A model generated the notes under the pieces. That model searched no databases. It was given only the letters and a program-made list of their open reading frames with translations, and was not told the DNA's origin. Positions 1 through 37,529 of a DNA stretch of 37,529 bases are shown here, in pieces. The first letter of the stretch is position 1; each line of letters begins with the position of its first letter. The stretch is from an uncultured Bacteroidia bacterium (GTDB lineage Bacteria > Bacteroidota > Bacteroidia > Bacteroidales > Prolixibacteraceae). The DNA lies in NCBI GenBank assembly GCA_903850335.1, contig CAINLJ010000062.1:1-37529 (forward strand), read 5' to 3'. Position numbers and translations under genes: made by a program.

Positions 1-298
1 ATCCTACAAATATCTTCAGTGCTCTGCACCTTTTCTATTTGCCAACTAAAATCCTGCAAATCGCTGCATTTTAGATCAAAATTCAATTTTACACCATTCT
101 CCACAACTTTTTCATCTGATCCATTATTTCATACTTATATTTCGTTTATTTTATTGATATTCAATTATTTATATTAATATTTACCGAACTATTGTATACA
201 GTAACAAATATTGAAACGATTGTAAAGCAGATTTAAAGCAAGATCTGCAGGGACTCTTTTATGTCAACCCGAATTAACCGAATTAGAAATATTTTGTT
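1..298. other. AT-rich leading gap, no gene recognised
   Basis: This stretch before the first gene has no start-to-stop frame that I recognise. A plus-strand frame runs open from the window edge to about position 177, but its Ser/Phe/Leu-rich product looks like chance or the end of something cut by the edge. No RNA gene or strong hairpin was seen. Confidence 0.5.
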
Positions 299-823
299 TT
301 ATTTTAATAATTCTGCAAGTGGGATTCTTTCCTGTTCATTGTATCTGCCGTTTTCAAACCCTGCGATAAACTTTTTATTAATCAAATAAAGCCGACTATT
401 AAATTGATCCATCGGAAAGGTATTTTCCTCATCAAAATCTTCAAAATCAAATTTAGTGAAATTCAGTTCGCACAATGACAACTCATATTCATCATTTTCA
501 AGGCTCATATAAAGCAAAGGCAGACCATGTGTCCGACAGATTACTGGTCTTGAATCATAAATTGTACAGCGATGACTGACAAGAAAACGACACTGAGAAT
601 CATCTTTGGGTGCCTGTAAATGGCGCACTGAATCCTGATTCAATTCTGCTTCTATTGCATAAAATTCGACAGGGAAAACAGAAATTGCCATACAACAAAG
701 ATCGCAACCTATCTTACAGTTAAGATGCCTGTCATGAATGTTTTCCAATGTTTTACACATCGAGTCGATGTCATTTCTCAATTTATAATAGGGGGAAAAT
801 GGGTGTTTTAGCATTGAGTTCAT
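299..823 (-). CDS. YkgJ-family cysteine cluster protein
   Basis: A 174-aa cytoplasmic protein with the cysteine pattern of the putative zinc- or iron-chelating CxxCxxC family (PF03692, YkgJ-like). Visible are CKIGCDLCC near residues 36-44, then RCTIYDSRPVICRTHG around 85-100, and a later single Cys in SLCELNF. The biochemical role of the family is not settled; a metal-chelating or metal-cluster protein is the usual description. There is no signal peptide or membrane segment. It lies 80 bp downstream of the AraC regulator on the same strand and could be cotranscribed with it, but nothing ties their functions. The start is the first Met of the frame; no clear ribosome binding site supports it. 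Confidence 0.75.
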   Translation of the reverse strand: MNSMLKHPFSPYYKLRNDIDSMCKTLENIHDRHLNCKIGCDLCCMAISVFPVEFYAIEAELNQDSVRHLQAPKDDSQCRFLVSHRCTIYDSRPVICRTHGLPLLYMSLENDEYELSLCELNFTKFDFEDFDEENTFPMDQFNSRLYLINKKFIAGFENGRYNEQERIPLAELLK

Positions 824-903
824 ATTCCTTAGAAAAATAATCAGGCAAAGTTAATGAATTGCAGCAAACGGCATTCCGGCAAATGATTATACCCCAATGG
901 TGG

Positions 904-1758
904 CTAATTAAAAGATCTTCTATAAGTCAAAGGTGATTTTCGAACAATGTCCTTAAAACTTTTGGTGAAATAGGATAGATTACCAAACCCGCTTTCATAA
1001 CAAATCTCAGATACCGGTTTTTCGGTGACCCTAAGCAATTGGCAAGCGTATTTAATCCGGTACTCGTTTACAACTTCGGTGAGTGTCTTATTTGTAATTT
1101 TTCTGAAGTAACGGCAAAAAGCCGTTGGTGTTAAGCAGGCAATTCCGGCAACATCCGACAATTTGATCTGCCGTCGGTAGTTTCCGATTATATATGAAAA
1201 TACACGCTGAAACCGCTCTGTTTCCAATTTCGAGGTTGTGAAGTTCTGAAAATGCTCGTCTATTAATTCGATATCCTCAGACTCAGCAATGAGTTGCAAT
1301 ATTTCGATCAGGTGCAAAATCCTGTATATTCCCTCTGAACCAACACTCATCAACATTCTTTTGGCTACCTCATCCCTTGTCTTTCCCTTTATCAGGATAC
1401 CCGCATTCGCCTTTTCCAACAGAAATCTGATCATAGTCAATTCGCCGAGATTTAAAAATGTCTCCCCCAAAAACTCCGGACGGAAATGGAAAACAATTGA
1501 TTTTGGGTTTAATGAGTCCGACTGACTTGTCGTACTATGCCAGCAATGGGGTATGTCTTTGCCAAGAAGAACTATATCACCCGGTTCATAATCCGAAACT
1601 TTACCGCCAACATACCGTGTACCACTGCTATTTTCAATAAAAGTGAGTTCAATTTCAGGATGGAAATGAAATGGACCGTCAAAAGAGGGCAAACTAAATT
1701 GCCGGACAGAAAAAGAATTTTCGGGTTTATGAGTGATAAGTTCGTAAACGGCTTTCAT
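904..1758 (-). CDS. AraC-family transcriptional regulator with N-terminal cupin
   Basis: A 284-aa DNA-binding regulator. Residues about 20-90 form a cupin-like sensor region (FHFHPEIELTFIE, then GDIVLLGKDIPHCWH), and residues about 185-282 hold the paired AraC helix-turn-helix (IKLSDVAGIACLTPTAFCRYF, then ISEICYESGFGNLSYFTKSFK and a SPLTYRR end). The length and order fit sugar-responsive AraC regulators. It is divergent from the four-enzyme run starting at 1914, with 155 bp between them, so it most likely controls that run and itself from the shared intergenic region. The ligand cannot be read from sequence; an arabinose- or glucose-containing sugar is a guess from the neighbouring enzymes. 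Confidence 0.9.
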   Translation of the reverse strand: MKAVYELITHKPENSFSVRQFSLPSFDGPFHFHPEIELTFIENSSGTRYVGGKVSDYEPGDIVLLGKDIPHCWHSTTSQSDSLNPKSIVFHFRPEFLGETFLNLGELTMIRFLLEKANAGILIKGKTRDEVAKRMLMSVGSEGIYRILHLIEILQLIAESEDIELIDEHFQNFTTSKLETERFQRVFSYIIGNYRRQIKLSDVAGIACLTPTAFCRYFRKITNKTLTEVVNEYRIKYACQLLRVTEKPVSEICYESGFGNLSYFTKSFKDIVRKSPLTYRRSFN

Positions 1759-1859
1759 ATCGTTATTTTTATCATTCTAGAAATTTAATTAATCAATTTA
1801 ATGGTAATATTACACACTTTTAGGATAAATCCGGCAAAATGAAACTATGAAATTCACAA

Positions 1860-1867
1860 TATATTTG
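1860..1867 (+). promoter_or_regulatory. Candidate -7 box (TATATTTG) for the enzyme run
   Basis: TATATTTG matches the Bacteroidota -7 consensus TAnnTTTG and lies 46 bp upstream of the esterase start. No TTG -33 element is seen at the usual 19-21 bp spacing, so this may be a regulator-dependent promoter or a chance match in AT-rich DNA. Confidence 0.35.
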
Positions 1868-1913
1868 TAAAATAAAAATAAGATTTTACTAACCATAATA
1901 CACGACGAAAAAT

Positions 1914-3680
1914 ATGAAATCAGTTATCCTTCTATCCTTATTTCTGATCTATACTGGAATAGGTGCTGCTCAAACTCTTCCCAAAATCGCGTCCGGAAAA
2001 ATTCAAAGAATTGAAAACTTTAAATCTGAGTTTGTGGCTTCACGTAATATTGACATTTGGATGCCGGATGGATATGATACAAGTAAAAAGTATAATGTTG
2101 TTTATATGCATGATGGACAGATGTTATTTGACAGTACACAAACCTGGAACAGGAAAGAGTGGAAAGCTGATGAAACTTTTTCGCAATTAATAAAGGATAA
2201 AAAAATCGAAAAGTGCATTATTGTTGCAATATGGAACACCGGTTCAGATCGCTTTTCGGAATACTTACCAAACAAAATTTTCAATTCACTGGAGGAAAAA
2301 ACCAAACAAAAACTCAAGGAAAAATATGGAAATGGTAAACCGGCAAATGGAGACAATTACCTTAAGTTTCTTGTTACTGAGTTAAAACCTTATATCGACA
2401 AGAACTTCTCTACTTTTCAGGATAAGGATCATACTTTTATGGTTGGTTCAAGTATGGGAGGATTAATATCGCTTTATGCAATCTGCGAATATCCATTAAT
2501 TTTTAGCGGAACAGCTTGTATGTCATCGGCTCTATTGAGTCATATTGAACCAAATTATGAAATACCGGCTGCTATTTTTAATTATTTGAAGACAAATCTT
2601 GCATCCCCCTTTGGACACAAAATTTATATGGATTATGGTACCGGAGAGAGTGACAAAAACTATGAGTTGACACAATCGTTTATTGATCTGATTGCCAAGG
2701 GGAAAGGTTATAATGATTATAATTACAACTCAAAAGTTTTTGAAAAGGCAGAACATAACGAAATTGCATGGAGTCAGAGACTTGATGTGCCACTTTTATT
2801 TTTAATGCCTAAGGTAAAATCTCAAGGTGCTGTTTCAGGAAGTGTAGATTTTATAGAAAGTTTTTCCTCTGCATTCGTAAGCGATAGAAATGTTGAAGTC
2901 TGGTTACCTGATGGGTACAGCCCAAAGAAAAAATATTCTGTCCTTTATATGCATGATGGTCAAATGCTATACGACCCTTCGACAACATGGACAGGAAGCT
3001 CATGGAATATTGACGATGAATTAACCAAACTTTCGAAAGAGGGGAAAATAACCGATGTCATTGTTGTCGGTATATGGAATTCCGGAGGGGCACGCCATGC
3101 GGACTATTTTCCACAAAAACCTTTTGAATCTCTTAGTCAGGAACAGAAGGATTTTGTAACAAAAAAACTTCAGGAAACCGCCAGGGCAACCGATACTTTC
3201 AAACCCGTATCTGATAATTATCTTAAGTTTATTGTATCTGAACTTAAGCCCTTTATCGATAACAAATACTCAGTTTACAAAGATAAAAAGCATACATTTA
3301 TTGCCGGGAGCAGTATGGGAGGTCTGATATCGATCTATGCAATTTGTGAATATCCTGAGATCTTTGGTGGTGCAGCTTGTTTAAGCACACATTGGCCTGG
3401 GATCTTTTCGATGGAGGGCAACCCGGTACCCGATACATTTGTACAGTATTTGACTTCTCATTTGCCTGACCCTAAATCGCACAAAATCTATTTTGACTAT
3501 GGTGACAAAACACTTGATGCCTTGTACCCGCCACTTCAAAAAAGAGTTGACGAATTGATGAAAGAAAAAGGGTTTACAGATAAAAACTGGACAACCCGGT
3601 TTTTTGAAGGTGACGACCACAGCGAGAAATCGTGGAACCGAAGGTTGCACATACCAATGGAATTTCTATTCAAAAAATAA
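1914..3680 (+). CDS. Secreted tandem-duplicated esterase (alpha/beta hydrolase)
   Basis: A 588-aa protein with a signal peptide (hydrophobic residues 4-18, likely cut after GAAQ) and two homologous alpha/beta-hydrolase domains, about residues 30-295 and 305-588. Each has YMHDGQML, an IWN(T/S)G segment and GSSMGGLIS; the nucleophile serines are S180 and S467. Candidate catalytic His residues are in AEHNEIAWSQRL and DDHSEKSWNRRL. The fold fits the esterase D/Fes-like family (PF00756), which includes feruloyl and acetyl esterases of glycan breakdown and also siderophore esterases. It is the first gene of the enzyme run; its stop is 6 bp before the next start. Both copies keep the serine and histidine motifs, so both may be active. 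The substrate is unknown. Confidence 0.85.
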   Translation: MKSVILLSLFLIYTGIGAAQTLPKIASGKIQRIENFKSEFVASRNIDIWMPDGYDTSKKYNVVYMHDGQMLFDSTQTWNRKEWKADETFSQLIKDKKIEKCIIVAIWNTGSDRFSEYLPNKIFNSLEEKTKQKLKEKYGNGKPANGDNYLKFLVTELKPYIDKNFSTFQDKDHTFMVGSSMGGLISLYAICEYPLIFSGTACMSSALLSHIEPNYEIPAAIFNYLKTNLASPFGHKIYMDYGTGESDKNYELTQSFIDLIAKGKGYNDYNYNSKVFEKAEHNEIAWSQRLDVPLLFLMPKVKSQGAVSGSVDFIESFSSAFVSDRNVEVWLPDGYSPKKKYSVLYMHDGQMLYDPSTTWTGSSWNIDDELTKLSKEGKITDVIVVGIWNSGGARHADYFPQKPFESLSQEQKDFVTKKLQETARATDTFKPVSDNYLKFIVSELKPFIDNKYSVYKDKKHTFIAGSSMGGLISIYAICEYPEIFGGAACLSTHWPGIFSMEGNPVPDTFVQYLTSHLPDPKSHKIYFDYGDKTLDALYPPLQKRVDELMKEKGFTDKNWTTRFFEGDDHSEKSWNRRLHIPMEFLFKK

Positions 3681-3686
3681 TACCGG

Positions 3687-4535
3687 ATGAATAAATTATG
3701 CTCTTTGCACGGCTGTTTAATTTTAATGGCTTTTGTTTTTTTTCAGGATATAAAACCAACTTTTGCTAAAAGTCTAATGAAAATTCAAACAGTAAAAATC
3801 GCAATGGCTCAGATTGTCTGTATTGACGGAGATTTACCGGGCAATATAGTGCGAATTACCAATGCTTTTGAAGAGGCAAAACAACAGCAGGCTGAAATTA
3901 TTGTTTTTCCCGAGTCATCATTACTGGGTTGGGTTAACCCGGATGCCTTTCAAAGAGCCAGCCCTATTCCCGGGAGAGAGAGCGAAGTAATCTGCCAATT
4001 GGCTAAAAAATACAAGATTTTTATATGCATTGGTCTGGATGAGAAAGTAGGCGAAAACCTCTTCGATTCTGCAATTTTAGTTGATGATGAAGGAAATATC
4101 CTTTTGAAACATCGAAAAATAAATGTGCTTCCCGAACTAATGACTCCTCCTTATTCAATTGGAGAAGGAGTTCAAGTTGTACAGACCCGCTACGGGAAGA
4201 TTGGAGTAATGATATGTGCCGATTCATTTCGTGACAATCTGCTTCAAGATATGAAGGAAAAAAATCCTGAACTTTTGCTGATTCCATATGGCTGGGCAGC
4301 CCCGGAAGACAAATGGCCAGATCACGGGCTTGAACTACTAAAGGTGGTAAAAATGGCTGCGGGTAAGGTTAATTGTCCTGTGGTTGGAACGAACCTGATT
4401 GGTCAAATATCACATGGTCCCTGGACAGGACAAATATATGGTGGCCAAAGCGTGGCCTTTGATCCTAAAAACAATATTCTCGTGACAGGAAAGGACCGGG
4501 AAAGAGACATTATAGTGTTTTCCATTCAATTATAA
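3687..4535 (+). CDS. Carbon-nitrogen hydrolase (nitrilase superfamily), apparently exported
   Basis: A 282-aa amidase-type enzyme. The Glu-Lys-Cys triad of the nitrilase superfamily is visible as E76 (VFPESS), K144 (HRKINVLPE) and C177 (MICADSF). Members hydrolyse C-N bonds in amides, carbamoyl compounds or nitriles. The first about 28 residues (CLILMAFVFF core, TFA at the likely cut site) look like a signal peptide, which is unusual because most relatives are cytoplasmic. An internal ATG at 3777 (MKIQTVKIAM) would give a normal-length cytoplasmic enzyme, so the start is uncertain. The 6-bp gap to the esterase indicates one operon. The substrate is not inferable; deacylating an N-acyl sugar or amide is only a guess. 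Confidence 0.85.
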   Translation: MNKLCSLHGCLILMAFVFFQDIKPTFAKSLMKIQTVKIAMAQIVCIDGDLPGNIVRITNAFEEAKQQQAEIIVFPESSLLGWVNPDAFQRASPIPGRESEVICQLAKKYKIFICIGLDEKVGENLFDSAILVDDEGNILLKHRKINVLPELMTPPYSIGEGVQVVQTRYGKIGVMICADSFRDNLLQDMKEKNPELLLIPYGWAAPEDKWPDHGLELLKVVKMAAGKVNCPVVGTNLIGQISHGPWTGQIYGGQSVAFDPKNNILVTGKDRERDIIVFSIQL

Positions 4536-4568
4536 TTTATAGAATTTATTAATATTAATCCTGAAAAA

Positions 4569-6194
4569 ATGAAAAAAATAAACCTTTTGAAACTTATCGT
4601 TTCATCTTTTTTAATAATGGCCTTTTCTCCAGTAAAGCCTGATAAAATTAAAATTGGTTCAGGGTGGAACGAAGAAATCATATACCACGTCTTTCAACGA
4701 AGTTTTTACGATTCAAATGGAGACCATAATGGCGATTTAAATGGCCTGGTTCAAAAGCTTGGTTATCTTAAAGAATTAGGTGTAACTACGATATTATGTA
4801 CCCCACTTTATGAATCAGACTTTTACCATAATTATTTTGCTAAAAACTACGATAGAATAGATCCGGAATATGGAACTATGAATGACTATTTAAATTTTGT
4901 TAAAGCAGTTCACCGAAACGGATTGAAATTTATTATGGATATGGAGACTCAGTATGCCCAAAATGGGAATGATTGGTTTACTGATTCTTATAAGAATCCT
5001 AAATCTCCATATTCCGATTTTATATCATATAGCGATTCAACAAATAGGTACGCTGATCAGATGTTTATGCCATTAGGTTCTGAATTGAATGCTATGCAAG
5101 CCTGGCCAGATCAGAAACTGAACATTGTATACCTTAATTTAAATAGTAAAAAGGTAAAAGACTGGACAAAAATGTTTTACGCACATTGGGTTGATCCAAA
5201 TGGAGATGGGAAATTTGATGATGGTGTCGATGGCTTCAGGATTGACCATATGATGGACGACCTGGATAATAAACAGACTTTTAAAAATATGTTTGTTAAT
5301 TTCTGGAGTCCAGTATTTAAATTCTGCAGAGCAATTAATCCGGCACTGTTTGTTGTTGGAGAACAATCAAACTGGGCGGAATACGGTGAAGACATGATTG
5401 TTAAAGGTGGAATTGATGCAAGTTTTGGGTTTCCGATCTATTTTTCGATCACCGGCACTCCTGCTTACTTTATGAACGATTCTATCAAAAAGGCGCTGAA
5501 AACTATTACCAAAGCAGAAAATATAGGTATACGGGTGCAGCAAACAATAAAACGGATTCCTCAAGGAAAATACTATATCAACTTTATTGAAAATCATGAT
5601 ACTGAACGATTTGCTTCCATTGCAAAAAATGATCCTGGAAAAATTGAATGCGGAGCAGTTCTAAATATACTCCTGCCTGGAATTCCATCGGTTTATTATG
5701 GACAAGAACTTGGTGTTACGGGAAAGATTGGTGATTGGGGGTATGATGTGAACCATATTCCGGTAAGGGAAGCCTTTCCCTGGACACCAAATAAGAATGA
5801 TGCGGGGATGGCAATATTTTACAAGGGATCAGGCCCATGGTGGGATCAATCCTACTTTAATACGGGTGAATCCAGTAAACTGGCACTCTCGGTCCAACAA
5901 AAAGATCCTTCCTCTTTATGGAATCTTTATCACAATCTCATTCGCTTTAGGAAAGAAAATCCGGCGATTAAAAATGGAAGTTTTAACTTATTTCCAACCG
6001 GTCAACCTGACATTTTAGCATTTTCCCGGGAATACAAAAATGAAAAAGTGTTGGTTATGATGAATATTTCGGAATCCCCTATAACTGTCAAACTACCAAC
6101 ACTTAAAAAATTCCAGTTTCAGGGCAGAACTACAATTAAAGGTGACAGTCTAACTTTTCATCCTTATGGTTTTATGATCTGCCGGGACTATTAA
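4569..6194 (+). CDS. GH13 alpha-amylase-family glycoside hydrolase, exported
   Basis: A 541-aa enzyme with an N-terminal signal-like hydrophobic segment (residues 6-20) and a GH13 TIM barrel. Barrel start motifs are IIYHVFQRSFYDSNGDHNGD and the LGVTTILCTPLYES region. The three catalytic acids are D226 (VDGFRIDHM, nucleophile), E265 (FVVGEQSN, acid/base) and D344 (FIENHDTERF). A small C-terminal beta domain starts near residue 460. It would hydrolyse or transfer alpha-glucosidic bonds; the exact specificity (maltodextrin, trehalose, sucrose or another substrate) cannot be told. It begins 33 bp after the nitrilase-like gene and belongs to the same run. I cannot assign a GH13 subfamily. Confidence 0.88.
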   Translation: MKKINLLKLIVSSFLIMAFSPVKPDKIKIGSGWNEEIIYHVFQRSFYDSNGDHNGDLNGLVQKLGYLKELGVTTILCTPLYESDFYHNYFAKNYDRIDPEYGTMNDYLNFVKAVHRNGLKFIMDMETQYAQNGNDWFTDSYKNPKSPYSDFISYSDSTNRYADQMFMPLGSELNAMQAWPDQKLNIVYLNLNSKKVKDWTKMFYAHWVDPNGDGKFDDGVDGFRIDHMMDDLDNKQTFKNMFVNFWSPVFKFCRAINPALFVVGEQSNWAEYGEDMIVKGGIDASFGFPIYFSITGTPAYFMNDSIKKALKTITKAENIGIRVQQTIKRIPQGKYYINFIENHDTERFASIAKNDPGKIECGAVLNILLPGIPSVYYGQELGVTGKIGDWGYDVNHIPVREAFPWTPNKNDAGMAIFYKGSGPWWDQSYFNTGESSKLALSVQQKDPSSLWNLYHNLIRFRKENPAIKNGSFNLFPTGQPDILAFSREYKNEKVLVMMNISESPITVKLPTLKKFQFQGRTTIKGDSLTFHPYGFMICRDY

Positions 6195-6240
6195 TCAGGA
6201 TTACGGAAAAATCCTCAAAACATTAAACACCTTTTAATGA

Positions 6241-8175
6241 ATGAATAAGATTCAGAATAAATTAACAAAAATTTCTTTGCTCCTTATGCTCATTATCCCA
6301 AATATGGTGGAGGCCCAACCGATCCGTTTACAGGAAAAATACCAACGCTTGCCTTTCGGGAGTATAAAACCTATGGGATGGATTAAGGATCAGATGAAAA
6401 AAGATATGGCCGGTTTTGTAGGAAATCTTGATAAATTGGTACCGGATTTAATTAATGATCCGATATATAGTACCGGACGCTTGCATAAGAATAGTAAAAT
6501 CAAGGATCTTGGAAACCTTAAATCCGGAGATGCAGCGGGTGATGAGCAATACAAATGGTGGAATTCGGAAACTCAGTCGAACTGGTGGGACGGCTATATC
6601 CGTAATGCGTTGCTTTTAGATGATCAGCCAGCAATTGAAAAAGTAAAACAACGGATCACAAATATTCTGGCCACACAGGATCAGGATGGGTATCTTGGAA
6701 TATATGATAAAGAATTGAGGTACAAATTTGCTTCTGAGAACGGTGAACTCTGGTCCAAAACAACGTTATACCGCGGATTACTCGCCTATTATGAATATAC
6801 GCATGACGATACTGTTCTGAGAGCGCTGATACGTGCAGTTGATAATGTAATGGAGAACTATCCTATAAATCATTCTCAACCGTTTTATTCAGGCAATGAT
6901 TTCTCTGGTGGAGTTGCTCATGGTCTGACATTTACCGATATTCTGGACAGATTGCACCAAATTACTGGTAACCCGGTTTATTTGAATTATGCCTGTTTCC
7001 TGTATACTAATTTCTCAAATAACCATTCATCCGAAAAAGATGCACAGCTAAAGAATATTCTGGATCCTGCCTACAAATTTGATTGTCATGGTGCTCACAC
7101 TTACGAACATCTTCGTCCACTCATTGTTGCGACATTTTCGTCAGGTGATCCTGACCTGCAGAAAGCCTTAAAAATTTATTGTGACCGGATCAGATGCAGC
7201 TTAACAGCCACAGGTGGCCCTATTGGTGATGAATGGATTAGCGGAAGAAAAGCAAATGGGACCAATACCGGTTATGAATATTGTTCCATTCATGAACTGA
7301 CAGACAGCTACTCATTGCTTTTTCAGAAAAGTGGTAATTATGCCGCTGCCGAAGCCATTGAAACTATTTTTTACAATGCAGCGCAAGGTAGTCGAAACCC
7401 TGATCATTCCTCAATCGCCTATCTAAAAACAGATAATTCATATGAAATGGCAGGAACGAGAAATGGGGAAGTTGAAGTGGACAAAAAACAAACAAGGTAT
7501 AAATATTCACCAGTTCACCAGGATGTTGCTGTATGTTGTGCTCCCAATGCGGGCAGAATAACACCCTATTTTTTACAATCGTGTTGGTTCACGGAACGGG
7601 ATAATTCACTTGTTGCCTCCGTTTTGGCACCAAATGTCCTCGAGACGAAATTGAAAGGGCAAAAGGTAAAAATAGAGGAGATAACAGATTATCCATATAA
7701 TAACCTGTTTGAGTTTAGAATTTTTTCAGAAAAACCAATTCAATTTAAATTAAAAATCCGTAAGCCAACCTGGGCCGTTTTGGTCAAAACAAATGAACAT
7801 TATCAAATAGACAACGGATTTATCGTTTTCGACCGGGAATTTGAGAAAAATGCAAGAATAAAGATTGAATTTTTATCACAGGTTGAGATTAAAAAAGATA
7901 TGAATTGCGAAAGGTTCTTTAAATATGGGGCCTTGGTTTTTGCAACGCCATTTGCCGGCGTTGAGCAAAAGGGGAGAATATATGCTGAAGGATTTGAAGA
8001 TCGGATGTATTTCCCTAAAAACATGACTAGTTATGAATTTCAGGAAAGAAATGAGGCAAATTACTCAGAAGGTAAAATTCATGTTTTATTGAAAAATAAG
8101 GTTACAGGCAAAGTCGAAAAGGTTGAATTAATCCCGGTTGCAAAAACGATATTGAGACAAGTGACTTTTAAGTAA
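6241..8175 (+). CDS. GH127-type beta-L-arabinofuranosidase (DUF1680), exported
   Basis: A 644-aa protein with a signal peptide (SLLLMLIIPNMVEAQ) and an alpha/alpha-barrel of the GH127/DUF1680 family. The Zn-thiolate site of the characterised HypBA1 enzyme appears conserved: E346 and C348 (YEYCSIHE) and C432-C433 (VAVCCAPN), one of which acts as the nucleophile. The N-terminal signature FGSIKPMGWIKDQM is typical. Characterised members release beta-linked L-arabinofuranose, but the family also has other activities. The start is 46 bp after the GH13 stop. Last gene of the four-enzyme run. A C-terminal beta-sandwich follows about residue 500. Confidence 0.88.
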   Translation: MNKIQNKLTKISLLLMLIIPNMVEAQPIRLQEKYQRLPFGSIKPMGWIKDQMKKDMAGFVGNLDKLVPDLINDPIYSTGRLHKNSKIKDLGNLKSGDAAGDEQYKWWNSETQSNWWDGYIRNALLLDDQPAIEKVKQRITNILATQDQDGYLGIYDKELRYKFASENGELWSKTTLYRGLLAYYEYTHDDTVLRALIRAVDNVMENYPINHSQPFYSGNDFSGGVAHGLTFTDILDRLHQITGNPVYLNYACFLYTNFSNNHSSEKDAQLKNILDPAYKFDCHGAHTYEHLRPLIVATFSSGDPDLQKALKIYCDRIRCSLTATGGPIGDEWISGRKANGTNTGYEYCSIHELTDSYSLLFQKSGNYAAAEAIETIFYNAAQGSRNPDHSSIAYLKTDNSYEMAGTRNGEVEVDKKQTRYKYSPVHQDVAVCCAPNAGRITPYFLQSCWFTERDNSLVASVLAPNVLETKLKGQKVKIEEITDYPYNNLFEFRIFSEKPIQFKLKIRKPTWAVLVKTNEHYQIDNGFIVFDREFEKNARIKIEFLSQVEIKKDMNCERFFKYGALVFATPFAGVEQKGRIYAEGFEDRMYFPKNMTSYEFQERNEANYSEGKIHVLLKNKVTGKVEKVELIPVAKTILRQVTFK

Positions 8176-8298
8176 AAAATTACATTTTAATTCGGATTAT
8201 TCATTGGAGTATTGTAAAGTCTACCTTCTAAATCATATTATATAATTCTCCTTTTGTGATTCTTCCATCTCATCCCTTTCCTTTTCGTGTGTTTTTCC

Positions 8299-8306
8299 TA
8301 TTTTTG
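8299..8306 (+). promoter_or_regulatory. Candidate -7 box (TATTTTTG) upstream of valS
   Basis: TATTTTTG fits the Bacteroidota TAnnTTTG box and lies 70 bp before the valS start, in the 201-bp gap after the GH127 gene. No convincing -33 TTTG is at the standard spacing. It supports separate transcription of valS from the enzyme run. Confidence 0.4.
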
Positions 8307-8376
8307 TGCCTCGTTAATTTCACACCTGAATAAGGCTGTGGGTTAACCCATAAATCAATGAAATAGAGCTAAAGCG

Positions 8377-11022
8377 ATGATTGAAATTCCTAGTAAATAT
8401 GATCCTTCGATAGTTGAAGACAAATGGTATAAATACTGGATGGAACAAAACTTCTTCCATTCTGAACCGGATGACCGTGAGCCATATACAATTGTGATTC
8501 CCCCGCCCAATGTCACGGGTGTTTTGCACATGGGACATATGCTCAATAACTCTATCCAGGATATTTTAGTACGCAGGGCGCGGATGCAGGGGAAAAATGC
8601 CTGTTGGGTACCTGGAACCGACCATGCATCGATTGCCACTGAAGCGAAGGTTGTTGATAAATTACGGAAGGAAGGAATATCGAAAGACGACCTTACCCGT
8701 GAAGAATTTCTGGCCCATGCGTGGGAATGGACGCATAAACATGGTGGTATTATCCTCGAGCAGTTGAAGAAATTAGGAGCATCCTGCGATTGGGAACGCA
8801 CTTGTTTCACAATGGATGGGATACGCTCGGAATCGGTAATTAAAGTCTTTGTTGACCTGTACAACAAAGGTTTGATTTATCGAGGCGTGCGGATGGTAAA
8901 CTGGGATCCGGCAGCAAAAACAGCCGTCTCTGACGAGGAGGTAAATTATAAGGAAGAAAAATCGAAGCTATTTTATGTTCGTTACCGTATCGAAGGTACA
9001 ACTGATGAGTTTGTCACTGTTGCGACTACACGTCCTGAAACGATTTTAGGTGATACTGCAGTTTGTGTTAATCCAAATGATGACCGTTTCCGCCATCTTG
9101 CCGGCAAGAAAGTATTAGTTCCATTGATAAACAGGGTAATTCCTGTTATACTGGATGAATATGTAGATATCGAATTTGGTACTGGTTGTCTCAAGATTAC
9201 GCCAGCTCATGATATTAATGATTATGAGATTGGATTACGTCATAATCTCGAAGTAATTGATACTTTCAATGACGACGGTACTCTTAGTGAAAAAGCTCAG
9301 TTACTTGTTGGTGTTGACAGGTTCGAAGCACGTAAGATGATCATTCCACTGCTGGAAGAAGCCGGAAACCTTGTGAAAATTGAGGATTATAACAATAAGG
9401 TTGGTTATTCCGAGCGTACTGATGTTCCAATCGAGCCGAAATTATCGGCACAGTGGTTTCTGAAAATGTCGGATATAACGAAACCTGCGGCGGCAGCTGT
9501 TGAATTGGATGATATAAGATTCTATCCTGGAAAATTCAAAAATCTCTACCGTCACTGGATGGAGAACATTAAGGACTGGTGTATATCGCGCCAGCTCTGG
9601 TGGGGACATCGGATTCCTGTGTATTATCTCCCGGATGGATCATATGTTGTTGCAGCAACTGATGAACAGGCAGTTGAACTGGCACGTCAAAAAACAGGAA
9701 ATAATCAGTTAAATATTAATGATTTGCATCAGGATGAAGATGTTCTGGATACCTGGGCTTCATCATGGCTGTGGCCTATTGCCGTCTTTGATGGAATCAA
9801 TAATCCGGATAATAAGGAGATAAACTATTATTATCCTACCAACGATCTGGTTACCGCTCCTGAAATCATTTTCTTTTGGGTGGCCAGGATGATCATAGCC
9901 GGTTATGAATATCGGAATAACCTTCCGTTTAAAAATGTTTATTTTACTGGTATCGTGCGGGATAAATTACGTCGTAAGATGTCGAAGTCGTTAGGGAATT
10001 CCCCGGATCCCCTGGATCTGATTGCAAAATATGGTGCCGATGGCGTCCGTGTAGGGATGTTATTTTGTTCTCCCGCAGGAAATGATATACTTTTTGATGA
10101 ATCACTTACGGAACAAGGTAGGAATTTCAGTTCCAAAATCTGGAACTCTTTCCGGCTTATCAAGGGATGGGAGGTAGATATTAATATTCCACAACCGGAA
10201 CATTCACGACTAGGCATCGAATGGTTCAGGGCTAAACTAAGTGAAGTCATCGTGACAATGGATGATCATTTCGATAAATATCGTCTAAACGATGCCTTGA
10301 TGACCATTTATAATACAATCCGGGACGAGTTTTCAGGTTGGTTGCTCGAAATAGTAAAACCTGCCTATCAGGCACCTGTCGATGCAAAAACGCTTGAGGA
10401 TGTAATTGAGCTATTTGATGAGGTATTAAGATTGCTTCATCCATTTATGCCATTTATTTCGGAAGAAATCTGGCACCTACTTAAAGAAAGAAGTCCGGGT
10501 GATTCAATAATGGTCTCAAAATGGCCTGCCGCAGTCTCAGGACTTGAAGAAGTATGTGAGCAGTTTGAGCTGATTAAGGAAGCAATCACCGGTATACGGT
10601 CAATACGTAAAGAGAAAGAAATTGCTAACAAGGAGCCTTTAAAGTTATTTATCGTTCCGGGTGAAAAGGGTTATATAGAACTTTTAAATCCCGTTCTTAC
10701 AAAAATGGCCAACCTTTCGGCTCTCGAAGTTTCGCATGAGGAGATCCAGGGAGCTCTGTCCTTCCGGGTGAGCACATCTGCTTTTTACATCCCTCTTGGT
10801 GATATCGTTAATCCTCAGGAGGAAGTGATTAAGATTGAAGAGGAGCTGAAATATGCAATTGGATTTCTTGAATCAGTATTAAAAAAGACAGGAAACGAAC
10901 GTTTTATGAATAGTGCCCCCGCACAGGTTGTCGCTCTTGAAAGGAAGAAACAGACAGATGCCGAAGAGAAAATCAGAATGCTTGAAGAGAGACTCCTGTC
11001 ATTCAAATCCTCCATGAACTAA
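8377..11022 (+). CDS. valS: Valyl-tRNA synthetase
   Basis: An 881-aa class I aminoacyl-tRNA synthetase that charges tRNA-Val in the cytoplasm. The N-terminal [16 protein letters not shown] carries the HIGH-type motif (HMGH, residues 51-54). KMSKS is at residues 534-538 ([18 protein letters not shown]). Between them is the CP1 editing domain, with the [13 protein letters not shown] motif near residue 215. The anticodon-binding region is about 600-750, and the C-terminal about 60 residues form the Val-specific coiled coil that ends in LLSFKSS. The length fits the family. The start [11 protein letters not shown] is the usual N-terminus. A strong hairpin follows the stop. Confidence 0.98.
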
Positions 11023-11053
11023 ACCAGGTACCAAAAAAAATATATTTACAAAT

Positions 11054-11089
11054 GAGAAACCTGAAAATAAGCATATTTTCAGGTTTCTC
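11054..11089. terminator. Bidirectional terminator between valS and ald
   Basis: A perfect 16-bp stem (gagaaacctgaaaata and its complement) with a 4-nt AGCA loop lies between the convergent valS and alanine dehydrogenase genes. An A-rich tract to its left (about 11033-11045) gives a T-run for minus-strand transcripts a few bases past the stem; the plus side lacks a good T-run. Confidence 0.7.
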
Positions 11090-11118
11090 GCTATTGGTAA
11101 TAAACTATTTACAAGAGA

Positions 11119-12234
11119 TTATCTCAATATACTATTCACATCATGATACGCCAGCCCAAAGGCTTCGGCGACACCCATATAGACAACCTTGCCATCGACA
11201 ATATTAAGTCCTTTTTTCAATGCAGGATCTTCAGAGCAGGCTTTTTTCCATCCTTTGGCTGCCAATGCCATTGCATACGGAAGGGTCGCATTGGTTAAGG
11301 CTATTGTTGAGGTACGAGGAACAGCACCCGGCATATTTGCTACAGTATAATGTATCACACCCTCAATAACATAGGTTGGATGGTCGTGAGTTGTTGGAAC
11401 AGTGGATTCGATACAACCGCCCTGGTCTACGGCTACGTCAATTAAAACCGTCCCCGGATTCATTGTTTTCAGCATGTCTCTTGTAATCAAAAAAGGTGCC
11501 TTTGCCCCTGGAATAAGTACGGCACCAACAATCACATCACTTACTTTTACCTGGGATCTGATATTATAATCATTTGACATCATTGTTTTTACATTTGCTG
11601 GCATGATATCGTCTAGATATCTTAACCGGCGAAGGCTAATATCCATTATCGTGACATCGGCTCCAAGACCCGCTGCCATCTTTGCTGCTTCGGTTCCTAC
11701 AATACCACCACCAAGGATCAGTACTTTAGCCGGGAGAACTCCGGGTACGCCCCCGAGTAACATTCCACGTCCGCCAAAAGTTCTTTCCAGATATTTGGCA
11801 CCTTCATGAATAGACATTCTTCCTGCCACCTCTGACATAGGGATGAGCAGGGGCAGTGAGCGGTCATCAAGCTCGACAGTCTCATAGGCCAGACATACTG
11901 CTTTTCGGCGAAGCATTGCCTTTGTAAGGGGTTCGGAGGATGCAAAATGGAAATAGGTATATACAAGCTGACCTTCGTGGATCAGGTCGTATTCCGATTC
12001 GATGGGCTCCTTGACTTTCATGATCATCTCAGCAATCGAATAAACCTCTTCGATACCTGCCAGTATCGTAGCCCCTGCTGTTTCATATTCATGATCTGCA
12101 AAGCCACTTCCATTACCTGCAGTTGCCTGAACGTAAACTACATGGCCACGTTTAATTAGTTCAGCAGCCCCTGCAGGTGTCAAGGCTACGCGGTTTTCAT
12201 TGTTCTTTATCTCTTTTGGTACACCTATAATCAT
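11119..12234 (-). CDS. ald: Alanine dehydrogenase
   Basis: A 371-aa NAD-dependent enzyme interconverting L-alanine with pyruvate and ammonia. The N-terminus IIGVPKEIKNNENRVALTP is the AlaDH/PNT signature, and LILGGGIVGTEAAKMAAGLG is the dinucleotide-binding Rossmann loop near residue 170. Length matches bacterial Ald rather than the longer transhydrogenase alpha subunit. The frame stays open another 25 codons upstream to 12309, but that extension (rich in Ile, Phe and Tyr) is unlike the family, so the ATG at 12234 is chosen. It is convergent with valS and divergent from the aminotransferase, a pairing that fits amino-acid nitrogen turnover. Confidence 0.95.
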   Translation of the reverse strand: MIIGVPKEIKNNENRVALTPAGAAELIKRGHVVYVQATAGNGSGFADHEYETAGATILAGIEEVYSIAEMIMKVKEPIESEYDLIHEGQLVYTYFHFASSEPLTKAMLRRKAVCLAYETVELDDRSLPLLIPMSEVAGRMSIHEGAKYLERTFGGRGMLLGGVPGVLPAKVLILGGGIVGTEAAKMAAGLGADVTIMDISLRRLRYLDDIMPANVKTMMSNDYNIRSQVKVSDVIVGAVLIPGAKAPFLITRDMLKTMNPGTVLIDVAVDQGGCIESTVPTTHDHPTYVIEGVIHYTVANMPGAVPRTSTIALTNATLPYAMALAAKGWKKACSEDPALKKGLNIVDGKVVYMGVAEAFGLAYHDVNSILR

Positions 12235-12432
12235 AGTATTAAATTTTAATGCGCGGTAAAAATAAATAGTTTCTAACTGTATAAATATGACTAAACACCA
12301 TATATACAATACGTTTTAAGCTTTGAAAAATTGATGCAAATCCAACAAAATTCGATATCATTTCTAAAATATTTTCACAATATATTGAAAAAAAGAAAGT
12401 AAACAGAGACCAAATTAGTATAAATTTAATTG

Positions 12433-12440
12433 TATCTTTG
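12433..12440 (+). promoter_or_regulatory. Candidate -7 box (TATCTTTG) for the aminotransferase
   Basis: TATCTTTG is an exact match to TAnnTTTG and sits 26 bp before the ATG at 12467, so the transcript would have a short leader. No clear TTG -33 box was seen at 19-21 bp spacing. Confidence 0.5.
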
Positions 12441-12466
12441 TTTATTCTCAAAAATGAATCTACAGA

Positions 12467-13666
12467 ATGCCAAACATTTCTATCAGAGGAGAACTGTTGC
12501 CTGAATCAGCAATCCGCAAATTAGTACCCTACTCCGATAAAGCCAAAGCTCTTGGGAGGAAAGTTTATCATTTGAATATTGGACAGCCAGACATAAAAAC
12601 TCCGCAACATGCAATTGAAAGGATCAGGAATTTTGATTTCGAACTGATTCCATATGGACATTCCTTTGGTAATGAATCATACCGCAATAAACTTGCCCAA
12701 TATTACAGGGACCGTAACCTTGAGGTCAATTCCGATGAGATTTTGATCACAACCGGGGGATCGGAGGCCATATCTTTTACATTTATGGTATGCTTTAATC
12801 CGGGAGATGAGATTATTGTTCCCGAGCCCTTTTATGCCAATTATCTTTCTTTTGCAATCGCTACGGATGTAGTCATAAAGCCTATTACCTCATCAATCGA
12901 AAACGGTTTTCAGTTGCCATCCATCGATGAATTTGAAAAGCTTATCGGACCCAAAACCAAAGGGATTTTTATCTGCAATCCCAATAATCCTACCGGATAT
13001 GTGTATACAAAGGATGAGCTTAAGAAACTTAGTGAGCTTGTTCTGAAATTTGATCTTTATCTTATTGCAGATGAGGTCTACAGCGAATTTGTTTATGATG
13101 GAAAGATACACCATTCTGTTCTTGAGCTCGATGGAATTTGTGAGAATGTAGTTATGATTGACTCGGTTTCCAAACGATTCAGTGCCTGTGGAATAAGGAT
13201 TGGTTCCGTTGTATCAAAAAATAAAAAAATAATTAAATCCATTCAGAAGATTGCAATGGCCCGTTTGTGTCCGCCGATGCTCGGGCAGGTTGTTGCAGAG
13301 TCTGCGGTTGATTCACCTCCCGAATACATGGAAGCTGTTTACCAAGAGTATCTTCATCGCAGAGATTATTTTATTAATGCACTGAATGAGATTCCAGGTG
13401 TTTATTCGCCCATGCCAATGGGTGCCTTTTATTCAATTGTACGACTTCCTATTGACGATAGTGATAAGTTTTGTCAATGGATGCTAGAGGAGTTTGAATA
13501 CCGGAATGAGACAGTAATGATGGCTCCTGCATCCGGATTTTATTCAACCAAAGGGATTGGAAAAGATGAAGTTAGGGTTGCCTATGTCCTTAATATTGAG
13601 GATTTAAAGCATGCTGTTGAGTGTCTTAAAGTGGCTTTGGAAATTTATCCCGGGCGAACAATTTAA
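12467..13666 (+). CDS. Class I/II pyridoxal-phosphate aminotransferase
   Basis: A 399-aa fold-type I aminotransferase of the aspartate aminotransferase superfamily, cytoplasmic. The substrate-side motif VYHLNIGQPDIKTP is near residue 34. CNPNNPTGYVYT near 167-178 and ADEVYSEFVYDG near 201-212 are PLP-contact motifs, and the Schiff-base lysine is K236 (SVSKRFSACGIRIG). The amino-acid specificity cannot be told; aspartate, alanine or aromatic substrates are all possible. Its last four bases overlap the end of rimO on the other strand through a shared TTAA. It is divergent from alanine dehydrogenase. Confidence 0.92.
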   Translation: MPNISIRGELLPESAIRKLVPYSDKAKALGRKVYHLNIGQPDIKTPQHAIERIRNFDFELIPYGHSFGNESYRNKLAQYYRDRNLEVNSDEILITTGGSEAISFTFMVCFNPGDEIIVPEPFYANYLSFAIATDVVIKPITSSIENGFQLPSIDEFEKLIGPKTKGIFICNPNNPTGYVYTKDELKKLSELVLKFDLYLIADEVYSEFVYDGKIHHSVLELDGICENVVMIDSVSKRFSACGIRIGSVVSKNKKIIKSIQKIAMARLCPPMLGQVVAESAVDSPPEYMEAVYQEYLHRRDYFINALNEIPGVYSPMPMGAFYSIVRLPIDDSDKFCQWMLEEFEYRNETVMMAPASGFYSTKGIGKDEVRVAYVLNIEDLKHAVECLKVALEIYPGRTI

Positions 13667-14979
13667 TTTGTTGCAAGGGTGTATGGATAAATTTCACCAT
13701 AGAGATCAAAATCATCTGCCGATGTAATTTGAGCCTTATAATATTTACCAATTTCCAGTCTGTTAGAAGCTGCAGAAATCAGTATTTCGCCATCTACCTC
13801 GGGAGAATCAAATTCAGTTCGCCCAATGAAATAATCGCCCTCTAAACGATCGATCACCACTTTAAGAGTCTGACCAATTTTTGAAGCACTTATCTCAGCA
13901 GCTATTTCCTGCTGAATTGCCATCAACTCATCTGCTCTTGCTTGTTTTACTTCCGGTGGAACATCATCTTCATAAAGCTCTCCTGCTATTGTACCTTCTT
14001 CGTGAGAATATGTGAAAACTCCCAGACGTTCAAAACGCATCTGCCGTACAAATTCCTTGAGTTCCTCAAAATCTTCACTCGTCTCACCGGGGTGTCCAAC
14101 AAGCATTGTAGTACGGATATGTATACCCGGGACTTCAGCCCTAATCCTGTTGATCAGTTTAATTGTGCTCTCCTTTGTTACATTACGACGCATCAAGCCA
14201 AGAATGTGATCACTGCAATGTTGTAGCGCAATATCCAGATATCGTGCAACATTGCCCTTTTGATCCATTACAGGTAAGATCCCGAAAGGGAAATTAGCTG
14301 GATATGCATAATGTAGTTTGATCCATTCTATGCCTTTAATTTGCGACAATTCTTCGATAAGCCTGGCAAGACCAGACTCTTTATATAGATCACGACCATA
14401 ATCAGAAAGATCCTGTGCTATGATGAGTAGTTCTTTAACTCCTTTTTCAGCAAGGCTTTGAGCTTCAATAACAAGATTTTCAATCGATACGGATTTATGT
14501 TTTCCGGTCATTTTCGGGATAGCACAATAGGAACATGTCCTGTTACAACCTTCTGAAATCTTAAGGTAAGCATAATGTGACGGAGTTGTAAGATAACGCT
14601 GCCTCGAAAGGGACATTTTATAGTCTGCATTGAGGTCTTCAACCATCTTTTTAATCTGAAATTTACCATAAATTCCGTCGACTTCAGGTATTTCAGTCTT
14701 TAAGTCATCTTTATATCTCTCAGAAAGACAGCCAAATACATATATTTTGTCAATCAGACCCCTGTTTTTGGCATCGGCATAGCCCAGAATAGTATTAACT
14801 GACTCTTCCTTGGCATCTCCAATAAATCCACATGTATTGATAGCTACAATCCGGGCTTCTGAATCATCGGAATTATGAGAAACTGCATATCCGTTTGCAG
14901 CCATCTGGGACAAAAAAAGCTCTGAATCGACGAGGTTTTTCGAACATCCCAGTGATATAACATTTATTTTTTTCTTCAT
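13663..14979 (-). CDS. rimO: Ribosomal protein S12 methylthiotransferase RimO
   Basis: A 438-aa radical-SAM enzyme that methylthiolates an Asp of ribosomal protein S12. The N-terminal MTTase domain has C12, C50 and C84 for one Fe-S cluster (SLGCSKNLVDSE, INTCGFIGDA, VFGCLSE). The radical-SAM cluster cysteines are C145, C149 and C152 in SEGCNRTCSYCAIPKMTGKH. A C-terminal TRAM domain follows residue 370. SLGCSKNLVDSE separates RimO from the related MiaB. It follows ftsY by 2 bp, as in many Bacteroidota, so the two are probably cotranscribed. Confidence 0.96.
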   Translation of the reverse strand: MKKKINVISLGCSKNLVDSELFLSQMAANGYAVSHNSDDSEARIVAINTCGFIGDAKEESVNTILGYADAKNRGLIDKIYVFGCLSERYKDDLKTEIPEVDGIYGKFQIKKMVEDLNADYKMSLSRQRYLTTPSHYAYLKISEGCNRTCSYCAIPKMTGKHKSVSIENLVIEAQSLAEKGVKELLIIAQDLSDYGRDLYKESGLARLIEELSQIKGIEWIKLHYAYPANFPFGILPVMDQKGNVARYLDIALQHCSDHILGLMRRNVTKESTIKLINRIRAEVPGIHIRTTMLVGHPGETSEDFEELKEFVRQMRFERLGVFTYSHEEGTIAGELYEDDVPPEVKQARADELMAIQQEIAAEISASKIGQTLKVVIDRLEGDYFIGRTEFDSPEVDGEILISAASNRLEIGKYYKAQITSADDFDLYGEIYPYTLATN

Positions 14980-14981
14980 AG

Positions 14982-15929
14982 TTATTTAAACAACGAATCA
15001 ACAAATTCGTTGCGATGAAAGATTTGCAGATCTTCCAGTCCCTCCCCAACCCCGATATATTTTACAGGGATTTTGAATTGATCGGATATTCCGATAACTA
15101 CACCTCCTTTAGCTGTACCATCCAGTTTTGTAAGGGCCATGGCCGAAACCTCGGTTGCCAAAGTAAATTGTTTAGCCTGTTCAAAGGCATTTTGTCCGGT
15201 TGACCCATCGAGAACAAGCAGAACCTCATCAGGAGCGGATGTATATACCTTTTGCATGACCTTCTTAATTTTAGAAAGCTCATTCATCAGGTTTATCTTA
15301 TTGTGAAGGCGGCCCGCTGTGTCAATAATTACAACGTCAGCACCCATTGCTTTTGCTGATTGCAGTGTATCGAAGGCAACTGAAGCAGGATCTGAACCCA
15401 TACTCTGGCGAACCAGATGCACTCCTACCCTATCGGCCCAGATCTGTAACTGATCGATTGCAGCTGCCCTGAAAGTATCTGCTGCACCCAGTACAACTTT
15501 TTTTCCGGCAGCCTTAAATTGATGGGCCAATTTGCCTATTGTAGTTGTTTTTCCTACACCGTTAACGCCAACGACCATAATCACATAGGGCTGGCCCGTA
15601 GCCGGAAGGTCAAAATCAGAACCATCCGTTGTATTGTTTTCGGCAAGCAAAGCAACTATTTCTTCTTTAAGTATCCGGTTTAACTCCGAGGTATTCAAAT
15701 ACTTATCTACTGCTACTCTCTTTTCGATACGTTCAATAATCTTTAAGGTTGTCTTCACACCTACATCTGATGAGATGAGAATCTCCTCCAAATTATCAAG
15801 CACTTCATCGTCAACGACAGTCTTTCCGATGATTGCACGCGAAATTTTTTGAAAGACACCCTCTTTTGTTTTTTCAAGTCCTTTGTCGAGGCTTGCCTTC
15901 TTGGATTTGGTAAAACTGAAAATACCCAT
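14982..15929 (-). CDS. ftsY: Signal recognition particle receptor FtsY
   Basis: A 315-aa SRP-family GTPase that docks SRP-ribosome complexes at the membrane. The N domain is about residues 20-100. GTPase motifs are GVNGVGKTTTIGKLA (121-135), the ADTFRAAAIDQL box near 150-161, DTAGR (203-207) and TKLDGTAKGG (267-276). It lacks the long acidic A domain of enterobacterial FtsY, as is usual in this phylum. It starts past the terminator of the ribosomal-protein operon and probably has its own promoter between about 15930 and 16000. Confidence 0.97.
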   Translation of the reverse strand: MGIFSFTKSKKASLDKGLEKTKEGVFQKISRAIIGKTVVDDEVLDNLEEILISSDVGVKTTLKIIERIEKRVAVDKYLNTSELNRILKEEIVALLAENNTTDGSDFDLPATGQPYVIMVVGVNGVGKTTTIGKLAHQFKAAGKKVVLGAADTFRAAAIDQLQIWADRVGVHLVRQSMGSDPASVAFDTLQSAKAMGADVVIIDTAGRLHNKINLMNELSKIKKVMQKVYTSAPDEVLLVLDGSTGQNAFEQAKQFTLATEVSAMALTKLDGTAKGGVVIGISDQFKIPVKYIGVGEGLEDLQIFHRNEFVDSLFK

Positions 15930-16001
15930 AAAAAAATTATTTGTCCGGATGCGATTTTTGTCAAATAAAGCTTTTGAAAAGCAGAATCATTGAGAACAAA
16001 A

Positions 16002-16034
16002 AAAGAGCTTTCATCCATAACGACGAAAGCTCTT
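16002..16034 (-). terminator. Intrinsic terminator of the rpmB-rpmG-DUF4295 operon
   Basis: A perfect 11-bp stem (aaagagctttc, its complement gaaagctcttt) with an 11-nt loop. On the minus strand it is followed by a run of seven T residues (plus-strand A run at 15998-16004). It lies just downstream of the DUF4295 gene and separates the ribosomal-protein operon from ftsY. Confidence 0.85.
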
Positions 16035-16053
16035 TCTCTACATAATTGGTAGA

Positions 16054-16209
16054 TTATTTATTTTTAAAATAATCAGTTACAATGTCGTTAGGAATAATTT
16101 CCTCTACGAATTTGTATGCGCCGGTCTTCTCAGATTTAACCATTCTGATAACTTTTGAATAAGCTTTACCGGCTCCTTTTTGAAGTGATGCAACTACTTT
16201 CTTTGCCAT
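16054..16209 (-). CDS. DUF4295 small basic protein of the ribosomal operon
   Basis: A 51-aa basic protein read directly from the minus strand: it begins MAKKVVASLQKGAGKAYSKV and ends DIVTDYFKNK before a TAA. This fits the Bacteroidota-specific DUF4295 family, which is found next to L33 and L28. Its start is 8 bp after the rpmG stop, so it is translated from the same transcript. The family is small, Lys-rich and probably ribosome-associated, but its function is not established. Confidence 0.9.
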   Translation of the reverse strand: MAKKVVASLQKGAGKAYSKVIRMVKSEKTGAYKFVEEIIPNDIVTDYFKNK

Positions 16210-16217
16210 GATTCAAA

Positions 16218-16400
16218 TTATTTAATTTCCCGGTGAACGGTAATACGTTTAAGAATCGGATTAAATTTTTTCAGTTCCAGGCGCTCCGGTGTATTCTTCC
16301 GGTTCTTTTTGGTCACATAACGGGAAGTTCCGGGTTGCCCGCTAGCCTTGTGTTCTGTACACTCCAAAATGACCTGTACTCTGTTACCCTTTTTTGCCAT
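16218..16400 (-). CDS. rpmG: 50S ribosomal protein L33
   Basis: A 60-aa ribosomal protein of the large subunit near the E site. The sequence has the L33 pattern: [11 protein letters not shown] at the N-terminus, [21 protein letters not shown] in the middle, and an HREIK end. Only one cysteine is present, so this is the zinc-free (C-minus) form. It lies between rpmB and the DUF4295 gene with 14-bp and 8-bp gaps, forming one operon. Confidence 0.97.
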
Positions 16401-16414
16401 TGCTCAGTAACTTA

Positions 16415-16657
16415 TTAAATGTTTTCTAAATAACCTTTGGCTTTTGCTGTTTTTAAAGTAGCTGCCAAACCGTTTTTATTAATTGTTCTCAACCCTGCGG
16501 CTGTAACATTCAACTTGATCCATCTATCCTCTTCAGGAAGATAAAATCTCTTGGTGAAGATATTCACCATAAATTTCCTATTGGTTCTCCGTTTTGAGTG
16601 AGAAACATTGTTCCCAAACATTACTTTCTTACCTGTTATCTGACAAACTCTAGACAT
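16415..16657 (-). CDS. rpmB: 50S ribosomal protein L28
   Basis: An 80-aa large-subunit protein with the L28 signature [20 protein letters not shown] at the N-terminus, KRRTNRKF next and [13 protein letters not shown] in the C-terminal half. It is the first gene of a three-gene operon with rpmG and DUF4295. A candidate promoter lies 46-77 bp upstream. Length is normal. Confidence 0.97.
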
Positions 16658-16702
16658 TTTGAGTAATTTTAAACTTGCTTCCTACATTTTTCAAACAGTT
16701 CG

Positions 16703-16734
16703 CAAAGTAAAGGCTTTTTGTTTAAATAATCAAA
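16703..16734 (-). promoter_or_regulatory. Candidate promoter of the rpmB operon
   Basis: Read on the minus strand there is TTTG (16734-16731), a 21-bp spacer, and TACTTTG (16709-16703), close to the Bacteroidota consensus TTTG-N19-21-TAnnTTTG but one T short. The expected transcript start is about 35-40 bp before the rpmB ATG. The rest of the 297-bp gap up to 16954 holds no gene that I can see. Confidence 0.55.
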
Positions 16735-16954
16735 CTCTTCTCCTCTTTTTTATATCTATTTCTTTAATTGTTGATAAAATCGCAAATTACACTGATAATC
16801 TGACAGATAAATAGTATCCAGAGTGTTTAAAACAACGATGAGCTAATCAGGAACCAATTATATTCGTGAAATATAAAAGAAACTATTCCGGATAGCACCA
16901 TTTTTTGATTTAATTTTCAACACCAGGAACGAAAATTAAACTCTTTAATTAATT

Positions 16955-17779
16955 TTGATCAATCATAAATTGAAAAATTTGAACAACGACTTTAACAGAT
17001 ATTATCCTACTTTTTGGCAGGCGGCCAACCTGATTGTCATTTATATCTTCATTCAGACATTGGTTGACCTCCCATTGGCAATCTACGACTACAACCATGG
17101 GACAGACTGGCTCTATCAACCCTGGTTAAAAGTACCTGTATTTCTTGGATCTACACTTTTTATCCTTTCATTAGGCTATTATTACTCCGGATTACCATTC
17201 AAACAGGTCTTCTCAATAAAAGGGTTTAATATTCTAATCCTTCCGGCCATGATTATTACCTTTGGAGGTCTTCAATATTTTCTAAGTGAGATTAATATCC
17301 ATTTTGAGAAAGTGCTCCCTCCCCCCGGCTGGTTTATGGAATTATTTGCCAGACTTTTCGATTCGGATCTCGGCGTATGGGGTGGTATTCTGCGTATCGT
17401 AATCATCGCACCAATCGTGGAGGAGATAATTTTCAGAGGCCTGATCATGTCGGGCTTTTCCAGAATATATAATCCGGTGTTGGCAATATTCTTCTCAGCT
17501 TTGCTCTTTGCACTCTTTCACCTCAATCCCTGGCAGTTTGCAGCGGCTTTTTCCCTGGGATTGGTATTGGGGTGGATCAGAATAAGAACGGGATCAGTGC
17601 TTGCATGCATAGCAGGTCATGCTACACACAATGGCCTTGTTTTCCTTTCGGTATACTATTTTAACGAATTAAAATCAGTTACTTTTTTGAAGTCAGGTGA
17701 GGCATCAAATTATCTTGTTCACCTATTAATTTTCACAATCGGGATTTTTTTGATATGGCTTTTCAGTAAACGAAAATAG
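16955..17779 (+). CDS. CPBP-family intramembrane metalloprotease
   Basis: A 274-aa multi-pass membrane protein of the CPBP/Abi family (Rce1-like). The glutamate motif EEIIFRGL is at residues 156-163, the first conserved His is H189 (FHLNPW), and another His pair is in GHATHNG. About six to eight hydrophobic helices are visible. Bacterial members are membrane proteases of mostly unknown substrate; some give bacteriocin self-immunity. The frame begins with TTG at 16955; I found no better ATG upstream of the first helix, so the exact start is uncertain. The gene stands alone, convergent with the CobW-type gene. Confidence 0.85.
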   Translation: MINHKLKNLNNDFNRYYPTFWQAANLIVIYIFIQTLVDLPLAIYDYNHGTDWLYQPWLKVPVFLGSTLFILSLGYYYSGLPFKQVFSIKGFNILILPAMIITFGGLQYFLSEINIHFEKVLPPPGWFMELFARLFDSDLGVWGGILRIVIIAPIVEEIIFRGLIMSGFSRIYNPVLAIFFSALLFALFHLNPWQFAAAFSLGLVLGWIRIRTGSVLACIAGHATHNGLVFLSVYYFNELKSVTFLKSGEASNYLVHLLIFTIGIFLIWLFSKRK

Positions 17780-17875
17780 GCTTACTCATAAGAATAAAAA
17801 TAATCTTTACCTTAAAGAATAATCTCTCAGATACTTTAATTTTAATATTTTACGGTTATTATATAAACAAATAAT

Positions 17876-18958
17876 TCATATCATTCTGTGAACTGGATTT
17901 GGGAATCCGGGTTTAAAATATGACAGAAACTTTTCATTCACCGTGACGCCTTCTTTAGATTTCACCTTTTCAAGATTATCAAACAGAATTTTTCTCAACT
18001 CATCGGGAGATGCCTGAATTCTTGCATTGACAAGTAAATAAACAAAATCAGATATCTCATTATTGAGAAGATTTTGATAATCATTTTCTAATATCGTAGT
18101 ATAACTGATCTTACCAGAATAATCATTGTATTTGATATAGAACTTCAAATGGCCAATAGGCATATTCTGATCAATAATGTCTTTTGACAGTTGTCTGATA
18201 AATTCATAGGTATGTTCAACAGAAGTATTGTTCTGAGTAAGAATTTCAATTTCTTCATCGAGCCATGCCAGATTAGCCTCGCCGGCTCCATATTTTTCAT
18301 AATCGATATCAATGACATTATGCTCCTGTATTTTCGGGGAATCGGCAATAATTGCGATCCATTTCCCCAGGGAATTGTAATCCAGAGAATTTTGAAAAAG
18401 TACTTTTTTCGAAGCGTATACGCTGTTCAATAAGGTTTGTAAGGATTCAAAATCGGTCGCACTTAGTAGATCTACTTTATTGACAATAAGAATTTCGGCC
18501 TCCTCCAATTGTTTTTCCCAGATATAATTTGTCTCATCTTTAAATGGTAAGGCCTTACCCTGTAAATGCATGAGTAAAAGCTGAGAGTCTACAAAACTAG
18601 AGAACGTTACCTGTTCAATATCAGACTCTCTGTATTGGAGTAAGGGCTTTAAAACTGTAGCAATAAGATCAGTACATGAACCAACAAATTCAGCAAATAT
18701 TTCATCAGGGTTGTAGTCTTTCTGTAAAAGATTAATTTGGGAATCAAGTTCATTATAATTGCAGCAAAAACATCCTCCTGTAACTTCGGCGTATGGAATT
18801 TCAGCCTGTTGCATCACCTGACTATCAACGAGACATTGTCCCTGATCATTTGTGATAACAGAGGTTGTGATTCCCTTGTCTGACAATATTTTACATACAT
18901 TGGCAATTGCAGTGGTTTTTCCACTGCCCAGGAAGCCTCCGACTAAATGTATTTTCAT
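17876..18958 (-). CDS. CobW/G3E-family GTPase, putative metal chaperone
   Basis: A 360-aa cytoplasmic P-loop GTPase of the G3E family. The Walker A loop GGFLGSGKTT covers residues 7-16. The metal-binding CxCC motif is C63-x-C65-C66 (GGCFCCN). The guanine-specificity motif NKVD is at 160-163. Family members (CobW, YeiR, ZNG1-like) deliver zinc, cobalt or other metals to client enzymes. The C-terminal half (about 220-360) is less conserved and does not match the usual CobW C-terminal domain strongly by eye. It is monocistronic between 97-bp and 225-bp gaps. No Zur-like site was recognised upstream, so the metal is unknown. Confidence 0.85.
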   Translation of the reverse strand: MKIHLVGGFLGSGKTTAIANVCKILSDKGITTSVITNDQGQCLVDSQVMQQAEIPYAEVTGGCFCCNYNELDSQINLLQKDYNPDEIFAEFVGSCTDLIATVLKPLLQYRESDIEQVTFSSFVDSQLLLMHLQGKALPFKDETNYIWEKQLEEAEILIVNKVDLLSATDFESLQTLLNSVYASKKVLFQNSLDYNSLGKWIAIIADSPKIQEHNVIDIDYEKYGAGEANLAWLDEEIEILTQNNTSVEHTYEFIRQLSKDIIDQNMPIGHLKFYIKYNDYSGKISYTTILENDYQNLLNNEISDFVYLLVNARIQASPDELRKILFDNLEKVKSKEGVTVNEKFLSYFKPGFPNPVHRMI

Positions 18959-19183
18959 ATTTTAATGATTTGAGCATAAAACGAATGAAAAAGTCCCTGA
19001 AATTTCACTGGCAATTACCTTTGAATTTATCATTCAGGAACCCATAAAAAATAACTTCTATATTAGGTATTAAATTAAAAATCCAAATATAAAAAATAGG
19101 TATAGGTGAAAAACTTTAAAATTCATAAAAATGCCAAATTTGAAAATTTAGTTCAGGATCCTTATAATCAAATGAATAATGAT

Positions 19184-20275
19184 TTATTGTCGTTTATAAA
19201 CCCTAATCCAATCAATGAAAGTTGAACAGGGGAAAACAGCATCCTGGGTGATTGCTCCTCCATATGTAAGATTGTCATTTCCTCCTACGCCAGCGGTTAA
19301 CAGAATATAAAAGTTGTGTTCAAAGGGTGACCATTCAGGAAAATGATTGGAATTTTCGGATTTGAAGACTCTCATACCATCGGTATTCACAACGGCTGCC
19401 TGATCCTGTCCATCCGGTATACCGTTATTAAAAGCTGCCCCGTCATTAAAGTAATGAATGTGATAAAGGTTATTGTCTATCACAAATTCAAGCCTTTCTG
19501 AAAACCAGTCTAAACGATAAATATGAAATCCGCCACTCCCTGCAGTGGAATCTTCGGCTGCAACGGGCCATCCGCCATATCCGGGGTTTACTTTTGGAAC
19601 CTCTTTGTCTTTATAACTGTAATAAGCACCCTGATGACCATGATTCCAACTTTGATAAAGGTTATTCTCCCAGGACCATGCATAATGAACACTTCCAAGA
19701 TTACTTCCTGGAATCGAACCTGTATATTCCATAATATCTATCTCGCCACCCTGTGGCCACATGATAGATGCCACATTAGGTGGCTTTTCAGCAGGCATCA
19801 TCCAGAAGGCAAAACCCTGCCCTTTGTATCGAACATCTCTTGGCCAAATTCTGGCTTCGATACGGTATCCCGGACCATATGAACCAGTAAAACCTGTGTT
19901 TAGTCTGGCACTTGTAAAGTTTCTGTCAACATAGGTCTCCTTTCTGGTGATTAAGGCAAGGCATCCACCACCGGCATTTAACATATCCCCGGCAATTTTG
20001 ACATTTTCGCTGCGTTCAGTGGCACGATCAAGCTGTCCGGTTCCAAAATCACCATTAAGACCCGTACCTGCCTCAATAGTCCATTTCGTTAAATCGATAG
20101 CAGAACCATTAAATTCATCATTCCAGACTAAAACATATCCAGGATAAACTGCTGGTGGAGGAATATAGGAAGGTGGAACAACCGGAGGAACAGCTTTAAT
20201 ATCGACTGAACCCTTCTTTTGGCATGAGTTAAAAAGCAGGAAAAGTAAAACAAAAATGGCAACACGTTTAGACAT
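19184..20275 (-). CDS. GH16 endo-beta-glucanase-like lipoprotein
   Basis: A 363-aa surface or periplasmic enzyme. The N-terminus has a lipoprotein signal (VLLFLLFNSC, Cys18) followed by a Pro-rich linker (residues 29-46). The GH16 domain starts at VLVWNDEFNGSAID (48-61). Catalytic residues sit in GGEIDIMEYTG: E178 nucleophile, D180 and E183 acid/base. This ExDxxE form is typical of laminarinases (beta-1,3-glucanases) and relatives, though agarases and lichenases share the fold. It starts directly after the stop of the upstream membrane protein gene (0-bp gap), so the two are probably cotranscribed. The C-terminus IDWIRVYKRQ closes the domain; there is no extra module. Confidence 0.92.
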   Translation of the reverse strand: MSKRVAIFVLLFLLFNSCQKKGSVDIKAVPPVVPPSYIPPPAVYPGYVLVWNDEFNGSAIDLTKWTIEAGTGLNGDFGTGQLDRATERSENVKIAGDMLNAGGGCLALITRKETYVDRNFTSARLNTGFTGSYGPGYRIEARIWPRDVRYKGQGFAFWMMPAEKPPNVASIMWPQGGEIDIMEYTGSIPGSNLGSVHYAWSWENNLYQSWNHGHQGAYYSYKDKEVPKVNPGYGGWPVAAEDSTAGSGGFHIYRLDWFSERLEFVIDNNLYHIHYFNDGAAFNNGIPDGQDQAAVVNTDGMRVFKSENSNHFPEWSPFEHNFYILLTAGVGGNDNLTYGGAITQDAVFPCSTFIDWIRVYKRQ

Positions 20276-21094
20276 TTATCCCTTTACCTGTTTATTCTTA
20301 AATTTCAGAACTAAAAAATTAATTAAAAGTCCCATGTAAGCACCTGCAAATGTGAGCGGAAGGGAGATAATGAGGGAGATAATTATTTCGAAAGGGAATA
20401 GATTATGCGAAGTTGCATCCCCGATCATATCGATAAAGATCCTAAATACGACTGCTGTTACCAGACCAAAGGCCATAATTAGCGCACACTGATTCACTTT
20501 CTTAGGCAAAAAATAGCTAATTGCGAAGGCTGAACCCAATAATATCAGCACCATCATTGTTACCAGAAAAACTGGAAAGGTTTTTGTCGGCACTTTGGGC
20601 GAGGTCAGATTATATATCAATCCTGCTACAAAGCCCGGGAAGAAACCCAGTAATAAGGACCAGTATTTACGTAACCAGCCATTTATTCCACTAGCTTTAG
20701 TATCCTGTTTAAGAAAATAAGGACTAAGATGGGCCCCGATTAATACAGGAAAGCCTTGAAGTGCATAAATTGGAAGCTTAAAGAAAAGGTAGGGTAAAGA
20801 ACGAAGAACAGAGATCGATCCAGCTGATTCATTTGGAAATAACACTATTGAAACTAGTTCGATGACAGGCAAAGCAAGAATACTTGCCAAGGCTAGTTTC
20901 CAGCTGTTCAGTTCCTTGAAATATTTTATAGTGACTCCTACTGAAAACAAAATCAGAACAGCAGTAAGTATCATTGGACCTTCACCGACTCCTACTGCAT
21001 GTAAATATGACGGAATTGACCAGACTAACGCGCCCGCAACAAATGCAATACTCCACCAAAAAAAGTCCTTATTTTTAAGTTCCCTGAAATTCAT
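20276..21094 (-). CDS. Multi-pass membrane protein, function unknown
   Basis: A 272-aa very hydrophobic protein with about seven to eight predicted helices, for example near residues 13-35, 39-57, 66-86, 145-165, 175-195, 203-222 and 235-262. I do not recognise the family. No catalytic motif, metal site or signal peptide is obvious. It ends exactly where the GH16 lipoprotein gene begins, so it is the upstream partner in a two-gene transcript. A role linked to the glucanase is inference from position only. Confidence 0.7.
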   Translation of the reverse strand: MNFRELKNKDFFWWSIAFVAGALVWSIPSYLHAVGVGEGPMILTAVLILFSVGVTIKYFKELNSWKLALASILALPVIELVSIVLFPNESAGSISVLRSLPYLFFKLPIYALQGFPVLIGAHLSPYFLKQDTKASGINGWLRKYWSLLLGFFPGFVAGLIYNLTSPKVPTKTFPVFLVTMMVLILLGSAFAISYFLPKKVNQCALIMAFGLVTAVVFRIFIDMIGDATSHNLFPFEIIISLIISLPLTFAGAYMGLLINFLVLKFKNKQVKG

Positions 21095-21226
21095 TTTAAG
21101 CCAATTAGGATTGTTTTATAATTGTTGCTCCGACACCAGGTCTGGAAATGTTCAGGGATAAAAATAATCAATTTTAGGTTCTTGTGTCCGGTTTTTTTAA
21201 GTTTAATATATATCCGGTCAGAATTG

Positions 21227-21267
21227 CGCTTCCGGTAGTTACTAAGAATAACCAAATACCGGAAGCG
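21227..21267 (+). terminator. Strong hairpin with a downstream T-run on plus
   Basis: An 11-bp perfect inverted repeat (cgcttccggta and taccggaagcg), with an inner GTTA/TAAC pair, is followed by TTTTT on the plus strand. The flanking genes are both on minus, where no T-run follows. It may be a terminator for an unseen plus-strand transcript, or a processing or mRNA-end structure after the 138-aa gene. Confidence 0.45.
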
Positions 21268-21322
21268 TTTTTCTAGCCAGAAAATCAAGAATGATTTCTG
21301 TGTTTTCCCAATAATAATCTTG

Positions 21323-21739
21323 TTATGCCTCTTTTTTACGAAGTACAAGCGACACTGCTATACTCGTTACTGCAAGCATTGCAGAGAAAACAAGAACATC
21401 AACAATAATAATCGAAAAATTGTTATACATATTAGTCATTGAGTAATTGCCAAGGTCGGCAGAAAGAGCAATAAGCGATCCTATGATGGCCGCTACCTTC
21501 GCATTAGTTCCCAGATCAGTACTTTTTGTCCAGCTGAATATCAATGCCAAAAGGCATCCTAAGGCAAGATTTGAAAGGAACATGGCCCACATCACCATGT
21601 CTTGCATAGGTTTTGCTGCACATTGATTTGTGTTTGCCATCATGTAACCATTCAACAAAACACCATAAACCAGCCATCCTAAAAGGAAAAAGGTAACTCC
21701 ACCCGCCAGACCACCAAGTAAAATTTTGTTTGTTTTCAT
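21323..21739 (-). CDS. Small four-helix membrane protein, function unknown
   Basis: A 138-aa membrane protein with four hydrophobic segments, about residues 6-28, 49-68, 82-98 and 108-132. The first segment has a small-residue pattern (GGLAGGVTFFLLGWLVYG). A short hydrophilic loop with one Cys (NTNQCAAKP) follows helix 1. It resembles small uncharacterised Bacteroidota membrane proteins, but I cannot name the family. It is in a run of minus-strand membrane genes and is followed by the hairpin at 21227-21267. Confidence 0.7.
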   Translation of the reverse strand: MKTNKILLGGLAGGVTFFLLGWLVYGVLLNGYMMANTNQCAAKPMQDMVMWAMFLSNLALGCLLALIFSWTKSTDLGTNAKVAAIIGSLIALSADLGNYSMTNMYNNFSIIIVDVLVFSAMLAVTSIAVSLVLRKKEA

Positions 21740-21846
21740 TGCATTTAGTTTGATTATTCCTACTCTTAAGGCTTTTCAGTAACGCCCCGTTTTTATAGTG
21801 GTATCCGGACTCCACTTTAAGTTGAGGATTAATAGAGAGTACTATT

Positions 21847-23019
21847 TTAAAGATAGCTTAACCACCATTTACCTTTATTGTTAAGCTTATAACTGTCAAA
21901 CTTTTTACATAAAGGATACAAAGAAAGCACGATTCCTGCCCATACAATATACACGACCCATAGGTCAAATCCATATCCCTTGATTCCGGGGACTTCAGCT
22001 ATCCAATCAGATAGGATCAATTTTTGCCAGCCAAAACCCGATAATTGAGCAAAAATCATTGCAACACTATGAATAATGTAAAGGTGAAGAATGTAATAAA
22101 AGAATGGGACTCTTCCGAAAACTGAAAAAAAGTTAACAATACGTCCTTTCAAATTTTCAGAATTTGCTAAGAAAAGGAAAATACCACCCAGCGTCATCAG
22201 TAAATACAATAAGGATGGTGGATATTTCAAAGGGTTAAGAAATGATATAAGAGATTGACTTACTGTATTATATGTCTTCCAATCGATAGGATTACCATAA
22301 CTATTTGTCCATCTTAAAACAAAAAACAATCCAAGAGATGCAACGCCTAAAATGTTAAGAATTTTTCTTCGCTTCCTGGGATCAAATGAACCATCGTACA
22401 GCGAGCCAAAATAATAGCCAAGTGCCATCACTGCAATCCAGGGAATAAGGGGATAACCTGTATATATCTGATGAGTAGCGGAAAGTTTAAAAATGGAGAA
22501 CTCATGCAGAACAGACCAAAGGAAGTTCCCGGGGAAATGAATATTATCCAACAGGTTATGACCAAAAATAAGGACCAGACAGAAAATCAAAATATACTTC
22601 CGTTGTAAATGAATAAGGCCTGCGAGAACAATCATGCTAACCCCAAGGCACCAGATCACAAACAAATTAAACGTTCGAAACTGAGGATCGAAATACCATG
22701 CAAAATTTACAAACGTCAGCTCAATAAAGACCAGCCATAACCCACGTTTAATGAGGTAGCCAGAAAGCTCAGATTTTGCTTTTCTTCGTCCGACAAAAAA
22801 TACGGAGAGTCCTGCAAGGAAACTGAAAGCAGGGGCACAGAAATGGGTAATCCAACGGGTGAAAAAAAGTGTGAGTGTTGTTTGGGAGGGATCTGTCGGA
22901 TCGAACAGTAATGCAGAGCTGTGGAAATAATCACGTGTATGGTCGAGTGCCATGACAACCATGACTAAACCCTTTAATAAATCAATGGATTCGACTCGTG
23001 GTCTGTTTTGTATCGTCAT
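21847..23019 (-). CDS. DUF1624/heparan-alpha-glucosaminide acetyltransferase-like membrane protein
   Basis: A 390-aa polytopic protein with about ten helices. The N-terminal RVESIDLLKGLVMVVMALDHTRD is the recognisable start of the DUF1624 / HGSNAT-like acyltransferase family, where the DH pair near residue 25 is the conserved feature. Members are thought to move acyl groups across or at the membrane onto sugars; the substrate here is unknown. The frame is open upstream to 23124, but the extra 35 residues are untypical, so the ATG at 23019 (MTIQNRPRVES) is preferred. Confidence 0.85.
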   Translation of the reverse strand: MTIQNRPRVESIDLLKGLVMVVMALDHTRDYFHSSALLFDPTDPSQTTLTLFFTRWITHFCAPAFSFLAGLSVFFVGRRKAKSELSGYLIKRGLWLVFIELTFVNFAWYFDPQFRTFNLFVIWCLGVSMIVLAGLIHLQRKYILIFCLVLIFGHNLLDNIHFPGNFLWSVLHEFSIFKLSATHQIYTGYPLIPWIAVMALGYYFGSLYDGSFDPRKRRKILNILGVASLGLFFVLRWTNSYGNPIDWKTYNTVSQSLISFLNPLKYPPSLLYLLMTLGGIFLFLANSENLKGRIVNFFSVFGRVPFFYYILHLYIIHSVAMIFAQLSGFGWQKLILSDWIAEVPGIKGYGFDLWVVYIVWAGIVLSLYPLCKKFDSYKLNNKGKWWLSYL

Positions 23020-23176
23020 TGCTGCAGCGTTTGGTAATTCTGCGCAATTTATAATTAATCCAAATAAATTTAAAGTTTTTTTATAAAAAAATTTGAGCGA
23101 AGGGAAAAAAAGAAAAATCATCATTTTCCCCTCAATCTCAATTAATATTCACAGTTGTATGTTGCTAAACCAGTTG

Positions 23177-23764
23177 CTACTTTTTTACCTTTAGAATCTC
23201 CGGAGGAGCATTCAACCTAAGATTGTTTAAAACTTCGATTACCCCGTCTACTTTTTTCCCTTGCTTATCGTTTATTCCTTTTATTATGGTCCAGCTAAGA
23301 TTTGCGGCAGAGATTACTGTTGCTGCAGTGATCAGTTCAATTTTGAGTTTTTCCTTATCCGGTTTAATGTTTGTTATATAGCAATTATACAAATCATTAA
23401 TGGCTGTTACATATTTAAGAATATAGGATTCGGCATCTTTTGTTTCGGAAAGTGTATGGTTTGAATAGAATTTGTTTAACCTCCTGTAAATTCTTATTGA
23501 ATTGTTTTCAATCATATCTGCAGTAAGCTGGCAGATGATCCTGTCAGATTGCATTCTCTCTTCATTGTAATTGGCAAGTGCAGTCTCCTTCTGTAATTTT
23601 GTCATTGAAGTGTCGGCAACGATTTTCGATGAGAAGATTTCTGAGACATACTTAATCTCAACAAGCTGTGATACAAGGCCTAGGTTGATGATTTCCTTTT
23701 CTTTACCTGTAGTTTGAAGAGACAAGAGTACAAAAACAAAGAGGGTTACGAAGAATTTTTTCAT
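23177..23764 (-). CDS. Small secreted protein, function unknown
   Basis: A 195-aa protein with a clear signal peptide (KKFFVTLFVFVLLSLQTTG). The mature part is helical, charged and rich in Lys, Asn and Ile, without recognised motifs or cysteine pairs. It has no clear homologue that I can name. It follows the small 31-aa frame at 23777-23872 and is on the same strand as the peptide locus upstream, but whether it belongs to that locus is unknown. Confidence 0.65.
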   Translation of the reverse strand: MKKFFVTLFVFVLLSLQTTGKEKEIINLGLVSQLVEIKYVSEIFSSKIVADTSMTKLQKETALANYNEERMQSDRIICQLTADMIENNSIRIYRRLNKFYSNHTLSETKDAESYILKYVTAINDLYNCYITNIKPDKEKLKIELITAATVISAANLSWTIIKGINDKQGKKVDGVIEVLNNLRLNAPPEILKVKK

Positions 23765-23776
23765 GGCTTTGCATGT

Positions 23777-23872
23777 TTAATTTGTGTGATAAGCAAGGTT
23801 TATTAAGCCCATAACCAATAACAAAGTTACGGCGACAACATATCTCAATACATTTATAATATGGCTTTTCAT
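23777..23872 (-). CDS. Possible 31-aa single-helix peptide
   Basis: A short frame beginning MKSHIINVLRYVVAV and ending LINLAYHTN, with one membrane-helix-like stretch (about residues 8-25). It starts 12 bp upstream of the secreted-protein gene. Tiny hydrophobic peptides of this sort are common just before membrane or secreted genes, but this one could be chance. No ribosome binding site was seen. Confidence 0.35.
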   Translation of the reverse strand: MKSHIINVLRYVVAVTLLLVMGLINLAYHTN

Positions 23873-23937
23873 CGCATTTTCTTTTGATTAACAAATTTTG
23901 AAAGACAAATCAATGAGAGACCTCTAATGGTTAGTTG

Positions 23938-24123
23938 TTAAAATAAGTTCCAGATAGTTGCACAAAAATGTCCCAGTGCATAGCCGAGTTCATAAGCCAC
24001 TCCGTTAGATCCTGCCCAGTGAAAGATCGCATCAGATACAAACGAAAAAATAAGAATTACAAGAATTAATCCTAAAAGGAGAAGAAAAAAATTTCCGATT
24101 TTATGTAATATAGATTGAAGCAT
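23938..24123 (-). CDS. 61-aa membrane peptide with a YxxGYxxG tail
   Basis: A 61-aa protein with one strong helix (about residues 11-33, FFLLLLGLILVILIFSFV) and a C-terminal tail GVAYELGYALGHFCATIWNLF from residue 41 on. The tail carries YELGYALG, the same YxxGYxxG spacing as YSIGYVCG in the mature part of the 60-aa precursor peptide at 25610. It has no double-glycine leader and no clear cut site, so it may be an immunity or partner peptide rather than a precursor. It follows the CPBP gene by 45 bp and lies in the same direction. I know of no family match. Confidence 0.55.
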   Translation of the reverse strand: MLQSILHKIGNFFLLLLGLILVILIFSFVSDAIFHWAGSNGVAYELGYALGHFCATIWNLF

Positions 24124-24168
24124 AAATGTTATGTTTAAATAATATGAATCGACTCTCTAACGTATTCC

Positions 24169-25077
24169 TTACTTACATACGACACGTGATAATTGAGACT
24201 TCAGGTTTTTATTAAAATAAACCAAAAGTCCAACGATAAAAATTAACTGAATTACAAATAATAATGCGGAACCTTCAAGACCGAACACACCCCCATTCCA
24301 AATAGTATTACTTATTCTTGATTGCCTAAAAAGAGAATAAACATGATGACCACTTACATTAAATCCGAAAATTGATCCCTGAAAAAAATTCCATCCTAAA
24401 TGTAACCCAATCGGCATCCACAGATTTTTGGTATATATGTATGATATTCCAAGTAACACGCCAGAAAATGTAATATTTATAAATGCTATAAATGAAAAAT
24501 CTTCATTAGGTAAATGCCATAATGAAAAATAGATTGAAGATACTATTAAGGCAAATATTCTGTGCATTGACAACAATAAGTTGTTTAAAATATATCCACG
24601 AAAAAAAATTTCTTCACCAAGGCCTACAACCAGAAAAAGCAGAAAATAAATTGCAAGATTTGAAAAATCAAGTTCAACTCCAACCCATTTTATATCAGCT
24701 ATATATGTTAGAATTATTACTGTCGTCGTAATTATTAGTGCTCCTAAAAGAATTCCAAAGAATATATTTTTTGAAATATTATCCGGATAAAATCCAATAC
24801 TTATGAAACTTTTTTTATCTACAAAATTCCTAAAGATAAATACAACTACTATCGTTCCTACAAATGTGAATGATGCGATTATGAGGTCTTGGGAAGGAGT
24901 TGAATTGAGGTTTGAATAATTAATTTCAAAGCCTAATAAAATGAAACTTACTTTCTGAAATATACCGGTTAAAAATATATATGGCAGCAATATTAATACT
25001 GGTCTTGCCCAGCCTTCTATGGATGAAGAAATTCGAGGAAGCTTTGACATCGCTTTTAAATAGCTAAAATATTTCAT
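24169..25077 (-). CDS. CPBP-family membrane protease, candidate immunity protein
   Basis: A 302-aa protein with about eight membrane helices and the CPBP/Abi motifs: EEIFFRG at residues 155-161, H188 in SLWHLPN, and GWNFFQG further on. In Gram-positive bacteriocin loci, proteins of this family give self-immunity, and their place downstream of the peptide genes here fits that role. DNA is unusually AT-rich compared with neighbours: hand counts of two 60-base lines gave 14-15 G+C per line, against about 26 in a line of the ABC gene. It is followed by the 61-aa peptide. The immunity role is inference. Confidence 0.8.
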   Translation of the reverse strand: MKYFSYLKAMSKLPRISSSIEGWARPVLILLPYIFLTGIFQKVSFILLGFEINYSNLNSTPSQDLIIASFTFVGTIVVVFIFRNFVDKKSFISIGFYPDNISKNIFFGILLGALIITTTVIILTYIADIKWVGVELDFSNLAIYFLLFLVVGLGEEIFFRGYILNNLLLSMHRIFALIVSSIYFSLWHLPNEDFSFIAFINITFSGVLLGISYIYTKNLWMPIGLHLGWNFFQGSIFGFNVSGHHVYSLFRQSRISNTIWNGGVFGLEGSALLFVIQLIFIVGLLVYFNKNLKSQLSRVVCK

Positions 25078-25133
25078 TAATCAAAGATAAAAAAGCATTA
25101 ATTAACCTCAATAGCACATTAAATACAATTAAT

Positions 25134-25466
25134 TTATTTTGCTAAAATCCAGGTTACTAAGGCTCCAATAGAACTTACCAATAATTTTTGAAACCAAAAG
25201 CTATTGGTAAAATTTCTGTTTAACAATATAACAATAATAACACCTGTAAAAATCACGAGAATTTCTTTGGAAGGGTTAAAATTTTTTGGGCTAACAAGAT
25301 TAAAAAGACAATATGAAAATGGTACTGCAAATAAATAATTTCCCCATTCAGATATATTTAAATAATCTTTACTAAAATCTTTGTAATAATTCAAGAAAAT
25401 GACAAAAGCTAACGATATTAATACAACCAGATAACAATAAAATTTGAAAGTGAATATTTCCTTCAT
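25134..25466 (-). CDS. 110-aa membrane protein, candidate immunity protein
   Basis: A 110-aa protein with about four hydrophobic segments (about residues 8-25, 44-58, 69-83 and 93-108). I do not recognise the family. Its size and membrane pattern resemble small bacteriocin immunity proteins, and it sits between the precursor peptides and the CPBP gene, 56 bp before the latter. Its DNA is very AT-rich (two hand-counted 60-base lines had 14 and 15 G+C). The hairpin at 25542-25574 separates it from the peptide genes. Confidence 0.6.
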   Translation of the reverse strand: MKEIFTFKFYCYLVVLISLAFVIFLNYYKDFSKDYLNISEWGNYLFAVPFSYCLFNLVSPKNFNPSKEILVIFTGVIIVILLNRNFTNSFWFQKLLVSSIGALVTWILAK

Positions 25467-25541
25467 AGTAAATAATGTTATACAATGTAAAAACTTATTG
25501 TAAAGTAAAAATTGCTCTTGATAGAATGGGAATTATTAAAG

Positions 25542-25574
25542 ATTCAAGTCTTGCCAGTTTAGTAAGACTTGAAT
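25542..25574 (-). terminator. Hairpin after the precursor peptide genes
   Basis: A perfect 11-bp inverted repeat (attcaagtctt / aagacttgaat) with an 11-nt loop lies 36 bp downstream of the 60-aa precursor stop. On minus it is followed by CTTTAATAATT, a weak T-rich tract. It could be a partial terminator or an mRNA 3' stabiliser that makes peptide mRNA more abundant than the downstream candidate immunity mRNA. Confidence 0.55.
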
Positions 25575-25609
25575 ACCTTTATTAATTCAATTTCACAGTA
25601 CCAATCAAT

Positions 25610-25792
25610 TTATTGAAAGTCTTTTAGTGCTTGTTGAACAGCGGCTCCTTCTGGTGTAGTGGACCATGCCTTATAAATATTATGTGCGATTCCACATACA
25701 TAACCTATCGAATACGATATCCAGGTGCCTCCATTTATTGATTTAGCTTCTTCAAAACCTATTTCATATAGGCCTTTAATTTCTGTTTTCAT
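25610..25792 (-). CDS. Double-glycine leader precursor peptide (bacteriocin-like), 60 aa
   Basis: A 60-aa precursor. The leader is MKTEIKGLYEIGFEEAKSINGG (residues 1-22 together, with Glu at -8, Ile at -4 and GG at -2/-1 before the cut). The predicted mature 38-residue peptide starts TWISYSIGYVCGIAHNIYK and contains a GxxxG motif (GYVCG), as in the helices of two-peptide class IIb bacteriocins. It has a single cysteine, so no internal disulfide. It begins 41 bp after the 49-aa precursor and lies just downstream of the C39 exporter genes. A role as bacteriocin or signal peptide is inferred; no activity is known. Confidence 0.75.
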   Translation of the reverse strand: MKTEIKGLYEIGFEEAKSINGGTWISYSIGYVCGIAHNIYKAWSTTPEGAAVQQALKDFQ

Positions 25793-25833
25793 AATTAATT
25801 GTTTTTTATTAAATTAAATTAGGGGAGCTCCTC

Positions 25834-25983
25834 TCATTTGGTTGCAGCATCAAATCCTTCATTAAAATCCTTGCGGTTATTCCTATCTAAAAGTTCAGCG
25901 ACTATGATACCTAATATAAACCAGGCAAGTGATCCAAATCCCCCTTCAACCTCCCTTAATTCTACTTCGTTCAACTCTTTCAT
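25834..25983 (-). CDS. Double-glycine leader precursor peptide (bacteriocin-like), 49 aa
   Basis: A 49-aa frame read directly from the minus strand. The leader MKELNEVELREVEGG has the canonical double-glycine pattern: Leu -12, Glu -8, Leu -7, Val -4 and GG at -2/-1. The mature 34-residue peptide starts FGSLAWFILGIIVAELL, a hydrophobic helix with a GxxxA motif (GIIVA), and continues into a polar, charged tail ending in AATK. It has no cysteine. It lies 82 bp downstream of the HTH gene and 41 bp before the second precursor. The pair could act together as a two-peptide bacteriocin or as separate peptides. Small enough to be missed by gene callers. Confidence 0.75.
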   Translation of the reverse strand: MKELNEVELREVEGGFGSLAWFILGIIVAELLDRNNRKDFNEGFDAATK

Positions 25984-26065
25984 GATGTAAAATTTTAAAA
26001 TTTAATACATAATAGCCTGCTTTCTTTAGCGTGCTGCAGGTTTTGGCACGGGCAACGTTACAATA

Positions 26066-26389
26066 TCAAAGTAACAGCCGTACACTCTCATTTGAAAGCA
26101 GTAAGGATAATATTTGAGCCCCACCAATAATTTCTTTTGACCCCTGATCCGAAAGAATTTTCATTGAATAACTAAGCGAAAGCTCTGAGTTATTCTTATA
26201 ATAATAGGTCCTTCGGGCACGACTGTAAAGGATAGGTGCTCCCATCTCCTGCAATTCCACGATGTACCTGTAAAAATGACTCTCACTGATTCCCAGCTCC
26301 CCGGCAAATTCCTTTGGAGAACCCGTCCGTGCTGATTTAATCATGCGGTTGATCTTCTGAATACGCTGTAATTGTCCGGTAATGTTCAT
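26066..26389 (-). CDS. Small HTH protein with double-glycine-leader-like tail
   Basis: A 107-aa protein. Residues about 8-55 form a helix-turn-helix of the HTH_11/WYL-N-terminal type (SPKEFAGELGISESHFYRY), followed by a beta-hairpin wing (APILYSRARRTYYYKN). The C-terminus MKILSDQGSKEIIGG followed by 17 residues resembles a double-glycine leader: Leu -12, Ser -11, Ile -4, GG at -2/-1, but Glu -8 and Leu -7 are not conserved. The start is 12 bp after the ABC exporter stop, so it is in the same operon. It probably regulates the peptide locus. Whether the tail is cut or recognised by the C39 peptidase is speculation. Confidence 0.75.
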   Translation of the reverse strand: MNITGQLQRIQKINRMIKSARTGSPKEFAGELGISESHFYRYIVELQEMGAPILYSRARRTYYYKNNSELSLSYSMKILSDQGSKEIIGGAQILSLLLSNESVRLLL

Positions 26390-26401
26390 GGTAGATAATA
26401 T

Positions 26402-28585
26402 TTAGGTTGGAAATAAATCTTGAGGACTCTTTAACAAAAAGTGCGGAAGTTGCTTTTGCCACATTTGATAATACCTTCCTTTGGTCTCCCAAAGTGCAGA
26501 ATGACTGCCCTCCTCAAGAAGTTTCCCATTTTCGAGAACCGCAATTTTATCTGCATTTACTACTGTGCTCAAACGATGTGCTATAATAATTATTGTCTTG
26601 CCCTCCATTTTGAGCCTATTGATAGTCTCAAGCACAAAAAACTCAGATTCAGAATCAAGAGATGAAGTAGCCTCATCAAAAACGAGAACCTCCGGATTAC
26701 GGTATAAAGCTCTGGCAATTGAAATACGCTGTCTTTGACCACCGGATAGTGTAGCCCCATTCTCTCCAATCCGTGCATTCAGGCCACCTGGCAACTTCTC
26801 AATGAAATCAAGCATCCCAAGAGATTTGGATATTTGGATGATTCGTTCAATTTCAGGATGAAAATCTCCAACCGCTATATTGGAAACCAGTGTACCGGAG
26901 AATAAATCCAACTTTTGAGGTACAACCCCTACAAGACTTCTTAGGCTATTTGAGTTGATATGGGCTATATTGTAACCTCCGATTGATATGGAGCCGTCAT
27001 TAAGAGGATAAAGCTTTTGAATCAAGGCCACAAGGGTCGTCTTACCAGAACCACTTTCACCGATGACAGCTGTAATTTCTCCTTTTTTAATTTTAAAACT
27101 AAAATTAGTGAAAACGTCTGCACGCGTTCCATAACTAAAAGAAATATTACTGAAAATAATCCCTCCTGCGTTCTCACGCGAAAGATCCATTCCATTCTCT
27201 TCCGATTCAACTTCGAGATCCATGATTTCAAAGAGACGGTCACCTGCTATCAAGGCATTTTGAATTGACTTATTCATACCAATAAGGCTGGCCGCAGGGG
27301 AGGTAAAATATCCCAGTATAGCATAGAATGAAAGTAACTCACCAGGAGTAATTGTGTTATCGACAACTAAATAGCAACCTGACCAAAGAAGGATTATTGT
27401 GTAGATGCGACTAAGAAATTCGGTACTTATACCTGTAAATATTGCATTTAGACCTGATTTGTAGACTGTTCGAAGTAATTCGACAAAACGCAATTCGGTT
27501 TTAAGGTTTGAATATGATTCGAGACCAAATTCTTTGATTGTCCTGACTGAATTAAGAGATTCCACGAGCTGGCTTTCAAGCTCTGCAGCATTTTCCATGA
27601 GTCTCCGTTCACGTTTACGGTTTATTCTGTTAGTGATATAATAGATAATTCCATAAAGAGGAATAATTGTTAAGACCGTAACAGCCAATTTCCAGCTGTA
27701 CAAAAACATTAATGCGAAAGAGAAAAATACAATAAACAGATTTACAAGCAGTGATATTGCTGTCTCATTGATGAATGCCCTGATCTTGACAGCATCGTTA
27801 ATTCGCGAAATGATTTCACCAACCCTCATTGTGTCAAAAAACCTTTGTGGTAATGTAAGCAGATGTTTATAATAACCCAGAATAAGTCGTAAATCTATTT
27901 GCTGACCGGTTCTGAGAACAAAAACACTTTTTGCTGCCCCAATAAATAATTGCACCAATATTATAATTATCATAAAAATACTGAGAAGGTTAAGCAATTT
28001 AAGATTCCTGTCAACCAATACGTAATCCGTTATTTTTTGGATATAGATCGAGGTTGAAAGGCCCAGAACAGTATAAAGAATTGCTCCAATTAACGACTGG
28101 ATCAATATGGACTGATGGGGATTCAAGAGAAAAATAAATCTCCGGATATTTGAGGTTTTCTCATTTCGTGCTACAAAATTATTTCCCGGTGCCATTAATA
28201 TCAGAACTCCTGTCCAGATTTGGGAAAAGGATTCGATTGAACTCTCATGCATTAATCCGTCGCCAGGATCCATGTATTCTGCAATATGACCCTTAATCCT
28301 GTATAATACAACATAATGATGCAACACCTTATTTAAAATCACATGAGCAATTGCCGGAAGAGGGACCTCCTTTAATGAATCAGCATTTCCCTTAACACCC
28401 TTTGCTGAGAAGCCCATCTCCTCAGCAGCCTTGATTAATCCCCATGCATTTGTGCCTTTCTGATCTGTACCCGCGATCTGCCTTATCCTGGAGACCGGAA
28501 GACCTAAGTTGTAATGGGCTGCAATTGAAGCTAAACACGCAGCCCCACAATCTGTAATATCATGTTGTTTAATCTTTTTGTTCAT
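26402..28585 (-). CDS. C39-peptidase ABC exporter of double-glycine peptides
   Basis: A 727-aa bacteriocin-type exporter in the inner membrane. The N-terminal C39 peptidase has C13 (ITDCGAACLAS), H90 (HHYVVLYR) and D106 (YMDPGDG), the full catalytic triad. Six membrane helices are about residues 150-430. The ATPase has Walker A GESGSGKTT (about 510-520), signature LSGGQRQR (about 610), Walker B VLVFDEATSSLDSES and the AHRLSTV His switch. It cuts leaders after GG and exports the mature peptide. The start at 28585 is chosen because it is the family N-terminus; it overlaps the HlyD gene by 17 bp, indicating coupled translation. Confidence 0.94.
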   Translation of the reverse strand: MNKKIKQHDITDCGAACLASIAAHYNLGLPVSRIRQIAGTDQKGTNAWGLIKAAEEMGFSAKGVKGNADSLKEVPLPAIAHVILNKVLHHYVVLYRIKGHIAEYMDPGDGLMHESSIESFSQIWTGVLILMAPGNNFVARNEKTSNIRRFIFLLNPHQSILIQSLIGAILYTVLGLSTSIYIQKITDYVLVDRNLKLLNLLSIFMIIIILVQLFIGAAKSVFVLRTGQQIDLRLILGYYKHLLTLPQRFFDTMRVGEIISRINDAVKIRAFINETAISLLVNLFIVFFSFALMFLYSWKLAVTVLTIIPLYGIIYYITNRINRKRERRLMENAAELESQLVESLNSVRTIKEFGLESYSNLKTELRFVELLRTVYKSGLNAIFTGISTEFLSRIYTIILLWSGCYLVVDNTITPGELLSFYAILGYFTSPAASLIGMNKSIQNALIAGDRLFEIMDLEVESEENGMDLSRENAGGIIFSNISFSYGTRADVFTNFSFKIKKGEITAVIGESGSGKTTLVALIQKLYPLNDGSISIGGYNIAHINSNSLRSLVGVVPQKLDLFSGTLVSNIAVGDFHPEIERIIQISKSLGMLDFIEKLPGGLNARIGENGATLSGGQRQRISIARALYRNPEVLVFDEATSSLDSESEFFVLETINRLKMEGKTIIIIAHRLSTVVNADKIAVLENGKLLEEGSHSALWETKGRYYQMWQKQLPHFLLKSPQDLFPT

Positions 28586-29723
28586 TGGTAATTTTGGGAT
28601 TAATCCAATCATCCGTTTTATCGTAAATTAGCTGAAAGAGACTTCTGTTCGTGATCATAAACCTCCCTGTTAAGGTCATTCCCTTTTTGACTATACCTTT
28701 GGTCCCATTCTTAAGTGAAAGGTAATTCCTGTCGAGATGGCACCTAACTTTAAAGAAAGGTTGATCGTTGATAATGAATATATTACCAGATATGCGTGTA
28801 ACTTTTCCAGTTCCTATTCCCCATTGGTTATAATTGTATGAATGAAACTGAAAGCTTACATTCATGTCATTATGAATCAGTCCTATATTGGCCGGACTTA
28901 CAAAGCATTCCACAATTAAATCATTATCAGGTGATATTCGTGCAATTTGCTGATTCGGAACCATAAAGTTGCCCTCCTTTATACCTGAACAATCCGTGAG
29001 GGTCCCTCCTATAGGTGCAGTAATAACATACTGTCTTTTATCCCGCAAAAGTTGTTCAACGCTGGATCTGAGACTAATTTTAGTCTTTTGCAGTTCAGTG
29101 AGCTTAGTTTGCCAGATAACTTTTTGCTGTTCAATGATATTCTTAAGATGGCTTATCTCATAATCCTTACTATGCATCTTTTGCTCATATTCCATTCGGG
29201 GGATTACATTCTTTTCGAAAAGTTTTGATGCAAGAAGAAACTCCTTTTGCGCCTGTGAATTTTTAATATTCTGTTCATCCAGTTTTCCCAAGAACCCGGC
29301 ATATTCCTGCCTGAAAATAGAGGTTACTAATGTGGGATTCGTGCTTTCGAGCAATGAATTAAGATCCTTTATCTGCAGTGAGTCCTCAAAGAGTTCAAGG
29401 TTGTAAAAATTGATCTGTTCATCTGTCTTATCAGTGCTTAAAATGACAAGTGTATCTCCTTGTTTTACAATACTGTTTTCGTTAACGGATGACCTGACGA
29501 CCTGACCATAAACTGCTGATTGGGTAAGGTTATCTTCATAAGAAGAGCGGACTATTCCATTGCTCTGCGAGGTGATGTCAACTTTAATAAGGGGCAGGGA
29601 GATCAAGAAGATGATTAGTGTGGCGATTAAAATAATATACACCATTTTACTGGTGGAAAGCTGTCGGGTAAAATAATTTTCCGCGCTGTTATGAATTATT
29701 TCTGATGGGAAAAGCTGTTTCAT
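28569..29723 (-). CDS. HlyD-family secretion accessory protein
   Basis: A 384-aa periplasmic adaptor. One N-terminal helix (residues 27-46) anchors it in the inner membrane. A split lipoyl/barrel-sandwich domain starts at GIVRSSYEDNLTQSAVYGQV, followed by a long coiled coil (about 120-235, rich in Gln, Lys and Leu). The second lipoyl half is ITAPIGGTLTDCSGIKEGNF, followed by a beta-barrel domain. It couples the ABC exporter to an outer-membrane pore, as in type I or bacteriocin export. First gene of the peptide operon, behind a 298-bp gap with two imperfect direct repeats. Confidence 0.9.
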   Translation of the reverse strand: MKQLFPSEIIHNSAENYFTRQLSTSKMVYIILIATLIIFLISLPLIKVDITSQSNGIVRSSYEDNLTQSAVYGQVVRSSVNENSIVKQGDTLVILSTDKTDEQINFYNLELFEDSLQIKDLNSLLESTNPTLVTSIFRQEYAGFLGKLDEQNIKNSQAQKEFLLASKLFEKNVIPRMEYEQKMHSKDYEISHLKNIIEQQKVIWQTKLTELQKTKISLRSSVEQLLRDKRQYVITAPIGGTLTDCSGIKEGNFMVPNQQIARISPDNDLIVECFVSPANIGLIHNDMNVSFQFHSYNYNQWGIGTGKVTRISGNIFIINDQPFFKVRCHLDRNYLSLKNGTKGIVKKGMTLTGRFMITNRSLFQLIYDKTDDWINPKITNEQKD

Positions 29724-29820
29724 TTTTAAAATTATAACAGAATCAAATCAGAAAAAACAGGTATATCAGATTTTTTGATCTACCCGATTTAGATGTGCAC
29801 GGCATTAAAAAGGAAAAACA

Positions 29821-29914
29821 GCTTTAATAAAGATCGCTTTTTTCAGAGTCAGTGTTTAATAAAATACAGTCCTGGCAACTGCTTTATTATGTTTCTTTTT
29901 TCAGAGTGAGTTTA
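29821..29914. repeat. Pair of imperfect direct repeats upstream of the exporter operon
   Basis: Two copies of about 35 bp, 29821-29858 and 29881-29914, share GCTTTA and the identical core CTTTTTTCAGAGT, spaced 58-60 bp (about six DNA turns). They lie in the 298-bp gap between the exonuclease and HlyD genes, in the right place for two operator sites of the exporter operon. No other gene or RNA was seen in this gap. Confidence 0.55.
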
Positions 29915-30021
29915 CTGATTAAGCCAAGGTAATTTACGAAAATTTAAGCTTAAATTGGGGGATTGTGGGAATTATATTTTAAAAAAATCAGATATTTTTT
30001 AACTGATTGATATATAGGTGT

Positions 30022-30591
30022 TTATATTTTCTTGATTCTCCTGAGTTCCCAAAAACATCTCGCTGTTGCTGCAATATCTGTTATTGCATTGTGAGCTTCT
30101 GTGAAACCAGTCCTGAAAAGTTTATAATGAAGCTCCGTAAGTGTTGGCCATTTATATCCATAAGGACCTGGGATTGAACAAAAATCTGTCGTTTGCACCA
30201 TTGTACATATTTTATTCTTAAATGCAATTCCATCCGACAAATTATTGCGAAAAAGCTCAGCACCAATGATCTTCTCATCAAAACTTAAGTTATGGGCCAC
30301 CAGGTAATCCGTTCTTTCAACAAGCGATTGGAATTCAATTAAGACTTGCACCAGATCCTCACCTTCACGATTTGCACGTTCAGTAGTGATCCCATGAACT
30401 TTTGCAGCATCAGCAGGAATTACAAAATTTTGCGGCTTTACGATATGATCACCACTAACCATTTTATTTCCGGCATCATCATAAAGCAGATAAGCCAATT
30501 GAACCAGCCTTGGCCAGTTTCTTGAGTCAGTGATCGGGGCCCTCCAGTTTTTGGGTAAACCTGTCGTTTCAGTATCAAAGAATAAATACAT
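30022..30591 (-). CDS. DEDDh 3'-5' exonuclease (DnaQ-like)
   Basis: A 189-aa exonuclease of the RNase T/DnaQ superfamily. Exo I is FFDTETTGLPKN with D6 and E8, Exo II is AHNLSFDEKI, and Exo III is EAHNAITDIAAT with the catalytic His and Asp. It removes nucleotides from 3' ends of DNA or RNA; this small stand-alone form could act in proofreading, repair or RNA turnover. It has no polymerase or helicase domain. The gene is single, with a large gap on each side. Confidence 0.9.
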   Translation of the reverse strand: MYLFFDTETTGLPKNWRAPITDSRNWPRLVQLAYLLYDDAGNKMVSGDHIVKPQNFVIPADAAKVHGITTERANREGEDLVQVLIEFQSLVERTDYLVAHNLSFDEKIIGAELFRNNLSDGIAFKNKICTMVQTTDFCSIPGPYGYKWPTLTELHYKLFRTGFTEAHNAITDIAATARCFWELRRIKKI

Positions 30592-30962
30592 TTCGTGATA
30601 TTTAGGTAATCCTGGTTAGCTCTGTATTAATCGTTCAGGTATAAATCCACTTTGAGAATATTACAAATATCTTAAATCCTGATGACTTTTTATCCCTGTT
30701 TTTTCTTTAATTATAAAAGATTTGACAGGTGCAATGCTATAATGAACAGATGCATGCATTTTATTAATAAGTGTAATCGCGGGGATGAACTGGTCAGCAC
30801 CAAAAGATTCAATCTCAGTCTAATAAATTCATTCAGAGTACGAACAATTTTATTTCTTCACTGACAAATGCGCAGTATCAAATTTAAAATAAAAACTTTC
30901 ACATTTTAGCATTTAAATCCTTCTTACCTTAGCGGTTTGATTGATCAACAGAAATTCAAACC
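30592..30962. other. 371-bp gap without a recognisable gene
   Basis: This gap separates the divergent exonuclease and rsmE genes. The only frame (plus, 30682-30864, 60 aa) has no family features, unusual residue use and no ribosome site, so I do not call it. TACCTTAG at 30925-30932, close to TAnnTTTG, may be the -7 box of rsmE. Confidence 0.5.
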
Positions 30963-31664
30963 ATGCACATTTTTTATACTCCTGATTTGCAAGAAGAAAC
31001 TTATCGGCTAAACGAGGAAGAATCCAAACATTGTGTCAGGGTATTACGGCTTACTGAAGGTGATCAGCTTTTCCTTGTTGATGGAAAAGGTTCATATTGT
31101 GAGGCTATAATCATGACCGCTCATCCCAAGGCGTGTGAGCTTAATATTACTGAAAAGAAAATCAACTTTGGGAAAAGGGACTTCAGACTAACTATGGCTG
31201 TGGCTCCAACCAAAAACAATGATCGTTACGAATGGTTTCTGGAGAAAGCAACTGAGATCGGGATTGACGTGGTAATACCTGTGATTAGCAGATTTTCTGA
31301 ACGCAAGGAGATAAAACCGGAAAGGCTTGAGAAAGTAATGATTTCAGCTATTAAACAATCAATAAAGGCATACCTTCCTGTGTTAAGTCCATTGCAATCG
31401 TTTAAATCCATAGTGAAAACACCTTTTACAGGTCAGAAGTTTATAGCCCATTGTCATGAGGGGGAAAAAGTGTTGTTGCGTGATGCAGTTAAAAAGGGAA
31501 GTGATGTCTTGATACTGATAGGCCCTGAAGGAGATTTTTCGGAAGAAGAGGTTGAATCTGCTGTTAAGGAGGGTTTTATTTCAATATCACTTGGTGAGTC
31601 GAGGCTTCGGACTGAGACTGCTGCAATCGTGGCATGTCATACAGTTAACCTTACTAACCAATAA
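30963..31664 (+). CDS. rsmE: 16S rRNA m3U1498 methyltransferase
   Basis: A 233-aa SPOUT methyltransferase that methylates U1498 of 16S rRNA. The N-terminal PUA-like barrel (HIFYTPDLQEETYRLNEEES) is followed by the SPOUT knot. LILIGPEGDFSEEEVESA and SLGESRLRTETAA are the SAM-binding loops near residues 182-220. AVAPTKNNDRYEWFLEKATEIG is the classic family signature. Length and order are typical. It is followed at once by a terminator hairpin and is convergent with the PPi-phosphofructokinase gene. Confidence 0.95.
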   Translation: MHIFYTPDLQEETYRLNEEESKHCVRVLRLTEGDQLFLVDGKGSYCEAIIMTAHPKACELNITEKKINFGKRDFRLTMAVAPTKNNDRYEWFLEKATEIGIDVVIPVISRFSERKEIKPERLEKVMISAIKQSIKAYLPVLSPLQSFKSIVKTPFTGQKFIAHCHEGEKVLLRDAVKKGSDVLILIGPEGDFSEEEVESAVKEGFISISLGESRLRTETAAIVACHTVNLTNQ

Positions 31665-31691
31665 AAAGATCCCGCTTCCACGGGATCTTTT
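31664..31691. terminator. Bidirectional terminator between rsmE and pfp
   Basis: A perfect 11-bp stem (aaaagatcccg / cgggatctttt) with a 6-nt loop begins at the last base of the rsmE stop. It is GC-rich near the loop and A/T-rich at the base, giving U residues in either direction. The two flanking genes are convergent. Confidence 0.8.
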
Positions 31692-31775
31692 GTATTGATT
31701 AAAAATTATGCAATCGCGGTTAAGCTAAGGTAAAATTTAATTCATCGTATTCAAAAAATCAATATTAATTGCTTA

Positions 31776-33431
31776 TTATTTCGTTCTCTCCAGTTGAAGG
31801 GTCCTGGTAGTTGCATCACAGACGGCTGAAGGTCCCCAATACTGAATCGGTCCCGGATAAACAAAAGATGTTGTAATAGCCCATTCGGCACGTTTTTCTG
31901 CAAAGGCCTTGAATGGGGCTCCATCCAAAAGAACAAGGGCCTTTTGAATTACAGGTTTCATCTCGCCATGACGACGTTCCATGTTCATCATCATTGTAAT
32001 TGGCACTCCTCCCGGTACCCAATCTGCTGCTGGAGCCGTAGTATTGCGAATTGAGGATAGGTATCCTGTTTTTCCGTTAGCGATAAGTAATGAGGCTACA
32101 AATCCCAGAGAATAACAATAATCAGAATCGAAATTTGATGGAGCAGCACATCGTCCTTCATACCCAAAGAAGTGATTCTGGGCTGAGAAATTAACTTTTA
32201 ATCCACCTCTTCTTAGTTCTGCAAGCTTTTTCTCAACCATCTCGATAAGGAGACGTTCGGTCTCGATACGTGAAACCTGAACATTTCCGTGAGGATCGCG
32301 GTCGAGGGTTAATTGACGTCCGATACCGTTTGGTAAAGAAGCAAACACCCGGGAAGATTCTTTAGATAGCGTATCAATTACAAAATCGCGGCGTTCGGTG
32401 TTGGTTGTGAGATTTTGGAATTTTTCTGCAGTGGCATGCCCTTCAGCAAGAAGGTCATTCAGTTCACTGATCAACACTTTCATTTCAGGGATAAACTCGA
32501 CGAGTCCTTCAGGGATCAATGCCACACCGAATGTCTCGCCGTTTTGTGCCCGTTTAACAACAACATCAGTGATATCATTAACGATTTGCTCAAGTGTAAG
32601 CTTCTTCTCGGCAACTTCTTCAGAGATCAGACAAACATTGGGGTGTGATTGCAAGGCACACTCAAGGCCAATATGGGAAGCAGAACGGCCCATAAGTTTA
32701 ATGAAGTGCCAGTATTTTTTAGCTGAATTGGCATCACGCATAATATTGCCAATAAGTTCAGAGTAGGTTTTACAAGCCGTATCAAAACCGAAGGATGCCT
32801 CGATCATCTCATTTTTAAGATCGCCATCAATTGTTTTAGGACAACCAATAACTTGAATTCCAGTCTTTTTCTGAAGATAATACTCTGCCAGTACGCAGGC
32901 ATTTGTATTTGAATCGTCACCACCGATAACCACGATAGCCTTTATTCCAAGCTGGTTACAAATCTCAATACCCTTATCGAACTGTGCTGTTTCTTCGAGT
33001 TTTGTGCGACCTGAACCGATAATATCAAAACCTCCGGTATTCCTGTATTCGTCTACTATTTCGCTTGTTAACCCGAGATATTTGTGACTGACAAGCCCTG
33101 CCGGTCCTCCAAGAAACCCAAATAATTTGTTTGCCGGATTAAGTTTTTTCAAACCATCAAACAAGCCTGAAATGACATTATGTCCACCGGGAGCCTGACC
33201 ACCGGAAAGAATAACGCCAACATTCAATACCGGATAAGATATCGCATCAGTAGTTTCTTCAAAAGTTATAATTGGCATTCCATAAGTTCCCGGAAAAAAT
33301 CTTTTAATATCTTCCTGGTCTGCCACAGAATCAGTTTTACCACCTTCAACTACCTTAACTGTACCTGACAGTGCCTTGGGCATCTTTGGAGCATACTTTG
33401 AACGTTCAATCTGAAATACACTTTTAATCAT
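31776..33431 (-). CDS. pfp: Diphosphate-fructose-6-phosphate 1-phosphotransferase
   Basis: A 551-aa PPi-dependent phosphofructokinase, cytoplasmic, reversibly making fructose 1,6-bisphosphate in glycolysis. The active-site motif is GGDDSNTNA (170-178): Asp at position 173, where ATP-dependent enzymes have Gly, marks PPi use. [10 protein letters not shown] (198-207) holds the substrate Lys and the base Asp202. The length is that of the long PFP clade (about 550 aa) seen in Bacteroidota, plants and spirochaetes. The frame is open to 33497, but the ATG at 33431 ([13 protein letters not shown]) is the family-like start. It is monocistronic. Confidence 0.93.
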
Positions 33432-33564
33432 TGTTATGATATTATGGATGAAGACTATAAAAATTGCTGTTTTATAAAGCGACGTAAAGGTAATCAATAA
33501 TAGTGTTGCAGACAGAGGTGCCGTAACAGAACGAATAAAATTAAGGAAAAATTAATAATTGTAT

Positions 33565-33572
33565 TATTTTTG
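33565..33572 (+). promoter_or_regulatory. Candidate -7 box (TATTTTTG) before the cytochrome gene
   Basis: TATTTTTG matches TAnnTTTG and lies 84 bp upstream of the ATG at 33657 in the gap between the divergent pfp and cytochrome genes. The -33 element is not evident at normal spacing. Confidence 0.35.
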
Positions 33573-33656
33573 GAGTCGGTTCGTTCAACCTCAATAGAAA
33601 GGTTGATTCCCTGAAGTAAGTTAAATAATTACAGATAAACCCTTTAAACAAACTTT

Positions 33657-34331
33657 ATGAATCACAGACTGACAATTCAAGTATCTCCTTTTCTCCAAAA
33701 ACATTCATCGTTGATCCGAATCTGGCACTGGCTTACATTTCTTACAATTACGATATTGATTTCAACAGTTTTGGTGGCATCAACTGCACTTGAGCCACGC
33801 AAGAATATTAAACTAGTCCAGGAAAGGCTTGCCGGAAAAGGTGTCACGGTTTCCGATGATCAGGCCTTTTCTGTAGCGCATTCCTTTGATGACAAGATGT
33901 GGGATTTTCATAAATTAGTGGGTTTTGCACTTGCTTTTTTGTTGTTTTCCAGAATAATTATTGAAGTTGTTCAACCCGGAGATGAGAAATTAAGGCAAAA
34001 GATAAAGAAAGGGCTATTGATTGATTCACAAGGTGCTGATAATCTTAAATTAAAGAAACATTATCTGTTGGTTAAACGAGGATATTATGTTTTTTATACC
34101 TTACTCCTTGTAATTGTTTTAACCGGGCTAGGTATTGCTTTCGGTCATGATGTTCAGTTCTTAAATCAAAACCACCGTTTGATAAAACAGATACACAGTT
34201 TTTGTCAATATCTTATGTATGCATTTGTGATACTACATTTGTGTGGGGTAATTATATCGGATCTTACTCATTCAAAAGGTATTGTATCAGGAATGATCAA
34301 CGGTAATCAAAGAATTGACGAAAACATCTGA
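33657..34331 (+). CDS. Cytochrome b561-like membrane protein
   Basis: A 224-aa inner-membrane protein with four helices (about residues 23-44, 83-104, 143-163 and 182-202). Four histidines near helix ends, H24 (RIWHWLTF), H85 (WDFHKLVGF), H180 (QIHSFCQY) and H194 (VILHLCGV), fit the two-haem set of the bacterial cytochrome b561 / hydrogenase b-type subunit family (PF01292). It would pass electrons through the membrane. The redox partner is not encoded next to it; the following gene is a secreted beta-propeller. Its substrate is unknown. Confidence 0.82.
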   Translation: MNHRLTIQVSPFLQKHSSLIRIWHWLTFLTITILISTVLVASTALEPRKNIKLVQERLAGKGVTVSDDQAFSVAHSFDDKMWDFHKLVGFALAFLLFSRIIIEVVQPGDEKLRQKIKKGLLIDSQGADNLKLKKHYLLVKRGYYVFYTLLLVIVLTGLGIAFGHDVQFLNQNHRLIKQIHSFCQYLMYAFVILHLCGVIISDLTHSKGIVSGMINGNQRIDENI

Positions 34332-34440
34332 TAAGTGGTTTAAAGTTAATGTACAGTGTGGATTATTAGAATAATAAATGATTTAATATTGATCTTTATC
34401 TGATATATTTAGATATCTTTCAATACATTAAAAATCCAGT

Positions 34441-35460
34441 ATGAAGAAATTTAAATTATTATCAATCAGTGTCTTATTTTTTGCTTTATTTACAAACATT
34501 GCTGTTCAGGGGCAAAAATCACATTACAGAGTTGCGGGAATTATTCCACTGACCGGTGATAATGGCTGGGATTATTTGTCTGTTGATTCGGAGACTCACC
34601 TGTTGTATGTTTCTCACGGAACACAGGTTAATGTTGTTGACCTGATTAAGAAGGAACAAATTGCGATTATACCTCAGACTGAGGGTGTTCATGGTATTGC
34701 AGTAGCCAACGATCTGAACCGGCTATACATTTCATGTGGCAAAGATTCATCTGTTATGGTTATTGACAGAGGTAACTTTAAAATGATCGAAAAGATTGGT
34801 GTCACCGGGAAAAATCCGGATGCAATTCTCTACGATCAGTTTTCGAAAAAAGTATACACATTTAATGGCAGAACCAATAATGCAACAGTTTTGGATGCGG
34901 TTACTTTGAAGACTGTCGCTACAATTCCGCTATCAGGAAAACCTGAATTTGCACAAACGGATCGTCAAGGGAAGATATATGTTAATATTGAGGATAAAAG
35001 CTCTCTGACAATCATCAATGCAAAAACTTTGAAAGTTGAAAAGACCTGGTTAATTACACCGGGAGAGGAACCATCAGGCCTTGCGTTTGACCAGGTTAAT
35101 AATCGACTGTTCTCAGTATGCAGCAATAAATTGATGGTTGTATCTGATGCAAATTCTGGCAAAGTCATTACTTCTTTGCCCATTGGCAGTGGATGTGACG
35201 GTGTCGCCTTTGACCCTGAAACCAAACGTATTTTTGCTTCCAACGGTGAGGGAACAATGACAATAATCGGGCAGGTTAATTCAGACAAATACGAGGTTCT
35301 GGAGAATTTTCCGACATTACCAGGTGCAAGGACAATAACAGTAGATCCCAAATCTCACCATATCTATCTGTCAACCGGCGAATATATGCCAGGTACAGAG
35401 AGAAGAAGAGCCATAAAACCGAATACATTTAAAATAATTGATATAGAACCTGTTAATTAA
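34441..35460 (+). CDS. Secreted YncE-like beta-propeller protein
   Basis: A 339-aa exported protein with a signal peptide (KLLSISVLFFALFTNIAVQG). The mature part is built of about seven repeated beta-propeller blades with patterns such as DYLSVDSETHLLYVSHG, GIAVANDLNRLYISCG and GVAFDPETKRIFASNG, each followed by a VxVID-like strand. This matches the YncE/surface-layer NHL/PQQ-type propeller superfamily. Function is not defined for most members; YncE itself binds DNA weakly and many are surface proteins. It lies 109 bp after the cytochrome gene and may share its transcript. Confidence 0.85.
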   Translation: MKKFKLLSISVLFFALFTNIAVQGQKSHYRVAGIIPLTGDNGWDYLSVDSETHLLYVSHGTQVNVVDLIKKEQIAIIPQTEGVHGIAVANDLNRLYISCGKDSSVMVIDRGNFKMIEKIGVTGKNPDAILYDQFSKKVYTFNGRTNNATVLDAVTLKTVATIPLSGKPEFAQTDRQGKIYVNIEDKSSLTIINAKTLKVEKTWLITPGEEPSGLAFDQVNNRLFSVCSNKLMVVSDANSGKVITSLPIGSGCDGVAFDPETKRIFASNGEGTMTIIGQVNSDKYEVLENFPTLPGARTITVDPKSHHIYLSTGEYMPGTERRRAIKPNTFKIIDIEPVN

Positions 35461-35467
35461 CTTGCTT

Positions 35468-36685
35468 CTAAACAGGTATATCCGTATAAATTGGAAGTTT
35501 AAAACTGAATGTTGATCCTTTACCTAAGGCTGATTTAATCTCAATTGTTCCATCAAGTTTCTTTACAAATCCCTGACAGATAGAGAGGCCCAAACCACTT
35601 CCTTCGAATATTCTTGTGATTGAATCATCGCCTTGTATAAAATTTTCAAATATCTTCTTTTGAAGTTCCTCATCGATTCCTATTCCAGTATCGGTAACAA
35701 AAAAAGTTACAACCGAGGGTTCAACAGTATAACCTAAATCTATTGAACCGGTTTTGGTAAATTTGATTGCGTTTGCCAAAAGATGAGAAAGTATAGACCG
35801 CAAAAAGTTCTGGTCCGTGATCAGTTCAAATTCTGTCAGATCAGAAGGTAAATGCAGATTAAAGGAGAGGTGTTTATTTTTACAGGCATTCGTGTATTTA
35901 TTTTCAATCTCATAAATCAACTTTTTCACGTTAATTCTCTGGTAACTAGTCTCCAGATTGTCCGAATTGATCATTGAGATATCCACATAATCCGTTATTG
36001 TATTGATAAGGCGATCGGCTGAAACCTCCATCAAACTAATAAATTCGAATTTCTCAGTTTCAGTCAGATCCGGGGATGACAGTAAAGATGCAAACCCAAG
36101 TATACCATTCATTGGGGTCCTTATTTCGTGCGAAATTGTCTGAAGGAACGAACTCTTTAGCCGGTCACTTGCCTCAGCCTTATTTTTAGCAGCCAGAAGG
36201 TCTTCAGCTAATTTTTGAAGTTCCTGAGTTCTTTCCCTGACTCTTTCTTCCAGTTGTTGATTTTGGTCCGCAAGCTGAATATGCAGCGACCGGGCATAAA
36301 GCAGATTTCGGATCCGTAATCCAACTTCAGTGAGATCAAACGGTTTTGAAAGAAAATCGCTTGCTCCTTCAGAGAGTGCTTTTTGTTTAGCTTCGACTGA
36401 GATATTTGCTGAAAGAACCAAAATGGGAAGAAATGTATTCGGATCGATCATAGGTTTTAGTTTATCCATTATCTCGTAGCCAGTAAAATAAGGCATTGCC
36501 AGATCCAGAAGTATCAGATCCGGTTTGAAACTTTCAAATAACCTGAAAACGTCTCTGGAATCTGTAATGCTCTTGACTTCACTATATCCCTGCATTTCGA
36601 GAAAGCCTTCCAATAAATCTACATTAGGTTGTTGATCATCAACAATCAAAATACGGGCATTAAGAAAAACTGATTCATCCTTCAT
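35468..36685 (-). CDS. Receiver-histidine kinase (hybrid two-component protein)
   Basis: A soluble kinase of about 405 aa with no membrane segment. The N-terminal receiver (about residues 15-130 in the 409-aa frame) has the acidic pair VDDQQ and phosphoacceptor D65 (DLILLDLAMP). A coiled coil (about 136-178) leads to the kinase core: H190 in the H-box (TISHEIRTPMNGIL), N309 in the N-box (LSHLLANAIKFTKTG), D336 in the G1 box (VTDTGIGI) and GSGLGL in the G2 box (366-371). A second ATG four codons downstream (at 36685) is taken as start because it gives the natural receiver N-terminus. It lies in a row of paralogous receiver genes, so it could take phosphate from or give it to them. Confidence 0.9.
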   Translation of the reverse strand: MKDESVFLNARILIVDDQQPNVDLLEGFLEMQGYSEVKSITDSRDVFRLFESFKPDLILLDLAMPYFTGYEIMDKLKPMIDPNTFLPILVLSANISVEAKQKALSEGASDFLSKPFDLTEVGLRIRNLLYARSLHIQLADQNQQLEERVRERTQELQKLAEDLLAAKNKAEASDRLKSSFLQTISHEIRTPMNGILGFASLLSSPDLTETEKFEFISLMEVSADRLINTITDYVDISMINSDNLETSYQRINVKKLIYEIENKYTNACKNKHLSFNLHLPSDLTEFELITDQNFLRSILSHLLANAIKFTKTGSIDLGYTVEPSVVTFFVTDTGIGIDEELQKKIFENFIQGDDSITRIFEGSGLGLSICQGFVKKLDGTIEIKSALGKGSTFSFKLPIYTDIPV

Positions 36686-36784
36686 TGTTTCAATCAAAAT
36701 TGTTTGCTATTAGATTTGCGAAAATTTCAGCAATAATACATTATTATAGGATATTTACTTTAAAGTGACTGGAATTTCAAGCAA

Positions 36785-37267
36785 TTATTTATTCCATTGG
36801 CTCATAACTTTTATAAGCATTGCTACTTTTTCTTCAAGTATTCTGTTCTTTTTTTCGAGTTGCTGGTACAAATATCTTGTTTCGAGGAGATTTCGTATTC
36901 TCAGGAATACTTCAACGAAATCGAAAGGTTTTGCCAGGAAGTCCCGTGCCCCGCTTGCAAGTGCCCGTTGTTTGGCATGAGGTGAGATATCAGCTGTCAG
37001 CACCAAAACCGGCCAGTAAGTATCTTCATGTATCAACGGCTTAAGTAATTCAAGTACTTCATAACCTGAAAGTTGTGGCATCATCAAATCCAAAAGGATC
37101 AAATCAGGTTCAAAGGACTTAAACAAGCTTAGGGTCTGTCTGGGATCGGTTGTTGCCTGGATTGTATTAAATCCCTGCATTTCAAGATAACTTTGAAGAA
37201 GATCTATGTTTAATTGATGATCGTCGACAATCAGGATTTTTGCATTCTTAAGGTTCTTGTCAAGCAT
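36785..37267 (-). CDS. Stand-alone receiver protein with coiled-coil tail
   Basis: A 160-aa response regulator with no DNA-binding output. The receiver covers residues 9-128, with the acidic pair ILIVDDHQ and phosphoacceptor D60 (DLILLDLMMP), and the Lys of LAKPFD in the expected place. The last about 30 residues (LYQQLEKKNRILEEKV) form a coiled coil. It is clearly paralogous to the N-terminal receiver and linker of the downstream hybrid kinase, with the same LEMQG(F/Y), KPF(D/L) and RIRNLL segments, but stops before the kinase. It precedes that kinase gene by 99 bp in transcription order. Probable signalling relay or dimerisation partner. Confidence 0.88.
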   Translation of the reverse strand: MLDKNLKNAKILIVDDHQLNIDLLQSYLEMQGFNTIQATTDPRQTLSLFKSFEPDLILLDLMMPQLSGYEVLELLKPLIHEDTYWPVLVLTADISPHAKQRALASGARDFLAKPFDFVEVFLRIRNLLETRYLYQQLEKKNRILEEKVAMLIKVMSQWNK

Positions 37268-37382
37268 ATTAATATTTTTTAAACACCCTGTATCACGGGC
37301 AGATTTTTACTTATTTTAGTTCTCTCGATAAAGGTTTGCGATTAAATCTCAATATTTGTTAAATTGATAGTTTTAATACCTC

Positions 37383-37529
37383 TTATTCGACTTCTTTTTC
37401 AATTTTATGAGGACCCAAAACCCATTTGTCAACCTCTTCCAAAAAAGAGTTTACATCGAGAGGTTTGCTTAAATAATTACGTGCACCGCTTTTCAATAAC
37501 TTTTCCCGCTGGGCTGGCATTGCATCTGC
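37383..37529 (-). CDS. C-terminal end of a receiver-domain protein (cut by window edge)
   Basis: A partial minus-strand frame of 48 codons that runs off the right edge of the window; the start is not visible. It begins ADAMPAQREKLLKSGARN and has YLSKPLDVNSFLEEV and KWVL, the end of a receiver domain (Lys of SKPLD is the conserved switch-region lysine). A charged tail ends before a TAA. It is likely the last domain of a hybrid histidine kinase or a longer response regulator, upstream of the stand-alone receiver gene. Confidence 0.75.
   Translation of the reverse strand, partial: ADAMPAQREKLLKSGARNYLSKPLDVNSFLEEVDKWVLGPHKIEKEVE

Follow-up and report, generated by a model that had tools for sequence, protein, structure and literature searches.

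Class II, two-peptide-like double-glycine (GG) bacteriocin loci with a C39 PCAT share with the locus described here a C39-ABC exporter, an HlyD adaptor, and adjacent GG-leader peptides, but in the window (the whole stretch of 37,529 nucleotides that was analyzed) the regulator bears a GG leader-like tail and the predicted peptides fall below leader-model cut-offs. The winged-helix HTH_11 regulators NiaR and BirA have the same fold as the HTH protein of the window, but we know of no GG tail or link to peptide export among them. FlgM of flagella is an exported anti-sigma factor whose activity is tied to the state of the secretion machine; regulator-export coupling would be common to both systems, although the proteins are unrelated and FlgM does not combine DNA binding with a GG tail. 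To our knowledge, it is poorly understood how Gram-negative bacteria adjust the production of exported peptides to the presence of the exporter. According to the part of the source available to us, the bacteroidetocins resemble the products of the window in coming from Bacteroidota and in having a 15-residue GG leader and a C39 exporter, but are characterized by four cysteines, a thiol oxidoreductase, and a 5-TM protein (PMC6671954), whereas in the window peptide A has no cysteine and peptide B one, short of the bacteroidetocin four, and an HTH protein is present; no thiol oxidoreductase match was obtained among the nine window proteins scanned with Pfam and NCBIfam. The HetC PCAT of Nostoc is likewise a C39 exporter tied to gene regulation, and the available portion of that report states that no GG-leader gene was found near hetC (PMC10986499); in the window, by comparison, the putative substrate is the DNA-binding protein itself. 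Searches of open-licence PMC papers turned up no protein combining DNA binding with a C39 leader motif, and the accessible parts of PMC6671954, PMC10352776, PMC10986499, PMC7366714, PMC6847099, and PMC13289728 do not name a GG-bearing HTH.

Organization of the Locus

The locus is one of many double-glycine peptide export loci in Bacteroidota, and its main feature, absent from an earlier sequence-only reading, is a GG-tailed regulator with its operator-promoter. That reading described HlyD, C39 exporter, HTH, two GG-peptide, and CPBP genes in one run on one strand; all were found, and the minus strand is used throughout, but the run extends well below position 23938. The HlyD-type periplasmic adaptor (28569–29723, minus strand, 384 amino acids) matches PF13437 at 48.1 bits (cut-off 22.2) and TIGR01843 with an E of 6e-28, yet under the cut-off of the latter, and is matched by tblastn in 77 of the 80 related exporter loci. 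The C39-peptidase ABC exporter (26402–28612, minus strand) has its likely start at 28585 (MNKKIKQHDITDCGAAC), which is also used by homologues L002, L004, L005, L006, and L008; the 17-bp overlap with the HlyD gene noted previously holds if the protein begins there (MNKKIKQHD), the longest open reading frame giving 44 bp. It has the C39, ABC membrane, and ATPase domains of a PCAT, all above cut-off (PF03412, 112.2 bits; PF00664, 163.9 bits; PF00005, 106.4 bits), and lies just below the curated score of TIGR01193 (509.1 versus 523.85 bits).

Small peptides with GG leaders adjoin the exporter here, as in relatives. Peptide A (25834–25983, minus strand; MKELNEVELREVEGG/FGSL, the slash marking the end of the leader) has a leader of 15 and a core of 34 residues and matches PF10439 (E 0.0025; 18.2 bits versus a curated 27.1) and TIGR03949 (E 0.0022; 17.7 versus 21.5 bits) below their cut-offs; its leader recurs in L003 and L006, and the similarity of its core is weak, 9 of 300 shuffles being equally good. 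Peptide B (25610–25792, minus strand; ...KSINGG/TWIS; leader 22 and core 38 residues) was found by pattern and has no family match among Pfam and NCBIfam profiles, and its core resembles a peptide of L038 (1 of 300 shuffles equally good). Counted with a strict pattern, at least one GG-leader ORF is present in 47 of 80 related exporter loci and at least two in 22, and an HTH or HTH piece is present in 53; because these elements recur, the gene set is not a product of chance. With respect to the conservation of the small frames asked for in the earlier reading, leaders are found again in those 47 loci, with diverging cores, but no strict-pattern ORF was found in the other 33 of the 80, many of which are on cut contigs. 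Four C39 matches are pieces of 135–156 residues. The production and export of one or two GG peptides, as first proposed, is well supported by the C39 exporter, the two leaders, and the recurring synteny; the same cannot be said of the antimicrobial role, peptide A being under leader-model cut-offs and peptide B without a family match. Overall, the earlier interpretation is partly supported.

Upstream of peptide A, a candidate 5'-UTR RNA (26016–26061, minus strand) consists of GTAACGTT(G/A)C followed by an H-type pseudoknot (CGTGC/GCACG, CCTGC/GCAGG); its alignment in 6 loci contains one compensatory pair (L004), and one P1 pair is mismatched in both L002 and L004. No match to an Rfam family attains the gathering score at this 5'-UTR. 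The hairpin mentioned without coordinates in the earlier reading can be placed, as read from the sequence, after peptide B (25542–25574), where it has 11-bp arms and is terminator-like. Two membrane proteins are candidates for the immunity function that the earlier reading assigned to the locus: a membrane-like protein of 110 residues (25134–25466, minus strand), with no Pfam or NCBIfam family and a weak PADLOC match to KwaA (E 0.046), and a CPBP (Rce1-like) protein (24169–25077, minus strand; PF02517, 80.3 bits, cut-off 22.4). A protein of 61 residues (23938–24123, minus strand) combines an N-terminal hydrophobic stretch with a tail like a GG-peptide core, whose best score against 173 cores is 53 (maximum of 44 in 300 shuffles). 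Neither the 110- nor the 61-residue protein has a tblastn match in the 80 loci. In PADLOC, a 195-residue protein matches dGTPase (E 0.002).

The Regulator and Its Tail

The regulator (26066–26389, minus strand) is a winged-helix HTH_11 protein of 107 residues (PF08279, 27.0 bits, cut-off 25) with a leader-like C-terminal GG tail. AlphaFold2 predicts a winged helix with high confidence to about residue 70 and confidence under 50 for residues 88–107; the best Foldseek matches are 9ebr, 1j5y, 7cv0, and 8fi3 (best E 0.012, none <0.001), and in PADLOC the protein matches the HTH part of a WYL profile (E 9e-8). The leader-like segment (26120–26164, minus strand) ends in ...SKEIIGG, with the Gly89-Gly90 codons at 26120–26125, and is followed by a 17-residue tail (26069–26119, minus strand) whose DNA overlaps the operator-promoter. 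The family was represented by 55 full-length homologues from exporter loci (50 loci and the window; mean identity 28%), after exclusion of four hits shorter than 95 residues (L016, L059, and L072 without GG, and a second L053 copy with GG); L010_4890 was omitted from A2, and three motif-less HTH pieces of 64–70 residues occur in exporter loci. In family alignment A1 the two glycines, present in 55 of 55 sequences, are the only invariant columns, and across 100 genes each of the two positions is encoded by all four glycine codons. Hydrophobic residues are found at −12 (87%), −7 (55%), and −4 (87%), and Glu at −8 in 28 of 55, so that at the level of the family the tail has the leader pattern of hydrophobic −12, −7, and −4 with GG at −2/−1; in the window regulator Leu at −12 and Ile at −4 fit this pattern, and −7 is Ser.

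A PSSM trained on 93 peptide leaders, in which hydrophobic residues at −7 and −4 were required, gave a median of −0.4 for the HTH GG sites versus −25.3 for 746 control GG sites, −20.4 for shuffles, and 22.8 for the training peptides. The site of the window regulator scores 4.88, a value reached by none of the 746 controls, but the scores of the HTH sites remain far short of those of true leaders, and position −7 is weak. At E ≤ 10, TIGR03949 detects 5 of the 55 HTHs; among eight HTHs inspected, four have the match at the GG site, all below cut-off; one homologue, L041, passes the TIGR01847 leader cut-off at its GG site (16.6 versus 15.7), and the window HTH matches neither leader model.

Association of the Motif with Exporters

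Searches with the DNA-binding domain alone yielded 142 proteins, of which 2 cut by contig ends were dropped, leaving 140 complete proteins (49 with GG, 4 with AG, and 87 with neither); the set omits three edge pieces (two of G1106 and one of G1029), and L128 (G092) has no ATG-started HTH. Among the 102 that were informative (38 were uninformative), a C39 match in the stretch or a GG-pattern ORF within 3 kb accompanies 40 of 42 motif-bearing and 24 of 60 motif-less HTHs, a comparison uncorrected for descent in which the ORF pattern also catches chance ORFs, mostly in the motif-less group. With C39 within 3 kb as the measure, the counts are 29 of 42 and 8 of 60. The motif-bearing HTHs of L180 and L206 have neither C39 nor a GG ORF in informative loci, and a second GG-peptide/C39 locus in the same genome is bordered by a GG-less HTH end. 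On plasmids (5 of 9 records), two exporter-linked HTHs have GG, and three unlinked ones end at 78–83 residues. The HTH tree (69 columns) is too unresolved for a correction for descent; its three supported independent pairs do not favor the link.

Putative Operator-promoter and Recognition Helix

A dyad centered at 26093 (26081–26105, minus strand; half-sites ACTGC and GAGAGT), at the 3' end of the HTH gene, is the putative operator. It is the top site in the 37.5-kb window (22.7 versus 13.7 for the next) and still scores 18.2 when the matrix is derived solely from the other set. A −7 promoter box (TTACTTTG; 26067–26074, minus strand) is located at +19 relative to the dyad, where it overlaps the stop codon of the HTH gene; it has T as its second base versus A in the consensus TAHHTTTG given in the available part of PMC6847099. 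Held-out matrices find the operator-promoter in 45 of 55 and 25 of 45 cases (0 of 275 and 1 of 225 shuffles). Sites scoring at least 16 number 65 in the 80 loci (38 at the 3' ends of HTH genes, 14 preceding GG-peptide ORFs, 2 preceding exporter genes, and 11 elsewhere) and 0 in 349 kb of shuffled sequence, one strand. The −7 box lies at +19 in 23 of 24 cases (59 dyads), a count that is not wholly independent because the operator seed required this spacing, which was first read by eye in a scan rewarding a −7 box without fixed spacing. The absence of a −33 box (TTG at 16–22 bp in 0 of 73 sites) was considered as proof of an activator, but this was dropped since −33 is generally weak in F. johnsoniae promoters, according to the accessible part of PMC6847099.

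Among 64 windows of the HTH, residues 35–43 predict the similarity of operators best at each of three identity cut-offs, and for residues 34–42 none of 500 permutations, which do not keep relatedness, did as well at any cut-off. The half-sites thus appear to co-vary best with the predicted recognition helix, and the computations support binding of the putative operator by the HTH. It should be recognized that, in a count made without matched shuffles, an operator-like site scoring at least 12 occurs between 300 bp before and 400 bp after 27 of the 87 HTHs that lack the tail, 22 of these sites being at or after the stop, so that regulation may not need the tail.

A Model for Regulator-Exporter Coupling

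The leader-like GG tail, the link to exporters, the operator-promoter, and the co-variation of the recognition helix are supported by computation. The presence in a regulator of an apparent cutting signal of the exporter type suggests a direct coupling of the export machinery and peptide production. We regard it as somewhat probable that the HTH controls the peptide genes from the operator-promoter and that the C39 domain of the exporter cuts or holds its GG tail, which would couple transcription to export. In this mechanism the HTH, probably as a dimer, would bind the operator that lies in the last part of the HTH gene and overlaps the promoter of the peptide genes, and its flexible C-terminal tail would bear a double-glycine processing signal resembling those of the peptides. 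The C39 domain would recognize this tail, most likely cutting after Gly90, and the cut would alter the activity, stability, or location of the regulator, so that peptide transcription would report the availability of the exporter. Recognition and cleavage by C39, dimerization, and coupling are what we infer from these features; the HTH could act on the peptide genes as either an activator or a repressor.

The tail might instead only tether the HTH to C39 without being cleaved, in competition with the peptide precursors, the peptide load then freeing or trapping the regulator. The C39-docking leader positions of the HTH tail and its loose evolution as protein after the GG (pN/pS 0.65) agree with such docking, but the GG, a cleavage determinant for C39, is the only invariant feature and docking position −7 is weak, and we consider docking alone unlikely. 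The exporter could also release the 11–32 residues that follow the GG in 55 of 55 HTHs as a secreted signal, the DNA-binding domain acting as leader. These tails are alike within clades, but they are constrained as DNA (pS 0.28 versus 0.49 in leaders, 15 disjoint pairs) and weakly as protein; this low synonymous divergence weakens the reading of the tail as a conserved signal peptide, and [SCNT]x[FLIY]F, considered as a motif common to all tails, was discarded, since it occurs in 24 of 97 against an expected 17.2 (shuffle maximum 29), which makes a pro-pheromone improbable. We hold it equally doubtful that nothing more unusual is present than a class IIb-like two-peptide bacteriocin locus whose regulator is of the customary kind and whose immunity is provided by CPBP; the gene content, the weak PF10439 and TIGR03949 matches, and the occurrence of two or more GG ORFs in 22 of 80 related loci fit that description, but it leaves the GG tail unexplained, the peptides are below curated cut-offs, and window-type CPBP proteins have tblastn matches in just 10 of 80 loci. 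A GG unconnected to the exporter, serving as a structural turn or inherited as a leftover, might be indicated by the eight GG-less HTHs within 3 kb of C39 matches and the three supported phylogenetic contrasts, but is very unlikely, given that AlphaFold2 puts the GG beyond the fold, in a tail predicted with low confidence, that it is missing from most unlinked homologues, that the PSSM separates it from control sites, and that L041 passes a curated leader cut-off there.

The proposal of C39 processing of the regulator may apply more widely: we give about even chances to the view that a widespread family of Bacteroidota transcription factors are substrates of the neighboring exporter, in which C39 trims an embedded GG site and thereby licenses or shuts off transcription of the cargo at a dedicated operator-promoter. 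If true, a single protein would link an export machine to the transcription of the peptides it carries. For genome mining, the signature of the operator-promoter offers a handle on those Bacteroidota GG-peptide genes that fall below leader-model cut-offs, and it names the regulator to study where such loci are silent.

The peptide locus and its relatives

The components named in the sequence-only reading, an HlyD adaptor, a C39 exporter, an HTH protein, two double-glycine (GG) peptides, a hairpin and membrane proteins including a CPBP protein, are all present and in order on the minus strand of the window (contig C62 of a 5.5-Mb draft genome). The HlyD adaptor (28569-29723) is followed by the C39-ABC exporter (26402-28612, likely start 28585), a winged-helix HTH protein of 107 residues (26066-26389), GG peptides A (25834-25983) and B (25610-25792), the hairpin, a 110-residue membrane-like protein, the CPBP protein (24169-25077) and a 61-residue protein (23938-24123). 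The locus type itself is already known. The closest exporter relatives among those fetched from GTDB genomes (the best 80 of 382, many on cut contigs) are from uncultured Bacteroidia and Prolixibacteraceae; at least one GG-leader ORF of the strict pattern is found in 47 of the 80 loci and at least two in 22, and across these loci the leaders recur and the peptide cores are highly variable. The immunity function also ascribed to the locus is a guess, because a CPBP protein of the window type was matched in 10 of the 80 loci and the 110- and 61-residue proteins gave no tblastn match across them. The 61-residue protein has a hydrophobic N-terminal stretch and a tail, NGVAYELGYALGHFCATIWNLF, similar to a GG-peptide core from one fetched locus (L065); as a membrane-anchored mimic of such a core, it could be an immunity protein or a Sec-exported peptide. 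A second CPBP-like membrane protein (16955-17779; motif EEIIFRG, recognized by eye) is distant from the peptide locus.

A leader-like tail on the HTH regulator

The HTH protein is present, whole or in part, in 53 of the 80 exporter loci. Each of 55 homologues of at least 95 residues, from 50 loci and the window, has exactly one GG past residue 70, with 11-32 residues after it, and these two glycines (Gly89-Gly90 in the window) are the sole invariant columns of the alignment. All four glycine codons occur at each position (100 genes), and the 20 residues up to the GG are constrained at the protein level (pN/pS 0.27, 15 disjoint pairs). A scoring matrix derived from 93 peptide leaders gave a median of -0.4 for the 55 HTH sites, compared with -25.3 for 746 control GG sites in the loci's other proteins and -20.4 for shuffles; the window site scored 4.88, and 0 of the 746 controls were as high. 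True peptide leaders, the training set, score 22.8, far above the HTH sites, which are therefore a weaker version of the leader signal. The homologue in locus L041 passes the cut-off of the NCBI leader model TIGR01847 at residues 78-91, ending in its GG, and TIGR03949 falls on the GG site, below cut-off, in 4 of 8 homologues inspected; neither model matches the window HTH. AlphaFold2 models the window protein with high confidence to about residue 70, the extent of the domain, and with values under 50 for residues 88-107. Shortened copies in two fetched loci, L053 (12522-12710) and L157 (near 12431), are ATG-started frames without the HTH in which the wing, GG and tail are kept, that of L053 being followed by a DUF805b RNA.

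Association of the tail with exporters

So as not to select for GG, searches were made by DNA-binding domain alone. Among 395 genomes of the phylum there were 30 matches (E<=4e-13, window included), with a clean gap to the rest, which were mostly longer frames; further matches came from 49 of 393 genomes in an order sample and 42 of 395 in a class sample, and about 20 kb around domain matches was fetched, contigs permitting. The 140 complete HTH-domain proteins comprise 49 with GG, 4 with AG and 87 with neither, and the median length past the domain is 39 residues in motif-bearing proteins (50 of 53 within 30-62) and 13 in the others (66 of 87 under 20). In 102 informative loci, a C39 match lies within 3 kb of 29 of 42 motif-bearing as against 8 of 60 motif-less genes (Fisher 1e-8, ignoring descent), and either a GG-pattern ORF within 3 kb or a C39 match in the fetched stretch is found for 40 of 42 as against 24 of 60 (Fisher 4e-9, likewise ignoring descent). 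The HTH tree is too poorly resolved to correct for descent, and the 3 supported pairs in it do not point to a link between GG and exporter. In the plasmids viewed (5 of 9 matching records), both HTHs that adjoin exporters (Aureibacter, L145; Persicobacter, L146) have GG, and those without an exporter, in Bacteroides conjugation loci (L143, L144) and Persicobacter (L147), end at 78-83 residues. On the B. fragilis and B. uniformis plasmids (L143, L144), the order amid conjugation genes is traN, an M23 peptidase gene, a hypothetical gene and then the family HTH of 80-83 residues.

Operator and promoter in the tail-coding DNA

Synonymous divergence is low in the tail-coding DNA (pS 0.28, as against 0.49 for the leader part; p=3e-5), which contains an inverted repeat of half-site TTG[GC]AC[TG]GAA (dyad centred at 26093 in the window). 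At +19 from the dyad is a TAnnTT(T/A)G box (26067-26074 in the window, where the second base is T), like the Bacteroidota -7 box (TAHHTTTG, PMC6847099; see also PMC7366714). A matrix trained on one set recovered sites in 45 of 55 members of the other and, with the two sets exchanged, in 25 of 45 (shuffles, 0 of 275 and 1 of 225), and the window operator-promoter scored 18.2 with the matrix from the other set. Both strands of the 80 exporter loci (1.9 Mb) contain 65 sites of 16 bits or more: 38 lie at HTH 3' ends, 14 precede GG-peptide ORFs, 2 precede the exporter gene (L043, L074) and the remaining 11 are elsewhere (5 on the opposite strand). Shuffled DNA (349 kb, one strand) gave no such site.

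A site of at least 12 bits lies near 35 of the 53 motif-bearing HTH genes and 27 of the 87 tail-less ones, being at or past the stop in 22 of these 27. Since tail-less genes also have sites, the operator seems to accompany the HTH domain, and the GG tail the exporters. The window's own genome has three C39 exporters, one of which (contig C138, L259) adjoins a GG peptide and forms a second such locus; this contig starts inside the terminal part of an HTH-like frame that lacks GG, and an operator of 17.4 bits follows, an arrangement that counts against GG being required. Some tail-less HTH genes with an operator-like site (L241, L233, L137, L210, L183 and others) directly precede genes for apparently secreted proteins, as judged by eye from signal-peptide-like starts; regulation by the family may extend to exported cargo generally.

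Among 92 proteins, similarity at residues 35-43 was the best predictor of operator similarity of 64 residue windows, at three identity cut-offs, and for residues 34-42 the observed prediction was matched in 0 of 500 permutations. The best-predicting stretch lies in the recognition helix of the AlphaFold2 model (residues 36-48), and this co-variation is the best evidence for the predicted binding of the operator by the HTH.

RNA elements

A candidate H-type pseudoknot in the 5'-UTR, between the promoter and peptide A, has modest support, because its alignment contains one compensatory change and, in two rows, a mismatched pair. In L039 and L042, Rfam DUF805b occupies the equivalent place in the 5'-UTR of GG-peptide genes, and in L053 it occurs at two other places; a related DUF805 RNA (79.6 bits) lies in the window at 21753-21820 (minus), just upstream of a gene for a 138-residue membrane-like protein. 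Another leader, roughly GCTAGCTA...GATTGGGA...CAACGCCCGGA...GGTTGG, recurs between the HTH and first peptide in L022, L025, L057, L060, L064 and L117, with no Rfam match in the first five.

Discussion

The combination of an operator over a promoter and a C39-type tail suggests that the HTH regulator is read or trimmed by the exporter. Cutting of the tail at GG by the exporter is favoured over mere docking, because conservation is stricter at GG, the cutting site, than at the docking residues. Cleavage would probably change the regulator itself rather than release a signal, because the protein sequence of the tail is loose (pN/pS 0.65), with either activation or repression of the peptide genes as a possible outcome. 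In the literature found on GG-bearing regulators and such loci, no DNA-binding protein is named that carries an embedded C39 leader, and the nearest published idea there is the HetC working model (PMC10986499).
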